64,000 nt of DNA from Ignavibacteriales bacterium. GTDB taxonomy: Bacteria; Bacteroidota; Ignavibacteria; UBA10030; SZUA-254. The stretch is taken from positions 124,001-188,000 of the forward strand of contig JACRMQ010000005.1 in the NCBI GenBank assembly GCA_016214905.1. The letters are read 5' to 3'. This document shows positions 1 through 64,000 of the stretch, one piece after another. Every line of letters begins with the position of its first letter. Position 1 is the first letter of the stretch. The position numbers were made by a program, and so were the translations under genes. The notes under the pieces were generated by a model. The model made no database searches. It was given only the letters and a program-made list of their open reading frames with translations, and was not told the origin of the DNA.

Positions 1-98
1 TGACATGTACTGCATTCTATTCCGCTTTCTTTTACATGAAAAGTGTGCGAAAATTTTATTTGCTTCTCGTGATTATCGCTAATCCAGGCAAGTGACAA

Positions 99-160
99 AA
101 AAAGGAGAAGTGAGATGATGAATATTGAGGTTAAGATTCGCATTTTGATATCTCCTTTTT
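99..160 (-). terminator. Possible terminator of the outer-membrane barrel gene
   Basis: A 10-base inverted repeat (AAAAAGGAGA at 99-108, TCTCCTTTTT at 151-160) overlaps the stop codon of the minus-strand gene that ends at 159. On the minus strand the second arm runs into a T-tract. The 42-base loop is long for an intrinsic terminator, so this is a weak call. Confidence 0.35.
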
Positions 161-1469
161 ATTCCGGATTTGAAAATTGGTGACTGAACCAGTAACTCAC
201 TCTTCCAAAAACACGCAGATCGTTTTCCATAATCTTATTTTCAATCCACTGTGTTTGAATATCGATCGAAATCGTTTTCATAGGACGCACAACAATACCT
301 GCTACTGCTGCGATCATAGATTCACTTTTCCCGCTGCCGTCCGATAGCTCATAAAGAGAATATGTCGCTCCGATTGTTGGGGTTATCAGCCGATCGAAAA
401 ACGGATAGACTGCATCAAAACTAATCGAATGCAATTTTCCGGCAAAACCGCTTGTCCCGGCATATTGAAAACCTCCGTAATTTGTGCTCACGCCGGCTGT
501 ATATCTCATGCTTTGATCATCGTCATATTGAACATACGCGACTCTTCCAATCGCATTCGCCCATGGACAAACCGCGTATTCAATACCTCCTTCGAATTCT
601 TCCACAGATTCAGATGGGAAGAGTGTAAAAAATGTGTTGTAAAATATTTTCGGTGTCCGATGAATAAATGTTCCCGTCATCGTCAAATCGGAATTCAAAC
701 GCACTCGCCCATCGATCTCTCCTTTTAAGATTTCGTCTCGGTTCAATTCGTAATCGAACCTGCCGTAAACAGAATAATTATTTCCGAACTCATAACTTAC
801 GTCAGCACCGATGACTTGTTCTTTACGCGCAGGAGGTTCGATAAGCATAGTTACCGGATTATATGCAGAATCGGAACGAACAGCCCAGTACGATTTAACT
901 TCGCGCTGGCGGTTCATATAACTTAAACCCAAACGCATTCCTTCGATGAATTTTCCGACAACCTGACCACCGACAAAATAATTATCTTTAATATTATCGA
1001 AAGCTTTAGAACGGAGAGCCGTAGACACGTTTCCACCGCCATATCCGGTTACAGTCAGTTGCGATGTAATCTCCGATTTGAAAAGTGCGCCATCGATTAT
1101 TCCGTTGCCGACACCTGCGAAAACCGGAACACGTCCTAACCGCGCTTCGAGAACACCACCGATATTTTTCCATTGCAGATAAGCGTTGTAAACTCTCACC
1201 TGACCGTTATCGCTCAATGATTTTATTCCACCGGTAGCACCGTTTAAAAACGTATGAAGAGAAACATCTCCGAATGATGCGTTTACTTCGGCGTTTTGGT
1301 AAATCCGCGTTATTATGTTCGATTGATCAACGGTATCGAATTTCTCCCACGTGTAGAATGAGGTTGAAAATCGTCCATTTATATTTTGCGCGACCGAAAA
1401 TGCGGATAATACTAAGATAGAAAGAAGCAAGAAAAAGAGAATCTTATTTTTCATGAACACCCGTTTCAT
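159..1469 (-). CDS. Outer-membrane beta-barrel protein, hypothetical
   Basis: A 436-residue protein with a clear Sec signal peptide: basic residues 1-9, a hydrophobic core at about 10-24, and a likely cut after an Ala near residue 27. The rest alternates polar and aromatic or hydrophobic residues, with many short strands ending in Tyr, Phe or Trp, and it finishes near an aromatic residue, as in outer-membrane barrels. No specific porin family is recognised. An alternative start lies at Met7 (1451); both starts keep the signal peptide. The gene is separated from the nuo cluster by that cluster's terminator, so it is probably an independent unit. Its role (porin or structural barrel) is unknown. 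Confidence 0.7.
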   Translation of the reverse strand: MKRVFMKNKILFFLLLSILVLSAFSVAQNINGRFSTSFYTWEKFDTVDQSNIITRIYQNAEVNASFGDVSLHTFLNGATGGIKSLSDNGQVRVYNAYLQWKNIGGVLEARLGRVPVFAGVGNGIIDGALFKSEITSQLTVTGYGGGNVSTALRSKAFDNIKDNYFVGGQVVGKFIEGMRLGLSYMNRQREVKSYWAVRSDSAYNPVTMLIEPPARKEQVIGADVSYEFGNNYSVYGRFDYELNRDEILKGEIDGRVRLNSDLTMTGTFIHRTPKIFYNTFFTLFPSESVEEFEGGIEYAVCPWANAIGRVAYVQYDDDQSMRYTAGVSTNYGGFQYAGTSGFAGKLHSISFDAVYPFFDRLITPTIGATYSLYELSDGSGKSESMIAAVAGIVVRPMKTISIDIQTQWIENKIMENDLRVFGRVSYWFSHQFSNPE

Positions 1470-1583
1470 ATGATGAATTCAACCTTTCCTGTTTAATTAA
1501 TTCAATGCTTTGAATATCAAAAATTTTAACATGAAAATCAATAGGTAAGATGACATATTTGGAAATCAATTATCAAAAAAATG

Positions 1584-1615
1584 ATAAAAAAAAGCATCTC
1601 CGGATTGAGATGCTT
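1584..1615 (-). terminator. Intrinsic terminator of the nuo operon
   Basis: A perfect 9-bp stem (AAGCATCTC at 1592-1600, GAGATGCTT at 1607-1615) with a 6-base loop. On the minus strand it is followed by eight Ts and lies about 25 bases past the nuoN stop codon. This is a textbook factor-independent terminator that closes the complex I operon. Confidence 0.87.
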
Positions 1616-1640
1616 AGAAATGCGAATTCAAACAGACGGA

Positions 1641-3140
1641 TTAACGCACACCGAACATCCCGATTGAGGCATGTGCGTATTCCACAATTGGTGTGAAATA
1701 TAAACCCAAAAGCAAAGTGGGTATTACTAAAAGAAGTAGTATGACAATTTCCATATTGGAAAATTGTAACGGTTGTGCGTTTGCTTGCGGATCGCGGAGG
1801 AACATATTTCGCAGCACACGCACATAGTAATATAACGACACAACACTATTAAGAACACCGACTATAGCCAGCCAAAACACTTTTGCGCTGATGAGAGCCG
1901 AAAAAAGATAAAGCTTGCCTATGAATCCGGCTGTTGGAGGTACACCTGTCAGCGACAATAAAAGTATTGTCATTGATACACCGATAAGCGGAGCGCGGAA
2001 TCCCAATCCGCGATAGTCATCAATATTTTCGCTGCCAATTCGGTCTGCTACCAGCATTATCACATAAAATGCGCCTAAATTCATGAAGAGATAAATTATA
2101 AAATAAATCATCACGGCGGAAATACCTTCGTTGCTAAATACAACTAAACCCATCAGCATATATCCTGCATGTGCAATACTTGAATATGCGAGCAGACGTT
2201 TTAAATTTTTCTGTGAGAGGGCGACCAGGTTTCCGATGGTCATAGATAGCACGGACAATACAATGAGCGTAAATTTCCAATCGAAGCCGCGAAGAACTTC
2301 CCACATCCCGGGTCCAAGATTCCCGACTGCAGGATTGATGAAAGTGACTTTGATAACTCTTATCAGCATGGCAAATCCGGCGGCTTTCGATGCAACCGAA
2401 AGAAGCGCGGTGATTGTAACAGGAGCGCCTTCGTAAACATCCGGTGTCCAAAAATGAAACGGCACTGCGGAAATTTTATACCCGAAACCTACCACAATGA
2501 AAATGCCGGCAATTATCAATGCGGCTTGGTTTACATTATTCAACATTAACACCTGATGAATATTGTTGATATCGAGCGAGCCGGTCAATCCATATATTAT
2601 CGAAATTCCGTAAAGCATAATTCCGGATGATAACGCTCCATATATGATATATTTCAAAGATGCTTCGCTTGAATCTTTCGCTTCATTCGTGTATCCGGCA
2701 AGAATGTACGATGTTAAACTTGATAATTCAAGCGCGAGGTACATCATTAGAAGATTGGTCGCGCCGGTCATCAGAAACATTCCGAGTGTAAGAGCAATTA
2801 TCAGAGCATAATATTCTCCAACTCCTTTGGATCGTCCTTTTAGTTCTTTCGAGTAAACCGAAAAAAGAATCACAAAAAACGAGCTCATTAAAATAATCGC
2901 TTTGAAGAAAAGTGAAAACGGATCGATGGCAAACATGTCGAAGAAAATTGAACGAGTTCCAACCGTACCTTGCTGCACCAAAAAAGAGGCGGTAATAAGC
3001 AATGCTATTAGCGCGAGGTAAGCAGTAAGTTCGTTGCGTTTTCTTAAAAACAGATCGGCAATAACTATGAAACAGAAAGCAACAACGAGTGTCGTTTCAG
3101 GTTGAAAATATTTTATACTTTGTAATATTTGTTCAAGCAT
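1641..3140 (-). CDS. nuoN: NADH-quinone oxidoreductase subunit N
   Basis: The smallest of the three Mrp-antiporter-like proton-pumping subunits in the complex I membrane arm. The 499-residue protein is almost wholly hydrophobic, with about 14 membrane segments. It carries the family hallmarks: a Glu in the fifth-helix region (YLALELSSLTSYIL near 135), the 'SAVPFHFWTPDVYEGAPV' stretch near 225-242, and 'YSSIAHAGYMLMGLV' near 320. Length is normal for NuoN. It is the last gene of the nuo cluster, 31 bp after nuoM, and is followed by an intrinsic terminator. Confidence 0.96.
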   Translation of the reverse strand: MLEQILQSIKYFQPETTLVVAFCFIVIADLFLRKRNELTAYLALIALLITASFLVQQGTVGTRSIFFDMFAIDPFSLFFKAIILMSSFFVILFSVYSKELKGRSKGVGEYYALIIALTLGMFLMTGATNLLMMYLALELSSLTSYILAGYTNEAKDSSEASLKYIIYGALSSGIMLYGISIIYGLTGSLDINNIHQVLMLNNVNQAALIIAGIFIVVGFGYKISAVPFHFWTPDVYEGAPVTITALLSVASKAAGFAMLIRVIKVTFINPAVGNLGPGMWEVLRGFDWKFTLIVLSVLSMTIGNLVALSQKNLKRLLAYSSIAHAGYMLMGLVVFSNEGISAVMIYFIIYLFMNLGAFYVIMLVADRIGSENIDDYRGLGFRAPLIGVSMTILLLSLTGVPPTAGFIGKLYLFSALISAKVFWLAIVGVLNSVVSLYYYVRVLRNMFLRDPQANAQPLQFSNMEIVILLLLVIPTLLLGLYFTPIVEYAHASIGMFGVR

Positions 3141-3171
3141 TTAGCAGTACCATTCCTTGAATGGGAGAAAA

Positions 3172-4782
3172 TTATTGTCCAAGCAACATTGCTCCACCGC
3201 TTTGGTTTAAAATACTCACCAAATTATTAACGGCAGAGGTCATAAGATTGATAGCCGGCGACGGATAAATTCCGAGAATTATAACTATTATCGCCAGCGG
3301 AATAAGAGTAAACAGCTCTCGCCCGTTAATGTCGGGAAGCGATTTCCATTTTTCGGGAATTGTTCCAAGAAATACGCGTTGTAATGTCCATAACATATAA
3401 GCCGCGGTCAGTACAATTCCGGTTGAAGAGGCAATCGTGACCCATCTGATCGATTCAACCTGAAATGCCCCGAGGAACGAGAATGCCTCGCTGATAAAAC
3501 CGCTCAATCCCGGTAAGCCGAGCGCAGCAAAGAAAGCAATTGTCATAATTCCCGAATACTTCGGCATCTGGTTCATCAATCCGCCGAACTCGTTCAATCC
3601 GCGTGTATGCGCGCGATCGTAAATTACACCGACGATCAAGAAGAGCATTGCGGTGATTGTGCCGTGATTGAACATCTGCAGTATTGCGCCCGTAACCCCC
3701 TGAGTGTTCAGCGCAGCCATTCCCAGAATTACAATCCCCATGTGACTGATGCTGGAGTACGCGATAAGTTTTTTGAAATCATCCTGCGCCATCGCAACAA
3801 GTGCGCCGTAAACAATATTGATGAAACCGAGAATCGCGAGTGGCACTTGATAATGGAGCGTTGCATCGGGAAACATCGGAAAACTGACACGAAGAATACC
3901 ATATGTTCCCATCTTCAACAAAACACCTGCAAGAATAACGCTGATTGCGGTAGGTGCTTCAACGTGCGCATCGGGTAACCATGTATGGAACGGAAAAATC
4001 GGAACTTTAATCGCAAAGCCAATGAATAACGCGATGAATGCCATATACCGCCATGAGGTTCCAATACCTGCAAGGATGGAACCAGGATCGTAATTAGTCG
4101 GGTTCATCATCGCGAGCATATTAAATGTATGAATCTTTTCCCCCGATGCCGGGTCGATAATTGAGACGCTGAAATAAAGCGCCAACATCGCAAGAAGCAT
4201 GAGCACGCTTCCGAATAATGTATAGAGGAAGAACTTTATCGCGGCATATTCGCGGCGTGGTCCGCCCCAAATACCGATCAAGAAATACATTGGCAGCAGC
4301 ATCACTTCCCAGAAGACGTAGAATAAAAAGAAATCGAGCGATACGAACACACCCATCATGCCTGCATCGAGAAGAAGGAGAAGAGCAAAATATCCTTTCA
4401 GAGATTTTTCAATCCCGAAAGAAGCGAAGACCGCGATGAATGAAATAATCGCGGTGAGGATTACCATCAGTACGCTCAATCCGTCTATTCCGACAAAATA
4501 ATCAATGTGAATTCTTCCGAACCACGAAACAGATTTAATATCGATCCAACTGGCTTTTTCTACATATTGAAAACCTTCGGGCAAATTCACACCTGCAAGA
4601 CTGCGGTTGAAATTCATGTAGATGAATACAGCCAATATCACTTGCAGCGCGGTAAACAGCACCGATGTCCAACGTATCGCCTTCTTGTTATCTTTCGGCA
4701 TCAGCAGAACGAAAATCATCCCAACAACTGGCAGGAATGTTATCCAAGATAGTATTCCGACTCCAAGAAAACTCATGTGCAC
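3172..4782 (-). CDS. nuoM: NADH-quinone oxidoreductase subunit M
   Basis: A 536-residue antiporter-like subunit of the complex I membrane arm. It shows the NuoM signatures 'IDGLSVLMVILTAIISF' near 97, 'FYVFWEVMLLPMYFLIG' near 155 with the pumping Glu, 'FPFHTWLPDAHVEAPTA' near 262, and 'YSSISHMGIVILGMAAL' near 345. Length is slightly above the usual 500 residues. It lies between nuoL (43 bp upstream) and nuoN (31 bp downstream) in one transcription unit. Confidence 0.96.
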   Translation of the reverse strand: MHMSFLGVGILSWITFLPVVGMIFVLLMPKDNKKAIRWTSVLFTALQVILAVFIYMNFNRSLAGVNLPEGFQYVEKASWIDIKSVSWFGRIHIDYFVGIDGLSVLMVILTAIISFIAVFASFGIEKSLKGYFALLLLLDAGMMGVFVSLDFFLFYVFWEVMLLPMYFLIGIWGGPRREYAAIKFFLYTLFGSVLMLLAMLALYFSVSIIDPASGEKIHTFNMLAMMNPTNYDPGSILAGIGTSWRYMAFIALFIGFAIKVPIFPFHTWLPDAHVEAPTAISVILAGVLLKMGTYGILRVSFPMFPDATLHYQVPLAILGFINIVYGALVAMAQDDFKKLIAYSSISHMGIVILGMAALNTQGVTGAILQMFNHGTITAMLFLIVGVIYDRAHTRGLNEFGGLMNQMPKYSGIMTIAFFAALGLPGLSGFISEAFSFLGAFQVESIRWVTIASSTGIVLTAAYMLWTLQRVFLGTIPEKWKSLPDINGRELFTLIPLAIIVIILGIYPSPAINLMTSAVNNLVSILNQSGGAMLLGQ

Positions 4783-4825
4783 TTAACCTTTTTAATAATT
4801 AAAAACTTTGTCAAAAAAATATTAA

Positions 4826-7072
4826 TTAACGAAAAATATAAAACAATACCATAACACCGAAGAGTACAAACACAATGTAAGTTTGTACACGCCCGGTTTG
4901 AAATTTTCGGAATATTAATCCGAAAAATCCAGAGACATACGCAATGCCGTTTACAAGTCCATCCACGACGTGCTTATCGAATCCGCCCGCACCCGACCAA
5001 AAGAAAAAGAACGATAGAGCACCGCTTAACACTGACATTATAATTGCAAAACCGATAGCTCCTTGTGCCCAGAACCATTGTCCCGTGAAGAATGCAACAA
5101 GAATAGAAAGCAGAGCTCCAAATAAAATAAATATGAGAGAACTGTATCGTGTTTCTTTTCTATGATCGTTATATCCAAAAACTATTGCTTTTGTCCAGCT
5201 TGCAGTACCGTTTACAATACCATCTATGATATTATTATCGAACCACCGGAGAATATTTGTGAATGCGAGTGTTGCACCTACGACCATTTTGCCATAAAGC
5301 TCATCAAAATACCATTTATTTAAAAGGAATTTATAGACTGGGTTTAACTTTTCTGCGACAACATCGGCATTGATCTTTTTCCATTTATATGTTGTATATG
5401 CGAGCAATATTCCAAGTCCGGCAACAATCAATGATAGAACCATAGCTGTAGTGTGAGAATGATGCAGGGCTTCTTCAAATTGAACAGCGCCTGTCGCTTG
5501 AACAGCCGCAGGAACAATCATCTCCGGTTTTTCGATTGCATGGTAGAACCAGCCGGAGGAAGCACCAAACGGATTGAACGAGAAGAAGATAAAGAAACTA
5601 AGTATGGCGAAAATTATCAATGGTATTGTCATCGTTTTTGGAGATTCATGGATATGCTCTAAACGCTGATTGTCTACCGGCGTGCCAAGAAATGTTAAAA
5701 TCACAAGTCGGAACATATAAAATGCAGTTAAGCCGGCGACCAAAAATCCGATGATCGGAATTAAATAATGTCCGGTCAATCCGCCGAAAGCTAATGTGCC
5801 TGCAAGAACTTCATCTTTGCTTAAAAATCCTGATGTAAACGGAACTCCCGAGATAGCTAGAGTATAAATTAAAAAAGTTGCAAAAGTTATTTTCATCTTC
5901 TTGGCAAGTCCACCCATATTTCTTATATCTTGCGGATCTGTGTGATGATCTTTCTGATGATGAAGAGCGTTGTGCATCGCATGAATCACCGAACCGGAAC
6001 CGAGAAATAATCCGGCTTTGAACATCGCGTGAGTTGTCAGGTGAAAGAATCCTGCTGTGTAAGCGCCAACTCCCAAACCCATCACCATATATCCGAGTTG
6101 AGAGATAGTCGAATATGCAAGAACTTTTTTAATATCATTCTGAGCGATAGCAATTGTAGCAGAAATAAACGCGGTGATCGCACCGATATAAGCTATCACC
6201 ATCAATGCGTCCGCAGTCATGATTGGATACGTGCGTGCGACAAGATAAACACCAGCGGCAACCATGGTTGCGGCATGAATAAGGGCGCTAACAGGTGTCG
6301 GACCTTCCATAGCATCGGGCAGCCATACATGGAGTGGGAATTGCGCAGACTTACCTATTGCACCGCAGAAAATAAGAATACCGGAAGCCGTGAGCCATCC
6401 TTCGCTTCCCATAGGAATTTTTCCGGAACTTATAGCAAAAAATATTTCATTGAATCCGAATGTTTTAAAAGTATAAAACAGAATCATGATACCGGCAAAC
6501 ATACCGATATCGCCCACCCGGTTAACGACAAATGCTTTTATAGCGGCGTTCGATGCCGATTTTTTCTCATACCAATGGCCTATCAGAAGATATGAGCTTA
6601 AACCAACCAATTCCCAACCGACGTACATTGTAAAAAAGTTGTTCGTCAGAACAATTAAAAACATCGAAAACGTGAATATTCCGAGATATGCGAAGTATCG
6701 GGAATATCTCACATCCCCGTGCATGTAACCGATTGAAAAAAGATGAACAAGCGCGCTCACGATGCTTACAACAACAAGCATGATTGCCGAAAGATTATCC
6801 AGCACCAAACCCAAAGAAATTTTTAATGCGCCGAGGAGCGGTACAATACCGAAATCTATCCAGAGAAAACTAAAATTTATGGCTTCGGGAATGCTCGTTA
6901 ATTTTATGTAGAGGATTAAAGAAGAAAAAGCAAGACAGATAAAGAGAATGGAAGTACCGAACCAATCTCCCTGTCTTGAAAGTTGTTTCCCGAAAACAAT
7001 GAGAACGATAAAACTGAAAAGTGGAAGAAAAAGTATTACGAGTGATAATTTTACAAGCAGTTCCGGTGTCAA
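4826..7072 (-). CDS. nuoL: NADH-quinone oxidoreductase subunit L
   Basis: A 748-residue distal pumping subunit of complex I. The N-terminal antiporter-like domain has 'MYVGWELVGLSSYLLIG' near 150, 'AQFPLHVWLPDAMEGPTP' near 244 and 'YSTISQLGYMVMGLGVG' near 320. A His-rich loop near 365-378 and a C-terminal region that should hold the long lateral helix follow. At 748 residues it is longer than E. coli NuoL (613), with extra membrane segments at the C-terminus, as seen in several other phyla. Only 4 bp separate it from nuoK, which suggests translational coupling. Confidence 0.96.
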   Translation of the reverse strand: MTPELLVKLSLVILFLPLFSFIVLIVFGKQLSRQGDWFGTSILFICLAFSSLILYIKLTSIPEAINFSFLWIDFGIVPLLGALKISLGLVLDNLSAIMLVVVSIVSALVHLFSIGYMHGDVRYSRYFAYLGIFTFSMFLIVLTNNFFTMYVGWELVGLSSYLLIGHWYEKKSASNAAIKAFVVNRVGDIGMFAGIMILFYTFKTFGFNEIFFAISSGKIPMGSEGWLTASGILIFCGAIGKSAQFPLHVWLPDAMEGPTPVSALIHAATMVAAGVYLVARTYPIMTADALMVIAYIGAITAFISATIAIAQNDIKKVLAYSTISQLGYMVMGLGVGAYTAGFFHLTTHAMFKAGLFLGSGSVIHAMHNALHHQKDHHTDPQDIRNMGGLAKKMKITFATFLIYTLAISGVPFTSGFLSKDEVLAGTLAFGGLTGHYLIPIIGFLVAGLTAFYMFRLVILTFLGTPVDNQRLEHIHESPKTMTIPLIIFAILSFFIFFSFNPFGASSGWFYHAIEKPEMIVPAAVQATGAVQFEEALHHSHTTAMVLSLIVAGLGILLAYTTYKWKKINADVVAEKLNPVYKFLLNKWYFDELYGKMVVGATLAFTNILRWFDNNIIDGIVNGTASWTKAIVFGYNDHRKETRYSSLIFILFGALLSILVAFFTGQWFWAQGAIGFAIIMSVLSGALSFFFFWSGAGGFDKHVVDGLVNGIAYVSGFFGLIFRKFQTGRVQTYIVFVLFGVMVLFYIFR

Positions 7073-7076
7073 ATCG

Positions 7077-7385
7077 TTACTCCTTCAACTTATTAATTTC
7101 GTCAACATTTACCGTCTTGAATTGTTTGTAGATATTCAAAACGATTGCCAGCGCTATCGCCGCTTCTGCCGCCGCTAATATTATTACAAACACTGCTATC
7201 ATCTGTCCGTCTATCTGCATTCCGCCGTAACGGGCAAATGCAATGAAGTTGATATTCGCGGCATTAAGTATCAACTCGATTCCCATTAAAACGAGGATAG
7301 CATTACGGCGTGTGACCACGCCATAAAGACCGAGCGCGAAAAGTATTCCGCTCAGGAAAAGGTAATGTGATAATCCGACTTGCAT
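7077..7385 (-). CDS. nuoK: NADH-quinone oxidoreductase subunit K
   Basis: A 102-residue, three-helix membrane subunit of complex I (MrpC-like). It has the conserved buried Glu in 'VLMGIELILNAANINF' near residue 36 and a second acidic position in 'LAAAEAAIALAIVLNIY' near 72, both part of the proton path. Length is exactly typical. It is tightly coupled to nuoL downstream and lies 30 bp after nuoJ. Confidence 0.97.
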   Translation of the reverse strand: MQVGLSHYLFLSGILFALGLYGVVTRRNAILVLMGIELILNAANINFIAFARYGGMQIDGQMIAVFVIILAAAEAAIALAIVLNIYKQFKTVNVDEINKLKE

Positions 7386-7415
7386 GATGATTTCAATAAT
7401 AATATTTAATAAGCT

Positions 7416-7931
7416 TTATGCAGATTGACTTTTTGATTTATCGCGCCGGGCAATGTAAGCGGCACCGATTAACGCCACCAATAAAACTACAGACGCTATT
7501 TCAAACGGCAGTAGATATTTTGTCATGAACATCGTTCCAATTTCATTGGTTGTAGATTTCATTGGCGGTACGCCTTCTACAGTCAGCCAATCAGTCACAA
7601 CGAAAACGCCGCATAGCGTTCCGCCGATAATTGCCGTAATAATAGAACCGGGAACGACGTTTAATATTCCTGTTTTAATTTCTACGTTAATAACTTTATG
7701 AGTCAACATCACTCCGAACACTAGAAGCATCAAAATTCCACCGACATATATTAAAATTTGTGCGACAGCGATGAAATCGGCATTAAGAAGAACGTAAATG
7801 CCCGCGACTCCGAAAAAAGTGAATAAGAGTGAAAATGCAGAATAAATAATATTCCGTGAATAAACCGTTATAGCAGCCGAGACAAGCGTTATTAACGCGA
7901 AGAAGTAGAAAATAATATCAACAAGATTCAT
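7416..7931 (-). CDS. nuoJ: NADH-quinone oxidoreductase subunit J
   Basis: A 171-residue membrane subunit of complex I (the ND6 equivalent) with five predicted helices. The conserved 'YVGGILMLLVFGVML' segment near residue 62-76 contains the pi-bulge glycine region typical of NuoJ. The C-terminus is short and basic. It sits in the usual nuoI-J-K order, 9 bp after nuoI. Confidence 0.95.
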   Translation of the reverse strand: MNLVDIIFYFFALITLVSAAITVYSRNIIYSAFSLLFTFFGVAGIYVLLNADFIAVAQILIYVGGILMLLVFGVMLTHKVINVEIKTGILNVVPGSIITAIIGGTLCGVFVVTDWLTVEGVPPMKSTTNEIGTMFMTKYLLPFEIASVVLLVALIGAAYIARRDKSKSQSA

Positions 7932-7940
7932 AGATATACC

Positions 7941-8531
7941 TTACGATGGTTGAACCGGGGGTGGTTGTTGCGCCGGCGGTGCAACAGGTGTTGTTTTGAC
8001 TTGCGCGGCAGCGGCAGCTTTTTTTGCAGCTTGTTCTTTTTCATATTCCGCTGCTTTGGTTTTCACTGTTTCAACTTCTTCTTTGGTCAGAGTTACGAAA
8101 TTATAAAGCAAATTATTTCTATCGAATTCCGAAAATTCGTAAACCTCTGTCATCTTTATACATTCGGTTGGGCACGGATATACGCAAAGACCGCAGAAAC
8201 AACATTTTGCGATATCGATATCAAATTTTGTAACCCAAAGTTTTTTCTTCTGACCTGATGAAGTGGTTCCAAGATCGTCGGTCGGTAATGATTTTACGGT
8301 TTCAATTTCAATGCAATTAACCGGACAAGCCATCTCGCATTGCAAACAACCGATGCAATCATCCATATTTACATACAAACGGTTCCGGGCACGTTCGGGC
8401 AGCTTGGGTTTAACGTCGGGATATTGTATGGTAACCGCCGGAATAAACAAATGACCGAATGTTACCCGCATCCCGATCAGTATCGACCATATTGTTTTAT
8501 AAATATCTGAAAAATATTTTCTCATTATCAT
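7941..8531 (-). CDS. nuoI: NADH-quinone oxidoreductase subunit I
   Basis: A peripheral 8Fe ferredoxin-like subunit that passes electrons to NuoB. Two canonical [4Fe-4S] motifs are visible: CIGCLQCEMACP near residues 59-70 and CCFCGLCVYPCP near 109-120. The N-terminal amphipathic stretch (about 1-30) should contact NuoH. The C-terminal 45 residues form an Ala/Lys/Pro-rich tail ending in Pro and Gln runs, which is longer than the core family and probably disordered. The gene lies between nuoH and nuoJ. Confidence 0.96.
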   Translation of the reverse strand: MIMRKYFSDIYKTIWSILIGMRVTFGHLFIPAVTIQYPDVKPKLPERARNRLYVNMDDCIGCLQCEMACPVNCIEIETVKSLPTDDLGTTSSGQKKKLWVTKFDIDIAKCCFCGLCVYPCPTECIKMTEVYEFSEFDRNNLLYNFVTLTKEEVETVKTKAAEYEKEQAAKKAAAAAQVKTTPVAPPAQQPPPVQPS

Positions 8532-8540
8532 TATCCTAAC

Positions 8541-9560
8541 TTACAACATCACCCACAAACCGACCGCGATCACACAGGCGAAAGCCCATGGTGTAAGAAC
8601 TTTCCACGAAACATACATCAGTTGATCTACCCGCAACCGCGGTAAAGTCCATCTCAGCCACATTTGAACAGATACAAGCAACATTCCTTTAGATAAAAAC
8701 CAGAAGACACCCCAGATTGGTCCGCTTAGAAATTCACCGAATGGACTGTTCCATCCGCCGAAGAATAATGTTGCCGCAACTGCCGATACCGCGAACATAT
8801 TTACAAACTCGGCAAACATGAACATCGCGAATTTCATTCCGCTATACTCAGTTATATATCCGGCTACAAGTTCCGATTCGGCTTCAGGGATGTCGAACGG
8901 AACACGATTCACTTCGGCAAGTGAAGCGACAAAATAAATAATAAATGCGACGAATATAAAAGGAAATTTCTGAAATGCGAACCAATTCCAGAACCATCCT
9001 GTTTGTAAATTATTAATTTCCTGAAGCGATAATGTTCCCGCAATCATGACAACAGCAAGAACGGCGAGCACTGATGGAATTTCGTAACTTACTATTTGGG
9101 CTGTTGCCCGCATAGCTCCGAGTAGCGACCACTTATTGTTCGAAGCCCAACCCCCCATCAAAATCCCCACAACCGCGAGTGAAGTGATCGCAATGATATA
9201 AAACACTCCAACATTTATATCGGCTCCGATAAATCCACTGCTGAACGGAATCACTGCATATCCCGCGTAAGCGGCGATAAAAATAATATATGGCGCGATA
9301 TTAAAAAGAGTTTTATCTGCCGCCGCCGGAATAATATCTTCTTTCTGTAAAAGCTTTAACATGTCTGCGATAGTCTGAGACCATCCGTGCCATCCGCCGG
9401 TGCGCATCGGACCAAGCCGGTCTTGCATATGTGCCGATATTTTTCGTTCAAGCCATATAGCGAATAATGCATAAGGCACAATCCAGACTAACGGAACAAT
9501 GCCCATTATAATGTATACAAAAATATCATTGTCGATAATATTTCTAAGAATCTGTTCCAT
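8541..9560 (-). CDS. nuoH: NADH-quinone oxidoreductase subunit H
   Basis: A 339-residue membrane subunit that forms the quinone-chamber entry between the peripheral and membrane arms. Characteristic motifs are '[18 protein letters not shown]' near 38-55, '[19 protein letters not shown]' near 212-230 and '[14 protein letters not shown]' near 240. These carry the conserved acidic and arginine residues of the quinone tunnel. Length is normal. It lies 5 bp after nuoD and 9 bp before nuoI. Confidence 0.97.
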
Positions 9561-9565
9561 ACTTT

Positions 9566-10738
9566 TTACCTATCGACCTCTCCTAACACGATGTCAAGAC
9601 TTCCGGCAATCGCAACGAGGTCTGCAATCATACCGCCGCGGGAAATTTCCGGAATCACACTGAGGTTCACAAACGATGGGGATCGAGCTTTGATACGATA
9701 TGGTTTACCGCTTCCATCGCTGATCACATAAAATCCTAATTCGCCTCTAGCCGATTCGGTTCGAACATAAACATCGCCCGGATTAGGTCTGATGCGTTTA
9801 GGAATTGCGGATGCGACGTTTCCTTCCGGAATTTGGTTGAGTGCTTGTTCAACAATATTGATGCTCTGTTCCATCTCACGAATTCGCACCATATATCTAT
9901 CCCAGCAATCGCCAACAGTACCGACTTCACCTTTGCCGATTTCCGGTTGCCAATCGAATTTATGATATACCGAATACGGATCATCGCGACGAAGATCGAA
10001 GTTGACACCTGAACCGCGAAGCACTGGTCCCGAGCAACCGTAAGAGATCGCGACATCTTTTGGGAGAATCCCGACATTAGCAGTTCGTTTAATAAAAATT
10101 TCGTTATAACTTAAAAGATCGTTGTACTCTTTTATTTTTGGTTTGAAGTATTGGCAAAAATCTTTCGCTTTATCGATGAATCCGGGAGGAAGATCATGCG
10201 AAACACCTCCAACCCACATATAATTGTAAAGAAGCCGGGCACCGCATGTCATTTCAAATAGATCTAAAATTCTTTCCCGTTCCCGAAACATATAAAGAAA
10301 AGGTGTGAATGCGCCTATATCAAGCCCGTATGTTCCTGCGGCAATCAGATGCGAGGCGATTCTTTGCAGTTCAGCCATTATAACCCGAATATATTCAACT
10401 CGCTCCGGCACTTGAATTCCGAGAAGTTTTTCAACGGCTAGCACGTAACCAAAATCCATGTTCATCGCCGCGCAATAATCCATGCGATCAACATAAGGGA
10501 CCACTTGTTGATATCCGGTCATGTTTTCTGCATGCTTTTCGAAACAACGATGAAGGTAACCGATGTGCGGAATAACATCAACGACAATTTCTCCATCAAC
10601 CACAACCTCGAGCCGCAACACACCGTGAGTTGACGGATGCTGGGGTCCCATATTTATAACCATCTCTTCTCTTCGAAGGGTTGAGCCGGTAGATGTTTTA
10701 ATTGATTCTTCTAAAATTTCAGCCATAATATCATTCAA
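9566..10738 (-). CDS. nuoD: NADH-quinone oxidoreductase subunit D
   Basis: A 49-kDa-type subunit homologous to the large subunit of NiFe hydrogenases. It forms the quinone site with NuoB. The 390-residue protein contains '[17 protein letters not shown]' near 29-45, which holds the quinone-site His, and '[18 protein letters not shown]' near 57. It is a separate gene from nuoC rather than the C-D fusion of enterobacteria, and overlaps nuoC by 4 bp (ATGA), implying coupled translation. The first ~20 residues are a variable lead-in. Confidence 0.97.
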
Positions 10739-11214
10739 TAAGGAATTTTCATGCCTTGATAAAATTCCGGGGTTTTATAATCTTTTCGAAGCGGGTGCCC
10801 TTCCCAATCATACGGCATCAAAATGCGACGAGGATCGGGATGACCGATAAAAACTATTCCGATCAGGTCATACACTTCACGCTCGTGCCAGTTCGCCGTA
10901 TTCCAGAGATGAGATACCGACGGCACTTCAGCTTTATCTTTCGGAACTTCAACTTTCAGGTTCAGCTTGTGTCGATGTTTCATCGAAAATATATTGTACA
11001 CCGCACCAAGTGTTCCTTTGCCGTAATCAATTCCGCTCAAGCACATTAGAAAGTCAAACTCAAGATCTTCATTGCTCCTGATAAAAGCAGCTACGTCTGA
11101 AACCGATTCAGGTGTGATTTTTATGAACGGATCAACAACGCCTTCAGTCTTTGATTCTATAACTGCCGCAGGGAATTGTGATTTTATTTTTTCGTGAATT
11201 TCTTGATGGGTCAT
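10735..11214 (-). CDS. nuoC: NADH-quinone oxidoreductase subunit C
   Basis: A 159-residue 30-kDa-type subunit of the peripheral arm. The family signature '[19 protein letters not shown]' lies at about 109-127, followed by '[18 protein letters not shown]', both typical of NuoC. Length matches stand-alone NuoC proteins. It starts 3 bp after nuoB and overlaps nuoD by 4 bp. Confidence 0.96.
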
Positions 11215-11217
11215 ATT

Positions 11218-11709
11218 TCAGGCACTCTTTTTAGCTAAACTTTCTGAGCGGATTTTCTCTTGCAATTTCATTATCCCTTCCAACAACGCTTCCGGTCTCG
11301 GTGGACACCCAGGTATATAAACGTCAACAGGAATTACTCGGTCAACTCCTTTTAAAACATGATAACCATGTTCCCAGTACGGACCGCCGCAGTTCGCGCA
11401 GCTTCCCATGGAGATTACATATCGTGGTTCCGACATTTGATCGAATAATAATTTTATCCGAGGGGCCATTTTCATCGTAACCGTACCGGAAATGATCATT
11501 ACATCTGCTTGTCTTGGGGTTGCGCGGAAAAAAACTCCGAATCTATCAAGATCATAATGAGATGCACCGGTAGCCATCATTTCAATAGCACAGCAGGCAA
11601 GCCCGAATTGAACGGGCCACATCGAAGAGAGCCGAGCCCAGTTTAACAGTTCGTCCATTGTTGTAATGACAATATTACTGTTGTCAAATTTTTTATCTAA
11701 TAATCCCAT
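11218..11709 (-). CDS. nuoB: NADH-quinone oxidoreductase subunit B
   Basis: Carries the terminal [4Fe-4S] cluster N2 that reduces quinone. The four cysteine ligands are visible: the adjacent pair in '[12 protein letters not shown]' near 40, one in '[11 protein letters not shown]' near 103, and one in '[14 protein letters not shown]' near 134. The 163-residue length is normal. It lies 31 bp after nuoA and directly before nuoC. Confidence 0.97.
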
Positions 11710-11740
11710 ATTCTATATAAAAAAAATTATCTGGTATTCT

Positions 11741-12154
11741 TTATTGTTCCGAAATTTTTACCTGTTCGGAATTCACAGAGGGAAGCTGCGGTGCTGGCTT
11801 GTCCCATTCAAGATCCCCCTTTACCCACACATAGGCATAACCAACAAACAAAATGGCGAGAAAAACAAGCATTTCTATAAATGCGAACATCCCGAGATTC
11901 TTAAACACCACTGCCCAGGGTAACAGAAATACAACTTCAACATCAAAAATCAAAAAGATCAAGGCGATTACATAAAACCGAATATTAAATTTGACAATTG
12001 CATCGCCAACCGGAATTTCACCGCATTCGTAAGTAGTTAGTTTCGATGGATACCATCTCTTGGGACGAATTATCCATGCGGCAATCAAACCAGCGGCGAC
12101 AAATAATCCACCTATCAGGAAAAAAATAAAAACTTTGCCGAAATCTGTAAGCAT
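11741..12154 (-). CDS. nuoA: NADH-quinone oxidoreductase subunit A
   Basis: A three-helix membrane subunit of complex I and the first gene of the operon. The family motif 'TYECGEIPVGDAIVKFNIRFY' region at about 41-61 and 'FLIFDVEVVFLLPWAV' near 67-82 hold the conserved Cys loop and acidic residues. The 137-residue protein has a polar C-terminal tail. Upstream on the minus strand is a plausible promoter at 12202-12229. Confidence 0.95.
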   Translation of the reverse strand: MLTDFGKVFIFFLIGGLFVAAGLIAAWIIRPKRWYPSKLTTYECGEIPVGDAIVKFNIRFYVIALIFLIFDVEVVFLLPWAVVFKNLGMFAFIEMLVFLAILFVGYAYVWVKGDLEWDKPAPQLPSVNSEQVKISEQ

Positions 12155-12201
12155 TTATTGAATTGCAGAGTATTTAAGGGATAATAAGAATTAGCACGTA
12201 C

Positions 12202-12229
12202 AATTTAAAAAAATCCGATGGAAAGTCAA
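12202..12229 (-). promoter_or_regulatory. Candidate promoter of the nuo operon
   Basis: Read on the minus strand: TTGACT (12229-12224), a 16-base spacer, then TAAATT (12207-12202), about 50 bases upstream of the nuoA start. The -35 is close to consensus; the -10 matches less well. Inferred from sequence only. Confidence 0.35.
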
Positions 12230-12296
12230 AATATGCTGATAATTTTATCTTGGTAATTTTAGGTGTTATTTGTCATTTCTTCGCAGAAAATTTTTC

Positions 12297-12328
12297 TTGA
12301 CTTTTTCGGAAAAGTGTTGTATTATAAT
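12297..12328 (+). promoter_or_regulatory. Candidate promoter of the 12331-12410 small RNA
   Basis: TTGACT at 12297-12302, then either TATTAT at 12320-12325 (17-base spacer) or TATAAT at 12323-12328 (20-base spacer). The hairpin RNA below would start right after it. Spacing and both hexamers fit a housekeeping promoter, and no coding gene follows on this strand for over 2 kb. Confidence 0.5.
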
Positions 12329-12330
12329 AT

Positions 12331-12410
12331 AGAGCATTAGGCAGGATCCACGGTTTCTGACTTCGCCTCCCAAGTTGGAATGCCCACCTGCCAATGCTCT
12401 TTTTATTTTC
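12331..12410 (+). ncRNA. Candidate small structured RNA with its own terminator
   Basis: The transcript predicted from the promoter just upstream would fold into one closing stem. AGAGCATT (12331-12338) pairs with AATGCTCT (12393-12400), and GGCAGG (12340-12345) pairs with CCTGCC (12387-12392), with one bulged A. A T-tract (12399-12405, then TTTT) follows directly, so the closing stem doubles as a terminator. The enclosed 41 bases are pyrimidine-rich and include CGCCTCCC (12364-12371), which could pair with Shine-Dalgarno sequences. It lies in the 318-bp gap between nuoA and the adenosyltransferase gene, where no ORF is seen. It does not match the SRP or tmRNA consensus as I know them. It could be a regulatory RNA or part of a known family I cannot identify by eye. 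Confidence 0.5.
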
Positions 12411-12472
12411 ACTCCGAACATAGATTTCCAACTAAATTATTTGCAACCGAGCACAATAAGAATAAGGTAAGC

Positions 12473-13018
12473 TTATTCAGCTGACCATTTTGTTTCAGGC
12501 GTATTCGAAAGAGAATTTGATAAGCGAGCAATTACAAAGAGAAAGTCTGATAAGCGATTAAGATAGATGACTGGAAAATCACGAACCGATTCATCCCGCG
12601 TTAAACGAACTAACAACCGTTCCGCTCGTCTGCAAACCGTCCGTGCATAATGAAGCATTGCGGCACATTTATTCCCTCCTGGTAAAATAAAATTTTTCAA
12701 AGGTGGAAGTCTAACCTCGATGTCATCGATCAGTTTTTCGAAACGAATTATATTATCGGTAGAAAGAAATTTTATTGAAGAATTTTTCACACCGGTAGGA
12801 GTTGCGAGTTCCGCACCAAGCACGAATAGTTCCGATTGAAGATCGCACAACAGGAGTTCAATTTCCTGATGTTCATTCAGTGAGCGGCTAAGACCAATCA
12901 AACTATTTAACTCATCAATGGTTCCGTATGTTTCTATTCGGAGTGAATCTTTCGGCAATCGTTTTCCGCCGAATAACGATGTTTCCCCCTTATCTCCGGT
13001 TTTGGTATAAATTTTCAC
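12473..13018 (-). CDS. Cob(I)alamin adenosyltransferase, PduO type
   Basis: Transfers the adenosyl group of ATP to cob(I)alamin to make coenzyme B12. The N-terminal ATP-binding signature 'IYTKTGDKGETSLFGGKR' (about 2-19) and the C-terminal helix 'ARTVCRRAERLLVRLTR' (about 125-141), with its conserved Arg residues, identify the PduO-type trimeric family. The 181-residue length is normal. It is 10 bp downstream of the M20 dipeptidase gene and probably co-transcribed. The pairing has no obvious functional meaning. Confidence 0.93.
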   Translation of the reverse strand: MKIYTKTGDKGETSLFGGKRLPKDSLRIETYGTIDELNSLIGLSRSLNEHQEIELLLCDLQSELFVLGAELATPTGVKNSSIKFLSTDNIIRFEKLIDDIEVRLPPLKNFILPGGNKCAAMLHYARTVCRRAERLLVRLTRDESVRDFPVIYLNRLSDFLFVIARLSNSLSNTPETKWSAE

Positions 13019-13028
13019 ACTAAAAATT

Positions 13029-14402
13029 TTACTTCATAAAATTTGGCAATTCATTATAGAAGTGCACAACCGTTCTTATGCCGCCAAAAAAATTATCGAG
13101 ATTTAGAAATTCGTTTGGTGAGTGGGCGTTTTCATCAGGCAAACCAAAACCGAGTAGAACAGAATCGGATCCCAGAATTTTTTTAAACTGAACCACGATA
13201 GGAATAGATCCACCCTCGCGCTGATAAAGCGGTTTTTTGCCAAACCCTTTTTCCAAAGCAGATATTGCGGTTCTAACACCGGGGCTGTCAATGAGTGTAA
13301 TAGCCGGTTCACCTCCATGTAGATTTCTCACCGATACTCTTACGGTTTTTGGAGTGAGGCTCTTGATATGTTTCTCAAATAACTTTGCAATTTTAGCGGG
13401 CTTTTGATTTGGAACCAGGCGCATCGATATTTTTGCAGATGCTTTAGAAGGAAGAACAGTTTTTGCGCCTTCACCCGTGAAGCCGCCCCAGATGCCGTTA
13501 CATTCAAGTGTGGGTCGCGCCCATAAACGTTCAATCGTGGTAAAACCTTTCTCACCATACAATTCTTTCACGCCCAACTCTTTGGCAAATTTCTTATCGC
13601 TCCATGGTAATTTTTTAAAAGCAGCACGTTCTTCTTTCGATAGCTTCAATACGTCGTCATAAAAACCGGGAATTGTTATTTTCCCATTCTTATCGTGAAG
13701 TGACGAAATTATTTCGGTCAATGCCTGAATTGAATTATGAACGGATCCGCCGTATGAACCGGAGTGCAAATCTCTCTCCGGACCAACCAGATCAACTTGC
13801 ATATAACTTAATCCGCGCAAGCCATAACAGACCGATGGAACCCCGCGTGCAAACATCGACGTATCCGAGATAAGAACTAAATCTGCTTTCAACAAGTCTT
13901 TGTGTTCTCTAAGAAATGGCTCCAGGTGTTCACTCCCTATTTCTTCTTCTCCTTCTAAAATTATTTTTATATTCACCGGCAAAGAACCGCTATTCTTCAA
14001 AAATGCTTCAATGCCCTTTAAATGTGTGAATAGTTGCCCCTTATCATCCGACGCACCGCGCCCATAAATATTTCCATCATGAATAGTTCCCTCGAATGGT
14101 GGCGATTTCCAAAGTTCAAGTGGTTCTACAGGTTGAACATCGTAGTGACCATATACAAGTACTGTTGGTTTGCCGGGAGCTTGTAGCCACTCTCCATAAA
14201 CGACAGGATGTCCTGGCGTATGAAAGATCTGAACATTTTTCATCCCTAATCCGGCTATATGATCGCTCAACCATTTTGCGCATCTCATCATATCGGGTTG
14301 GTGATCCTTAGAATTACTGATACTGGGAAAACTGATGAGAGTTTTAAGTTCTGCGAGAAATTGTTCTTGATTCTCTTTTATATATTGAAGAATTTTTTCC
14401 AT
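13029..14402 (-). CDS. M20 family zinc dipeptidase
   Basis: A cytosolic metallopeptidase of the M20 (ArgE/DapE/CPG2-like) family that probably cleaves dipeptides. Metal ligands are visible: 'VYGHYDVQP' (His), 'GRGASDDKGQLF' (bridging Asp), 'EGEEEIGSEH' (catalytic and ligand Glu), 'LISDTSMF' (Asp), and a late His in 'DENAHSPNEF'. A lid/dimerisation domain lies in the middle. The open frame extends to 14477, but the first 25 residues look like translated leader, so the Met at 14402 ('MEKILQYIKENQ') is taken as the start, giving 457 residues, typical for the family. The exact substrate cannot be told. Confidence 0.88.
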   Translation of the reverse strand: MEKILQYIKENQEQFLAELKTLISFPSISNSKDHQPDMMRCAKWLSDHIAGLGMKNVQIFHTPGHPVVYGEWLQAPGKPTVLVYGHYDVQPVEPLELWKSPPFEGTIHDGNIYGRGASDDKGQLFTHLKGIEAFLKNSGSLPVNIKIILEGEEEIGSEHLEPFLREHKDLLKADLVLISDTSMFARGVPSVCYGLRGLSYMQVDLVGPERDLHSGSYGGSVHNSIQALTEIISSLHDKNGKITIPGFYDDVLKLSKEERAAFKKLPWSDKKFAKELGVKELYGEKGFTTIERLWARPTLECNGIWGGFTGEGAKTVLPSKASAKISMRLVPNQKPAKIAKLFEKHIKSLTPKTVRVSVRNLHGGEPAITLIDSPGVRTAISALEKGFGKKPLYQREGGSIPIVVQFKKILGSDSVLLGFGLPDENAHSPNEFLNLDNFFGGIRTVVHFYNELPNFMK

Positions 14403-14521
14403 TGATATACCAATAATAACACCTGCAGGTTCGGTTTGAATTACCTTCAATATAAGAAAGACCCCAAGTACATGCAAGAAATTAAATAAATTAGCTGAAA
14501 AATAGATGGTTTTCGGTTTTT

Positions 14522-14550
14522 TTGAAAATTAATCGATATTTGATTATCTT
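14522..14550 (+). promoter_or_regulatory. Candidate promoter of the haem cluster
   Basis: TTGAAA (14522-14527), a 17-base spacer, then TATCTT (14545-14550), 22 bases before the first start codon of the plus-strand haem cluster. It lies in the divergent gap between the dipeptidase and hemX-like genes. Confidence 0.45.
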
Positions 14551-14572
14551 AGTTACAAAATAGATAAAAACC

Positions 14573-15397
14573 ATGATTATGTTTATTAATTTACTCGAAA
14601 TTATTCTCCCCATTTGTTATTTCGCCACAACCTGGACTTATGCAAAAAGTTTTTATAAAAATTCGAAGCTTGCCGAATCGCTTAAAGTACGATTTATTTT
14701 TGTTACATTGATAATCCACGGATTGTACATATTTTTTAGAACTTTACAATACAATCATCCTCCAGTAACAACAGTTTTCGAGATTTTTTCATTAATCGCC
14801 TTTACTGTAACGCTTGCTTACGCTTACATAGAAATTCGGACCAAGAACAGATCGACCGGATATTTCATCTTAATATTTCCATTTTTCTCGCAATTAATCT
14901 CATCGCTGTTCATTAAAGAGTTGACAGAAATACCGCAGGTTTTACGAAGCAATCTGCTTGGAATTCATGTTGGGAGCGCGCTCATCGGTTATGCTGCAAT
15001 CACTATCTCGGCTGTTTATGGCTTCCTTTATTTAATGTTATATCACGATATTAAATCGAGTCATTTTACTGTCATTTACAAACGACTTCCGAATCTTGAA
15101 ATGCTCGAGAGGATGAGTTTTACCGCAACGGTCTTCGGATTCATATTCCTCACGATTGCGATATCAATCGGATATGTATGGCTGCCACGAGCGATTGAAA
15201 AATTTTCGTATGCCGACCCCAAACTTCTTAGCACAATAATAGTATGGTTAATTTATGCGGCGGGTTTGACGGCAAAAAAAATTGTCGGTTGGCAAGGGCG
15301 AAGAATTATGGTATTATCTCTCATCGGATTTATTATTACAATATTTTCGATGACCGTGATCAATTTTTTCTTCAGCAGTTTCCATAAATTTATTTAA
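14573..15397 (+). CDS. HemX/CcsA-like cytochrome c assembly family membrane protein
   Basis: A 274-residue integral membrane protein with about eight helices. It belongs to the family shared by CcsA/ResC and HemX, which handles haem or its precursors. The motif area 'IGYVWLPRAIEKFSYADPK' near 200-218 corresponds to the W-rich/DPK segment of CcsA-type proteins, but a full WGxxWxWD signature is absent. Position directly before hemA favours the HemX role (a membrane protein that lowers glutamyl-tRNA reductase level in Bacillus) over cytochrome c maturation. No clear ribosome-binding site precedes it; Met3 is an alternative start. Confidence 0.75.
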   Translation: MIMFINLLEIILPICYFATTWTYAKSFYKNSKLAESLKVRFIFVTLIIHGLYIFFRTLQYNHPPVTTVFEIFSLIAFTVTLAYAYIEIRTKNRSTGYFILIFPFFSQLISSLFIKELTEIPQVLRSNLLGIHVGSALIGYAAITISAVYGFLYLMLYHDIKSSHFTVIYKRLPNLEMLERMSFTATVFGFIFLTIAISIGYVWLPRAIEKFSYADPKLLSTIIVWLIYAAGLTAKKIVGWQGRRIMVLSLIGFIITIFSMTVINFFFSSFHKFI

Positions 15398-15475
15398 AAA
15401 ATTCGGTTGAACCGTTTTCACTTTTCAGCAGAAACGGATAGCAAAGATACATCTATCAATATTTAAACTGTTCTT

Positions 15476-16747
15476 ATGAATATCTACTGTCTCGGTATAA
15501 ACCATCGCACAGCTCCTGTTGAGATCAGGGAAAAACTTTGGTTTTCCCGCGATGAAATTGTATCGGCACTTGAGACTTTACAACAAAATAATCTCAAAGA
15601 ACTTGTGCTTGTGTCTACATGCAACCGCACCGAGCTATACCATTCTTTTCGTGATGAGCTTTTAAGCAGCCAGCCGTTATGGGAAATCCTCGCCGAGCAG
15701 AAAAAAGCTGACGGCATTAGCGCTGAAAATTTTTATTCTTTGTCTTCACTAGGTGCTGTAAAACATTTATTCGGCGTTGCATCGGGAATTGATTCGATGG
15801 TATTAGGCGATGTTCAGATCTTGAATCAAATGAAAGAGGCATTCAATTTATCCCAGGAACATCAAACAACCGGATTATTGATTAATCGTCTGTTCAATAC
15901 AGCTTTTCATGTTGGTAAAAGGTCACGGTCAGAGACTGAAATCGGAGAAGGCGCCGTATCGGTAAGTTACGCGGCCGCTGAACTTGCATCGAAAATTTTT
16001 GAAGAGTTAACAAAACGATCGGCTCTACTGATAGGCGCCGGTGAAACAGGTGAACTTACTGCGAAACATCTCTCAAGCCGTAATCTTGGGAATCTCATTA
16101 TCGCTAACCGAACGCGCTCGCGGGCAGAAGAACTTGCCGCGAAATTAAATGGTAAAGTTACCGATTTCGATAAAATTCTCGATGAATTGCAGCATATCGA
16201 TATAGTTATCAGCTCCGTGGAATCGTCGAATCATATAATAACCGAAAAAAATCTTCGCGCAGCAATGAAGCAAAGAGGAAATAAAACTTTGTTTATCATC
16301 GATATCGGAGTTCCCAGAAATATCGAACATAGCGCAAACCGGATCGAAAATATTTTTCTTTACGACATCGACGATCTAAATCAAATCATCGATAAAAATC
16401 TTGACCGGCGAAAAGCCGAAATTCCAAAAATTCAACAGATAATATTAGATGAATTATCCCAATTTAAATCATGGTACGATTCGCTGGAAGTAACTCCGAC
16501 AATTCAACAACTACGCGAGCAGTTTGAAAACATCCGGATTGAAGAAGTTAAAAAGCATATACATCATTTCCCGACCGGAGAACACGAGGAGATTGAAATA
16601 CTTACAAAACGTATCGTAAATAAAATATTGCATACACCTATGGTAAATTTAAAAAATAATCCTGAAGAATATTCTAAACACGAAACTCAGACTAAAGTTC
16701 ATATATTGCGACATCTTTTCGGTTTAGAAAAAAAAGGAGATAAATGA
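15476..16747 (+). CDS. hemA: Glutamyl-tRNA reductase
   Basis: First committed enzyme of the C5 tetrapyrrole pathway: NADPH reduces glutamyl-tRNA to glutamate-1-semialdehyde. The 423-residue protein has the catalytic Cys49 in 'VSTCNRTELYH', the preceding 'GINHRTAPVEIREK' motif, an NADPH-binding 'LLIGAGETGELTAKHL' segment near 183, and a C-terminal dimerisation helix region. It overlaps hemC by 4 bp (ATGA), so the two are translationally coupled. Together with hemL at the end of the cluster it shows that ALA is made from glutamate, not from glycine. Confidence 0.97.
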   Translation: MNIYCLGINHRTAPVEIREKLWFSRDEIVSALETLQQNNLKELVLVSTCNRTELYHSFRDELLSSQPLWEILAEQKKADGISAENFYSLSSLGAVKHLFGVASGIDSMVLGDVQILNQMKEAFNLSQEHQTTGLLINRLFNTAFHVGKRSRSETEIGEGAVSVSYAAAELASKIFEELTKRSALLIGAGETGELTAKHLSSRNLGNLIIANRTRSRAEELAAKLNGKVTDFDKILDELQHIDIVISSVESSNHIITEKNLRAAMKQRGNKTLFIIDIGVPRNIEHSANRIENIFLYDIDDLNQIIDKNLDRRKAEIPKIQQIILDELSQFKSWYDSLEVTPTIQQLREQFENIRIEEVKKHIHHFPTGEHEEIEILTKRIVNKILHTPMVNLKNNPEEYSKHETQTKVHILRHLFGLEKKGDK

Positions 16748-17682
16748 AACACTCAAGATTACGAATTGGCACACGAGGAAGTCAGCTTGCTCTTTGGCAA
16801 GCCGATTGGGTAAAAGGTGAACTTCAAAAATTATATCCCTCCATCACTATCGAATTGGAGATTATTAAAACCACCGGTGATAAAATCTTAGATTCTCCAC
16901 TATCAAAGATCGGAGACAAAGGATTATTCACTAAAGAAATTGAAAATGCTTTACTCGATAAACGAGTTGATTTAGCCGTTCATAGCTTAAAAGATTTACC
17001 GACAAGTTTACCTGCCGGTTTAATGATAGGAGCCATTCCAAAACGCGAAGATGTGAGAGATGTTTTCATATCTCATCCGGATAAAAAATATAAAAATTTT
17101 GATGATGTTCCTTCGGACGGCAAAATTGCTACGGGTAGTTTACGCCGCAAATGTCAGCTATTAAACTGGAAACCTCAACTTGAAATTATTGATCTGAGGG
17201 GGAATCTAAATACCCGTTTTGCCAAACTCGATTCTTCCAATTGGGATGGAATGATCCTTGCTAACGCAGGAGTGATGCGACTTGGATTTTCAAATCGGAT
17301 CGCACAAATCATTACGACTGACAAAATACTGCCGGCAGTTGGTCAGGGCGCCTTAGGAATAGAAATTCGATCGGAAGATGCCGAGCTAAAATCGATTCTG
17401 GCACCACTCGTTAGTGAGGCAACTACATACTCTACACTTGCCGAACGGGCTTTTCTTCGAACTCTAGAGGGTGGATGCCAAGTACCAATCGGTGCCTATG
17501 CTCGCATTAAACAGAATAAACTTGTTTTTGATGGAATGATAGGCAGTTTAAACGGCAAGAAAATTTTACGCGGCACTATTCATGGTGAACCCACCGAGTG
17601 CGAATCGATAGGTAATGAACTCGCCAAATCGCTCTTTGATAGCGGCGGTAAAGAGATTTTAGGAAGCATAAGAACTGCTTAA
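16744..17682 (+). CDS. hemC: Porphobilinogen deaminase (hydroxymethylbilane synthase)
   Basis: Joins four porphobilinogen units into hydroxymethylbilane. The 312-residue protein starts with 'RIGTRGSQLALWQADWV', has 'AVHSLKDLPTSLPAGL' with the catalytic Asp region near 85, 'ATGSLRRKCQLL' near 130, and the dipyrromethane-cofactor Cys in 'LEGGCQVPIGAYA' near 242. Length is normal. It starts inside the end of hemA and ends 3 bp before hemD. Confidence 0.97.
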   Translation: MKHSRLRIGTRGSQLALWQADWVKGELQKLYPSITIELEIIKTTGDKILDSPLSKIGDKGLFTKEIENALLDKRVDLAVHSLKDLPTSLPAGLMIGAIPKREDVRDVFISHPDKKYKNFDDVPSDGKIATGSLRRKCQLLNWKPQLEIIDLRGNLNTRFAKLDSSNWDGMILANAGVMRLGFSNRIAQIITTDKILPAVGQGALGIEIRSEDAELKSILAPLVSEATTYSTLAERAFLRTLEGGCQVPIGAYARIKQNKLVFDGMIGSLNGKKILRGTIHGEPTECESIGNELAKSLFDSGGKEILGSIRTA

Positions 17683-17685
17683 TCC

Positions 17686-18468
17686 ATGAATCTTTCCGGA
17701 AAAACCATCCTAATAACCAGAGCGAGCAATCAGACCTCGGAATTTATTGATCTCATTAATGCAAATGGGGGTGTTGCTGTCTGTTTTCCCACAATTGAGA
17801 TTCATCCGCCAGATGACTGGGATATGATCGACAAAGCTATCGAACGAATGTATATGTATGATGGTATCATTTTCACAAGTCAGAATGGGGTTTTGTTTTT
17901 CTTCGAACGAATTAACCATCTTCATACAAATATAAACTTACTCGATAATAAAACTATATTTGCAGTCGGTGAAAAAACTAAGCAGGTTCTTGTTGAACGA
18001 GGAATATCTTCAATTACTGTTCCCGATAAACATACCGCTTTTGATCTTTCCAGATTGATGAAAGAAGAAAACCTTCAAGGAAAATGTTATCTTTTCCCAA
18101 AAGGTGACATCGCAAATGAAATGATACCAGCTACCTTAAAAAGTTTAGGGGCTTCTGTTGATGATATTGTTGTTTATCGAACTTTACCGCCGAGTGACGT
18201 AGATGTAAAAAATATCTGTGCGATGCTCGATGGTAATAAAATTGACGTGGTAACTTTCACGAGTCCATCAACCGTGAAAAACTTTTTTAGGATAATCGGA
18301 GAGAATGGGAAAAAATATTTTAATGTAAAACCGCGGATAGCGGTAATTGGTCCGGCAACCGCAGGCGCTCTTGAAGAGTTCAATTTAGAGCCGGACATTT
18401 TACCGGCTAAACCTTCCATCGAAGCGATGATTGAATCGATAATTCTTTATTTTAATACTCACGAATAA
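17686..18468 (+). CDS. hemD: Uroporphyrinogen-III synthase
   Basis: Cyclises hydroxymethylbilane with inversion of ring D. The sequence is poorly conserved, as is usual for the family, but the 260-residue size, the two-domain layout, 'GKTILITRASNQTSEFID' at the start, the 'VTFTSPSTVKNFF' motif near 188-200 and 'AVIGPATAGALEEF' near 219 all fit. Position between hemC and hemE settles the assignment. Confidence 0.92.
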   Translation: MNLSGKTILITRASNQTSEFIDLINANGGVAVCFPTIEIHPPDDWDMIDKAIERMYMYDGIIFTSQNGVLFFFERINHLHTNINLLDNKTIFAVGEKTKQVLVERGISSITVPDKHTAFDLSRLMKEENLQGKCYLFPKGDIANEMIPATLKSLGASVDDIVVYRTLPPSDVDVKNICAMLDGNKIDVVTFTSPSTVKNFFRIIGENGKKYFNVKPRIAVIGPATAGALEEFNLEPDILPAKPSIEAMIESIILYFNTHE

Positions 18469-18484
18469 TAATAAAGTTTCCAAT

Positions 18485-19528
18485 ATGATCAACGATATTT
18501 TTCTCAAAGCATGTAAGCGGCAACCTACAAATCGAACTCCTGTCTGGATGATGCGTCAGGCGGGCAGGTATTTGCCTGAATATCGGGCGGTTCGCTCAAA
18601 AACCGACTTTCTAACTTTATGCAAAACACCTGAACTCGCGACCGAGGTCACTATTCAACCGGTCGACATACTTGGAGTTGATGCCGCAATAATATTTTCC
18701 GATATACTCGTCCTCCCCGAAGCGATGGGAATGGAGTTGATTGTTGAGGAAGGAAAAGGTGGGCCACGATTTCCTTCACCACTAAGATCAAAAGAAGCTA
18801 TTAATAAAATTCAGATCCCGGATCCCAACGATAAGCTTAAGTTCGTAATGGATGCTTTGCGATTGACACGGAAATCTCTTGCCGATCGTGTTCCTCTCAT
18901 CGGATTCAGCGGATCACCTTGGACCCTTGCGGCGTACATGGTAGAAGGGCATGGTTCAAAAAATTTCCGTCACGCCAAGGAACTTATTTACAACGAGCCT
19001 AAAATTGCTCATCAATTGCTCGATAAGCTTGCTAAATCGGTTGCCGCATATTTAAGCGCTCAGATCGAAGCAGGTGCGCAGGCAGTTCAGATATTTGATA
19101 CATGGGGAGGTATCCTCACGCAGGATGCGTTTCAGGAATTTTCGCTATATTACATCCGGCAAATAATTGAAGAAACGAAAACAAAAGGTGCACCGATCAT
19201 CGTTTTTTGTAAAGATTGCGGACATTCTCTGGAAAAAATTGCCGCTACAGGTTGTAACGTCGTCGGTTTGGATTGGTCGAACGACATCGGTGTGGCACGG
19301 AAATTAATCGGCAATTTTACTGCCCTTCAAGGAAATATGGATCCGACAATTCTCTATACAAAACCGGAACGCATACGTCAAGAAGTGAAGATGATTTTAG
19401 AAAAATTTGGAAAAGGTAATGGACACATATTTAACCTGGGACATGGCATATTGCCGGATATCCCGGTTGAACATGCGAGAGAATTTGTTCGAGCTGTAAA
19501 GGAAGAAAGCACAAAATATCACAAATAA
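18485..19528 (+). CDS. hemE: Uroporphyrinogen decarboxylase
   Basis: Removes four carboxyl groups from uroporphyrinogen III to give coproporphyrinogen III. The N-terminal signature 'PVWMMRQAGRYLPEYRA' (about 20-36) and 'IIFSDILVLPEAMGMEL' (about 68-84), with the catalytic Asp, are complete. The C-terminal 'FNLGHGILPDIPVEHAR' near 318-334 is also typical. The 347-residue length is normal. It ends the first haem block; three glycan-related genes follow. Confidence 0.97.
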   Translation: MINDIFLKACKRQPTNRTPVWMMRQAGRYLPEYRAVRSKTDFLTLCKTPELATEVTIQPVDILGVDAAIIFSDILVLPEAMGMELIVEEGKGGPRFPSPLRSKEAINKIQIPDPNDKLKFVMDALRLTRKSLADRVPLIGFSGSPWTLAAYMVEGHGSKNFRHAKELIYNEPKIAHQLLDKLAKSVAAYLSAQIEAGAQAVQIFDTWGGILTQDAFQEFSLYYIRQIIEETKTKGAPIIVFCKDCGHSLEKIAATGCNVVGLDWSNDIGVARKLIGNFTALQGNMDPTILYTKPERIRQEVKMILEKFGKGNGHIFNLGHGILPDIPVEHAREFVRAVKEESTKYHK

Positions 19529-19595
19529 ATCAAATCATATAATCTAATTCAAAAACACACCTTATTTAAAAAGAATAATCTTTCATTAACCAGGT

Positions 19596-21143
19596 ATGAA
19601 TATTCATTCGCTACAAAAAGTCAAGCTTTACTTATTTCTTTTTATCTTTAGTATTCTCATTCTAATAAGTGGCGGCAGATTGGTTTCCAGCGACGAAGTA
19701 TCAATGTACCTCACCATCGAGAGCTTGGTTCAACATGGGACATTATATATTCATCACGATAATCCTCCGAACAGCACAATTGTTGATGGCAAAGCATACA
19801 CCTGGTACGAAGCTGGCAATATTACCTCTGGAATACCAATGTATTTTCTTAGCAATACTATTGCTTCTGTTCTTTCTCTTCCGGAATCAATGAAATCAAT
19901 TGTTACACGCGCCGGTGTTTCTTTAACAAATTCATTCATCGGTGCTTGGATTGCAGTTCTTTTTTTCACTCTATGTACTAGATTCGGACTAAAGATCCAC
20001 GCCGCCATTAGTATGTCTCTCATTCTCACGCTAAGTACATTCATACTACCTTATTATAAACTATTCATGCGAGAACCAACTCTTGCTCTTTGCATACTAG
20101 GTGGATTTATGTATCTCCTCCCCACCGGACAAAAAGTTAAAAGAAACCATTCTTTAATCATTGCTGGTGTTTTTATTGGATATGGAATCTTAACAAAACT
20201 TGTTTTTGTGCTTAACCTCATACCATTTTTACTTTTCATCATTTGGGATACGTCATCCCAGAAAAAAATTACGATTGAAAAAATCAAACTAGCATTGATA
20301 TTTTTAATTCCTGTTGCAATTATTGGTTTTGGAGGAACAGGTTTATATAATTATCTTCGTTTCGGAAATCCTTACGACAATGGCTACCCCGATGTAATAG
20401 CCTTTAATACACCAATTTACGTGGGTTTATTCGGATTATTATTGAGTCCGGGTAAAGGTATTATTTGGTTTGCGCCAATAATGTTTCTTTTCATTCCAGC
20501 TTGGAAATATTTTCGTCGATTCAATTTACCTGAAGCAAATTTAATAGTTGGGCTTTTTTTTATAAACCTTCTTTTGTATAGCATTTTTGTTGCATGGGGT
20601 GGTGATGGAAGTTGGGGACCTCGGTATTTAGTCCCATTTCTTCCCATTCTTATGCTTCCAATTGCAGTATATTATAACCAAGCAACAAGGTTGGTGAAGA
20701 AAATATTTTTTCTACTCGTTCTTGCAGGAATTATTATTCAAATTGGTGGAGTAACAATTTACCCGGGAGTGTATCTTCGTGAAATTGGAGAATATCCATA
20801 CCAGCGAAATTTTGATGATCCCGAATTTTTGCACAAAGCACACTTCATTCCAAACTATTCTCCGATAATCGGCCATTGGCGAATGCTTACCCGAAATTTC
20901 GATGAGCATATCACGGGAGAATACCCGCTTCTGCGCTTCAACAATACGCGTATGGGTGATCGTTTACCTATTCCGGTGGAGGATCAAAGTAAACTCCAGC
21001 ATACAATGGATTTTTGGTTTACTTATGCATTATACACAGGTATCTCAACCAAAATTATTTTAGTTCTTGTTATAATGTTAAGTCTGATCACCGGAGCAAC
21101 CGGATTACTTCTCCGAAATAGTCTTTCATATCAAACTGATTGA
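19596..21143 (+). CDS. Polytopic GT-C-like membrane protein
   Basis: A 515-residue protein with about 10-12 hydrophobic segments. The N-terminal stretch 'GRLVSSDEVSMYLTIESL' (about 27-44), just after the first helix, puts acidic residues in the first periplasmic loop, as in GT-C (PMT/ArnT-like) glycosyltransferases that use lipid-linked sugars. A second extracytoplasmic motif, 'WGGDGSWGPRYLVPFLP' near 331-347, resembles the conserved loop found in bacterial GT-C-like proteins. Family assignment is by pattern only. It is followed by a methyltransferase and a GT2 gene, so it may act in building a surface glycan. The block interrupts the haem cluster. Confidence 0.65.
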   Translation: MNIHSLQKVKLYLFLFIFSILILISGGRLVSSDEVSMYLTIESLVQHGTLYIHHDNPPNSTIVDGKAYTWYEAGNITSGIPMYFLSNTIASVLSLPESMKSIVTRAGVSLTNSFIGAWIAVLFFTLCTRFGLKIHAAISMSLILTLSTFILPYYKLFMREPTLALCILGGFMYLLPTGQKVKRNHSLIIAGVFIGYGILTKLVFVLNLIPFLLFIIWDTSSQKKITIEKIKLALIFLIPVAIIGFGGTGLYNYLRFGNPYDNGYPDVIAFNTPIYVGLFGLLLSPGKGIIWFAPIMFLFIPAWKYFRRFNLPEANLIVGLFFINLLLYSIFVAWGGDGSWGPRYLVPFLPILMLPIAVYYNQATRLVKKIFFLLVLAGIIIQIGGVTIYPGVYLREIGEYPYQRNFDDPEFLHKAHFIPNYSPIIGHWRMLTRNFDEHITGEYPLLRFNNTRMGDRLPIPVEDQSKLQHTMDFWFTYALYTGISTKIILVLVIMLSLITGATGLLLRNSLSYQTD

Positions 21144-21149
21144 GATTCA

Positions 21150-21860
21150 ATGGAAAATAACCTCGACTATAATGGGAAACAAGAGCTCACACATCTTGAA
21201 GTGAGTTTCAATTCGTTTCTGAACAACACTTATAAGCTGGTAAAAAACTTTATCGAAGGCAAAACGATCGCTGACATAGGTTGCGGTACAGGCATTTATG
21301 CTGAAAAATTTAAGCGCGATGGATATGATGTATCGTGTTTCGAGGGTGACACAACTCTCGTTAAAACTGCGCAAAGCCGTGGCTTATCAGTCGTTCAAAT
21401 TGATATTCTATCTAAAACCTTTCGCGAAAATTTCAGCCAACAATTTGACTCCGTATACTCACTTGATGTATTAGAGCACATAGAAAACGAAGATGAATTC
21501 CTTCAAGGTATTTATGCCATACTAAAGAAAAGAGGAATTGTCGTAATAAAAGTCCCAGCATATTCGTTTCTCTACTCGGATCTTGACAAACGGATCGGAC
21601 ACGTAAGAAGGTATTCATCAAAACAACTCTCAAAAGCACTCACACGAAATGGTTTTGACGTTGAACATATTCGTTCATTCAATATATTAGGTTTTTTTGG
21701 ATGGCTTATCATCTGTAAACTTCTCGGTAAAAGCTCCTCGGAGGTAGAAAGTGGTTTTGCAAATTTACTTTTTTCTGTTACACTTCCACTCGAAAGACGA
21801 TTCTTTTCACCATTCGGGCTCAGTATTGTTGCCAAAGCCAGAAAGCAATCACATTCCTAA
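21150..21860 (+). CDS. Class I SAM-dependent methyltransferase
   Basis: A 236-residue enzyme with the SAM-binding motif I 'IADIGCGTGIYAEKFKRDG' near 40-58, an acidic residue after strand 2 (CFEGD), and motif 'DSVYSLDVLEHIENEDEF' near 102-119, typical of UbiE/Methyltransf_11-type enzymes. Late 'GHVRRYSSKQLSKAL' is common in methyltransferases of surface-polysaccharide loci. It starts 6 bp after the GT-C-like gene and is followed by GT2, so a glycan or lipid-linked substrate is likely. The exact substrate is unknown. Confidence 0.88.
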   Translation: MENNLDYNGKQELTHLEVSFNSFLNNTYKLVKNFIEGKTIADIGCGTGIYAEKFKRDGYDVSCFEGDTTLVKTAQSRGLSVVQIDILSKTFRENFSQQFDSVYSLDVLEHIENEDEFLQGIYAILKKRGIVVIKVPAYSFLYSDLDKRIGHVRRYSSKQLSKALTRNGFDVEHIRSFNILGFFGWLIICKLLGKSSSEVESGFANLLFSVTLPLERRFFSPFGLSIVAKARKQSHS

Positions 21861-21886
21861 ATACTAAATACAAAGGAGAATATTTT

Positions 21887-22570
21887 TTGAAATTATCAGT
21901 TATCATCCCCACTTATAATGAGCAAGCTACCCTTTGTGCTCTTCTGGATAAAGTTTTAAATGTACCAATTGAAAAAGAAATTATAATTATTGATGATTGC
22001 TCAAATGATGAAACAAAAGCTATCATCCATAAATATGCCTCATTTCCGAATATTAAAGCAATATTCCATGACAGAAATTATGGCAAAGGAAGGGCAATCA
22101 GAAGCGGTATACAACATATTACTGGGGATGTTGTTATTATTCAGGATGCTGATTTAGAATACGATCCCGAAGATTATCCCGCCCTTATCAAACCGATAAT
22201 CAAAGGACAAACGAGTGTCGTCTACGGCTCTCGCGATCTCGGAATCAGAAACCATCATAGCTATTTCAGTTTTTATATTGGTGGAAAGTTTTTATCGTGG
22301 ATAACCAATATTCTATATGGATCAAAAATAACCGATGAACCTACATGCTATAAAGTTTTCAAATCTGAACTTTTAAAATCGATAAATCTTAAATGCGAGA
22401 GATTTGAATTCTGCCCTGAGGTTACTGCGAAGGTTTTAAAACGCGGTGAGCAAATCGTTGAATTACCGATTCATTATTATCCGCGTACGAAAAACGAAGG
22501 TAAAAAGATAAAATGGAAAGATGGAATGGAAGCGATATGGACATTGCTAAAATATAAATTTATTGATTGA
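21887..22570 (+). CDS. Family 2 glycosyltransferase (dolichol-phosphate-mannose-synthase-like)
   Basis: A 227-residue cytoplasmic GT-A enzyme. It has 'LSVIIPTYNEQATLCALLD' at the start, 'IIIDDCSNDET' near 34-44, a 'GKGRAIRSGIQHITGD' stretch near 67-82 and the metal-binding 'IQDADLEYDPEDYP' near 86-99, as in polyprenyl-phosphate sugar transferases. The gene starts with TTG at 21887, supported by AAAGGAG at 21872-21878; no ATG start fits. It likely supplies a lipid-linked sugar to the GT-C-like enzyme two genes upstream. Confidence 0.88.
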   Translation: MKLSVIIPTYNEQATLCALLDKVLNVPIEKEIIIIDDCSNDETKAIIHKYASFPNIKAIFHDRNYGKGRAIRSGIQHITGDVVIIQDADLEYDPEDYPALIKPIIKGQTSVVYGSRDLGIRNHHSYFSFYIGGKFLSWITNILYGSKITDEPTCYKVFKSELLKSINLKCERFEFCPEVTAKVLKRGEQIVELPIHYYPRTKNEGKKIKWKDGMEAIWTLLKYKFID

Positions 22571-22618
22571 GATATTTGGAATAGAGGCAGACAAACAGGG
22601 ACTGGTAATTAACCGATT

Positions 22619-23599
22619 ATGGATTCTCCGAAAAATAAAGTAGCCGTAATTCTCTTTCAGCTTGGCGGACCCGATTCTCTTGATTCAATTGAACCGTTTT
22701 TATTCAACCTTTTTTCCGATCCCGATATAATAAATTTCCCCGGAGCGTTTTTGGCTCGTAGTTTCATTGCCCGAAAAATCTCCTCAAACCGATCTAAAAA
22801 GGTAAGAGAAAATTACCGTGCGATTGGCGGCAGATCTCCCATCCTTGCATTAACACGGGCACAAGCAATCGCGCTGGAGCAAAGTTTAAATGAGCACACT
22901 GATGCAGAAGTTTTCATTGCAATGCGCTACTGGCATCCAAACACGGAAGAAGTCATACTCAAAATCAAACATGATACATTTTCTAAAATAATTTTACTTC
23001 CGCTTTATCCGCAATACTCAAAAGCAACCACCCTCTCAAGTTTGAAGGAATGGAAGAAACAGTGCGCACTTCTGAATTATAACCCGATTCAATTAGAAAC
23101 GATAGAGTCTTTTCATAACCATCCGTCGTATATCAACGCAATCACAAATCATATTAATACGGCGTTATTGCATTTTGTGGATATCGATATGAAAGATATC
23201 GACCTTGTATTCAGCGCACATAGTGTACCAGAAAGTTATGTGAAAAAGGGAGATCCGTATCAAGACCAAGTTTTAGAAACAGTGAAACTCGTCGTTCACA
23301 AAGGTAAATGGAATTCTCCACATACAGTTGGCTATCAAAGTAAAGTAGGACCGATCAAATGGCTTGGTCCATCTCTGCATGATACAATAACCGAACTGAC
23401 CTCAAGTGGCAGAAAGAATTTTCTAATAATTCCAATATCGTTCGTAACCGATCATATTGAAACACTCCATGAAATCGGAATCGAAATGAGAAGATTCGCG
23501 ATGGAAAGCGGTGCGAATAAATTTGAAATTATGCCGGCACTGAATAATGATAATGATTTTATAGAATGTCTTACCGCTTTGGTGCTGGAACGGATTTAA
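22619..23599 (+). CDS. hemH: Ferrochelatase
   Basis: Inserts Fe2+ into protoporphyrin IX (or coproporphyrin III). The 326-residue protein begins with 'VAVILFQLGGPDSLDSI', has the catalytic His in 'LVFSAHSVPESYVKKGDPY' near 197-215 and the conserved acidic site 'FVTDHIETLHEIGIE' near 279-293. No C-terminal extension is present. It is followed 44 bp later by the FAD-dependent protoporphyrinogen oxidase. The HemH-HemY pair is used in both the classical and coproporphyrin-dependent routes, so the sequence alone does not settle which substrate is used. Confidence 0.95.
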   Translation: MDSPKNKVAVILFQLGGPDSLDSIEPFLFNLFSDPDIINFPGAFLARSFIARKISSNRSKKVRENYRAIGGRSPILALTRAQAIALEQSLNEHTDAEVFIAMRYWHPNTEEVILKIKHDTFSKIILLPLYPQYSKATTLSSLKEWKKQCALLNYNPIQLETIESFHNHPSYINAITNHINTALLHFVDIDMKDIDLVFSAHSVPESYVKKGDPYQDQVLETVKLVVHKGKWNSPHTVGYQSKVGPIKWLGPSLHDTITELTSSGRKNFLIIPISFVTDHIETLHEIGIEMRRFAMESGANKFEIMPALNNDNDFIECLTALVLERI

Positions 23600-23643
23600 A
23601 TCTTAGATATGTTTATTTAATTATTGAAATCAATTGAATCAAA

Positions 23644-25059
23644 ATGCAACTGGCAAATTCAAAGCTGAATAATTCGGTAATCGTAATCGGCGGTGGAATA
23701 TCCGGATTGCTTACCGGATACCGGCTTTCGAAACAGAACATTGATGTAACAATTCTGGAAAAAGATATTGTGGTTGGCGGCACAATGAAGACTGTTCACG
23801 ATAATGGATGGCTGATTGAAACGGGTCCTAATAGCGCTCTTGAAACCACGCCGCTCATCGGCGAAGTGATCAAAAATTTGGGAATCGAATCTCAACTCAT
23901 CTATGCGAACGAGCAATCATCCAAACGGTACATAGTTAAGAATGGATCGTTGATGGCTGTTCCGATGGATCCATTGTCATTTATCCGAACAAAACTATGG
24001 AGCACCGGCGGTAAGTTAAGATTGTTAAAAGAACCGTTCATAGAAAGAGGCAGTTCAGAAGAAACAATTGCCCAATTTGTTGAACGGAGACTCGGAAAAG
24101 AATTTTTAGATTACGCAATCAATCCGTTTGTCGCGGGTGTATACGCAGGTAATCCCGAGACACTTTCGGTTCGATATGCTTTTCCTAAATTGTATGCACT
24201 CGAAGAAAAATACGGTGGACTGATTAAAGGAATGATCGGATCTCGTAAGGAACGCAAAGCACGTAAGGAAATTGCAAAAGACCGTGCAAAATTATTTTCA
24301 TTTTATGACGGTATGCAGAGTTTACCGTTAAAAATTTCAGAAGCGCTAGATGAGTCGATAATTACTGAATCGACTGTTGAAAGCGTGATCCCGATGAAGG
24401 TAGGAAACAGACCAATTTATACCGTAACATTTCTTCGAAAAGGTGAAAGATCAACGCTCGAAGCTCCTGTTGTTGTCTTAGCTTCTCCATCCGATGCCAC
24501 CGCATCAATAATAGAGAAGATAGATCCAGAAACAGCATCGGCGCTAAGGTCAATTTATTATCCTCCCGTTGTCGAGGTGTTTCTTGGGTTTGCAAAAGAA
24601 CAAGTCAATCGTAATCTTGGCGGATTCGGTTTCCTTGTTCCTGCTGTTGAACGAAAAAGAATATTAGGTACAATCTGGTCGTCTTCACTCTTCCCGAACC
24701 GTTCGCCTAAAAATCATATTGCTCTCACAACATTCGTCGGCGGTTCACGGCAACCCGAACTTACCGAATTAGATGATGATGAATTACTCGAAATCGTTCT
24801 CGACGATCTAAAAATTTTAATGCAAATTGAGAGCAAACCGGTTTATAGTAAAATTGTGGGCTGGAAAAAAGCGATACCGCAGTACAATTTAGGTTATGGA
24901 AATATACTCGATAAAATAACCAGATTTGAAGATAATTTCAGGGGCACATTCGTGACCGGCAATTATCGCGGCGGTATAGCAGTTGGAGATTGTTTCATTA
25001 ATTCCGATAAAACCGTCGAAAAAATCGTTAATTACTTAAATAAAATCGATATTAGCTGA
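23644..25059 (+). CDS. hemG: Protoporphyrinogen/coproporphyrinogen oxidase, HemY type (FAD)
   Basis: An FAD-dependent oxidase that aromatises the porphyrinogen ring. The 471-residue protein has the dinucleotide-binding 'VIVIGGGISGLLTGYRLS' (about 12-29) and the acidic end of the beta-alpha-beta fold 'VTILEKD'. Further on are 'GWLIETGPNSALETTP' near 57-72 and a C-terminal 'FVTGNYRGGIAVGDCF' (about 437-452), all typical of the HemY/PPOX family. This is the oxygen-dependent type, not the flavodoxin-like HemG of E. coli. Its place after hemH supports the call. Confidence 0.93.
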   Translation: MQLANSKLNNSVIVIGGGISGLLTGYRLSKQNIDVTILEKDIVVGGTMKTVHDNGWLIETGPNSALETTPLIGEVIKNLGIESQLIYANEQSSKRYIVKNGSLMAVPMDPLSFIRTKLWSTGGKLRLLKEPFIERGSSEETIAQFVERRLGKEFLDYAINPFVAGVYAGNPETLSVRYAFPKLYALEEKYGGLIKGMIGSRKERKARKEIAKDRAKLFSFYDGMQSLPLKISEALDESIITESTVESVIPMKVGNRPIYTVTFLRKGERSTLEAPVVVLASPSDATASIIEKIDPETASALRSIYYPPVVEVFLGFAKEQVNRNLGGFGFLVPAVERKRILGTIWSSSLFPNRSPKNHIALTTFVGGSRQPELTELDDDELLEIVLDDLKILMQIESKPVYSKIVGWKKAIPQYNLGYGNILDKITRFEDNFRGTFVTGNYRGGIAVGDCFINSDKTVEKIVNYLNKIDIS

Positions 25060-25152
25060 CGTGCATTTGTGATCTAAAATTTGTACATTTACATAACAGT
25101 AATAGGGACTCCGATTAATGATCTAATCAAAATTCATCATAGTCGGATCAAT

Positions 25153-25186
25153 CATCCGGACAACATTTTATATTCGGATGTTTTTA
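25153..25186 (+). terminator. Weak terminator-like hairpin after the HemY-type gene
   Basis: CATCCG (25153-25158) pairs with CGGATG (25175-25180), followed by TTTTTAT. The stem is only 6 bp and the loop 16 bases. It lies in the 195-bp gap before terC, which otherwise shows no riboswitch or ORF that I can identify. Confidence 0.3.
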
Positions 25187-25254
25187 TAATCAAGCAACAA
25201 CAATATTTAATTCTTCAGAGAAATATTCAATAACATTTTATCCCGAGGAGCCCT

Positions 25255-26169
25255 TTGAACGAAAGCCTGGTACTTCTTCTTTTTAATATTTTTATCGTAT
25301 TAATGTTGGCATTGGATTTAGGGATCATCCAAAAAAAAGCCCACTTCCCAAGCATGAAAGAGGCGTTGGGGTGGACTGCAGTTTGGGTTTCTCTCGCGAT
25401 ATTGTTTGGTTTGTTTATATGGTATGAGCGAGGCAGTATTAAAGCGCTCGAATTCTTCACAGGATACGTTGTGGAAGAAGCTCTTTCTGTTGACAATGTT
25501 TTTGTATTCATTGTTATCTTTTCTTATTTTTCCGTCCCAAAACATGCACAGCACAAAGTACTTTTCTGGGGGGTACTGAGTGCGGTCGTTTTCAGAGCAA
25601 TATTCATCGTGGCAGGTGCGGCACTGATTTCCCAATTTCACTGGATAATCTACCTCCTGGGCGCATTCCTCATATTCACAGCGATTAAGCTGGCAGTTCA
25701 GCGCGAAACTGAAGTACACCCCGAACATAATCCGCTGATTCGACTCGCCCGAAAAATATTTCCCGTTACAAAAGATTACGTCGGAGAAAAGTTTTTTGTC
25801 CATCAGAACGGAAAGCGATATGCCACACCCTTGTTTCTTGTCCTCCTGATGATAGAAAGTACCGACATTGCATTCGCAACAGATTCAATACCGGCAATAT
25901 TTGCCATCACGCAAGATACATTCATAATATACACTTCTAATATTTTTGCAATATTAGGATTGCGTTCTCTCTATTTTGTAGTAGCTGGTTTTATGAAGGA
26001 ATTCCGATACCTTAAATATGGACTTTCTGTTGTGCTCGGCTTCATCGGAGTTAAAATGCTAATCGAGCCGTGGTATCAGATTCCGATTTTATCGTCGCTC
26101 GCAGCAATATTTATTATCATCTCAGCATCAATTGTTTTGTCGATACTCCATCCCGGCAAAAAAGAGTAA
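25255..26169 (+). CDS. TerC/Alx family membrane protein
   Basis: A 304-residue polytopic protein of the TerC family, linked to metal (often Mn2+) efflux and tellurite resistance. Conserved acidic transmembrane motifs are visible: 'LMLALDLGIIQKKAH' near 15-29, 'VVEEALSVDNVFVFIVIF' near 75-92, and 'MIESTDIAFATDSIPAIF' near 198-215. The start is TTG at 25255, with GAGGAG at 25245-25250 as ribosome-binding site. The upstream gap was checked for the manganese-sensing yybP-ykoY riboswitch often found before terC; its conserved loops are not seen. A role protecting exported or metal-dependent enzymes from mis-metallation is possible but unproven. Confidence 0.9.
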   Translation: MNESLVLLLFNIFIVLMLALDLGIIQKKAHFPSMKEALGWTAVWVSLAILFGLFIWYERGSIKALEFFTGYVVEEALSVDNVFVFIVIFSYFSVPKHAQHKVLFWGVLSAVVFRAIFIVAGAALISQFHWIIYLLGAFLIFTAIKLAVQRETEVHPEHNPLIRLARKIFPVTKDYVGEKFFVHQNGKRYATPLFLVLLMIESTDIAFATDSIPAIFAITQDTFIIYTSNIFAILGLRSLYFVVAGFMKEFRYLKYGLSVVLGFIGVKMLIEPWYQIPILSSLAAIFIIISASIVLSILHPGKKE

Positions 26170-26286
26170 TCGAAATAACTATGGAGTTTTTTTCAAACGT
26201 TTTAAATAGTATTGAAATCGATTTTCATATTGTTTTTACACTTCATCAATTTCTGAATTGATAAATGATAAACAGGAGAAATTAAT

Positions 26287-27084
26287 ATGTACGTGAAAGT
26301 CAATGGTTTTGGTATTGATTATTCAATCGAAGGACCAAATTCCGGTTTACCGATAATTTTTATTCATGGTTTCCCATTCAGCAAAGTAATGTGGAAACCG
26401 CAGATCGAAGAATTTAAAAAAGATTATGCCGTTTTATCATACGACGTGAGAGGGCACGGATTAAGTGATGTTGGCAATGGGCAATATACAATCGAGTATT
26501 GCGTAGACGATTTATTCGGTCTGCTCGACATTTTACACATCTCCAAAGCGGTACTTGTTGGATCATCGATGGGCGGATATATTGCACTCCGGGCAGTAGA
26601 AAAAAATCCGGACCGATTCAAAGGACTTGTTTTATGCGATACCCGAAGTGAAGATGATACAAATGAAGTTAAAATTAAACGTGCCGTCAACGCGAGAAAC
26701 ATTAAAATTTACGGTATGAAGAAATTTGCCAACCTGTTTCTTCCGACCGTTCTCACGGAAAGTAATGTCCACAAAAAAACAGAGGTGTGGAGAAATTTAC
26801 ATGATATTATCGAAAGAAATTCTTCGCTCGCGATGGCCGGAATGATGATTGCCTTAGCGGGTCGCACGAATTCAACGTCGTTCCTTTCGAGTATCAAAAT
26901 ACCGACTTTGATAATGGTCGGACAGTTCGATCAACTCACTCCCCCATCCTGTTCAATTTCCATGAAAGAAAAAATAACCGATTCCACACTGCATATCATT
27001 CCGAATGCCGCTCATATGTCGAACGTTGAAAATCCGGATGAATTTAATAAACAGCTTAAAAAATTTTTAAAATCTATTGAATAA
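26287..27084 (+). CDS. Alpha/beta hydrolase
   Basis: A 265-residue serine hydrolase of the alpha/beta fold. The oxyanion motif '[15 protein letters not shown]' (about 23-37), the nucleophile elbow '[13 protein letters not shown]' with Ser near 94, an Asp in '[12 protein letters not shown]' near 215, and the catalytic His in '[17 protein letters not shown]' near 241 make a complete triad. It resembles 3-oxoadipate enol-lactonase-like esterases, but the substrate cannot be deduced. It sits within the haem cluster before hemB with a good ribosome-binding site (AGGAG). Confidence 0.88.
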
Positions 27085-27122
27085 ATATTTTTCGCAAGGC
27101 AATTTGTAATAAAGGATACAGT

Positions 27123-28097
27123 ATGAATAATCCAGCAAAATTTACTCGGCACAGACGAACCAGAATGACTCCGTTACTCCGATCAATGGTTCGCGAAACT
27201 GAACTCTCAAAGAACGATTTTATTTATCCTCTTTTTTCCGTTCCCGGTAAAAATATCAAAAAAGAAATTTCTTCAATGCCGGGTGTTTATCAAATGTCAA
27301 TTGATAATATCGTAAAAGAGTGTGAAGAAGTTAAATCTTTGGGGATTCCGGCTGTGATTCTTTTCGGAATTCCATCACAAAAAGATGAAGTTGGTACTGG
27401 CGCTTACGATACGGACGGTATAATTCAACAAACAGTCCGCACAATAAAAAAAGAAGTCCCCGAAATTGTCGTCATCACAGACGTTTGTTTGTGTGAATAC
27501 ACGTCTCACGGACATTGCGGAATCGTTCGCGGCGAAGAAATTGTAAATGATGCCTCCATTGAATTGCTTGCAAAAGAAGCGCTCACACACGCACAAGCAG
27601 GCGCTGATATGATTGCACCCTCGGATATGTTCGATGGGCGCGTTCAGGCAATCAGATCCATTCTTGATGCAAATCATTTCGATAATATTCCTATCATGTC
27701 GTACGCAGCAAAGTATGCTTCAGGTTTTTATGGGCCATTCCGTGAAGCGGCAGAAAGCACACCTAAATTTGGTGACCGGCGTTCACACCAGATGGATCCG
27801 GCAAATTCCGATGAAGCAATCAGAGAAGTTCAAACCGACATTGAAGAAGGTGCAGACATCGTGATGGTAAAACCTGCCTTGTCTTATCTTGATGTTATTA
27901 GACGAGTGAAAGATACATTTCGCATGCCGACCGCCGCTTATAATGTCAGCGGTGAATTTTCAATGGTGAAAGCCGCCGGAAAACTTGGATGGATAGATGA
28001 GCAGCGTGTAATGATGGAAATATTAACGAGCATCAAACGCGCCGGTGCAGATATGGTCTTAACGTATCATGCGAAAGAAGCTGCAAAGCTCCTTTAA
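27123..28097 (+). CDS. hemB: Delta-aminolevulinic acid dehydratase (porphobilinogen synthase)
   Basis: Condenses two ALA molecules to porphobilinogen. The 324-residue protein has the Zn-binding cysteine cluster '[15 protein letters not shown]' near 119-133 (three Cys, so the Zn-dependent type). The first Schiff-base Lys is in '[17 protein letters not shown]' near 200 and the second in '[16 protein letters not shown]' near 252. Length is normal. It is followed 9 bp later by an epimerase gene. Confidence 0.97.
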
Positions 28098-28106
28098 AAT
28101 ATCTTT

Positions 28107-29087
28107 GTGAAAAATATTCTTGTTACCGGTTCTAACGGATTCATCGGATCAAATCTTGTTATCGAGCTTGTCCGTCTCGGATTCAGTGTAAAAGCATTTC
28201 ACCGTTCCGGTTCCAACATCGATAATCTTTCGGGAATAAATGCCGTTCATGTTATCGGTGATATTCTCGACAAGACCTCCATCCTCAATGCTATCAGAGG
28301 ATGCGATACTGTTTTTCATACCGCAGCTTTAATTTCCTTTTTCAAACAAAAACAAAAAAAGCATTTCGAGATCAATGTAGAAGGAACGCGAAATGTTGTT
28401 GAAGCTTGTATGGAATCCGGTGTTGAAAAATTAATTCATACAAGTACCATCGGTGCACTCGGTTACACAACAGATGGAACTCTCACGAACGAAAATACCA
28501 ACTATAATTGGGGTGAAAATATACCTTACCGGTATACAAAACATCTTGCAGAACTTGAAGTATTGAATGGAGTCGGAAACGGACTTAACGCAACAATCGT
28601 AAATCCGAGTATAATCATTGGAGCCGGAGATTTAAACATTCATGGCGGACAATTTGTGAGAGATATTAAATTGGGTAAAATTCCATTCTATGCCGACGGT
28701 GGAGTAAATGTTGTTGGAATAAGAGATGTAGTTGCCGGACATATCTCTGCAGCACGAATCGGTAAAAAAGGTGAGCGATACATTTTAGGAGGCGAGAACC
28801 TCACACACAAACAACTGTTTCAACACATCGCAACTTTGACAAACGGTAAATGCCCAAAGATTAAATTACCCGGTTGGTTAATAAAATCAGTTGCGGTTGT
28901 TTCACAAAGATTATCTCATCTGCCCGGAGTTGAATTACCATTGACACCCACCATCGCGAAAAACATTCTTGCATACAATTGGTGTTCGTATGAAAAAGCA
29001 ACCAGAGAATTTGGTTACAAGCTACAACCGATTGAGAATGCAATATTGGAAGCGTATGAATGGTATAAGAAGAATGGGATGTTATAA
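28107..29087 (+). CDS. NAD(P)-dependent epimerase/dehydratase (extended SDR)
   Basis: A 326-residue Rossmann-fold protein with 'ILVTGSNGFIGSNLVIEL' (about 4-21) and the catalytic YxxxK in 'NIPYRYTKHLAELEV' near 140. 'LIHTSTIGALGYTTDG' near 108 carries the catalytic Ser/Thr. It resembles dihydroflavonol-reductase-like or hopanoid-associated sugar epimerase proteins. The start is GTG at 28107, 9 bp after hemB, so it is probably co-transcribed. The substrate is unknown, and a link to haem is not evident. Confidence 0.85.
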   Translation: MKNILVTGSNGFIGSNLVIELVRLGFSVKAFHRSGSNIDNLSGINAVHVIGDILDKTSILNAIRGCDTVFHTAALISFFKQKQKKHFEINVEGTRNVVEACMESGVEKLIHTSTIGALGYTTDGTLTNENTNYNWGENIPYRYTKHLAELEVLNGVGNGLNATIVNPSIIIGAGDLNIHGGQFVRDIKLGKIPFYADGGVNVVGIRDVVAGHISAARIGKKGERYILGGENLTHKQLFQHIATLTNGKCPKIKLPGWLIKSVAVVSQRLSHLPGVELPLTPTIAKNILAYNWCSYEKATREFGYKLQPIENAILEAYEWYKKNGML

Positions 29088-29092
29088 GATGT

Positions 29093-29123
29093 GCCTGCCC
29101 GTCGAAGTCCGTAGGACGTAGGC
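29093..29123. repeat. Small nested palindrome
   Basis: Nested inverted repeats (GCCT/AGGC outside, CGTC/GACG inside) in the 154-bp gap between the epimerase gene and hemL. It resembles the short intergenic palindromes near 61440, suggesting a dispersed repeat family. Nothing else is seen in this gap. Confidence 0.4.
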
Positions 29124-29241
29124 GGAAGTTGTGATGTTCAATATTCAATATTGGATTTGGGATTCTGCTTCTTGGGTTGTAAATTATATCCAAATTTAAT
29201 CTTTACAATCATTACAATCTTACATATTTTTTAAAATCAGT

Positions 29242-30537
29242 ATGAAATCAACAAAATCAATCAAACTATTTGAGAATGCAAAGAAATTCATTCCCGGTGG
29301 GGTAAATTCACCTGTCCGTGCTTTCAAATCTGTCGGCATTACACCTCGTTTTATCGCCCGTGCCAAAGGTGCAAATCTTTGGGATGTTGACGGTAATAAA
29401 TACATCGATTACATCGGCTCGTGGGGACCTATGATATTAGGTCATTCTCATCCATCGATTATTAAAGCCATTCGTGAAAAAGCCAAACATGGAACAAGTT
29501 TTGGCGCGCCCACCGAGCTTGAAGTGAAAATCGCACAGCTTATCACTAATATGGTTCCGTCAATAGAAATGCTGAGGATGGTTAACTCCGGGACTGAAGC
29601 AACAATGAGCGCAATACGTTTAGCACGCGCATATACAGGAAGAGAAAAGATAATTAAATTTGATGGATGTTATCATGGTCATGCAGATTCTTTCTTAATC
29701 AAAGCCGGTTCGGGTGCGACAACATTCGGCACTCCGGATAGTCCCGGCGTAACAAAATCTACTGCCGCCGACACTTTGAATGCTGCATTTAATAACATCG
29801 ATTCGGTGAAAAAAATTGTCGCTGAAAATAAAAATCAAATCGCTGCCATCATTGTAGAACCTATCGTCGGAAATATGGGATGCATTCCTCCTAAAAATGG
29901 ATTTCTTGAATCATTGAGATCGATCTGCACAAAGGAAAATATAGTTTTAATTTTCGACGAGGTGATGACAGGATTCCGGGTTGCACCAGGTGGTGCTCAG
30001 GAGCTGTACAAAATCAAACCCGATCTGACCACACTCGGAAAAATAATCGGCGGCGGTTTACCTGTTGGCGCTTATGGCGGGAAACGCGAAATTATGGAAA
30101 TGGTTGCACCGAACGGTCCGATGTATCAGGCAGGAACGTTATCCGGGAATCCTCTAGCTATGGCGGCGGGATTTGAGATGCTTTCAATCCTTGATAAAAA
30201 TAAATCGATATATAAACATCTTGAACAATCCTCGAAACACATTGAAGAAGGATTTAAAGAAAATTTCGATAAGCTGAATTTGAATTTTGTAGTTAATCGT
30301 GTAGGTTCAATGTTCACTTTATTCTTCACTAATAAGAAAGTAACCGACGCAGATTCGGCTCGCAGTTCAGATACAAAGTTATTCGGATCTTATTTCCGGG
30401 AAATGTTGGATAGCGGAATTTATCTTCCTCCATCGCAATTTGAAGCGGCTTTCGTCTCGATTGCTCATACAGATGAGATGATAGATAAAACTGTCAGAGC
30501 TAATTTCAAATCACTTAAAAGCATCTTTAAAAGATAA
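29242..30537 (+). CDS. hemL: Glutamate-1-semialdehyde 2,1-aminomutase
   Basis: A PLP-dependent enzyme that turns glutamate-1-semialdehyde into 5-aminolevulinate, working directly after HemA. The 431-residue protein has 'FIPGGVNSPVRAFKSVG' (about 16-32), 'FDGCYHGHADSFLIKAGSG' (about 142-160), 'LIFDEVMTGFRVAPGG' (about 236-251) and the PLP lysine in 'LTTLGKIIGGGLPVGAYGG' near 266. Length is normal. It is the last gene of the haem cluster, and a bidirectional terminator follows. Confidence 0.97.
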   Translation: MKSTKSIKLFENAKKFIPGGVNSPVRAFKSVGITPRFIARAKGANLWDVDGNKYIDYIGSWGPMILGHSHPSIIKAIREKAKHGTSFGAPTELEVKIAQLITNMVPSIEMLRMVNSGTEATMSAIRLARAYTGREKIIKFDGCYHGHADSFLIKAGSGATTFGTPDSPGVTKSTAADTLNAAFNNIDSVKKIVAENKNQIAAIIVEPIVGNMGCIPPKNGFLESLRSICTKENIVLIFDEVMTGFRVAPGGAQELYKIKPDLTTLGKIIGGGLPVGAYGGKREIMEMVAPNGPMYQAGTLSGNPLAMAAGFEMLSILDKNKSIYKHLEQSSKHIEEGFKENFDKLNLNFVVNRVGSMFTLFFTNKKVTDADSARSSDTKLFGSYFREMLDSGIYLPPSQFEAAFVSIAHTDEMIDKTVRANFKSLKSIFKR

Positions 30538-30554
30538 AGCGACCAACTGTTATT

Positions 30555-30592
30555 AAAAAAGCCATCCCGTATAAACGAGATGGCTTTTTTTA
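30555..30592. terminator. Bidirectional terminator between hemL and the lipoprotein gene
   Basis: AAAAAAGCCATC (30555-30566) and GATGGCTTTTTT (30579-30590) form a strong hairpin with A and T tracts on both sides. It can end both the plus-strand haem transcript and the minus-strand pilus transcript that converge here. Confidence 0.87.
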
Positions 30593-30609
30593 TTACTCTT
30601 ATTAGGAGG

Positions 30610-33165
30610 TTAGCCTCCTATAATTCCAGGAATTGAGACATCCGGTGGATTACCATTTTCACTTGTCACTTTGATGATTACATTACACGGAATCGCCGAC
30701 GAAACTCCTCCTTGCGTTTGATCGACCACCTCAAACCAGAAATCAGTTGTTCCGAGACCCCGCGCCTGAGTGTCACCAAGAGTTACATCAACAAAACCTG
30801 TAACACTCAAATTAACCTGACTATTTGGCGGAGGAGTATATTGCAGACTAATCGTTATATGCGTGCCGGAGGATAACGGATTACCAAATCTATCAGACAC
30901 TTTATAGTATATCCTGCTCGATCTACCACCTCTAGACACATTAAAACTATCAGCGTTGACCTCACTGATTTGAGACCATCCTGAGAAGAGAATTACAATG
31001 GTATCGTGAACCGCAATACCATTTTCACCTATAGTAACGGCAGCAATTTTAGCCATGTTTGGAACACCATAGATCGTATCCGGCGGATGTGGATTACCGC
31101 TTTGAAGCTGAACTGTCGCCTGTCCCGTTACCTTATCCGTAAATCCGGAAGCACCGATGATTCCGCCTGTTGTGCTGAAATAAACCGCAGTATTAGATTT
31201 AACCGGATTACTGTATTTATCCCCAACCTGAACCGTGATCGCATCGGTCCTACCAAGCCAGTCATAGGCTGGGAAGTTATATCTATGAGCAGCGACTGTG
31301 AAATGGACTTGATCCGGCAATCCGGCATTGACCGTAATGATGACCGGTGTTGAATAAATCCAAACGCTGTCACGCTCGCGATAAAGTTTTGCCACAAATT
31401 GCATGACACCTGATTTTGTTCCGCTGTTCACTGTTGTTGCAACACGGCCCGATACATTTGTGACTGCACGTTGCGGTGTAACATAAGCTCCGCCAGCTAC
31501 CGGCTCGCCTATCAATTGGAACTCAATGGTGTCACGATGATCGATATCAATTGGGAAACCGAGCGAGTCGCGTACTTCCCATGTGATTATGGAAGATTCA
31601 GTGCCACCTACTCCATACACCGAAATCTCACGTGCGCTGATACTCAATAAAGCGATAGACCGAGCATACAAACCTGAGTCACTTGAATCCCGTATGCCAG
31701 TTGTTGTATCGCGAACAAGGTAAAAATCGTTAGACAATTGTTTACCTGCGTCTACACTGAAGTTAAGTGATTGTTGCTTATAACCCGACTTTTCTACCTT
31801 TAGCAGTCCGGGTAATGACGGTAAGCCATTTAAATTGATTGAGAAAGAATATTCTCCACTGAAAGTTGTTTGCAAACTATCAACAAGCAGATTTGAATAC
31901 AAAGTAACATTTGCGTTTGTTAGCGGCAACCTTGATTGTGAATCGAATACCCGCCCAACAAGTTGAGCAACAGTTGATGCCGCATCTACTACCAGCAATA
32001 CATCTCCGAGGTCGGTTGATTGTCCGCGATAAATTGTGAACGTAAAGCGTTTAGTTCTATAACCTGCTTTGTATGCTGTGATTAAAACAGGCATCGAATC
32101 GCGATCAACCAGATCGGCAGTTAGACGGAACGATCCATCAGTAGGTGTTATTACAGAATCAACCACACCCGGTAAAGTAAGTAAGAGTGTGCCGCTTCGC
32201 AACGGATACAACGTTAGACTATCCCGCAATACGCCTGATATAAGTGCAGACGAAGCAGTAGTGTCTCTATCAAGAATAATTTCAACTTCGAGGGTTTTTC
32301 CTTTTTCTATTATGATGTTGAATGTTCTTGTTATATATCCGGGATTAGATACTCTCAACTGCCCGTTCAGAAGCGTCAGGCCTGCAAGGTCGATGGTGAA
32401 AGAGAAATCACCGTTAATCGAAGTATTGGATGTATCAATCAAACTTCCAGCAGTAAGGATTAAATTGGCATCGGTAATTGGTAAACGGGTTTTATTATCC
32501 AACACACGTCCCATTAACTGCCCAGCGGTTGATCCTGCATCTACTCGTAGCAGAACATTTCCCATATTATTGGTTTGACCGCGGGTTAATGCAACCGGAA
32601 GTTGCTTTGTGCGGTAACCTGATTTCTCCACGGTAACCAGAGCACTGAGCGATTGAAGATCGACTAAATCTGCCGAGAGTCTATAGCTTCCATCCACACC
32701 TGTAATCACTGAAGTATCGGCTCCGGGTACAGTAAGGTGCACTTTTGTGTCGCGTAAAGGATAACTTGTTGCACTATCTCTAACAACACCTACTATCACT
32801 CCCGCCGATGAGTAATCGAGAGTTAAACCGACACTCAATGTTGTATCTTTAGCGACAGATATTGAAAACGATTCGGATAAATATCCGAATTTCTGAATGC
32901 TGACGGTAGCAGTTTGATTTTGGAGTTTCGATAAATCTACTTTAAACAGAAATAAACCATCAGTCCCGGTAAACGTAGTTTCACTCTTCGCCTCTGTTGT
33001 AAGAATAGTGGAGACATTTTGTAAATAACTCCCTGTAATCACATCATAAACATATCCCTGTATCGTGGAAGACCCACCGGCACTCGTTGGTGGTGTATCC
33101 TTGCACCCCCACAATGTGAGAGCAAAGAGGACAACTAAAAGACCAAGTATAATTTTTGATTTCAT
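30610..33165 (-). CDS. Large surface lipoprotein with five carboxypeptidase-regulatory-like and several Ig-like domains
   Basis: An 851-residue protein with a lipoprotein signal: basic start, hydrophobic core and lipobox LWGC with Cys21. Then come five repeats of about 90 residues resembling the carboxypeptidase regulatory-like fold (each with a 'G.V.D..T..PL....V' opening and a 'GYRTK'-type turn). Repeats 2 and 4 resemble each other, as do 3 and 5, so an A-B pair was probably duplicated. The last 350 residues look like Big_1/invasin-type Ig domains ('WEVRDSLGFPID', 'VQVGDKYSNPVKSNTAVYF', 'YYKVSDRFGNPLSSGT'). It is the last gene after the secretin in the pilT-pilMN-pilOP-pilQ block, 32 bp downstream. 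It may be a cell-surface or pilus-associated adhesin; this role is inferred from context. Confidence 0.8.
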   Translation of the reverse strand: MKSKIILGLLVVLFALTLWGCKDTPPTSAGGSSTIQGYVYDVITGSYLQNVSTILTTEAKSETTFTGTDGLFLFKVDLSKLQNQTATVSIQKFGYLSESFSISVAKDTTLSVGLTLDYSSAGVIVGVVRDSATSYPLRDTKVHLTVPGADTSVITGVDGSYRLSADLVDLQSLSALVTVEKSGYRTKQLPVALTRGQTNNMGNVLLRVDAGSTAGQLMGRVLDNKTRLPITDANLILTAGSLIDTSNTSINGDFSFTIDLAGLTLLNGQLRVSNPGYITRTFNIIIEKGKTLEVEIILDRDTTASSALISGVLRDSLTLYPLRSGTLLLTLPGVVDSVITPTDGSFRLTADLVDRDSMPVLITAYKAGYRTKRFTFTIYRGQSTDLGDVLLVVDAASTVAQLVGRVFDSQSRLPLTNANVTLYSNLLVDSLQTTFSGEYSFSINLNGLPSLPGLLKVEKSGYKQQSLNFSVDAGKQLSNDFYLVRDTTTGIRDSSDSGLYARSIALLSISAREISVYGVGGTESSIITWEVRDSLGFPIDIDHRDTIEFQLIGEPVAGGAYVTPQRAVTNVSGRVATTVNSGTKSGVMQFVAKLYRERDSVWIYSTPVIITVNAGLPDQVHFTVAAHRYNFPAYDWLGRTDAITVQVGDKYSNPVKSNTAVYFSTTGGIIGASGFTDKVTGQATVQLQSGNPHPPDTIYGVPNMAKIAAVTIGENGIAVHDTIVILFSGWSQISEVNADSFNVSRGGRSSRIYYKVSDRFGNPLSSGTHITISLQYTPPPNSQVNLSVTGFVDVTLGDTQARGLGTTDFWFEVVDQTQGGVSSAIPCNVIIKVTSENGNPPDVSIPGIIGG

Positions 33166-33197
33166 AAGTAATTTCCTTTACAAAATAGAAGTCATCA

Positions 33198-34466
33198 TCA
33201 TGGATTTTTTTCGAAATCGCGCGCATTGGCTTTGCGTTTATTATTTATTATCTCTTGTCGCGTTGTCCGATTCAGCATTCTTTCGCGTATCGGCTGGAGC
33301 AATTCAACTTTTAAAAGAATTATCAATTCAGCCTTCGAATTGTATTTTACATCTGAGCCGAACAAATATCTTAATCCAAGGAACCACCAAGGTAAATCTT
33401 TTAAGAAAGGAATTCCTTCTCTGCTGTTGACTTCCTGTGTCCGGATTAATCCGCCGATAACCGTTTCTTCCCCGTCATAAAGCAATGTATGTGTCTTTAC
33501 CTGATTACGAGAAATTTCTGGACCTGTTGCACCGGGCGCAGATTCGCTTTGTTCAATTGTCATATTGAGGTAAACAAAGTCAGTATCAGATTGTGTGTAA
33601 ATTGCCGGTGTAACTTCTATTATCGTTCCCGTGGATATCAGTTGGTTGATTGTATTGCCGGCGATATCACGAGAAGTTATAAAAATATCTTTTCCAACCT
33701 GAATTCTTCCCGGCTTACCGTTTCGTACAATTATATCGGGGCTGGTTAATACTTCACCCAGTTGGTTTGTACCGAAAAATTTTATTAACGCATCAATGTT
33801 GGCAAACTTAAATTCAGGAGGTGATTCCAGAACTCCAATTCCAGTGCTCAATGGAGGAATATTCATCTGTGACTTAGATTTTCTTGACATTGCTGGAACA
33901 TGTCCGGTTGAATCGCCGAGCCCCAATCCTGAAGATAGATAAAATTCTTCGAGCGGTTCTTTTCCCTTATTTCTGAAGAAATGCCAGCTTATGCCGAATT
34001 CTTGCATTTTTGTTATATCGGTACTAAAGAAAACAGCTGATATTTTCACATCGCGGCTATCAAGAGTCGGCGGTGGTTCTCCGGGGATTGCTCCGCCGGC
34101 ACCTCGTTCTACTTGCGGTGCCGCTCCTGCTTGCATAATCCGGATGTAATCAGCCTCTTCAACATACATCATACCGTTGCGTGATAAAATCATATCCAGC
34201 GCGTCGCGCCAGTGTTGATTCACCACATACACTCCGATCGGACCTTTTCTTTTTTCTAAATCGATTATTATTTTCCCGGCAAATTGTTTACTCAATTCAT
34301 TTATTACAAGCAGAGCTTGATCCATTCGCATTGTTGAATCGAGTGAAACAATTTCCTGCGGGTTCACATATCCCTTCGTTTTTAATCGCGCATCACGTGC
34401 CTGACCAAAAGATGCTTGAACGAATAACAAACAAAGAGCAAATAGAAATATATAGTTCTTTTTCAT
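33198..34466 (-). CDS. pilQ: Type IV pilus secretin, PilQ/GspD family (short form)
   Basis: An outer-membrane channel through which the pilus passes. The 422-residue protein has a signal peptide (cleavage near Gly21-Gln22) and an N-domain with STN-like 'MRMDQALLVINELSKQFAG' near 47-65. The C-terminal secretin domain has 'LGEVLTSPDIIVRNGKPGRI' and 'DGEETVIGGLIRTQEVNS' near 343-360, 'IPFLKDLPWWFLGLRYLF' near 364, and 'KAELIILLKVELL'. It is much shorter than Proteobacterial PilQ (about 700) and lacks AMIN domains and multiple N-domains. It follows the pilOP gene by 19 bp. Confidence 0.88.
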   Translation of the reverse strand: MKKNYIFLFALCLLFVQASFGQARDARLKTKGYVNPQEIVSLDSTMRMDQALLVINELSKQFAGKIIIDLEKRKGPIGVYVVNQHWRDALDMILSRNGMMYVEEADYIRIMQAGAAPQVERGAGGAIPGEPPPTLDSRDVKISAVFFSTDITKMQEFGISWHFFRNKGKEPLEEFYLSSGLGLGDSTGHVPAMSRKSKSQMNIPPLSTGIGVLESPPEFKFANIDALIKFFGTNQLGEVLTSPDIIVRNGKPGRIQVGKDIFITSRDIAGNTINQLISTGTIIEVTPAIYTQSDTDFVYLNMTIEQSESAPGATGPEISRNQVKTHTLLYDGEETVIGGLIRTQEVNSREGIPFLKDLPWWFLGLRYLFGSDVKYNSKAELIILLKVELLQPIRERMLNRTTRQEIINNKRKANARDFEKNP

Positions 34467-34485
34467 GTATTCTCCGTAATTTAAC

Positions 34486-35370
34486 TTACTTAAGCGGTTG
34501 ACCTTGTTGAATATTTAGTTCATAACGTTCGGCAACACCACCACGATTCAATAAACATTCCACCTTACCTTCGTTCGGCAGGATGCGTGTGACGTAACCG
34601 AGATATACTTTATCGCCTTCTTCTAATGTTCGTGACTTCTGATTCTGATCTACAATAAACGCTTTACCCGGAATGACTGCTTTCAAAATTGAGCGCTCAA
34701 CTTCAATTTCATCCGCTTGCGGTGGTGGAATTTCGTGCAAAATTAACGGATGGAACGGATTCATTCCGAGTGATTTTTGCATTGCCGTAATCATGCCCGG
34801 AGCATTATTCAATTCAGGCATCGAAGAATAGTATGCCTGTACTTCCATCTCGAACAAAACCAGAATTTTTGTTTCATTCGTAGTTGCCGATTTCGATTCG
34901 TACCCACGAAGCGTGAGATTTGCAACTTTGAATAGCCTCTTTCCGCTTTCCGTAAGCCAGATAAAATTATAAAGATTACGGAATGGTCCTTCTCCTTTTA
35001 ACGAATAAACATTGTACCCGAAACTTCCAAAATCTCTTGGACCGACATAAGTCATGTCCATTTTAATCTCACCGCTGATATCCATCGTGCGGTTAAAATA
35101 TCCGTACGTTTCACCGGTAATATCACGTGGGGGGACATCTTTATTACGGGTTTCCCAACGCTTCTTTATTTCAACAAGCCGCGCCGATACCGTATTGTAT
35201 GTATTCGCAAGATCTGGAGTATTTTGCAACTCGACTTCAATACGCCTGATCTCCAATTCAATATTCTTAAGCTTCTTCGGAAGTGAGAGAGATGTAAAAA
35301 ATAATCCCACTGCCAGTATGAGCACAAGAAAAATGCTTAAGACAACTGTATTGCGTACTATGTATGACAA
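34486..35370 (-). CDS. PilO-like inner-membrane protein with PilP-like C-terminus
   Basis: A 294-residue alignment-complex protein. One transmembrane helix at about 8-28 is followed by a heptad-rich coiled coil (about 33-75), as in PilO, and a ferredoxin-like periplasmic region to about 190. The last 90 residues, 'VERSILKAVIPGKAFIVDQ' and 'EEGDKVYLGYVTRILPNEGK', look like the beta-rich PilP/GspC-type homology region that contacts the secretin. No separate pilP gene is present, so a PilO-PilP fusion is the likely explanation. It lies between pilMN and the secretin, as pilO-pilP normally do. Confidence 0.7.
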   Translation of the reverse strand: MSYIVRNTVVLSIFLVLILAVGLFFTSLSLPKKLKNIELEIRRIEVELQNTPDLANTYNTVSARLVEIKKRWETRNKDVPPRDITGETYGYFNRTMDISGEIKMDMTYVGPRDFGSFGYNVYSLKGEGPFRNLYNFIWLTESGKRLFKVANLTLRGYESKSATTNETKILVLFEMEVQAYYSSMPELNNAPGMITAMQKSLGMNPFHPLILHEIPPPQADEIEVERSILKAVIPGKAFIVDQNQKSRTLEEGDKVYLGYVTRILPNEGKVECLLNRGGVAERYELNIQQGQPLK

Positions 35371-35404
35371 AGGAATCTCCGATTGTTTTTATTCATTATC
35401 GTAA

Positions 35405-37000
35405 TTATTTTTTTGTTCCATCCGCAGGTGGTTGTTCTGATTCTGCAGGTTTTTCGATTTGCGGAGGAATTGAAATCATAAAATTATACACCGGAGGTGT
35501 ATTTGGTCTAATTTCTCGAACTTCTACTTTTGTTAAAGTCGAATTTTCAAAGAGCGCGGCAATACGCGGAATTCTACCTCGGTAAAGAGCAAAACCTTGA
35601 ATTGCCATTGCTCCGCCCGGTTGCGCACGCAACTCGGTAATCCATGTCGCCCCTAAATCATCGACACCCTTGGTTAACTGGGCGATGGTTTTATTCCACC
35701 TGTCGGCGCCGGGGATCAGAGAATCGTAAACCGCGAGTGCCGTGTTGAAGCGATTTATTTGCTCTTCGAGACCGCCGATTGCGGTTTTCATTTTTTCATT
35801 CTCACCAATTTTATCCTGTAATTGTGAAAGCGTTCTTTGCCTGAGTGTAATTTCACGCTGAACTGTTGCATACCTAGTAGTGAAAAAGAATGATGATAGA
35901 AATACCAGCATAAGAAGCACGTACCCGTGCCAGGCAAGTTTAAACGCACGCTGACCTTCGCGAACGGCTTCGGGCAATAAATTGGTCGGATAAAATCCGG
36001 GATGATCGTCGTCTAAAACTTTCCACGCTGTAGCTATTGGTATTGCAAATTCGGGTATCTGCAGCTGGATCTCGGGGGGAAGGGATGTTGCGTCGAGCTG
36101 GGGTGTGAGCAAATATTGAATTGCCACATCCGGAAGTTGTTCCTTCATGAACTCTTCGAAGTTAATTTTTTTACTTTCACCCGCTATGAATATTTTATCG
36201 ATACGGGGAATTCCCATGTTATCTTGTTCGAGAAGCAAGCGACTGTAGACAGTGTTCTGAATATTCGGAGAATCATAACCTTCTCCAAGAACAGGCGCGA
36301 AATGGAAAAATTCCGTTCCCTTCATGAAGATAAGACGGGTAAATTCTGCGCCGATATAAATGATTGTTGTAATCTCCTCCGGCGCGAAACCATAATTTGC
36401 CCGCGTGAGGTTCATCAGTGCAACATCACCGATCTCGATCAATGAAATCCGCGGAAGACGTTTACCCAAAAACGGTTTAATATCTTCTAAAAGATTGAGC
36501 AACGATACACCGTCTTCGCGCACAACACAAACGAGATTTTTTTCAACCGAATAAAAATGATCGATCGCATCTGGAGCGGGTTGAACAGCACGAACGCTTC
36601 TTAATTCATCAAGAATACGTTGTTTAAGCTTTTTTTTCTCCAACCCGAAATCGCTTTCAAGTGTGTGATAATAAATGCTCGGCTCGGTTATCGAATAGCT
36701 AAATACATAATCATTCGTATTGTATTTAGAGATTAAACCTAAAAGAACATTACTATTGTTTCCGGAACTATCCGTCGCTTGCTCGGTGCTGCCTAAAGCA
36801 AATGTTTCGCCTGTATCGGAGAGATTATCCAGATCGACATTAGCAACCTGTCGCTCCTCCAGTTTGGTAACAAGCGAAGCAGATTGTAGTTCGTCTATTA
36901 CAACATTTCCTTTTTTGATCGATAATTTCGCGAGCTTAAGTTCAAGCCCGTCTACAAAAATACCGATTGCCGAAGATTTTCTGCCGCGTAGTGAAGCCAT
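35405..37000 (-). CDS. PilM-PilN fusion protein of the type IV pilus alignment complex
   Basis: A 531-residue protein. Residues 1-330 resemble PilM, the actin-like cytoplasmic ATP-binding protein: 'AIGIFVDGLELKLAKLSI' near 11-28 and 'TTIIYIGAEFTRLIFMKGTE' near 211-230 are the phosphate-loop-like strands. Residues 336-520 resemble PilN: the 'YPTNLLPEAVREGQR' motif (337-351), a transmembrane helix (357-377), a coiled coil (380-430) and a periplasmic ferredoxin-like domain. In most bacteria PilM binds the cytoplasmic N-terminal 'INLLP' peptide of PilN; here the two are fused, in the same order. The C-terminus is Pro/Glu-rich. Confidence 0.82.
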   Translation of the reverse strand: MASLRGRKSSAIGIFVDGLELKLAKLSIKKGNVVIDELQSASLVTKLEERQVANVDLDNLSDTGETFALGSTEQATDSSGNNSNVLLGLISKYNTNDYVFSYSITEPSIYYHTLESDFGLEKKKLKQRILDELRSVRAVQPAPDAIDHFYSVEKNLVCVVREDGVSLLNLLEDIKPFLGKRLPRISLIEIGDVALMNLTRANYGFAPEEITTIIYIGAEFTRLIFMKGTEFFHFAPVLGEGYDSPNIQNTVYSRLLLEQDNMGIPRIDKIFIAGESKKINFEEFMKEQLPDVAIQYLLTPQLDATSLPPEIQLQIPEFAIPIATAWKVLDDDHPGFYPTNLLPEAVREGQRAFKLAWHGYVLLMLVFLSSFFFTTRYATVQREITLRQRTLSQLQDKIGENEKMKTAIGGLEEQINRFNTALAVYDSLIPGADRWNKTIAQLTKGVDDLGATWITELRAQPGGAMAIQGFALYRGRIPRIAALFENSTLTKVEVREIRPNTPPVYNFMISIPPQIEKPAESEQPPADGTKK

Positions 37001-37024
37001 AAAATTTCCTTAGTTTGTCTCCGA

Positions 37025-38260
37025 TTATTTATCGCTCGTAGTCGCGATATTCAACAATTGCTGCAAACGTCTCTTGTTGTTCGCAAAGTTCATTGCTACC
37101 TCGAGAGATATTTTTCGTTGTAGATATAATCTTTTTAAATCTTGTTCCATCGTGCACATTCCGAGTTCGCCCGATTCGGACATCATCTGGTATATCTCTC
37201 CCGTGTTGGTATTCTTAATCGCGGCTCGTACAGATGGAGTTGCAATCATAATTTCCTTCGCAAGTACACGTTTCTTATCTAAGCTGGGTACTAATTTTTG
37301 AGACATAACACATTGTAAAACGTCGGCCAATCGCAGGCGGACGCGCTCTTGTTCGATGGGGGGCACCTCGCCGATTATTCTGTCAATACTATCGACTGCT
37401 GATGATGTATGTAGCGTGGAAAATACTTTATGACCGCTGTCTGTCACCTCGAGCGCCGTAAGAATAGTATCGGGATCACGAAGCTCACCGATGATAATAA
37501 TATCAGGATCCTGGCGAAGCGATTGTACCGTACCTTCCTTAAATGAAAGCACATCACGCCCTACTTCCCGATGCCTGATGATACAACGATCAGATCGATG
37601 CACGTATTCAACAGGCGAGGCAATGACCACAGCATGAGCATCGATCTGGTGGTTATTCATATCGAGAATGCTATCCAGGGTTGAACTTTTACCTGAGCCG
37701 GTTATACCCGTGACTAAAATAAGCCCTTCCTTCGTGTGAGCCAGACTTAAAACTTTTGTAACATTGGGATGAAATTCGAGCGATTTGTATGGACGAACTT
37801 CGGCATTGATTGCGCGAAGATTTAGCGCTATCTGATCCAGATCGAAGTAAGTATCAGCCCTGAACCGATGCATTTGATCATTTTCGAAAATTGTGTATGA
37901 AAAATCAAGGTTTCGATTTTCATATAAAAATTGTCTTTGTCGTTCAAGCAGAATACTCTGGATAAGTACATTCATTTCATCGAATGTGAAAGCAGGAAGA
38001 GTTGGATCGGGTTTCTTTGTGCCGTGAATGCGGTACCAAATTTTTCCTTGGCTTCCAAATCCTCCAAGATCAATATCGGAAGCGGAGATTTCGAACATTC
38101 GCATCAGAAAACTATCGAACATCCGCTTAATAATCACCCGTTCTTCTTGAGATTGACGGGCAACCAGATCACCGATCAACATTTGGCGTTCGACGCCGTA
38201 TGATGTTTCGGGGATGTTGCTTACTATCTGTTTTATTATCGACTTTGCTTCTTCAATCAT
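37025..38260 (-). CDS. pilT: Type IV pilus retraction-type ATPase PilT
   Basis: A cytoplasmic hexameric ATPase that drives pilus disassembly and twitching. The 411-residue protein has Walker A GITGSGKSST (185-194), an Asp box/Walker B region 'QDPDIIIIGELRDPDTI' near 250-266 and a His box 'STLHTSSAVDSIDRIIGE' near 281-298. It lacks the tetracysteine zinc site of PilB and has the PilT-type C-terminus. It is longer than classic PilT (about 345), with about 60 extra N-terminal residues. It is the first gene of the distal block, with a strong terminator just upstream. Confidence 0.87.
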   Translation of the reverse strand: MIEEAKSIIKQIVSNIPETSYGVERQMLIGDLVARQSQEERVIIKRMFDSFLMRMFEISASDIDLGGFGSQGKIWYRIHGTKKPDPTLPAFTFDEMNVLIQSILLERQRQFLYENRNLDFSYTIFENDQMHRFRADTYFDLDQIALNLRAINAEVRPYKSLEFHPNVTKVLSLAHTKEGLILVTGITGSGKSSTLDSILDMNNHQIDAHAVVIASPVEYVHRSDRCIIRHREVGRDVLSFKEGTVQSLRQDPDIIIIGELRDPDTILTALEVTDSGHKVFSTLHTSSAVDSIDRIIGEVPPIEQERVRLRLADVLQCVMSQKLVPSLDKKRVLAKEIMIATPSVRAAIKNTNTGEIYQMMSESGELGMCTMEQDLKRLYLQRKISLEVAMNFANNKRRLQQLLNIATTSDK

Positions 38261-38388
38261 ATTTCTCTCTCAAGCTAAACTTTAACTCCTATCAGATAGC
38301 TGCATATACATTCATGGCGTGTAATATATGCAAAAGTTTAATTCTTGTCAAATTTTTTAAAAAAACGAAAAAAATTTCCATACAAATA

Positions 38389-38430
38389 AAAAATGCCTCG
38401 AAATTATACTTGATTTACCCATTTCGAGGC
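38389..38430 (-). terminator. Intrinsic terminator after the minor pilin genes
   Basis: A perfect 10-bp inverted repeat (GCCTCGAAAT at 38395-38404, ATTTCGAGGC at 38421-38430). On the minus strand it is followed by ATTTTTTATTT. It lies 28 bp past the end of the PilX-like gene and separates the pilC-pilB-minor pilin block from pilT, so pilT must have its own promoter in 38261-38390. Confidence 0.82.
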
Positions 38431-38457
38431 GAATTTTTTCTGCCTATTCAACGAAAC

Positions 38458-39489
38458 TTATTCATACCATGAAACAACTCTGTATGCTTGCATCTTATTT
38501 ATAAATGTTGCCATCTGAAGTGCTTCAACGCTATAACGGATATCGGCAGTTCCCTTCATCGTCAAGCTACTACCCGAAGGTCCAGTAGCCAAAACTGCAC
38601 CCCAAATTTGAGGTGTGCCGGTAGCAGATGAAACTTCAACAGTGGTATTTTCGCTGTAGGCAATAACCAGCCCATAGAAATCGAAAGTTCCAACAAAATC
38701 TATATCACCATGAACTATTAAAACACCATAGAACTTACCACCTCCACCAAACTTCGCTTTGCCATCCACATAACCAATAATTGGAGTTGATGGAGTACCA
38801 TAATTACCAGTATTATTACTACCATTTGCAAAAACAACATCAGCGCTGCTTATATATTCCGGCACATAAGAACCTGGATCGTCAGGGGGATTCACAATTA
38901 TTTTTTTTGGATCTCCGGTAATGTATCCACTACTTCCGGCAATCAATAAACTTTCAGCTTTTGAAATAACAGAAACACCGTTAGTATCTAAAGCCGAATT
39001 ACCTCGGGTACCATTCATATTATAGTTTTCACCGTAGATATGTGGATTACCGTTGAAGTTTAGTTGAAATCCGTCTGAACATAAACCAACTGCAGAATTT
39101 ATTTTTGGAAATGGTTTCGGAGATCGCGATAAACGCAGTTTCATTCTATATATCGTGTCCATGTAAAAAGCTCTGCTCGTCATGTCAAACAATTTTCTTG
39201 TCACGGGATCTACTACCTGAACAGTAACAGTGCATTTCCCAGCCATTACACTCGGGACTATTTTTGCTATTTCATTTCGTTCGAGTGGATTTACGACCGA
39301 TGAATCATTTGTATCCAGTCGGCGCAACAGCAAGTTAACTCCTGTATGGGCGATGTTTCTGGAAGTTGAATACTTCATGAAGCCCGTAACGTTTTCCGAT
39401 AGTTGGTTCTTAGATCGATTAATATTGAACGAAATAATTCCAACAACCACAGATAGACCTAACACAATCAATAATGCCATTTTCCCCAT
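38458..39489 (-). CDS. PilX-like type IV pilus assembly protein
   Basis: A 343-residue protein with an N-terminal pilin-type helix right after a Met-Gly start ('MGKMALLIVLGLSVVVGIIS', residues 1-20). A 'SRNIAHTGVNLLLRRLDTND' stretch resembles PilX-family N-terminal regions, and a long Gly/Ser/Asn-rich beta domain contains a bactofilin- or DUF-like parallel-strand pattern ('FYGVLIVHGDIDFVGTFDFYG'). The last part corresponds to the polymer-forming region often seen in such proteins. It is the third of three minor pilin genes and is followed by a terminator. Confidence 0.65.
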   Translation of the reverse strand: MGKMALLIVLGLSVVVGIISFNINRSKNQLSENVTGFMKYSTSRNIAHTGVNLLLRRLDTNDSSVVNPLERNEIAKIVPSVMAGKCTVTVQVVDPVTRKLFDMTSRAFYMDTIYRMKLRLSRSPKPFPKINSAVGLCSDGFQLNFNGNPHIYGENYNMNGTRGNSALDTNGVSVISKAESLLIAGSSGYITGDPKKIIVNPPDDPGSYVPEYISSADVVFANGSNNTGNYGTPSTPIIGYVDGKAKFGGGGKFYGVLIVHGDIDFVGTFDFYGLVIAYSENTTVEVSSATGTPQIWGAVLATGPSGSSLTMKGTADIRYSVEALQMATFINKMQAYRVVSWYE

Positions 39490-39507
39490 AACTATAACTC
39501 CTTCATA

Positions 39508-40098
39508 TTACTGTAAATTTCTAGGATAAATTAATTTTTGATACATAGCATGAGTATATGATCTACCTCCTGCTCGAGTTGTGTCAAAGGGTTCGGGACT
39601 CTCTAATCGTAATCGTATTTTTACGGACCTAATCTTATCGAGATTCGCTCCCGTTATAGGAAATACGAGTTTTGTATCTGTCGAATCAAAGTAAGCCAGT
39701 GAAAAATCAATAACGCTGTAATTAATATAAACTTTTGTAATATTTTCTATGCGGAACAACATTTTATCCAGAGGATTTTTTGAATTTAAAACATAATCAC
39801 CCAGCCCATATTCCACAATGTCAGTAGCACCCGAAATGTCTTTAAGGTTGGTTTTAAATTTAATATGTGAACTCTCCGCAATTGTTATTGCAGGTCGGGC
39901 GGCACCTGTGATTGTATAACCAACTTTATAGAAATCGAATTCTATAATACGGGCAAGTTGAATAGTTTCCATCTGAGTATTGAACTCTACCATTCCGCGA
40001 TAGTTTTCATCCGATAGATTGATATTTACATTCATCACCATTAGAATTATCATTCCCGCAATCACGGAAGCAAATATTATATCCAACATCACTGTCAT
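39508..40098 (-). CDS. Minor pilin-like protein (PilW-like position)
   Basis: A 196-residue protein with one N-terminal helix (about 5-24, 'LDIIFASVIAGMIILMVM') and a short leader without the usual Gly-Phe cleavage site. The rest is beta-rich with 'VEYGLGDYVLNSKNPLDKML', in which strand-loop patterns resemble PilW/GspJ-type minor pilins. It lies between the PilV-like and PilX-like genes, 12 and 18 bp away. Assignment is by position and general shape; sequence identity to a named family is not clear. Confidence 0.6.
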   Translation of the reverse strand: MTVMLDIIFASVIAGMIILMVMNVNINLSDENYRGMVEFNTQMETIQLARIIEFDFYKVGYTITGAARPAITIAESSHIKFKTNLKDISGATDIVEYGLGDYVLNSKNPLDKMLFRIENITKVYINYSVIDFSLAYFDSTDTKLVFPITGANLDKIRSVKIRLRLESPEPFDTTRAGGRSYTHAMYQKLIYPRNLQ

Positions 40099-40110
40099 AT
40101 ATATCTCCTT

Positions 40111-40722
40111 TTATAAATAACGCCGGTATATGGCTATATCAGAGAGTTGAAGATAATAAGGGCTTGCCCACTCATCATAATTTCTATCGTCGACTGCAAG
40201 GTTCCTATGACGTACATAAACATTTACTTTTTTTAAAAATGTCTGTGAACCCGATTGGATATCCGGATTTGACTCTGTAACATAAATTACTGTGACTTTT
40301 ACAGTAAAAAGACCCAACGATTGTGAATAATAATAACGTCGATAGTTATGATAATCATCTATATCATTATAATAAATAGCGGAGCGATAGCTAATCGAAG
40401 TATCGGGTGGTTCTGGTTGAGGAACTAAATTAACTTCATTCCTCGGCTCATTTGTGGTAATTCCAACCTCAGGTCCCAGACGAGCAATTGTTGTAAATTT
40501 TGACTCTTGTCCCGGGAATACTTTGTTTATCACTGTAGCCGAATCGAATTGAGCGGTTAAAATTTCATCGAGCATAGATTGTGCTATTGAAGTTGCCGCG
40601 AGCGAGGCTTCAGCTTGTAGAATAGTCGTTGTTTTGCTGATTATCAGTGAATTCACAGACATCGATACAATCGATAGAAGTGTTAATGCGCCAATTACTA
40701 GAAGCAGTTGTCCGGTATTCAT
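40111..40722 (-). CDS. Minor pilin-like protein (PilV-like position)
   Basis: A 203-residue protein starting 'MNTGQLLLVIGALTLLSIVS', which is a Gly4-Gln junction followed by the hydrophobic pilin helix. Then comes 'AEASLAATSIAQSMLDEIL' (about 38-56), similar to the helix of PilV/GspI-type minor pilins ('A...A..lAqs..e'). It is the first of three minor pilin genes after pilB, about 80 bp downstream of it. There is no Glu at +5 of the mature protein. Confidence 0.65.
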   Translation of the reverse strand: MNTGQLLLVIGALTLLSIVSMSVNSLIISKTTTILQAEASLAATSIAQSMLDEILTAQFDSATVINKVFPGQESKFTTIARLGPEVGITTNEPRNEVNLVPQPEPPDTSISYRSAIYYNDIDDYHNYRRYYYSQSLGLFTVKVTVIYVTESNPDIQSGSQTFLKKVNVYVRHRNLAVDDRNYDEWASPYYLQLSDIAIYRRYL

Positions 40723-40802
40723 AAGATTACTATTTCTTTTTAATCAAGTTACTTCAGTTACTTGCGACATTCAACCCAATTGTGATAAATATCATATGGA
40801 AC

Positions 40803-42593
40803 TCAATCTTCCGTTGTAGTAGCAATTATTTCTTCTAATGTTGTGGCCCCTTCCATCATTCTTTCCATACCTGAGCGGCGCAATGTCCACATTCCGTCTT
40901 TGATCGCTTGTTCACGAAGCGCATTCTCATCAACTTCGTCTCCTGCGGTTACTATCAATTGTTTAATTTCACGTGTAAAATATAATGCTTCGTGGATGGC
41001 CGCCCGCCCTTTCCAGCCACCATTACATTTTTCACATCCGACCGGGGCATAAAATGTAGCACTCTTTATCATTTCATCGGTAAATCCGAACTTATTGAAT
41101 ATTTCCTTATCTTTCTCGGTCATCTTCATAGGTTTTTTACAAAGTGGACATAAGGTTCTTATCAACCTTTGTGCGACCACAATATTTATAGCATACGCGA
41201 TCAGAAAAGGTTCTATCCCCATTTTAAACAGACGTGAAATTGCGCTCGGTGCATCGTTTGTGTGCAATGTTGAAAATGTCAGATGTCCCGTGTTTGCAAG
41301 CTTCACAGCTATTTCGGCTGTAGTTTTATCGCGCATCTCACCAACCAGCACAATATCAGGATCGTGACGGAGAATACCGCGTATCGCAAGATCGAAATCC
41401 ATCTTCGGTCCAATTTTTAACTGCCTTGCACCTTTAATTATATATTCTACAGGATCTTCGACCGTTAAAACGTTTACAGTCGGATCTATGACTTGATGGA
41501 GTGCGGCAATCAGTGTTGTACTTTTTCCACTTCCGGTTGGACCTGTTAATATCACAATTCCTTGAGGTTTGGAAATTGCTTTGTAGAAAAAGTCGCGCGC
41601 CGGTCCTTGAAGACCGAGTTTGTTGAGATCGGTGATAACTTTACGGTCATCTAAAACACGGATAACAATACTTTCGAATTTATGTTTGAACTCGGTACCA
41701 ACGATCGGCATGATTGAAACTCTGAAACGGATCTGGTGCCCGTCGATTGTTCGCTGGATAAAACCGTCCTGCGACATTTCACGCTCAAACCGATCAACAT
41801 TTTTCGATCGGTCTTTTACAACGGCAGCAACTGCTTCAGGCATTGTATTTTCCTGGACATGCCATATTTTCAAATTGCCATCGAGCCGCATCAGGATTTC
41901 GGTCCTGTTACCTTCTTTCCCGATTATATGAATATCGCTCGATCCGGACCGAACTGCTTCGACCAGACATCCTTCCACCAAATTGACAAGAGCGCTTTTG
42001 TTAATTTCACTTTCGAGTGTTTCCTCATCAACGCTCCCCTCATCTTCCACACCAGTTTGTAACTGAACGTCGGCATTCGCAAGCAACTTAAGAAATTCAT
42101 TCTCGGGCGGCACTACTTGTTCTAACAGGTTCTGCAAGTCTTTCATCCTGCAGTAACAAACCTCATATTTTTTCACGCCAAAATTTCTTGCCACCGATGG
42201 TATGTTTCGATCGGTTGGATCTCCTGCAATTATTATTAATTTATCCGGTTGCTTTTCATCAAACTTCAGCGGCAACATTTTAGTCTGAATCAGAAGATCG
42301 CGGTAATTTTCAGGTAAAGTATCTACATATTTTTTAATAAATTCAATCCGCGGCGGATCGACGAGTTCATCGCTCAGGTAAATTTCTCGAAAGGCATAGA
42401 GATTGGCGACTTCCCGAAAAACCAGATCGTGATCTATTCGAAAATCGGTTACTAATATTTGCCCCAGATTGCGACGTGTTTTCTTATCTTCACTTTCGCG
42501 CACACGAAGCGATCTTTCAAGAGTTTCATAATCTATGATACCCTTCTTCAGAAGCGTGTAACCTATTTTATCGGTAATATCAACATCTGCCAT
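40803..42593 (-). CDS. pilB: Type IV pilus assembly ATPase PilB
   Basis: A cytoplasmic hexameric ATPase that powers pilus extension. The 596-residue protein has a GspE N-terminal domain (about 1-150), Walker A GPTGSGKSTT (351-360), an Asp/Walker B motif 'HDPDIVLVGEMRDKTTAEI' near 410-428 and a His box 'STLHTNDAPSAISRLF' near 442. The zinc-binding tetracysteine 'CPLCKKP' and 'CEKCNGG' near 480-520 is specific to PilB/GspE. Length is normal. pilC lies 32 bp upstream. Confidence 0.94.
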   Translation of the reverse strand: MADVDITDKIGYTLLKKGIIDYETLERSLRVRESEDKKTRRNLGQILVTDFRIDHDLVFREVANLYAFREIYLSDELVDPPRIEFIKKYVDTLPENYRDLLIQTKMLPLKFDEKQPDKLIIIAGDPTDRNIPSVARNFGVKKYEVCYCRMKDLQNLLEQVVPPENEFLKLLANADVQLQTGVEDEGSVDEETLESEINKSALVNLVEGCLVEAVRSGSSDIHIIGKEGNRTEILMRLDGNLKIWHVQENTMPEAVAAVVKDRSKNVDRFEREMSQDGFIQRTIDGHQIRFRVSIMPIVGTEFKHKFESIVIRVLDDRKVITDLNKLGLQGPARDFFYKAISKPQGIVILTGPTGSGKSTTLIAALHQVIDPTVNVLTVEDPVEYIIKGARQLKIGPKMDFDLAIRGILRHDPDIVLVGEMRDKTTAEIAVKLANTGHLTFSTLHTNDAPSAISRLFKMGIEPFLIAYAINIVVAQRLIRTLCPLCKKPMKMTEKDKEIFNKFGFTDEMIKSATFYAPVGCEKCNGGWKGRAAIHEALYFTREIKQLIVTAGDEVDENALREQAIKDGMWTLRRSGMERMMEGATTLEEIIATTTED

Positions 42594-42625
42594 TTTATTT
42601 GTCCAAAATTACATAGTACCGTCAA

Positions 42626-43975
42626 TCATTTACCACCCATGCTACTTGGGTGGAATGTAGCCGTTTCAGAAGATACGAGTGTCAATAAAGTCAATACGAT
42701 CATGATTATCATATTCACCCAAAGTTGGATAAAATCGATCGCGTTTCTCATTTTATAATTTGTTTCTTTTTCATAATACTCGGCGAGCTGTAATGCGGTG
42801 TGTTTTACAGTACCGGTTTCAGCGCCGGAATGGAAACGGGATATCGCTGTTTTAGTGAAAACGTTGCTTGCCTCGAACGCCTCGGTGATGCCGGCGCCTC
42901 TTTCAACCATCATCGGAATTGCAATTGTTTTTATCTGGTGTTCCATATATTTATTACTGCACGCTTCGGCAGCCATCCTGATCACGTCGATGTTCTCACC
43001 TGCCCCGCTATATAAAGCATAAAATACACGGCAAAAAATTTCGATTGCCGATTTATGGAGCAAAGAACCTAACACCGGGATTTTCCATATGTATTGATCG
43101 AGAATAAATCTTCCTCTCTCAGTAGTAAAAAATCGGATTGCAAACACAATCGGTATCAGCGTGAGGATGAGTATGACAAGAAAATTATCTTGAAGAAAAT
43201 AACTCATTTGCAATGAATAGTAGGTCATAGGAAACTGACGCATATCCACTTTTAATCTGACAAAGACTTCAGCCATATCCGGGAAAATGAATCCCACATA
43301 ATAAACGCAAGCACCGAACAATGCTACCAGCGTTACTGCGGGCATGATGAGTGCGCTCTTTAGGTTTTTTTTGAATTCAGCGCGTCGCTCAAGGAATTTC
43401 GCCGTGCTATCGTAAATCTCAGCCATATTTCCGCTCTTTGACGCTAGCCCTAGCATGTGCGCGGCAAATCTGCCCAACACCCCTTCTTGTTTAACAAAAA
43501 CTTTCTCGCTGTCTTTACCTTGTTTCAATTCATTATTGATTTCACGGATAGAATCGCGGAGAGTTTTATTTTCGATGTCATTTACCATAAGTTGTAAAAT
43601 CTCATTGTATGGTAATTTCTGACGGATGAGATCTGCGCTTACCCGAACGAATGTGACAATTTCTGCGTTGGGAGGTTTAATTTTAAAATCAACTGTCTTC
43701 TTCCGCACGCTGAGAACACGGAATCCCATTTTGGAAAGGGCATCCTGAACTTCCTCTTTGGTGAAAGCTTTTTGCTCACCCAGCAACGGTTTTTCTCCGC
43801 CACGCTGAACTTTATATAAGAATGTAGCACGCGGCAGAACACGTAGCAACTTAAATTTTCTCGTCGCAGCCATTTGCTGCGATTTTTGTTTTGCAACACG
43901 AGGATTCTCGGCTTCTATAATTCCCTGTATCGCTTTTCCAGAAGTCGAGATACCCTCTATCCGAAATTCAGGCAT
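42626..43975 (-). CDS. pilC: Type IV pilus inner-membrane platform protein PilC
   Basis: A 449-residue T2SF-family platform protein that links the ATPases with pilin subunits. An extra N-terminal domain (about 1-110) precedes two repeats of the T2SF domain, with 'ALIMPAVTLVALFGACVYYV' near 210-229 as the first helix pair. The second repeat begins near 'IPVLGSLLHKSAIEIFCRVF' and has 'ISRFHSGAETGTVKHTALQLAEYYE' near 380, the conserved G-E-x-G-x-L-like site. The C-terminal membrane helix ends close to the stop. It heads the pilC-pilB-minor pilin block. Confidence 0.92.
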   Translation of the reverse strand: MPEFRIEGISTSGKAIQGIIEAENPRVAKQKSQQMAATRKFKLLRVLPRATFLYKVQRGGEKPLLGEQKAFTKEEVQDALSKMGFRVLSVRKKTVDFKIKPPNAEIVTFVRVSADLIRQKLPYNEILQLMVNDIENKTLRDSIREINNELKQGKDSEKVFVKQEGVLGRFAAHMLGLASKSGNMAEIYDSTAKFLERRAEFKKNLKSALIMPAVTLVALFGACVYYVGFIFPDMAEVFVRLKVDMRQFPMTYYSLQMSYFLQDNFLVILILTLIPIVFAIRFFTTERGRFILDQYIWKIPVLGSLLHKSAIEIFCRVFYALYSGAGENIDVIRMAAEACSNKYMEHQIKTIAIPMMVERGAGITEAFEASNVFTKTAISRFHSGAETGTVKHTALQLAEYYEKETNYKMRNAIDFIQLWVNMIIMIVLTLLTLVSSETATFHPSSMGGK

Positions 43976-44093
43976 TGAACCACTCCGTTTCTATTTTTCT
44001 ACTATTTTACAACTGCTCGTCCGACCCTATCGACCTTGCTTGTTGTATCAATCGGCGACGATATCTTTTGCCGAAGCAATCTACGTTACATTT

Positions 44094-44140
44094 TTTTAAA
44101 AAGCAACCTGTATATTAACCAGATCACAATTGGTTGCTTT
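44094..44140 (-). terminator. Second terminator-like hairpin behind the pilin genes
   Basis: AAAGCAACC (44100-44108) pairs with GGTTGCTTT (44132-44140). On the minus strand the stem ends in TTTTT. It follows the stronger hairpin at 44154-44208 and may act as a backup before pilC. Confidence 0.5.
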
Positions 44141-44153
44141 CAATCACCTAAGA

Positions 44154-44208
44154 CAAAAATGCTTTGCCAGATTTCGAGGATCATCGTCCTGTTACATCTG
44201 GCAAAGCA
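44154..44208 (-). terminator. Intrinsic terminator of the pilin genes
   Basis: A perfect 13-bp inverted repeat (TGCTTTGCCAGAT at 44160-44172, ATCTGGCAAAGCA at 44196-44208) with an inner AGGA/TCCT stem, followed by TTTTTG on the minus strand. A further 7-bp hairpin (44229-44251) sits in the same 3' untranslated region. Together they insulate the abundant pilin transcript from pilC. Confidence 0.78.
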
Positions 44209-44271
44209 AATATATCGGCGCTCCAGAACATCTCATCTATAATTTGAGATGCCAAAGCTATACTATATTAA

Positions 44272-44655
44272 TTACCAGCCCGAACTATATGACAGAGTTG
44301 TCTTTCCGGTCGAATCAACCGTACAATCTGAGGTATAGCTTGAACTGAGCGATGAGACACCACGGAAAACGATTGTTGTGGCAGTTCCGGCAGTTTGAAT
44401 TGTGTAAGTACCGTTATCATCCGATGCCATCTTAGTTGGTACAGTATAATTAACATACGATCCACCGCCTCCGCCCATGGTTGTCGGACGAATTTTATAT
44501 TGGTATGCATTAGCTGCAATATTTACCAAGCTCGATGTAACACCGTCTTTATTCGCTTGTGTACTGTGTGCACCGAATTGTGAAATACCAACTGCGATGG
44601 CTATACCGACGATTATAACGCCGAGTATGATAAGTAGAAGTTGTTGCTGACCCAT
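44272..44655 (-). CDS. Type IV pilin-like protein, copy 2
   Basis: A 127-residue probable structural pilin. It starts 'MGQQQLLLIILGVIIVGIAI' (residues 1-20): only Met-Gly precedes the hydrophobic helix, so prepilin peptidase would cut after Gly2. Mature residue 1 would be Gln, and there is no Glu at +5. A small beta-rich head follows with Gly-rich 'TMGGGGGSYVNY' near 61-72. No cysteine pair closes a classical D-loop; a single Cys lies near 113. It is a tandem paralogue of the gene at 44723, about two-thirds identical in the helix. AAAGGAG precedes the ATG by 7 bases. Confidence 0.8.
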   Translation of the reverse strand: MGQQQLLLIILGVIIVGIAIAVGISQFGAHSTQANKDGVTSSLVNIAANAYQYKIRPTTMGGGGGSYVNYTVPTKMASDDNGTYTIQTAGTATTIVFRGVSSLSSSYTSDCTVDSTGKTTLSYSSGW

Positions 44656-44722
44656 AATAAATCTCCTTTAGATTGTTGTTGTGTGTTATTTGATGTTTAA
44701 TAATTAAATAAATTTTTGTGTT

Positions 44723-45103
44723 CTACCAACCGTTATAACTTATAGATGCTTTACCCATACTATCTATTGTGCATGTTGCATTCCAGCTTGAATTTTGAGA
44801 TGAAGTTCCGCGTATTTGTATTTGTGTAGCTGTTACTGATCCAAATACCTGATACGCACCGTTCTCATCGGATTGCAACTTTACCGGTACAGAATAACCT
44901 ACATACGATGGAAGCCCACCACCAAGTGTTCTGGGTCTAATTTTATATTCATATGCGTTCGCTGCTACACTCATCAAGCCGCTGGTTATTCCATCTTTAT
45001 TCGATTCAGTACTCTGAGCGCTAAACATTGTTACACCCACAGCTATCGCTATTCCGACTATGATTACTCCAAGTATTAAAAGTAGCAATTGTTGCTGTCC
45101 CAT
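44723..45103 (-). CDS. Type IV pilin-like protein, copy 1
   Basis: A 126-residue paralogue of the next gene with the same unusual start ('MGQQQLLLLILGVIIVGIAI') and the same layout: an N-terminal helix to about 30, 'AANAYEYKIRPRTLGGGLPS' near 47-66, then beta strands ending 'ASISYNGW'. It is transcribed first, 67 bp before copy 2, with no terminator between, so the two are probably co-transcribed. It could be the major pilin, or the pair could co-assemble. Confidence 0.8.
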   Translation of the reverse strand: MGQQQLLLLILGVIIVGIAIAVGVTMFSAQSTESNKDGITSGLMSVAANAYEYKIRPRTLGGGLPSYVGYSVPVKLQSDENGAYQVFGSVTATQIQIRGTSSQNSSWNATCTIDSMGKASISYNGW

Positions 45104-45331
45104 TTTTTTTATCCATCATTAGTTATATTTTATCGCTCAATTATTTTGTCTTACCTCTATGGTCTCAATTGATATGCCAAACATGAAAGCTCCATAAAAA
45201 AATGGTAAAATTGTTGAAAACGATGAAATTTTAGATAATATTAAAAAGTATCGGATTACAGATAAAAAGACAAAGGTAATTTCTACCTGATGATAAGAAA
45301 TAATTACTGGTTATTGGATGATCAAAGGTTA

Positions 45332-46714
45332 TTATCTAATATCCGACACACCCCTCGCTAAGAATCTGCCATGATTTGAACTCCCTCTCCACGTTCTATC
45401 CGCGACAATAACTTTACCACGGGAAAGAACAACTGAAGCATCTCCTCTGATTTCTACTCCCTCATACATATTGTAGTCGACTCTCATATGATGAGTACTT
45501 GAAGAAATTCGATGTTTTTTGGTAGGATCCCAAATTGTAATATCGGCGTCACTACCAACTGTTATAGTCCCTTTTTTAGGATACAAACCGAATATTTTCG
45601 CCGGTCGGGTTGAAACAAGATCGACCCAACGATTCAAAGAAATTCTTCTATTATTTACACCACCTTCGAAAAGTAAATGCAGTCTATTTTCAATCCCAGG
45701 TCCGCCATTCGGAATTTTTGAAAAATTATCACGTCCAAGTTCTTTGTCCCCAATAAAATTAAAAGGACAATGATCCGTTGCAACTACATCAAGAGTATTC
45801 AATCTTAATCCTTCCCATAATGCTTCTTGATGATTCTGTTCACGCACTGGAGGTGTAAATACATACTTCGCACCTTCAAAATTTGGTTTATCAATATCAT
45901 TCGTCGATAGGAACAAATACTGCGGACATGTTTCTCCAAGAACCGGAAAATTCATTTGTTTTCCTTCCTCAATTTCTTTTAACGCATCGGATGAAGAAAC
46001 GTGAACAATATATAAAGGCGCTTCGGCTTTTGCCGCAAGGTCGATCGCTCTCTTCACCGCAATCGCTTCAGTTGATGGGGGACGCGTTAACGCATGATAT
46101 TTAGGTGATATATTCCCAGCTCCAAGAGCTTGCTTAACACGTGCCTCAATATCATTTCCATCCTCTGCGTGCAGACAAATTAATCCTCCGTACTCGTTTG
46201 AAATTTTTAGAGCTTGAAAAATCGTTTCATCATCTACCATCAACGATCCGGGATACGCCATGAATAATTTAAAACTGGTAACACCTTCGCTCATAAGATA
46301 TTTGATATCTTCGTCGAATGAATTCCCCAATTCTGTAACAATCATATGAAAACTATAATCTATAGATGATTTACCAGAAGCTTTGCTATGCCAGAGTTCC
46401 AGAGCATTTTGCATTCGCATTCCTCGCGATTGTGTTGCATAATCTATTATAGTAGTCGTTCCACCAAAAGCGGCGGCACGGGTTCCTGTTTCAAAGTCAT
46501 CGCGAGAAACAATATTACCCAACACCATATCGAGATGCGTGTGCACATCCACGCCACCGGGTATAACATATTTTCCTTCCGCATCGATTGACTCAACTTC
46601 ATCTAAATATATATTTGGTTCAATACGTGATATTTTTTCATCTTCTATTAAAATATCTTGCTGCGAAACAGATTCCGCTGTTATAATTGTTCCATTCTTT
46701 ATCAATAATGCCAT
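45332..46714 (-). CDS. Dihydropyrimidinase/D-hydantoinase
   Basis: A cyclic amidohydrolase that opens dihydropyrimidine or hydantoin rings. Metal-binding residues are visible: 'GGVDVHTHLD' (His pair), the carboxylated Lys in 'VTSFKLFMAYPGSLMVDD', 'CLHAEDGN' and 'YIVHVSSSDAL' (His), and 'VATDHCPFNF' (Asp). The frame extends to 46780, but that start would lie inside the predicted promoter, so Met at 46714 ('MALLIKNGTI', preceded by AAAGGA) is chosen. This gives 460 residues, typical for the family. It stands alone; no other pyrimidine catabolism gene is near. Confidence 0.9.
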   Translation of the reverse strand: MALLIKNGTIITAESVSQQDILIEDEKISRIEPNIYLDEVESIDAEGKYVIPGGVDVHTHLDMVLGNIVSRDDFETGTRAAAFGGTTTIIDYATQSRGMRMQNALELWHSKASGKSSIDYSFHMIVTELGNSFDEDIKYLMSEGVTSFKLFMAYPGSLMVDDETIFQALKISNEYGGLICLHAEDGNDIEARVKQALGAGNISPKYHALTRPPSTEAIAVKRAIDLAAKAEAPLYIVHVSSSDALKEIEEGKQMNFPVLGETCPQYLFLSTNDIDKPNFEGAKYVFTPPVREQNHQEALWEGLRLNTLDVVATDHCPFNFIGDKELGRDNFSKIPNGGPGIENRLHLLFEGGVNNRRISLNRWVDLVSTRPAKIFGLYPKKGTITVGSDADITIWDPTKKHRISSSTHHMRVDYNMYEGVEIRGDASVVLSRGKVIVADRTWRGSSNHGRFLARGVSDIR

Positions 46715-46751
46715 TAATCCATATTCCTTTGAAATATTTTTTCGATATGAG

Positions 46752-46780
46752 AAAGTAACTGATTTTAAATCTATAGTCAA
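46752..46780 (-). promoter_or_regulatory. Candidate promoter of the dihydropyrimidinase gene
   Basis: On the minus strand: TTGACT (46780-46775), a 17-base spacer, TACTTT (46757-46752), about 38 bases before the start codon at 46714. It supports the shorter start for this gene. Confidence 0.45.
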
Positions 46781-46874
46781 GGATTGCTTTTCCGTTCGGT
46801 TTGACGTATATTTTCGATGAAGGTGAATCTACTTAAAGTCAGAATAACAATATTAATTGGAAAAGGATAAGCGC

Positions 46875-48137
46875 GTGGATAAATTCATCATTACTGGAGG
46901 AAATACACTTAATGGGTGTGTAAAAATTGGCGGTTCAAAAAATGCGGCATTGGCGCTCATGCCTGCAACGCTTTTAGCCAGCGGAAAATATCAGTTCGAT
47001 AACATGCCCGAACTTCGCGACATTTCTACCATGTCGAAGCTCCTCGAAATGATGGGTGTGGATTCAGATAAGCATAATCAGTCCCTATCGATAAATACAT
47101 TTCGCGTGAATAAGTTCGAAGCTCCCTATGAGCAAGTGAAGAAAATGCGTGCTTCAATTTATGTTTTAGGTCCGCTCGTATCAAGATATGGATACGCGAA
47201 GGTTTCATTACCCGGTGGTTGCGCGTGGGGACCGCGACCTGTTAATCTTCATATTGAAGGAATAAGGAAGTTGGGCGCGAAGATCGAGATCGATCAGGGA
47301 TATATCATCGCGAAGGCAAACAGATTGAAGGGTGCGCGGATTGCTTTTGATGTTTCAAGTGTCGGCGCCACAGGGAATGTGATGATGGCGGCTGCTCTTG
47401 CAAAAGGAACATCGGTGATTGAAAACGCAGCCATCGAACCGGAAATAATCGCTCTCACAGAATTTTTGATCAAGATGGGGGCGCGCATCGACGGTATCGG
47501 AACGACACGGTTAGAAATCGAAGGGGTTGATGCGTTGCATCCTGTTAATGAAAGTATGATTCCCGATAGAATTGAAGCCGGAACATTTTTAATAGCCGCC
47601 GCGCTGACCGGTAGCAAGATCAAAATCGAAAATTGCAATCCAAACCATCTCTCTTCCCTTTTGGCGAAATTGGAAAAAGCAGGCTCGAGATTACAAATAG
47701 GATCGGATTGGATAAAAATTCAATCACCAAAAAATCCTAATCCTGTTGATGTTACAACTGCGGTATATCCGGGATTTCCAACCGACATGCAAGCGCAATG
47801 GTTGTCACTAATGTCGGTTGCAAAGGGATCATCAGTGATTACCGATACGATATACTTCGACAGATTTAAACATGTACCTGAATTAATCCGACTTGGCGCC
47901 AACATTGAATTAAACCGGAACACTGCAATAGTTAAGGGAGTGAAACAACTTAAAGCCGCAAAGGTAATGTCGACCGACCTGCGTGCCTCTGCAAGCTTGG
48001 TACTAGCCGGACTGATAGCAAAAGGAAAGACTGAAGTCCTCCGCGTTTATCACCTCGATCGCGGATATGAACGATTAGAGAAAAAATTGCAGACACTCGG
48101 GGCAAAAATAAGAAGAGTTTCCGGTAAAGAATATTAA
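46875..48137 (+). CDS. murA: UDP-N-acetylglucosamine 1-carboxyvinyltransferase
   Basis: First committed step of peptidoglycan synthesis: transfers enolpyruvate from PEP to UDP-GlcNAc. It has 'CVKIGGSKNAALALMPATLL' (Lys22-type site), the catalytic Cys116 in 'LPGGCAWGPRPVNLHIEG', 'GATGNVMMAAALAKGTS' and 'YPGFPTDMQAQW' near 298, all as in MurA. The start is taken as GTG at 46875 because AAAAGG (46861-46866) lies 8 bases before it; the frame opens upstream with TTG at 46857, which has no ribosome-binding site. About 420 residues, normal length. The Cys form should be fosfomycin-sensitive. Confidence 0.95.
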   Translation: MDKFIITGGNTLNGCVKIGGSKNAALALMPATLLASGKYQFDNMPELRDISTMSKLLEMMGVDSDKHNQSLSINTFRVNKFEAPYEQVKKMRASIYVLGPLVSRYGYAKVSLPGGCAWGPRPVNLHIEGIRKLGAKIEIDQGYIIAKANRLKGARIAFDVSSVGATGNVMMAAALAKGTSVIENAAIEPEIIALTEFLIKMGARIDGIGTTRLEIEGVDALHPVNESMIPDRIEAGTFLIAAALTGSKIKIENCNPNHLSSLLAKLEKAGSRLQIGSDWIKIQSPKNPNPVDVTTAVYPGFPTDMQAQWLSLMSVAKGSSVITDTIYFDRFKHVPELIRLGANIELNRNTAIVKGVKQLKAAKVMSTDLRASASLVLAGLIAKGKTEVLRVYHLDRGYERLEKKLQTLGAKIRRVSGKEY

Positions 48138-48159
48138 TTTTATTTCCGATCATTTTTTA

Positions 48160-50061
48160 ATGCAAGAATTAGAACCCGATCCGAGAGATTATCGCGAGAC
48201 GCTTTTATCTGAAGCGGTGAATACCGAATCACCGCAAATGAATAAGACACTCTCTGTTTTTCGGACTTACTGGAAACAATTATTCATTCTATCTTTATGC
48301 ACTCTATTCATTTACGGAATTACCGTCACATACGATTTTGTCAATTACGATGATTACTACCTTGTTTCCCAGAACGAATCATTCCTAAAAAATCCGGGAA
48401 ATATCATTGCCTCGTTCTCGACCAGTGCATTTACATCATGGCGACAAGAAAGCATCTATTACCGTCCGATACTTTTAATAAGCTATATCCTCGACTATCA
48501 AATTTGGAAACTAAATCCGGCAGGATATCATGCCACAAACATCATCTTACATCTGATAACAGTAGCATTCATTTTTTTTCTATTTAACTCTCTTTCTAAA
48601 CAAATATGGCTCGCCTTAATTGCCGCTTTATTTTTCGCCGTCCATCCCATAAATGTTGAATCGGTTGCGTGGATTGCGGGCAGAAATGATATTCTCCTCG
48701 CGCTCTTCGTCGTTTTGATGATTTATTGGTATCATCTGCATTATGAAGTTGAAGAAAAATCGAACCGATATTTTATTCTGAGCGTCGTTGCTTTTTCTCT
48801 CGCCTTGTTCACTAAGGAATCAGCCGCGTTTTATCTCGCATTGATACCTTTATACGAACTTGTCATAAAAAAAGAACCTCTTCAATTATTATTCACAAAG
48901 ATTAAGATTAAAAAATTCTCACTGTTGTTATCTCCGTTGATCATTTATCTTCTTATCCGAATTTTACTTTTGGGGAAAATGATTGGCGCGGAAGAGATGT
49001 ACGGTAAACTTCCGTTCTGGAGTCGGGTTCAGATTCTTCCGGCTATACTTACAGAAAATATTAAATTGCTTCTTGCTCCAATAAATTTATCGGTTGAGCA
49101 TCCACTCGACCAATTGCTCTGGCTCGAATCTCCATGGAATATAATAGCGTTGATCGTTACGATCACGCTCTCAATTTTATTTATTTTCTCTTTACGCCAA
49201 AAAAATGTTTTTAGTTTTGCTTTGCTATGGATTGGCGTCGGTTTGATACCATCTTTAAATATTATACCATTGGCTGTTCCGATTCTCGAACATCGCCTTT
49301 ACACACCGATGGTTGGATTTGCTTTCGTTTTTGTAACGCTTATTTCAAGTATCAACATCGGAAAGAATTTCCTTACAACAAGAATAGCGGTAATATTGTT
49401 GGTAATTGCCTTTACAATTTCTTCCTTTTTGCAAGTTCCTGTTTGGAAAAATAGCGAATCGTTATGGCTTAATGCTATCGAGAAAGCTCCGACCGCGAGT
49501 CGATCATACTTTAATCTTGCAGGACACTATTTCGACAAGCAAGAATACGACCGATCAATTATTCTCTTAAAAAAATATATCGAATTAAAACCTGATGATT
49601 TTTTAGGATATTCAAAGTTGAGACAGACTTATTACATATCGGGAAAAATACCCGAAGCTGTCTCGGTGTGTAGAACACTTATTTCACTTGAACCAAAAAA
49701 CGAGAATCGTTACATCGAATTAGCCGCGTTGTTCGAACAACTGAGTCTTCCCGACAGCGCAATCAACACTTACCTTCAAGCGTTGAATAAAGATTCAATT
49801 TCATACCGCATTCATGAACGATTGGGATTACTGTACGCAAATCTGAATAACCGAGAAAACGCGATACAATCGTTGCTGCAATCTGTCCGCATCAAACCGG
49901 ATTATGCTTCCGCATATTTCAATCTTGGAAAAATATACTCTATGATAGGGAAAACCGACAGCGCGTTGATCATGATTGAGCGCGGAGAAAGTTTTGGGAA
50001 AATACCGACCGATATGGTTCAGTTAAAAAATATTCTGCTTGGCTCCAAATCGGATAAGTAA
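48160..50061 (+). CDS. TMTC-like membrane GT-C protein with C-terminal TPR repeats
   Basis: A 633-residue protein. After a cytoplasmic 40-residue start it has about 10-11 transmembrane segments. 'DFVNYDDYYLVSQNESFL' near 63-80 places Asp residues in the first loop, as in GT-C sugar transferases, and 'ALFFAVHPINVESVAWIAGR' near 157-176 is the TMTC-type signature. From about residue 430, four or five TPR units follow ('YFNLAGHYFDKQEYDRSIIL', 'YFNLGKIYSMIGKTDSALI'). This layout matches bacterial TMTC-like O-mannosyltransferase candidates. The substrate is unknown. It starts 22 bp after murA. Confidence 0.75.
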   Translation: MQELEPDPRDYRETLLSEAVNTESPQMNKTLSVFRTYWKQLFILSLCTLFIYGITVTYDFVNYDDYYLVSQNESFLKNPGNIIASFSTSAFTSWRQESIYYRPILLISYILDYQIWKLNPAGYHATNIILHLITVAFIFFLFNSLSKQIWLALIAALFFAVHPINVESVAWIAGRNDILLALFVVLMIYWYHLHYEVEEKSNRYFILSVVAFSLALFTKESAAFYLALIPLYELVIKKEPLQLLFTKIKIKKFSLLLSPLIIYLLIRILLLGKMIGAEEMYGKLPFWSRVQILPAILTENIKLLLAPINLSVEHPLDQLLWLESPWNIIALIVTITLSILFIFSLRQKNVFSFALLWIGVGLIPSLNIIPLAVPILEHRLYTPMVGFAFVFVTLISSINIGKNFLTTRIAVILLVIAFTISSFLQVPVWKNSESLWLNAIEKAPTASRSYFNLAGHYFDKQEYDRSIILLKKYIELKPDDFLGYSKLRQTYYISGKIPEAVSVCRTLISLEPKNENRYIELAALFEQLSLPDSAINTYLQALNKDSISYRIHERLGLLYANLNNRENAIQSLLQSVRIKPDYASAYFNLGKIYSMIGKTDSALIMIERGESFGKIPTDMVQLKNILLGSKSDK

Positions 50062-50121
50062 CATTCCGAACAGACCTTAATTTATTATCTTTGCTTTTCT
50101 ACCAAAATTTGGCGATATTGA

Positions 50122-51486
<1,365 letters not shown>

Positions 51487-51517
51487 TTATGTACAACTAT
51501 TTATTTGGAGCACCTAA

Positions 51518-51889
51518 ATGCCTCATTCTACTGTTAAAATTGATGAACTAATAAACGATCATTCAAAATGCTTAGAAGATTGGTATCGTGGTACATACGC
51601 AGTTAGCGCTGCCCCAGGAATGCCAGTCGCTAAAATGCCAGATATCAAAAAAATCGAATTTTTATTTAATGAATGGTTTAATGCAAGAAGAGAGCAACTA
51701 ACAAATTTGATCTGCATCGAATGGGATTATCCATCAAAACGATTGGATCCAAAATTTCAAGATATTGTACAATTGACCGCTGCGTTGGCAGATTATCTTG
51801 TGCATTTCAAAACAATTATCCCCGCACCTTTTTCAACTGCAGTATTATTAATACAGAACGGCCTTGATAAACTTTGTAAAGTTTTGTAG
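51518..51889 (+). CDS. Hypothetical all-helical protein between enolase and trypsin-NACHT
   Basis: A 123-residue protein with no recognised domain. It looks mostly alpha-helical and soluble: an amphipathic stretch at about 4-25, a loop with 'SAAPGMPVAKMPD' near 30-42, then helices with 'IEFLFNEWFNARREQLTNLI' (46-65) and a Leu/Ala-rich end. There is no signal peptide or membrane segment. GGAG at 51507-51510 is a good ribosome-binding site. It lies 31 bp after the enolase and 5 bp before the protease-NACHT gene, in the same direction, so it is probably part of the cassette. It could be an adaptor domain (such as the effector-associated domains of bacterial conflict systems) or a regulator; this is a guess. 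Confidence 0.75.
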   Translation: MPHSTVKIDELINDHSKCLEDWYRGTYAVSAAPGMPVAKMPDIKKIEFLFNEWFNARREQLTNLICIEWDYPSKRLDPKFQDIVQLTAALADYLVHFKTIIPAPFSTAVLLIQNGLDKLCKVL

Positions 51890-51894
51890 TATTT

Positions 51895-54321
51895 ATGACA
51901 TTCGCAAGGTTACAAAAGAATACAAAATCTACCGTGTTAATATGGAATAAGAAACAATTAATTGGAACAGGTGTAATTATAACATCCTATGGTCTTATTG
52001 TAACTTGTTCACACATTCATAGGAATGAAAAAAAAATCTATGTTGAAATAAATGGTAGGAAAATTGAAGCTAACGTATATAAAATATATACGAATAAAGA
52101 TGTAACTGTTCTGAAGTGTTTAGGTTTCAACTCATTAGTTCATGCTGACTTATCAGATAATAGAAATCTATTCGTAGGCCAAAATGTTTATGTTATTTCT
52201 CCATCAATTCAACAAGATGATTACGCAAAAGACCCTGCTCCTAACTTATTGACAATAGCAACTTCAATTGCGCAAGTTTTATTAAACAAAAATGGAGATA
52301 TTAAACATTTTAATTTGACCATGCCAGTTAAATCGGGCGATAGCGGCTCAGGTATTTTTGATGATAAAGGTATGCTGATTGGTATAATATCCACAAAAAT
52401 GATCGACGGTGTAGCTGCTGCAATACCAATATTTTTCAATAATATTAATGCTGACCTTATTTTTAATCTAAAATTATTAATCCGATACAAAAAAAAAATA
52501 TATTATTATCTGCAAGACCAAGATATTTTTAAAAAATATATTTCTCTTAGATGCAAAATAAAAGGAAATGGGACCTGTAGCTTATCAAACTTTGTAATAA
52601 ATAAGTGGCTCAAAGACAATTCAAAACAATTCTTAGCTATCTTTGGAGAATTCGGATCTGGAAAATCTTTTTTTTGTTATCGATTGTCACATCTTTTAAC
52701 CGCTAATCCAGATCCTGGCACAAAGATACCGATAGTTATAAAGCTTAGCGAATTCAAGGGTTCTAATCAACCAACTTTGAAACAATTCCTCTTAGCACAA
52801 ATCTCTGAGAAATTAGGATTTCATTTTTTTGATTGGGAGGCTTTGGCGAATCTTTTGAATTCAGGAAAAATTTTATTGATTTATGACGGTTTCGAAGAAA
52901 TGAGTTTAAAAGCAAGCCGATTTCATATACTCGATAATTTCAAAGAAATTATTTCTACTTTTACACCAGGTTTGAAAGTAATACTCACATGTCGGACGCA
53001 TTACTTCAGATCTGAAGAAGAAGAAAAATTACTCACAAAAAGCGTACGTCCTGATGTCGTTGAAAGCTTACTAATGGAATATAGCAATCCTAGAAGTGTA
53101 TCATTAATCTATCTACTACCATTTCGAAAATCCGATGTCAAGAAATATCTAACGCTATCAACTGATCACTGGAGGAGTATTTATGCTAAAATCAATGATC
53201 CAAAGTTCTACAACCTTACCGATTTAGCCAAAAGACCAATACTTCTCAATGTAATTGCTGAAACAATAACTGAATTGGATTTCACAGAGAATAAGATTAC
53301 AGTAACTTCACTTTATCATCGATATGTTGAATTGTGTTTTTCGAGAGAATATGCTAGAACTGGTATGTCATCAGAAAAACAATTCGAATTAATGGAGAAT
53401 CTGGCTTTTGAAGCTTATCAAGAAAAGATAAATTATCTAACAGTGGATTTGATGAATAAAGTCATATCAATACAAAATCCCCATGATAGCTTTATGGATT
53501 CTGAGCTTTTTATTAGGAGTTATCCTTTTTTTAAAAAAGAAGAAGATAACCATCAAAATTTGCATTTTATTCATCAATCTTTCTTTGAATTTTTCGTAGC
53601 CAAAAAAATTGCTTCCAGTATTGAGGCACGATATCATAAACTATATTCAACAGAGTATTTAACAACTCCAATTGACAAATATCTTGTGGAACTTCTAGAG
53701 AGCAGTGGTACCCTTAAAGTTATACAATTATGGCTCAGCAAACATCAAGATGTCAACGTAAGAATGAATTGTGCGGTAACTTTAGGCAGGACTGGGCGCA
53801 AAGAATTTATTGAGATCCTAAACAATTGTCTTCTCACAGAAAAAGATATTGGAGTCGCTGGTCGCATTTCAGAAGCACTCCATTCTCTGGGTAGCAACGA
53901 ATCACTAAATACGTTCCTATATAACATTGATAAATACTCAGAGGTAGAAATTGATACGGGAAAATCAGAAAGCCATTCTTTGCTTTATGATATAGTGCAA
54001 CCCCTAGAAAATATTGATTCAGATATAGTTCGAAAAATAATAATGAATTTAAATCACCCCAATCCAAGAATTAGAAAATTTGCTGTTTTTATATTAGGGC
54101 GTATACAATCCCCGCTCGCGACTGAATCACTCTTACTATTTTTAAGGAACAAACACGAAACAATTCGGGCACGGCGTTATGCTGCAGCAGCTCTTGGCTA
54201 TATAGGTGATAGAAAATCTTTGAAGGTATTGCATTCGATCATTAAGGAGGAAAAAAATAAATATTTTACCGCTGAGTGTATAAAAGCCATTAAACGTATT
54301 AAAGAAAAACGTAAATTATGA
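51895..54321 (+). CDS. Trypsin-like protease-NACHT-HEAT STAND protein, putative defence/conflict effector
   Basis: An 808-residue, three-part protein. Residues 1-190 are a trypsin-like serine protease with a complete triad: His40 in 'IVTCSHIHR', Asp69 in 'NKDVTVLK' and Ser150 in 'SGDSGSGIF'. Residues about 240-560 are a NACHT NTPase: Walker A GEFGSGKS (251-258), Walker B '[11 protein letters not shown]' (326-336), a sensor region '[11 protein letters not shown]' near 362, then a helical region ending '[19 protein letters not shown]'. From about 640 to the end, HEAT-like repeats occur ('[18 protein letters not shown]', '[20 protein letters not shown]'). This is the layout of signal-activated NLR-like conflict proteins: repeat sensor, NACHT switch, protease effector. 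No signal peptide, so cytosolic. Codons are visibly more AT-rich than in murA or the phosphomutase nearby. Confidence 0.88.
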
Positions 54322-54350
54322 CGATTCATCTATTAATTAGATTATTCTTC

Positions 54351-54434
54351 AGAGTTGCGAAATATAATCAGCTAATACGTATCGAGGAAGAGCTTTCTTC
54401 AAATGCTATCTTCCCCGGAATAAGCGCTTTTAAA
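54351..54434 (+). pseudogene. eno: Remnant of a canonical enolase 3' end
   Basis: Translating from 54351 gives the typical C-terminus of bacterial enolase, starting '[15 protein letters not shown]' and ending 'FPGISAFK' before TAA at 54432-54434. It lies 29 bp after the stop of the protease-NACHT gene. In frame upstream it continues only as far as an ATG at 54318 through unrelated residues, so the other ~400 codons of this enolase are missing. It aligns with residues 399-422 of the intact enolase at 50161, but at DNA level the two are clearly diverged; the remnant is closer to the general enolase consensus. It marks the insertion or replacement point of the cassette. Confidence 0.85.
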
Positions 54435-54525
54435 TAAAACGTTTGCAATCTGTGTTTCTCTGCGGTAAAAAGCTCATCGTAGAGGTGCAGATGAAATTGG
54501 GTCTAAACAAAAAGGAGATAAAAGT

Positions 54526-55533
54526 ATGAACCGCTTGATTATCAGCTTCTCGATCATAATGATTTTCTGGAATCGAGCATATTCACAGGGAGAGGATTCA
54601 ACAAGTTTTGTGAACGTCATCAATTCGTTACTCGGCAGGAACCAACCGAAACTTGGTTTCATGTCGCAGTTTGCCGCTGAAGTAAAAGATGACGGCAAAA
54701 ACACAACGAGTGAATTCACGATACGATCTCTTCGTATGTATTTGACAGGTTCGGTCGATGAAAATTTTTCTTATTATTTTCAAGGAAATTTGAACGGAAC
54801 ATTTTCGCTTCTCGATTTGAAGTTGATGTATAAACTTAACGATCATTTTCGAATCGATGCAGGGAAACTCAAAACACCGTACTCAGTCGAATACCTGCTG
54901 AACGATGCGCGTATCTTCTTTACAAGTCGATCCACAGTTGCAAGTACGATAGGACCATTCAAACAAAATGGCATGCAGTTGAACGGATCTTTCCTCGATA
55001 AAAAAATACTGTTCACAGTCGGCGCCTATAACGGCGACAATGCCGTGAAGAAAAACATTTCTCTCTTTGTTGGAAGAGTGTTGCTCAAGCCGATTAAAAA
55101 AGAAGAAAATGAGATGGGACTACAGCTTGAATTTGGTGGCAGTATGGCATACACAAAAGAGGAAGATGATTTTTCCAGTCTTCCATTTTACGGAAAGAAT
55201 CATAATCTCAACGGTCTTTATTCCAGAATAATGTTCAAAGATTATTGGTTAGAAGGGGAATACCTTAATGCTGTCAGCAATTCTCAAAAAACTCGTGAGG
55301 GTTTTTATCTCGATCTTGGAAAGAAGTTAACTCCCGAGATTGAAGCAGCAGTACGTTTTGACTGGTATGCAAAATATCCGAAATGGATTTACGATATATC
55401 ACGTAAATATATCGCCGGACTGAATTATTATCCCTTCAAGGAGATCAAACTCCAACTGAACTATGAAAGAGATCAAACGTTGAAAGTTAATGCCGGTTAT
55501 TTAAATTTTCAGTATGCAATAAATTTTGAATAA
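54526..55533 (+). CDS. Phosphate-selective porin O/P-like protein
   Basis: A 335-residue outer-membrane barrel with a signal peptide (cut near Ser20-Gln21). 'SEFTIRSLRMYLTGSVDENF' near 62-81 and 'LLDLKLMYKLNDHFRIDAGK' followed by 'LKTPYSVEYLL' near 115-125 match the OprO/OprP porin pattern ('r.ar...g.......y..q.d......l.da.......l.v..G..k.P'). It is shorter than Pseudomonas OprP (about 440). A strong ribosome-binding site (AAAGGAGAT) precedes the start. It could pass phosphate or other anions; specificity is not readable. Confidence 0.82.
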   Translation: MNRLIISFSIIMIFWNRAYSQGEDSTSFVNVINSLLGRNQPKLGFMSQFAAEVKDDGKNTTSEFTIRSLRMYLTGSVDENFSYYFQGNLNGTFSLLDLKLMYKLNDHFRIDAGKLKTPYSVEYLLNDARIFFTSRSTVASTIGPFKQNGMQLNGSFLDKKILFTVGAYNGDNAVKKNISLFVGRVLLKPIKKEENEMGLQLEFGGSMAYTKEEDDFSSLPFYGKNHNLNGLYSRIMFKDYWLEGEYLNAVSNSQKTREGFYLDLGKKLTPEIEAAVRFDWYAKYPKWIYDISRKYIAGLNYYPFKEIKLQLNYERDQTLKVNAGYLNFQYAINFE

Positions 55534-55549
55534 ATAAACAGAAAGAAAT

Positions 55550-56980
55550 ATGAATCACGATATCAAATTTGGAACAGACGGCTGGCGCGGTAAGATTGCG
55601 GAAGATTATACATTCGATAATGTCCGGCGTTGCACTCAGGGCTTTGCCGATTATTTAAAATCTACGCACTCATCCGATAAATTGCAACGCGGCGTGGTGG
55701 TTGGCGGTGACAGGCGTTTTCACTCTGAAAATTTTGCTATTGCTTCTGCTGAAGTTCTCGCGGCAAACGGAATCCACGTTCACTTTTGCGGGGGCGGTGT
55801 GCCAACACCGGTTATTTCATTCAGCGTGAAAGCCCGTAACGCAATAGCCGCAATCAACATCACTGCAAGTCACAATCCGCCTGTTGATAATGGTTTCAAG
55901 GTTCGTGACGAAAACGGCGGTGCTATTGATCCCGACGGTTTGATAAAAATTGAAGCGCTGATTCCAAATGATATTTCTTCAGTTAAAAGAATTAAATTCG
56001 ATGACGGAATTGCCTCAGGCAAAATATTAAAATTCAACGCCGATGAAGATTATATTAAACAAATTAAAAAGTTAGTCGATCTTGAGCCGATTAAACAAGC
56101 CGGCTTTAAAGTTTTAGTCGATCCGATGTGGGGCAACGGCGCCGGTTGGTTTACACGGCTGATCGGTGGCGGTAAAACTCAGATCATCGAAATCCACAGC
56201 GAACGCAATCCTATTTTTCCCGAGATGAGCAGACCTGAGCCGATTCCGCCGAACATAGATGCGGGTTTAGCAAAAGCAAAAGAGATCGGAGCCGATGTTG
56301 TGGTCATAACCGATGGCGATGCGGACAGGTGCGGCTTCGCCGATGAGAACGGAAATTTTTTGGATCAACTCCGAGTGTACGCCTTGCTTGCGATGTATCT
56401 GTTAGATGTTCGCAAACAGCGCGGCGCGATTGTGAAAACACTATCCACTACTTCTATGCTTGAAGCGCTTGGAAATATTTATAACGTGCCGGTTCATGAA
56501 ACAGGTGTCGGCTTTAAATTTGTAGCTCCAAAGATGATGGAAACAGATGCGATAATCGGCGGCGAGGAAAGCGGCGGTTATGCTTTTCGCGGACATGTAC
56601 CTGAACGCGATGGAATTTTAGCGGGACTTCTCTTCCTCGATTTTATGGTGAAGACGAAATTGAAACCATCACAGCTTCTTGCAAAATTATTCGAGAAAGT
56701 TGGTCCGCATTATTATGACCGCATAGATACGATCATCGAGGCAAGCCAAAAAGATGGAATCCTGAAAAATCTTAAAGAAAATCAACCCAAGAAGTTAGGG
56801 AACTGGGAAGTTGCGAAGGTGAATCTTACAGATGGATTTAAATTTGTACTGAACGACGGCAGTTGGCTCTTGATCCGTTTCTCCGGCACAGAACCGCTTG
56901 TGAGAATTTATTCGGAAGCATTGAGTAAAGAGCAAGTTAAGCAGCTTTTATTGGCGGGGAAGAAACTTATTGAAGGATGA
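55550..56980 (+). CDS. Phosphoglucomutase/phosphomannomutase family enzyme
   Basis: A 476-residue alpha-D-phosphohexomutase. The phosphoserine loop '[15 protein letters not shown]' (Ser near 106), the metal-binding '[17 protein letters not shown]' near 245-261, the sugar-binding '[19 protein letters not shown]' near 341-359 and the phosphate-binding '[18 protein letters not shown]' near 443-460 are all present. It could make glucose-1-phosphate or mannose-1-phosphate. The stop codon falls at the edge of a GGATGA-type repeat stretch that begins the next element. Confidence 0.93.
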
Positions 56981-57050
56981 ATGCTGAAGGATGAGGGATG
57001 ATAGCGTTAAGGATAAAGGATGAAGTTTAAAGGATGAGGGATGATAAGAT
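56972..57050 (+). repeat. Left GGATGA-rich repeat flanking the four-helix-bundle gene
   Basis: Degenerate copies of AAGGATGA/GAGGGATGA occupy 56972-57050. The complementary form (TTCATCC repeated) appears at 57433-57462 on the other side of the gene, so the two form imperfect inverted repeats around a small ORF. Confidence 0.7.
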
Positions 57051-57402
57051 GATGGATTTGAGGAAGAGGACGAAAGAGTTTGCTTTGATGATAATAAAGA
57101 TTTACTCCTCTCTTTCAAAGACAACAGAAAGTCAGGTTTTGGGAAAACAATTATTAAGATCGGGCACATCTGTTGGCGCTCATTATCGGGAAGCATGCCG
57201 CGCTCGATCAAATGCGGAATTTATCAGCAAATTAGAAGGTGGTTTACAGGAACTTGAAGAAACTCAGTATTGGTTAGAATTATTTATTGAAGCAGCTAAT
57301 TCAGAATCATCTGCGTTTCGAAATGTGTTAAAAGAATCGGATGAATTAATCGCCATATTCACAACTATCGTTAAAGAAGTAAAGCTTAAAGGCAAGAAAT
57401 GA
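57034..57402 (+). CDS. Four-helix bundle protein, 23S rRNA-intervening-sequence (IVP/S23) family
   Basis: A 122-residue, fully helical protein. 'GKQLLRSGTSVGAHYREACRARS' region at about 40-62 and 'EETQYWLELFIEAANSES' near 78-95 are the hallmarks of the S23/IVP four-helix-bundle family. The family was first seen in ORFs of intervening sequences in 23S rRNA genes, and is also related to the Avd accessory protein of diversity-generating retroelements. Three ATGs (57034, 57049, 57052) are possible starts; the family usually starts close to the 'DLRKRTKEFAL' stretch, which favours 57049 or 57052. The gene sits between inverted GGATGA repeats, outside any rRNA gene. Confidence 0.85.
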   Translation: MRDDKMMDLRKRTKEFALMIIKIYSSLSKTTESQVLGKQLLRSGTSVGAHYREACRARSNAEFISKLEGGLQELEETQYWLELFIEAANSESSAFRNVLKESDELIAIFTTIVKEVKLKGKK

Positions 57403-57432
57403 CATTTCGAATAATACATTTATTAAACGGAT

Positions 57433-57462
57433 TTCATCCTTCATCCATCACCCTTCATCCTT
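57433..57462 (+). repeat. Right repeat (TTCATCC form) flanking the four-helix-bundle gene
   Basis: Four TTCATCC/CATCAC-type units. The reverse complement matches the GGATGA units at 56972-57050, giving an inverted pair about 400-480 bp apart. Confidence 0.7.
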
Positions 57463-57475
57463 ATAAAGATTAGCG

Positions 57476-58000
57476 ATGAATCATATTTTTCAATATTCGC
57501 TGATTATATTACTGTTGTCGTTCGGCTTGTCTGAGACTTTCGCCCAACACTCAATCCAAAAACAACTTCCGTCAAAAACAAACTCCAACTACGGCAAATA
57601 TAATTTTTCTTTCAAAACTCTCGACGGTAAAACAATAAAGGTCGGCGATTTTGGAGGGAAAATATTGCTCGTCAATATTTGGGCACCGTGGTGCGAGCCG
57701 TGCAAGAAAGAATCGGAGGGTCTCGCCAAGCTTTACAAAGAGTTTCATCCAAAAGGATTCGAGGTTGTTGGCATTGCAGTTAAGACTACTGAAACCGCCG
57801 TACGTTCATTCATACAAGAAAATAACGTAACATGGCAAATAGGTATTAAAGATGATCTTTTAAATATTTACAAAACTGTGGGCTTGCCGCAAAGTTATCT
57901 TTTCAACCGAGATGGTTCTCTTATAAAAGAATTCGTCGGCTATACTGCCGAAGAAGCGTTACGCCAACAGCTCGAGCAAATTTTAAAACCAAAAAAATAA
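57476..58000 (+). CDS. TlpA/ResA-like periplasmic thiol-disulfide oxidoreductase
   Basis: A 174-residue exported thioredoxin-fold protein. A signal peptide (about 1-23, ending 'SETFAQ') is followed by 'FSFKTLDGKTIKVGDFGGK', the active site 'WAPWCEPCKKE' with Cys73 and Cys76, and the cis-Pro region 'TVGLPQSYLFNRDG'. This is the AhpC/TSA-Redoxin TlpA pattern used in cytochrome c maturation or thiol repair in the periplasm. Length is normal. No partner gene is adjacent. Confidence 0.9.
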   Translation: MNHIFQYSLIILLLSFGLSETFAQHSIQKQLPSKTNSNYGKYNFSFKTLDGKTIKVGDFGGKILLVNIWAPWCEPCKKESEGLAKLYKEFHPKGFEVVGIAVKTTETAVRSFIQENNVTWQIGIKDDLLNIYKTVGLPQSYLFNRDGSLIKEFVGYTAEEALRQQLEQILKPKK

Positions 58001-58011
58001 TTTTACTTCAG

Positions 58012-58138
58012 TCAACCCCATTGAGGGGATGTTGATTATGCAAGTAGGCCAAACCCGATGTAGCCGCAGGTCCGAAGGATCCCTTCGGGACTTCCTCATC
58101 CGTTCTAGTGAGTTGAATGCCTGCGGTGTCAGCTCAAC
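58012..58138. repeat. Cluster of palindromes after the tlpA-like gene
   Basis: Several nested inverted repeats: TCAAC/GTTGA around CCCC/GGGG (58012-58035), CCGCAGG (58064-58070) with CCTGCGG (58120-58126) enclosing GTCC-GAAGG/CCTTC-GGAC (58070-58091), and GTTGA/TCAAC (58112-58138). It looks like a structured intergenic repeat element rather than coding DNA. The first hairpin could also end the tlpA-like transcript. Confidence 0.5.
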
Positions 58139-58172
58139 AACTAAACCGCAATGTTGCGTTACCCCAATCCTT

Positions 58173-58401
58173 AATTGAAATACGATAAAGCAATATTGAA
58201 TTATCACGGTACAGTATTGAATTGTAACGAAACAATATTGCTCCACGGCAATGCAGCATTGAACTGCGCCGGTGCAATATTGAATAACGACAATGCAATA
58301 TTGAACTGCCTCAAAGCAGTATTGAATTACGGCTATGCAATATTGCATCACGACGATACGATATTGCATTACGACAAAACTATATTGAATTGCAGCAATT
58401 C
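58173..58401. repeat. 21-bp tandem repeat array, ten full units
   Basis: Ten adjacent 21-bp units (58192-58401) preceded by a degenerate 19-bp unit (58173-58191). The core ATTG is invariant and most units show CAATATTG, a perfect 8-bp palindrome, at the unit junction; the other half of each unit varies. Because 21 is a multiple of three, both strands read as open frames with seven-residue repeats, but these have no ribosome-binding site and no recognisable protein. The spacing of exactly 21 bp puts the palindromes on the same helix face. Confidence 0.9.
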
Positions 58402-58491
58402 AAGTAAGAGAAATGCCAAAATTGGCTTGTTTTGGCAGATAGCGGTTTTGACCTCTTAAAAACAGGCAAATTTTGAGGTGGCGAAATTTGA

Positions 58492-58542
58492 ACCTTGCGA
58501 AGGCATGCCCTGAACGAAGTGAAGGGTCTACATAGGCAAGGT
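58492..58542. repeat. Cloverleaf-like palindrome
   Basis: ACCTTGC (58492-58498) pairs with GCAAGGT (58536-58542) around an inner CCCT/AGGG stem (58508-58526). It belongs to the repeat-rich 58001-58856 stretch, which has no supported gene. Confidence 0.55.
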
Positions 58543-58554
58543 TTTCAACTTGTT

Positions 58555-58603
58555 AAACCTCCGGTATCTTTCCATGAAAAGCGTAAGAAAATACCGGAGG
58601 TTT
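58555..58603. terminator. Strong hairpin, possible terminator
   Basis: A perfect 13-bp inverted repeat (AAACCTCCGGTAT at 58555-58567, ATACCGGAGGTTT at 58591-58603) with a small inner stem (CTTTC/GAAAG), ending in TTTTC on the plus strand. It stands between the repeat array and the DUF262 gene and could insulate the latter. Confidence 0.55.
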
Positions 58604-58620
58604 TCTATGCTTTACTTTAT

Positions 58621-58647
58621 TTGACATTTTGCCGCATCTTTTATATT
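58621..58647 (+). promoter_or_regulatory. Possible promoter of the DUF262-HEPN pair
   Basis: TTGACA (58621-58626) with TATATT (58642-58647). The 15-base spacer is shorter than ideal, and the leader would be about 200 bases. Nothing else promoter-like was seen closer to the gene. Confidence 0.3.
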
Positions 58648-58856
58648 TTGCATATCACGATTTAGAGGATTAGAAAAACGGGAACTTACGCAAAAGGAAA
58701 TTATAATAGAACGATTATGGCATGTGTGGGAATAATGATGAACTTACTAAGAGAGACGAATATGAAATGACTAATGAATAACAATTTTGCAAAATTCGCA
58801 TAATGCAAAGAAGTGCATGTTGCGGTATAAGCAGTAATAATCCCATAAACTAAAGA

Positions 58857-59966
58857 ATGATAAATATTATGCAACAGAAATCAAAGACTTTAGCTGACAT
58901 ACTCTTCCCTGAACGGGATGAAACAGATAACGAGCTATTAAATGTTCCACCAGAACAAAGAAAACTTCATACTGAAACATACGATTTTTCAATTTCAACA
59001 ATTTACGATTATTTAACTTCAAGTAGAATATTCATTCCGAGATTTCAGCGGAAATATATTTGGAGCAAAGGACAAGCATCCAGATTGATTGAGTCCTTGA
59101 TTATTCAATGCCCCATCCCAGTTTTATATTTTAGCCAAACGACAGATGAAAAATTTTCAGTAATTGATGGAAACCAAAGACTAAACAGCATAAAGCTGTT
59201 TATTGATAATGGTTTTGAATTAACGGGACTTACAACTTACCCCGATTTGAATGGTAATACGTTCAGCTCATTAGATCCAAGATTTCAAAGGCATATATTA
59301 AATCGAACGCTTAGATGCATTGTAATCCTGAAAGAGACACATCCTCAAATAAAATTTGATGTTTTTGAACGAATTAATACTGGCTCGGCTAGACTGACAC
59401 CACAAGAACTTCGCCATGGCATTTATACTGGACCATTTATAGACCTGTTGGATGAAATTGCAAAAGACAAACTTTTCTTGAAGTTGACTCAAACCTCAAA
59501 AGATACTAGAATGAAAGCAGAAGAGCTTGTTTTAAGATTCTTTGCTCTGAGTGAGAGCTTGAGCACATATACAAATCCATTCGTTACTTTTCTCAATAAT
59601 TACTGTGAACAAAACAGAAATATTGATAGTATTAAAAGCAAATCTCTCAAAACATCCTTCTTGAACATTTTAAATAAAATAAACTTGGTACTTGGGGAAT
59701 ATTCATTTAAGGTTTATGATGTTAATCTTAAAAAGATAAGATTTAATGCGGCTTTATTCGATGCCCAAATGATTGGTTTTTTCAAAAAGAATCCATCAGA
59801 ATCTTGCATTGAATCTATAAATAAAACTGAATTTATAAAAAATCAACAGGTACTTTTTAAAAATGAGGATTTTTATAAATGGATTACGGCAGCAACCACA
59901 AATACAAATGCGGTAAAAAATAGAATTAGCGACTACATTGAATTCATAGACAAAGAATGTAAATAG
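58857..59966 (+). CDS. DUF262 (ParB/sulfiredoxin-like fold) protein, defence-type
   Basis: A 369-residue protein with the DUF262 N-terminal domain: 'SRIFIPRFQRKYIWSKGQAS' region near 56-74 and the DGQQR-type motif 'SVIDGNQRLNSIKLF' (Asp104-Arg108). These form the ParB-like NTPase/nuclease core seen in GmrS-type and other anti-phage proteins. 'VFERINTGSARLTPQELRHG' near 165-184 is the second conserved block. No DUF1524 HNH nuclease domain follows; the C-terminal 150 residues are helical. Only 2 bp separate it from the HEPN gene, so the pair is translated together. Start could be Met1 (58857) or Met5 (58869). Confidence 0.88.
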   Translation: MINIMQQKSKTLADILFPERDETDNELLNVPPEQRKLHTETYDFSISTIYDYLTSSRIFIPRFQRKYIWSKGQASRLIESLIIQCPIPVLYFSQTTDEKFSVIDGNQRLNSIKLFIDNGFELTGLTTYPDLNGNTFSSLDPRFQRHILNRTLRCIVILKETHPQIKFDVFERINTGSARLTPQELRHGIYTGPFIDLLDEIAKDKLFLKLTQTSKDTRMKAEELVLRFFALSESLSTYTNPFVTFLNNYCEQNRNIDSIKSKSLKTSFLNILNKINLVLGEYSFKVYDVNLKKIRFNAALFDAQMIGFFKKNPSESCIESINKTEFIKNQQVLFKNEDFYKWITAATTNTNAVKNRISDYIEFIDKECK

Positions 59967-59968
59967 TT

Positions 59969-60667
59969 ATGCCCTATAAGAAAAGCATATGTAGGGCTGA
60001 TTTTGAGGTTAGCCAAAATAAATTAATCTCCTCTGCTAGAAAAATAAGTTTGAAAAGATTGAATATTGAACCATCCATACAAACTCAGGTATTTCAATCA
60101 TCTATATTTCTGTTGTGTGCAATGATTGAACAATATATTCTTGAGATACACGAACAAATTTTATTTAAAGTTTCAAACCAAAACATTTCATTCTCTAATT
60201 TTCCTGCAAAGACAAGAACATTAGCTCTCCTAAGCAAACAGATGGGTCATTTTCGCAAATACTTTCATCAAAACGACGAAAGGGAGCTAGCGAAACAACT
60301 TGAAATTACTCAACAACTTTACTCAGTTTTAGATAATAACCAAATCTATAATAATCAATTCAATCACGAACTAATTGTTCATCATAATAAATATCCATCG
60401 ATAAAGAATTTAAAAATTGTATTCTTTAGATTTGGCATAGATAACATTATTTCCGAAATGAACAAGCGTGGTAAAAAAGACTATGAACTATTAATAAAAT
60501 CTTTTTTGGATGTTAGGGAATCAATAGCTCATGAATTACCACCATCTCTAACTCATATCGATGTTAGACGTCATTTTCACAATATTTCAGACTCAATTGA
60601 TAAAATAGATAGAATTCTATTTACTCACGTAAAGAAATATTTTGGCCCAAATTGCTGGCCAACATAG
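59969..60667 (+). CDS. HEPN-domain protein, putative RNase partner of the DUF262 protein
   Basis: A 232-residue helical protein. Near the C-terminus, 'FLDVRESIAHELPPS' contains the Rx4xH-type motif of catalytic HEPN RNases (Arg183, four residues, His188), and 'LLCAMIEQYILEIHEQILF' near 48-66 is the typical first long helix. It resembles the MAE_28990/MAE_18760-like HEPN group. Paired with DUF262 two bp upstream, it may be the toxic or effector part of a defence or toxin-antitoxin-like unit, with DUF262 as sensor or NTPase. This is inference from motif and context; no activity is proven. Confidence 0.75.
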   Translation: MPYKKSICRADFEVSQNKLISSARKISLKRLNIEPSIQTQVFQSSIFLLCAMIEQYILEIHEQILFKVSNQNISFSNFPAKTRTLALLSKQMGHFRKYFHQNDERELAKQLEITQQLYSVLDNNQIYNNQFNHELIVHHNKYPSIKNLKIVFFRFGIDNIISEMNKRGKKDYELLIKSFLDVRESIAHELPPSLTHIDVRRHFHNISDSIDKIDRILFTHVKKYFGPNCWPT

Positions 60668-60767
60668 TCCGGATATAACTGAATAGAAATAATCGACTGT
60701 TTTTGGCGAAGTACCAATGATAAGTTAATTAATTTTATAAATTTATTACACACTTTTTATCTCAATC

Positions 60768-61259
60768 ATGAATAAACCCCAGCCATCAGAATACTCCTGC
60801 CCCCACTGCAACACAACTGTAAATCAAGAAGATAAATTTTGCCCCAACTGCGGCTCACTTTTTATGGATAGGTTTGTATGCATGAATCACGGATCAACAG
60901 AGGCGGAAGGTGTTTGCGTTATCTGCTCAAAACCGTTTTGCAAAAAATGCGGAAAAGAATCGGTCAAAATTTTCCTTTGCGATCCGCATTGGCAATATGA
61001 AATCCACGAAGGTATGGCAAGAGTTTTCGGTTGTTTCGATAATCTTCACGCCCAGCATGTAACCTCATGTTTGGAACAGGCGGGGTATCATCCGTTTCTT
61101 TACTCAAGAATGTTCAATCCCAACGCCGATCTTGTCTCCATAAGCGGCATGACTCGTAATTTTGGCAATCATCCCATCAATGAGTTGAAAGTACTCCTCC
61201 CTTTCTCCGAAGTTCTCAGGGCAGAAGAGACTTTAAAGCAGCTTGGTTTTAACGGGTAG
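60768..61259 (+). CDS. Zinc-ribbon and B-box-like protein with C-terminal DUF2007-like domain
   Basis: A 163-residue protein. An N-terminal zinc ribbon 'CPHCNTTVNQEDKFCPNCG' (11-29) is followed by a second cluster of Cys/His residues (about 39-74: 'CMNHGSTEAEGVCVICSKPF', 'CKKCGKES', 'CDPHW') resembling a B-box zinc finger. The C-terminal part 'RVFGCFDNLHAQHVTSCLEQ' to 'LPFSEVLRAEETLKQLGF' looks like the DUF2007 putative signal-transducing fold. It is cytosolic, with no close partner genes. The function is unknown. Confidence 0.7.
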   Translation: MNKPQPSEYSCPHCNTTVNQEDKFCPNCGSLFMDRFVCMNHGSTEAEGVCVICSKPFCKKCGKESVKIFLCDPHWQYEIHEGMARVFGCFDNLHAQHVTSCLEQAGYHPFLYSRMFNPNADLVSISGMTRNFGNHPINELKVLLPFSEVLRAEETLKQLGFNG

Positions 61260-61286
61260 AGTAGCTGACTAAAAAGTGACTTTACT

Positions 61287-61371
61287 GTCACTCCCGCATG
61301 ATTTAAGCGGGAGTCCAGTCACCAGATTTATTCAGATTCCTGGATTCCCGATAGAAGCATTCGGGAATGAC
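61287..61371. repeat. REP-like palindromic intergenic repeat
   Basis: An 85-bp element with two hairpins, ACTCCCGC/GCGGGAGT (61290-61314) and ATTCCCGA/TCGGGAAT (61344-61368). The outer ends (GTCA at 61287, TGAC at 61371) and inner arms (GAGTCCAG and CTGGATTC) also pair, giving an overall cloverleaf. This is the familiar pattern of dispersed intergenic repeats. Confidence 0.75.
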
Positions 61372-61419
61372 AACACTAAATTTACTTATAGACAATTCCT
61401 TAACGAAAATGTCTGTTCT

Positions 61420-61464
61420 CCGCCAGAGGCGGATACTGAGGAACACCTGCCTGCCGCAGACAGG
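61420..61464. repeat. Second palindromic intergenic repeat
   Basis: CCGCC/GGCGG hairpin (61420-61432) and CCTGCCTGC/GCAGACAGG (61446-61464). It lies in the same 362-bp gap as the previous element; no gene is supported between 61260 and 61621. Confidence 0.55.
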
Positions 61465-61621
61465 GACTCTACGTGATTGCTTTTTTCACATCGATGATCA
61501 TTCAATATTGTTTAATTACAACGCTTCTGTTTACCGTAAGGAATCTATCAGCATATATTCTTTCATTAATTAATCCCTAATTTTTATTGTCTTTTTTTAC
61601 TTAAAAACAGTATATTGCTAC

Positions 61622-62563
61622 ATGAAAGATAGCAATCCGCATTTGTATAACCTTGCAATCGCGTGGAACTGGGAATTCGATTCCGATTTCATTGCCGGTA
61701 TCGAGCATGAATGTTCACTTCGCGGCATTTCAACGTACCGTATCGATACAAATCATCTTCCGCAGCTCCTCGCCGATCTGAAAGAAAATAAAATCAGATT
61801 CGAAGCATTCTACGACCGCGCGTCAGACGCCGACCCGTTATTTCTCCCGCTCGTTAAATGGATGGAAGAACACGCTACATGTTTAATCAATCCGTACCAT
61901 CGCGTTGCTCATGCCGTGGATAAGGCGAACATGCACCTGGAGTTCATCACGAACGGTCTATATGTTCCCAACACAATTATCCTCCCCCCCTACAACGAAC
62001 AGCGTTGCACAAACCTGGATGAGAAAGAGTTGAAAAACATCGGGAATTCTTTCGTGATTAAACCGGCGAACACAACAGGCGGCGGCACGGGAGTGATAAT
62101 GAACGCCGTGAGCATTTCCGAAATTATCAAAGCGCGGCAGGAACACAAAAACGATAAATATTTAATTCAGGAAATAATCGTCCCGACATCGTTGGATAAC
62201 AAGCGCGCATGGTTCAGGGTTTATTTCGCGTTCGGCGAAATCATACTCTGCTGGTGGGACGACCAAACACACCGTTACACCGAATTGACTGATGCTGAAG
62301 AAACAAGTTTCGGTTTGAGCGGGCTGCGTAACACGATGAGCACCATACAACTCATTTGCGGACTCGATTTCTTTTCTTCCGAAATAGCGCTGACAACCGA
62401 CGGTAAGTTGGTGGTGGTAGATTACGTCAACGAAGTTTGCGATATGCGTTTACAATCGAAATATTATAACGGCGCCCCCGATTTTATCGTTCACAAAATC
62501 GAGCGGCTCATAGCTGAACACGTTAAAACACATCTCAACCAGAAAAATGAAAACAAACTTTGA
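61622..62563 (+). CDS. ATP-grasp family protein
   Basis: A 313-residue protein with an ATP-grasp fold: 'NSFVIKPANTTGGGTGVIMN' region at about 142-161 holds the ATP-binding Lys and Gly-rich loop, 'YLIQEIIVP' near 180 the linker, and the end 'KLVVVDYVNEVCDMRLQS' near 262-279 the metal-binding Asp/Asn/Glu-like residues. The N-terminal domain resembles a pre-ATP-grasp Rossmann domain. It might ligate a carboxylate to an amine or thiol. Its stop overlaps the start of the next gene (TGATG), so it is translated with the GH13-family gene. Confidence 0.8.
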   Translation: MKDSNPHLYNLAIAWNWEFDSDFIAGIEHECSLRGISTYRIDTNHLPQLLADLKENKIRFEAFYDRASDADPLFLPLVKWMEEHATCLINPYHRVAHAVDKANMHLEFITNGLYVPNTIILPPYNEQRCTNLDEKELKNIGNSFVIKPANTTGGGTGVIMNAVSISEIIKARQEHKNDKYLIQEIIVPTSLDNKRAWFRVYFAFGEIILCWWDDQTHRYTELTDAEETSFGLSGLRNTMSTIQLICGLDFFSSEIALTTDGKLVVVDYVNEVCDMRLQSKYYNGAPDFIVHKIERLIAEHVKTHLNQKNENKL

Positions 62564-64000
62564 TGAATAATCAGATACTAAATCTTACTCTCTCAAGATA
62601 TCCATCACTCCAACAATCCAAAAATGTTTATCCATTGTTTGAGTTTCATATTCTTTCCTCGGTGAGAATTAAATATGATGTTAGCGATTCGCTTTTTACA
62701 ACCTCCGGAAACGCCATATTCCCAAATTATAATGCCGTACGCATACTCGCGCAGAAGATGAATTCACAGCGCGATCTGAAAAATCATCCGGAAAAAACCG
62801 TCCGCGCTGGTGAACTGAACGCGATGGGATTGATAGATGAAATTTACCACTATATTTTACGCTTGTACGAAGAGACCAAGAATCCGAAAGTGTTCGGCAG
62901 AGCGCTGAAATCTGTCGAAGATAATTTCGGAAACAAAAAATCGACGCGCATAATCGAACAATTTTCCGAACTATTCCCTCCGACAGAAGTTTATCGTGGG
63001 CAGACAAACATCTCAAATTTTTTGAACAAGGTTAGCGCCGGAAAATCGAACAAAGAAATCACGCTTGAAGAGATCATTCTTCTCTATTTTTCAAACTTCA
63101 ACCCGGCATTCGGGAAATTTAAAGAACTGTTCGACGATAAGGATTTATCCGAAAGAACGATTTACTCCGCGGCAATCGAATCGCTCGACAAATTCTTTCA
63201 AACTGAAAAACGTTTCGGTCCGGAGAATTTATTTATTTTCGATCTGCTTCGCGCGCCCATTCTGGCGAGTCCGAACAGTTTAGCCGGACAGCTCGAATAT
63301 ATGAAGCGGCAATGGGGATTATTGCTTGGAGAAAAATTCATCAACCGCATTTTGGGTTCGGGCGACCTGCTGAAAGAAGACGATAAAATAATTTTTCACG
63401 GCGCCGTACCGCAATCGGAAGTTCCGGTCTACAAGAAAGAAGATTTCAACGGAGTTGATTTGTTGAACTTAGAACGGTTTTCCAAGGATCTCGATTGGAT
63501 GCCTAACGTTGTCCTGCTTGCCAAGAATGTTCATGTATGGCTCGATCAGTTATCAAAAAAATATAACCGCGCAATAAAATATTTAAATGAAATACCCGAT
63601 GAAGAATTGGATCAACTGGCAAGCTGGAACATCACAGCGTTGTGGTTGATAGGGATCTGGGAAAGAAGTCCCGCATCGCAGAAGATAAAACAGTGGATGG
63701 GAAACCCCGAGGCAGCAGCATCCGCATATTCTTTATACGATTATGTGATCGCTCATGATTTGGGAGGAGAAGGTGCTTTTCAAAATCTTAAATCGCGGGC
63801 ATGGCAGCGTGGTATCAGAATGTCGGGCGATATGGTGCCGAATCATATGGGAATTTTCTCGAAATGGATTATTGAACATCCCGAGTATTTCATTCAATCG
63901 GAATACCCGCCGTTTCCTAATTACAATTTCAGCGGAGGAAACCTGTCGGATAATCCTGATATTGAAATTCGGATTGAAGACGGATACTGGCGTAGAAATG
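62563..64000 (+). CDS. Alpha-amylase-family (GH13) protein, 5' part
   Basis: An open frame from ATG 62563 to the window edge (479 codons, no stop). The first ~350 residues form an unusual helical N-terminal region ('ELNAMGLIDEIYHYILRLYE', 'LEEIILLYFSNFNPAFGKFK'). A GH13 barrel then starts: 'LNEIPDEELDQLASWNITAL' near 343, 'ALWLIGIWERSPASQKIKQW', 'DYVIAHDLGGEGAFQNL' and conserved region I 'SGDMVPNHMGIFSKW' near 425 (DxxxNH). The catalytic Asp and Glu lie beyond the edge. Overlap with the ATP-grasp gene by one base suggests a joint role, perhaps in handling storage glucan. Confidence 0.8.
   Translation, partial: MNNQILNLTLSRYPSLQQSKNVYPLFEFHILSSVRIKYDVSDSLFTTSGNAIFPNYNAVRILAQKMNSQRDLKNHPEKTVRAGELNAMGLIDEIYHYILRLYEETKNPKVFGRALKSVEDNFGNKKSTRIIEQFSELFPPTEVYRGQTNISNFLNKVSAGKSNKEITLEEIILLYFSNFNPAFGKFKELFDDKDLSERTIYSAAIESLDKFFQTEKRFGPENLFIFDLLRAPILASPNSLAGQLEYMKRQWGLLLGEKFINRILGSGDLLKEDDKIIFHGAVPQSEVPVYKKEDFNGVDLLNLERFSKDLDWMPNVVLLAKNVHVWLDQLSKKYNRAIKYLNEIPDEELDQLASWNITALWLIGIWERSPASQKIKQWMGNPEAAASAYSLYDYVIAHDLGGEGAFQNLKSRAWQRGIRMSGDMVPNHMGIFSKWIIEHPEYFIQSEYPPFPNYNFSGGNLSDNPDIEIRIEDGYWRRN

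Follow-up and report, generated by a model that had tools for sequence, protein, structure and literature searches.

Displacement of a resident enolase gene by a divergent enolase and a putative immune passenger in an Ignavibacteriales bacterium

Introduction

In homology-facilitated illegitimate recombination, the insertion of foreign DNA is coupled with the loss of resident DNA (PMC3240628). The process is known in Acinetobacter, Streptococcus pneumoniae, and Pseudomonas stutzeri, with an average gain of about 1 kb (PMC3240628). The sequential displacement of T6SS effector modules, which involves effector and immunity genes, leaves shifted 3' remnants (PMC5361080). In Escherichia coli, prophage e14, which carries an integrase, lies in icd; the 5' part of the host gene is kept, a near-identical 3' end is restored, and the displaced 3' segment is the icdC remnant (PMC11148124).

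Bacterial NACHT and antiviral STAND proteins (bNACHT, Avs) have an N-terminal effector, a central NACHT domain, and C-terminal repeats as the likely sensor. Fusions of trypsin to defense enzymes are on record (PMC12799240), and in conflict systems, trypsin-like peptidases have small partners, encoded by the Trypco genes (PMC7159879). In the literature, we found nothing relevant on enolase as an insertion site or on a link between enolase and NLR-like proteins.

Here we describe a locus at which both themes meet. It lies in a stretch of 64,000 nucleotides from an Ignavibacteriales bacterium (contig JACRMQ010000005.1, positions 124,001 to 188,000; hereafter, the window). As in homology-facilitated illegitimate recombination, a foreign gain is coupled to a resident loss at a site that would be homologous to one end of the incoming DNA, but the gain is about 4.2 kb instead of about 1 kb, and the site is an essential metabolic gene. 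As in T6SS displacement, most of a gene has given way to a new module and the old 3' part is pushed downstream, but here the parts are a core enzyme gene and a putative immune passenger. And as at e14/icd, a displaced 3' segment of a metabolic enzyme gene lies downstream of acquired DNA, but nearly the whole gene was replaced and there is no integrase.

Results

The last 28 codons of a canonical enolase gene

The features of the locus, with coordinates in the window, are:

48160..50061, + strand: TPR protein, the upstream neighbor, kept in place in a same-genus genome (78.6% identical)
50083..50134, + strand: retained leader of the resident eno, upstream of the left junction (alignment with the eno leaders of G001, G006, G009, and G003)
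50135..50460, + strand: range of the left junction, from just before the ATG to about codon 100 (fading leader homology; protein similarity)
50161..51486, + strand: divergent enolase of 441 amino acids, the sole intact copy in the genome (Enolase_N and Enolase_C in Pfam), with His changed to Asn at residue 367
51518..51889, + strand: orphan of 123 amino acids between the enolase and NACHT genes, with no match in Pfam or PADLOC
51895..54321, + strand: trypsin-like protease / NACHT / HEAT-repeat protein (Pfam), a putative NLR-like immune protein
54318..54437, + strand: possible open reading frame of 39 amino acids that runs in frame into the scar (read from the sequence)
54340..54351, + strand: right junction; homology to eno of G001 starts at the AGA codon at 54351 (DNA alignment)
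54351..54437, + strand: scar, the final 28 codons of the resident eno with their stop codon (Enolase_C match; identity to the 3' end of eno from G001)
54526..55533, + strand: Porin_O_P family protein (OprP-like; Pfam), the downstream neighbor, kept in place in the same-genus genome (77.6% identical)

The initial annotation of this DNA, which was made from the letters alone, described 54351-54434 as the C-terminus of a canonical enolase and gave its length as both 27 residues and 28 codons. The translation is 28 residues, followed by TAA, so the second figure stands and the first does not. Residues 1-27 match Enolase_C from Pfam (E = 4.5e-7; the score of 29.9 bits exceeds the curated cut-off) and align to positions 267-293 of its 296, which is the extreme C-terminus. 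Compared to the 3' end of eno from a genome of the same genus (G001), the scar is identical at 28/28 residues and at 78/84 bases. A chance match is excluded: the scar is a genuine remnant of an enolase gene, as had been claimed. When the entire assembly was searched with Pfam, Enolase_C occurred at two positions only, in the intact gene at 50161-51486 and in the scar, which bears out the view that the rest of the canonical enolase is gone. The 3' end of the intact gene is clearly different from the scar (65% over 23 residues), and we agree that this was no recent tandem duplication.

All six base differences between the scar and G001 are silent (a neutral simulation gives a chance of 0.0002 for this). 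The dS of the scar is 0.42, a value that is based on very few sites and that is not above those of the neighboring genes (about 0.83 to 1.8). Most of the scar's divergence therefore arose under protein constraint. Either the displacement is recent compared with the split from G001, or the scar is still translated. Translation is possible because an ATG at 54318, which shares bases with the stop of the NACHT gene, is in frame with the scar. The resulting 39-codon reading frame may be due to chance, or a fourth gene, since lost, may have begun here.

We did not recognize a second enolase scar in a sample of 294 genomes from the class, among the matches listed. The truncated enolases in G051, G520, G561, G583, and G585 all lie at contig edges, and the one in G032 is a frameshift.

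The site in relatives

In G001, which is the sole same-genus genome that we compared, the gene order is TPR-eno-porin-pgm, and eno is complete and canonical. eno is also followed by the porin gene in members of the family (G006, G004, G014, and G012). Thus relatives without the cassette do have eno directly before the porin gene, as the initial annotation had anticipated. With eno between the same neighbors in G001, we are highly confident that the resident eno was displaced by the string of enolase, orphan, and protease-NACHT genes.

The resident leader is still there. A block around CTTTGCTTTT...GGCGATATTGAGGCACTTT is common to the window and its relatives, including G006. Homology to the leader fades within 50135-50460, and protein similarity to G001 continues to about codon 100, with no confirmation from silent sites. 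Nothing of the resident eno is left from a point near its start codon up to codon -28. The earlier reading, a clean insertion some 81 bp ahead of the stop codon, is not supported. Relative to G001, about 4.2 kb were gained and about 1.2 kb of the resident eno were lost; that is, the insertion is coupled with a resident deletion, as in homology-facilitated illegitimate recombination.

Between the junctions, there are only the genes for the enolase, the orphan, and the trypsin-NACHT-HEAT protein. Neither the gene content nor Pfam shows an integrase or other recombinase between them, in agreement with the earlier remark that no integrase is visible. Also, we found no att repeat and no convincing direct repeat that joins the two ends of the cassette.

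Beyond the porin gene, the window has a few other features. A 23S_rRNA_IVP (four-helix) gene at 57034-57402 lies between pgm and a thioredoxin-like gene. In G001, just about 94 bp separate pgm from the thioredoxin-like gene, and a 36-residue stretch there resembles the start of the 23S_rRNA_IVP gene. About ten imperfect 21-bp tandem repeats (58174-58391, consensus ATTGAATTACGACAATGCAAT) are open in several frames. Further downstream of the cassette, at 58857-60667, adjacent genes encode GmrSD_N (DUF262) and RiboL-PSP-HEPN proteins, which are possibly a defense pair.

The passenger genes

The orphan gene starts 31 bp after the enolase gene, and the NACHT gene lies 5 bp beyond the orphan. Across 395 genomes from the phylum, the orphan has a single weak and partial match, which is within a DUF262/GmrSD-like protein from G143 and which we took to be due to chance. 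Its structure model was unusable (pLDDT of 47). The orphan has the same position as the small Trypco partners of trypsin-like peptidases (PMC7159879), but it has no match in Pfam.

The protease-NACHT protein matches Trypsin_2 (4.8e-14), NACHT (7.4e-9), and HEAT_2 (8.5e-16), all above Pfam's cut-offs. By eye, the protease triad appears to be intact (TCSHI, NKDVTVL, and GDSGS), and the NACHT domain has Walker motifs (FGEFGSGKS and LLIYDGFEE). This is the architecture of NACHT/STAND proteins, with an NTPase between an effector and repeats. In particular, as in bNACHT and Avs proteins, the effector (trypsin) is N-terminal, the NACHT domain is central, and the C-terminal repeats are the likely sensor. 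By this analogy, we propose a putative immune role for the protein. Unlike those systems, this gene is co-directional with an enolase gene, and we found no full-length homolog of the protein among relatives, plasmids, or genomes of the phylum and class. PADLOC gave only weak and partial matches to the trypsin and HEAT parts.

Composition and origin of the cassette enolase

The cassette enolase is a full-length two-domain protein by sequence (Enolase_N, 5.1e-61; Enolase_C, 1.7e-114) and is colinear with solved enolases. GC3 is 0.25-0.27 in the enolase, orphan, and NACHT genes, while it is mostly 0.39-0.43 in the neighboring genes and 0.40 in eno from G001. By this AT-rich codon signature, the enolase belongs with its two passengers. 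Also, its third-position identity to G001 is just 0.39, versus 0.53-0.66 for the genes encoding TPR, porin, Trx, and pgm.

We did not find a close relative of this enolase. None above 65% identity turned up in 100 relatives, 391 genomes of the class, or 84,980 species; the scan of species relied on six exact 8-residue words, which relatives below about 80% identity can escape. The best enolase from that scan was 63% identical, and the passenger genes were absent from all of the loci that we examined. Viral contigs, searched with the enolase and the NACHT protein, held no relatives of the cassette. Plasmids, searched with the scar, NACHT protein, enolase, and orphan, held no full-length relative of the NACHT protein and no orphan. 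Thus, the arrangement expected of a donor (eno-orphan-NACHT) was not found in the species scan, the viral contigs, the plasmids, or the phylum and class genomes.

The initial annotation suggested that the 5' part of the enolase might group with relatives and the 3' part might not. At the protein level, this is what a sliding comparison showed. Residues 1-125 look like those of an ordinary member of the order and are nearest to G001 (80%, SH-aLRT of 73). Residues 126-421 are unlike the order and keep only 1 of 13 order-diagnostic residues; in the same region, the tested members of the order have 10-13 of 13-15, and the tested outsiders have 0-6 of 11-13. Silent sites give no significant contrast that would support a crossover inside eno. 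In joint tests with G001 and G006, total identity was significant (0.0003 of sequence pairs) and silent sites were not. A tract at codons 46-80 (87% to G001) was rejected as a crossover (permutation p of 0.34), and unrelated enolases reach a similar third-position identity. The position of the cassette enolase in trees was unstable between runs, and AU tests do not reject a grouping with G001. Possibly, the donor already carried an older mosaic, or the C-terminal part evolved fast.

Separately, the third-position identity between the eno genes of G001 and G006 is 0.32-0.37 in codons 1-60 and 0.53-0.72 in the rest. Given the low identity in codons 1-60, the 5' end of eno from G001 may itself have been exchanged.

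The sole enolase has an altered active site

In the alignment, the cassette enolase departs from 13 of 149 near-invariant columns, and most of these lie between residues 335 and 402. Residue 367 is Asn, where all of the other enolases compared (109/109) have the active-site His, so the conserved set of active-site residues is incomplete. The further changes include those from Gly to Ala (370), Asp to Glu (374), Thr to Val (391), and Lys to Asn (402). The remaining catalytic and metal-binding residues are present (with roles as generally assigned in enolases). In yeast enolase, activity reportedly falls to about one tenth when His373 is changed to Asn, a result credited to Brewer et al. 1997, and we take Asn 367 to be the same change.

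No pyruvate kinase (PF00224) was detectable in the whole genome, and two PPDK-family genes match PPDK_N. Since there is no other enolase, two PPDK-family genes are present, and no pyruvate kinase is detectable, the cassette copy is most likely the enolase that the cell uses. With a single enolase in the genome, enolase function has to depend on this copy.

Discussion

How the resident gene was displaced

We lean towards a single event, in which incoming DNA that carried a divergent enolase gene with two downstream passengers (the orphan and the trypsin-NACHT-HEAT gene) would have displaced the resident eno by homology-facilitated illegitimate recombination. The left join would lie in the eno leader or in the conserved first part of eno. 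The right join, 84 bp before the resident stop codon, would have formed with no visible homologous partner, and the resident stretch between the two joins would have been lost. The outcome would be one string of genes behind the resident leader (the new enolase, the orphan, and the protease-NACHT gene), closed by the 28-codon scar. We favor this route because of the relative with an empty site, the exclusively silent changes in the scar, the single enolase, the shared GC3, the low third-position identity, and the retention of just 1/13 diagnostic residues. Homology-facilitated illegitimate recombination takes one homologous crossover as its anchor, with 3-10 bp of microhomology at the other join. 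As for an anchor at the left, the crossover test pointed to a protein-level mosaic at residues 1-125, and silent sites were not significant. Other points that count against the single event are the donor arrangement, which our searches did not turn up, the AU tests, which do not reject a grouping of the enolase with G001, and the gain of about 4.2 kb, where published events average about 1 kb.

The main rival would reach the same end state in two steps: a larger element bearing an enolase gene inserted between the eno leader and the resident eno, and what remained of the element, along with most of the redundant eno, was later deleted, sparing 28 codons. Any integrase would have been deleted too, which accounts for its absence, and it is also accounted for that the left junction lies next to the start codon. 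The ATG at the stop of the NACHT gene could then be where a lost fourth gene, fused to the scar, had begun. But this history requires two events, the junctions have no convincing repeat, and among the matches listed, the sampled genomes of the class have no related element or second scar. We consider it unlikely.

Alternatively, the enolase could be a fast-evolving copy of the genus's own enolase that arose by local duplication, with passengers that arrived separately. The affinity of residues 1-125 to G001, and the failure of AU tests to reject that grouping, fit with this idea. However, the third-position identity to G001 is far under that of the other genes, the GC3 of the enolase equals that of the passengers and is unlike that of eno from G001, and 12/13 order-diagnostic residues were lost in residues 126-421. 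A local origin is quite improbable.

The initial annotation likened the cassette to integrating elements that restore the end of their target gene. In favor of a site-specific element with eno as its attachment gene, the displaced 3' end downstream resembles the arrangement at e14/icd (PMC11148124). But the cassette has no integrase, and its ends are not joined by a convincing direct repeat. Nor was the 5' part of the resident gene kept (third-position identity to G001 is 0.27-0.37 in codons 1-60), and the scar is not resembled by the 3' end that the cassette enolase has. Also, no other element at eno was seen in the class sample, among the matches listed. This comparison is very unlikely to hold. 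Finally, misjoins in assemblies typically fall in conserved genes, but a chimera is exceedingly improbable, as it would need two independent junctions with the correct neighbors on both sides, in an assembly of 10 contigs with 99.64% completeness and 0.19% contamination, and would leave the genome with no enolase at all.

Implications

The three cassette genes would probably be co-transcribed from the eno promoter. By analogy, infection would release the protease, which would kill the cell or stop its growth. The cell would have survived the swap because it obtains the enzyme from the incoming gene, and this would make the cassette hard to lose.

A more elaborate idea is that the enolase has a function within the cassette, remodeled to escape cleavage by the protease-NACHT protein or to be watched (guarded) by it. 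By capturing the host's sole enolase, the unit would have made itself impossible to lose, which would be a form of addiction with neither a toxin-antitoxin pair nor an integrase. We view this idea as very doubtful.

The event appears to be an accident of gene exchange, and an uncommon one, and not a novel type of mobile element. It is a single event, with no relatives found, and its interest lies mainly in the altered sole enolase and in the fact that a putative immune gene is linked to a core enzyme. It is also a clear case of a core metabolic gene and a putative immune gene being swapped together, with an empty-site relative, a scar in place, and no visible integrase. If such swaps recur, then essential genes could act as anchors that move defense genes from one lineage to another and hold them there, since the swap destroys the essential copy of the host.

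Follow-up and report, generated by a model that had tools for sequence, protein, structure and literature searches.

A DUF262-HEPN gene pair from an Ignavibacteriales bacterium is a new member of a known two-gene kind with a putative anti-phage role

A DUF262 gene and a HEPN gene that stand side by side in an Ignavibacteriales genome are a new member of the known DUF262+HEPN kind, and the HEPN protein of their branch is missed by the PADLOC model PD-T4-2_B. Judging from sequence, we consider it fairly probable that the pair is a compact anti-phage module made of two genes, of the same kind as PD-T4-2, in which the DUF262 protein acts as a sensor or gate that controls a HEPN RNase, and DUF262-HEPN defence of this sort probably acts by abortive infection. 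At the sequence level, our comparisons show that the two genes are tightly packed on the same strand, that they are inherited together across phyla, and that the DUF262 protein keeps its NTP-pocket residues and the HEPN protein its E54, R183, and H188. The genes and their motifs are located in Table 1; the window is the whole 64,000-nt stretch of DNA that was analysed, and all coordinates without another locus name follow its numbering.

Table 1. Positions of the two genes and of their conserved motifs in the window
Feature	Position	Strand	Description or basis
DUF262 gene (GmrSD_N, ParB/Srx-like)	58857..59966	+	369 aa; putative NTP-dependent sensor/gate without HNH nuclease
HEPN gene, RiboL-PSP-HEPN type	59969..60667	+	232 aa; putative RNase effector
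D104-G-N-Q-R108 codons, DUF262 NTP-pocket motif	59166..59180	+	read from DNA
E54 codon, conserved HEPN residue	60128..60130	+	alignments
R183-ESIA-H188 codons, HEPN Rx4H motif	60515..60532	+	read directly

An earlier, sequence-only reading had described a DUF262 protein with DGNQR at residues 104-108 and no HNH domain, followed after 2 bp by a protein with an Arg-x4-His motif at R183 and H188. The ORF list and the DNA bore out the coordinates and the gap, with both ORFs intact and on the same strand, and both motifs were read directly at these residues (the second as R-ESIA-H). Against Pfam, the DUF262 protein matched GmrSD_N (PF03235; E = 3.9e-26, residues 51-190) and the HEPN protein matched HEPN_RiboL-PSP (PF18735; E = 1.7e-12, 48.1 bits, above the gathering cut-off of 28.4). 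Neither protein had a Pfam match to DUF1524/HNH, in agreement with the earlier description, and a hidden HNH nuclease fused to the DUF262 protein was rejected on this ground. Against PADLOC, the DUF262 protein matched NsnA (PDLC03877) over nearly its full length with an E-value of 8.9e-82 and PD-T4-2_A with 4.1e-44; no PADLOC model matched the HEPN protein, PD-T4-2_B giving nothing at E up to 1, and an NCBIfam search with both proteins found nothing. The gene after the HEPN gene encodes a zinc-ribbon protein (Pfam). An MNT nucleotidyltransferase partner is absent from the pair and its adjacent genes, and an AAA/OLD ATPase of the NsnB type is absent from the 3' side of the DUF262 gene, where the HEPN gene and then the zinc-ribbon gene are found. 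A promoter scan gave nothing better than shuffled sequences.

To describe conservation, we used several alignments and a set of 124 loci (135 loci minus identical proteins). Fifteen DUF262 positions, Q64, R65, E79, S80, P86, P88, D104, G105, Q107, R108, R172, N174, E184, R227, and R356, are conserved at 1.00 in the 124 loci, and F170 at 0.99; D104, G105, Q107, and R108 are also invariant in alignments A1 and A7. The motifs QR (Q64 R65), DGxQR (D104-R108), and FxxxN (F170..N174), which one paper describes for GmrSD-family proteins (PMC12137116), are all present in the window protein and invariant in A1 and A7. Among the HEPN partners of the 124 loci, R183 is kept in 99% and H188 in 98%, values that are partly set by construction because a locus entered only with a downstream Rx4H ORF and the motif anywhere in that ORF sufficed; E54, which was not a selection criterion, is kept in 98%. 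The only other HEPN positions at or above 70% are M1 (94%), G156 (76%), and A187 (73%). R183 and H188 are invariant in alignment A6, and E54 in A2 and A6. The Rx4H residues are thus the conserved ones, as expected from the earlier assignment of the protein to the catalytic type of HEPN.

AlphaFold2 models of the two proteins had pLDDT values of 86.6 (DUF262) and 89.0 (HEPN). The DUF262 model matched BrxU (Foldseek E = 3e-5), and in the VIA comparison the two aligned over 286 residues with Z = 10.1 and an rmsd of 15.3, implying that the domain arrangement of the model differs; SspE aligned over 135 residues with Z = 7.7 and an rmsd of 3.8, and CDP/CTP-bound ParB was matched as well. As modeled, the DUF262 protein resembles the sensor part of BrxU and SspE, with the HNH nuclease missing. 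With the HEPN model, Foldseek against the PDB returned nothing significant, a HEPN toxin first appearing at rank 40, and a PDB sequence search with the HEPN protein gave no HEPN match. Because the Foldseek result was not significant, we used the VIA comparison, in which the six best rows are all HEPN proteins (119-140 residues, rmsd 3.7-5.2) at Z = 8.1-8.8, scores that are weak on their own for helical bundles and that agree with the Pfam match and the Rx4H motif.

The sequence-only reading had proposed a search for co-occurrence of the two families, and its outcome was strongly positive. A DUF262 profile search provided the viral-contig relatives (best 80 of 127 taken), and the genome relatives are the best 80 of at least 269. 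An Rx4H ORF of 140-400 aa lies directly downstream of the DUF262 gene in 75 of the 80 viral loci (best 80 of 127), always at a gap of -35 to +14 bp (median 1). The control rate, measured over ORFs of 140-400 aa in the viral and genome loci, is 251/763 (33%), so the Rx4H motif alone is weak evidence, yet the excess in the viral loci is large. Among the genome loci (best 80 of at least 269), our regex script found a downstream Rx4H ORF in 59 of 80, a count that includes three that are probably not intact HEPN genes (L187, L200, L154), and found none in 21, including one that does have such an ORF (L157); PF18735 matched 57 of the 72 distinct downstream ORFs scanned there (E up to 0.001). When individual relatives were inspected, the next gene was an annotated HEPN gene in four of seven plasmid relatives and a DUF3696 gene in the other three, and encoded an Rx4H protein in five of five phage relatives. 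At 49% identity or more, a full Rx4H HEPN protein is encoded downstream in nine of the ten genome relatives among the matches listed (L146-L154, L206), and in the tenth, L154, the ORF is shorter and lacks the expected motif. A solitary DUF262 family was therefore rejected for the clade of the window protein.

Pairwise identities among the DUF262 proteins and among their downstream proteins are strongly correlated (Mantel r = 0.87, n = 124 distinct loci), and none of 2000 permutations reached this value, the highest being 0.05. Together with the adjacency counts, this result rejects chance pairing. From the HEPN side, 198 genomes of the phylum contained 12 PF18735 places above the cut-off, six of them with a DUF262 ORF upstream, showing that the HEPN family has other partners too; one PF18735 gene (L041) is paired with a ParA-like ATPase, as read from its sequence. 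The HEPN protein used alone as a query against genome contigs and plasmids found nothing. Hence, on the question whether the two families are found together or apart, the DUF262 clade is HEPN-paired but the HEPN family is not exclusive to DUF262. Four of the 21 genome loci in which the script found no downstream Rx4H ORF are cyanobacterial (Oscillatoria-type) DUF262 genes that stand alone, with no HEPN gene downstream (L160, L161, L163, L165); a gyrA-like gene, read from sequence, lies near the first three. These solitary genes are possibly a domesticated form.

In a tree of 184 DUF262 proteins thinned to 134 rows, the window protein falls in an 11-row group (SH-aLRT 100), all rows of which are HEPN-paired. 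This group spans Bacteroidota, Bacillota, Pseudomonadota, Chloroflexota, viral contigs, and an Acinetobacter plasmid, and the fact that it crosses phyla without losing the partner indicates that the two genes move together by horizontal transfer. The AAA-paired, Menshen-like DUF262 proteins appear as a single change in the tree, apart from the window protein, with a support of 68 and long deep branches. Plasmids, small ones among them, and phages carry relatives of the pair as cargo, and integrase genes (read from sequences) adjoin two of the closest listed relatives. On a Salmonella IncX plasmid (L058 2107-3747), the DUF262-HEPN pair begins within the final few bases of the gene for replication initiation, and similar DUF262 matches occur on E. 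coli plasmids.

The GC content of the pair is about 0.30-0.34, that of its surroundings mostly 0.40-0.48, and among 60 related genomes, its own included, the HEPN protein was found only in its own. The pair is flanked by core genes that sister genomes retain. In a genome of the same genus (G001), phosphoglucomutase and a TlpA-like gene precede a regulator-like gene, an outer-membrane-like gene, and then the ATP-grasp-like gene of the window (the last three names read from sequences); neither the pair nor the zinc-ribbon gene occurs there. The slot of a sister genome (G006) holds an aminotransferase-like gene together with the same regulator-like and outer-membrane-like genes. Conserved genes thus enclose a slot whose contents vary, by replacement rather than by clean insertion. 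At 58148-58391 the window contains at least eight copies of a 21-bp tandem repeat of the GCAATATTGAA type, an array that occurs nowhere else in the genome; in G006, a 12-codon tblastx match to these repeats lies in the corresponding slot (L251 5763-5798). A gene for a 23S rRNA intervening-sequence-type protein (57034-57402), framed by short inverted repeats (56973-57001 and 57434-57462), has no match at the G001 locus and is present in the same place in G006 (L251 2020-2388), so it is no mark of the mobility of the pair. The neighbourhood had been called accessory, and this stands as far as the repeats, the intervening-sequence-type protein, and the variable slot are concerned, but not for the flanking core genes or in view of the presence of the intervening-sequence-type gene in G006. 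Elsewhere in the window (51895-54321, + strand), an 808-aa protein combines a trypsin-like protease, a NACHT NTPase, and HEAT repeats, which makes it a candidate NLR-like defence gene. Its gene is absent in G001, where an enolase-like gene is almost directly followed by the sequence of window position 54351.

Among the neighbouring genes of the window pair that were given to Pfam, none is a methyltransferase, and a methyltransferase-guarded RM system was rejected for this pair accordingly. Elsewhere, an upstream methyltransferase motif was found in at least 7 of 128 distinct HEPN-paired loci (123 with at least 1 kb of upstream sequence), which is a lower bound because further loci of the L117/L124 type escaped the motif. 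All six upstream proteins given to Pfam, picked for looking like methyltransferases, were DNA methyltransferases. The genes concerned (C5, N6, or HsdM) lie 5' of DUF262-HEPN at L115, L133, L140, L060, L055, L156, and L179, on the basis of Pfam for five of the seven and of the motif only for L133 and L140. Such loci may be variants that resemble RM systems but have an RNase as their effector.

DUF262 proteins are described as using NTP to control a nuclease (PMC10952713), and most HEPN domains as RNases (PMC3710099). In the sensor-gate module that we favour, the DUF262 protein, an NTPase part of the BrxU/SspE type without a nuclease of its own, would keep the HEPN dimer inactive. Infection would provide a cue, perhaps DNA that is modified or foreign in some other way, on which the DUF262 protein, with NTP binding or hydrolysis, would release or activate the HEPN protein, which would then cut RNA and stop translation, and the infected cell would die or halt before phage is made. 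A broader proposal, which we hold tentatively and with some doubt, is that DUF262-HEPN pairs are a widespread 'type IV-like' immunity that senses DNA chemistry as GmrSD, BrxU, SspE, and GrwAB do but cuts RNA, a minority using a methyltransferase or HsdM/HsdS as a self mark and the window pair belonging to a free-standing branch that would sense phage DNA modification directly.

The main rival is a toxin-antitoxin system, which we judge rather unlikely. Here, the DUF262 protein would be an antitoxin that binds or chemically silences a HEPN toxin, as MNT does in HEPN-MNT, and release would come from phage host shut-off or plasmid loss, not from foreign-DNA sensing. The putative neutraliser gene does come first, with a tiny or overlapping gap, small plasmids carry such pairs, and the nearest folds to that of the HEPN protein are those of HEPN toxins paired with MNT. 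The ParA-like and other partners of PF18735 genes fit as well, a pattern that a 2013 survey describes for another HEPN family (PMC3710099). However, essentially all 124 loci keep the NTP-pocket signature, which is more than a stoichiometric binder needs, and the DUF262 fold is that of the sensor part of modification-dependent restriction enzymes. Moreover, the HEPN partners are highly divergent whereas the DUF262 proteins are conserved, which fits a common sensor. We find it quite improbable that the pair is a DNA-targeting type IV restriction system, in which the DUF262 protein, alone or with the second protein, would cut modified phage DNA and the HEPN protein would be a DNA-binding or scaffold subunit. 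The GmrSD_N family membership, the characterised relatives that act on DNA (PMC10952713, PMC12137116), and the two-gene, GmrSD-like precedent of GrwAB (PMC12137116) speak for it, but neither protein carries DUF1524/HNH, and the catalytic residues of the HEPN protein, its most conserved feature, would not be needed by a scaffold. We give very little credence to the view that the pair is a decaying or domesticated remnant that plays no part in defence, as might be imagined from the solitary cyanobacterial relatives and the short ORF of L154, since both window ORFs are intact and have all the conserved residues.

If the DUF262 protein senses DNA and the HEPN protein cuts RNA, as the sensor-gate reading has it, the pair would offer a simple model, of only two proteins, for the coupling of DNA recognition to RNA-based abortive infection. 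The DUF262 'sensor' part is common to systems with different effectors, namely an HNH DNase, an AAA/OLD protein, and a HEPN RNase. The group of the window protein adds a well-defined branch over at least four phyla to the DUF262+HEPN defence architecture, which in the literature found has been tested so far only as PD-T4-2. That literature, chiefly open-access, yielded no study of how a DUF262-HEPN pair works and nothing relevant on NsnA or on the HEPN family name.

Among the known systems, we compared the pair with Menshen, which we take to be the meaning of Nsn in the PADLOC names NsnA and NsnB. The two share an NsnA-type DUF262 protein over nearly its whole length, but the downstream gene encodes a HEPN protein in the window and an AAA/OLD-type ATPase in Menshen. 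With GmrSD, BrxU, SspE, and GrwAB, the pair shares the DUF262 fold and the QR, DGxQR, and FxxxN motifs, but it lacks their DUF1524 HNH nuclease and its effector would be a separate HEPN protein. With the HEPN-MNT toxin-antitoxin systems it shares a HEPN fold with the Rx4H motif, but the partner is DUF262 instead of a nucleotidyltransferase. The closest tested system is PD-T4-2, which consists of DUF262 and a PF18735 HEPN protein (PMC10952713) and whose deletion in E. coli ECOR65 greatly raised T4 plaquing (Vassallo et al., PMC9519451); the parts of these publications that concern PD-T4-2 do not assign the sensing and the killing arm. The gene order, DUF262 and directly downstream a PF18735 HEPN gene, is the same in both, and PD-T4-2_A matches the window DUF262 protein, although NsnA scores better. 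They differ in that the PD-T4-2_B model (168 positions) misses the 232-aa HEPN protein of the window. This model also misses most of the HEPN partners of DUF262 tried and is thus narrow, and it has no match in the 198 genomes of the phylum; annotation with it would therefore report the DUF262 gene alone. For the same reason, the likeness of the pair to the tested system rests on the DUF262 protein and the Pfam family, and we file the pair under the DUF262+HEPN kind rather than under PD-T4-2 in the strict PADLOC sense. The experiments on PD-T4-2 lend weight to the suggestion of the sequence-only reading that the pair is a defence module, but that reading had overlooked that the architecture was already described. 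The 2013 survey reports operons that join Ribo L-PSP-HEPN to ParB, and the MAE_28990 HEPN family to ParB and DNA methylase genes (Anantharaman, PMC3710099), and the window pair is an instance of such operons, with no substantial difference. Together, PD-T4-2 and these operons make the DUF262+HEPN kind a known one, to which the pair described here belongs.
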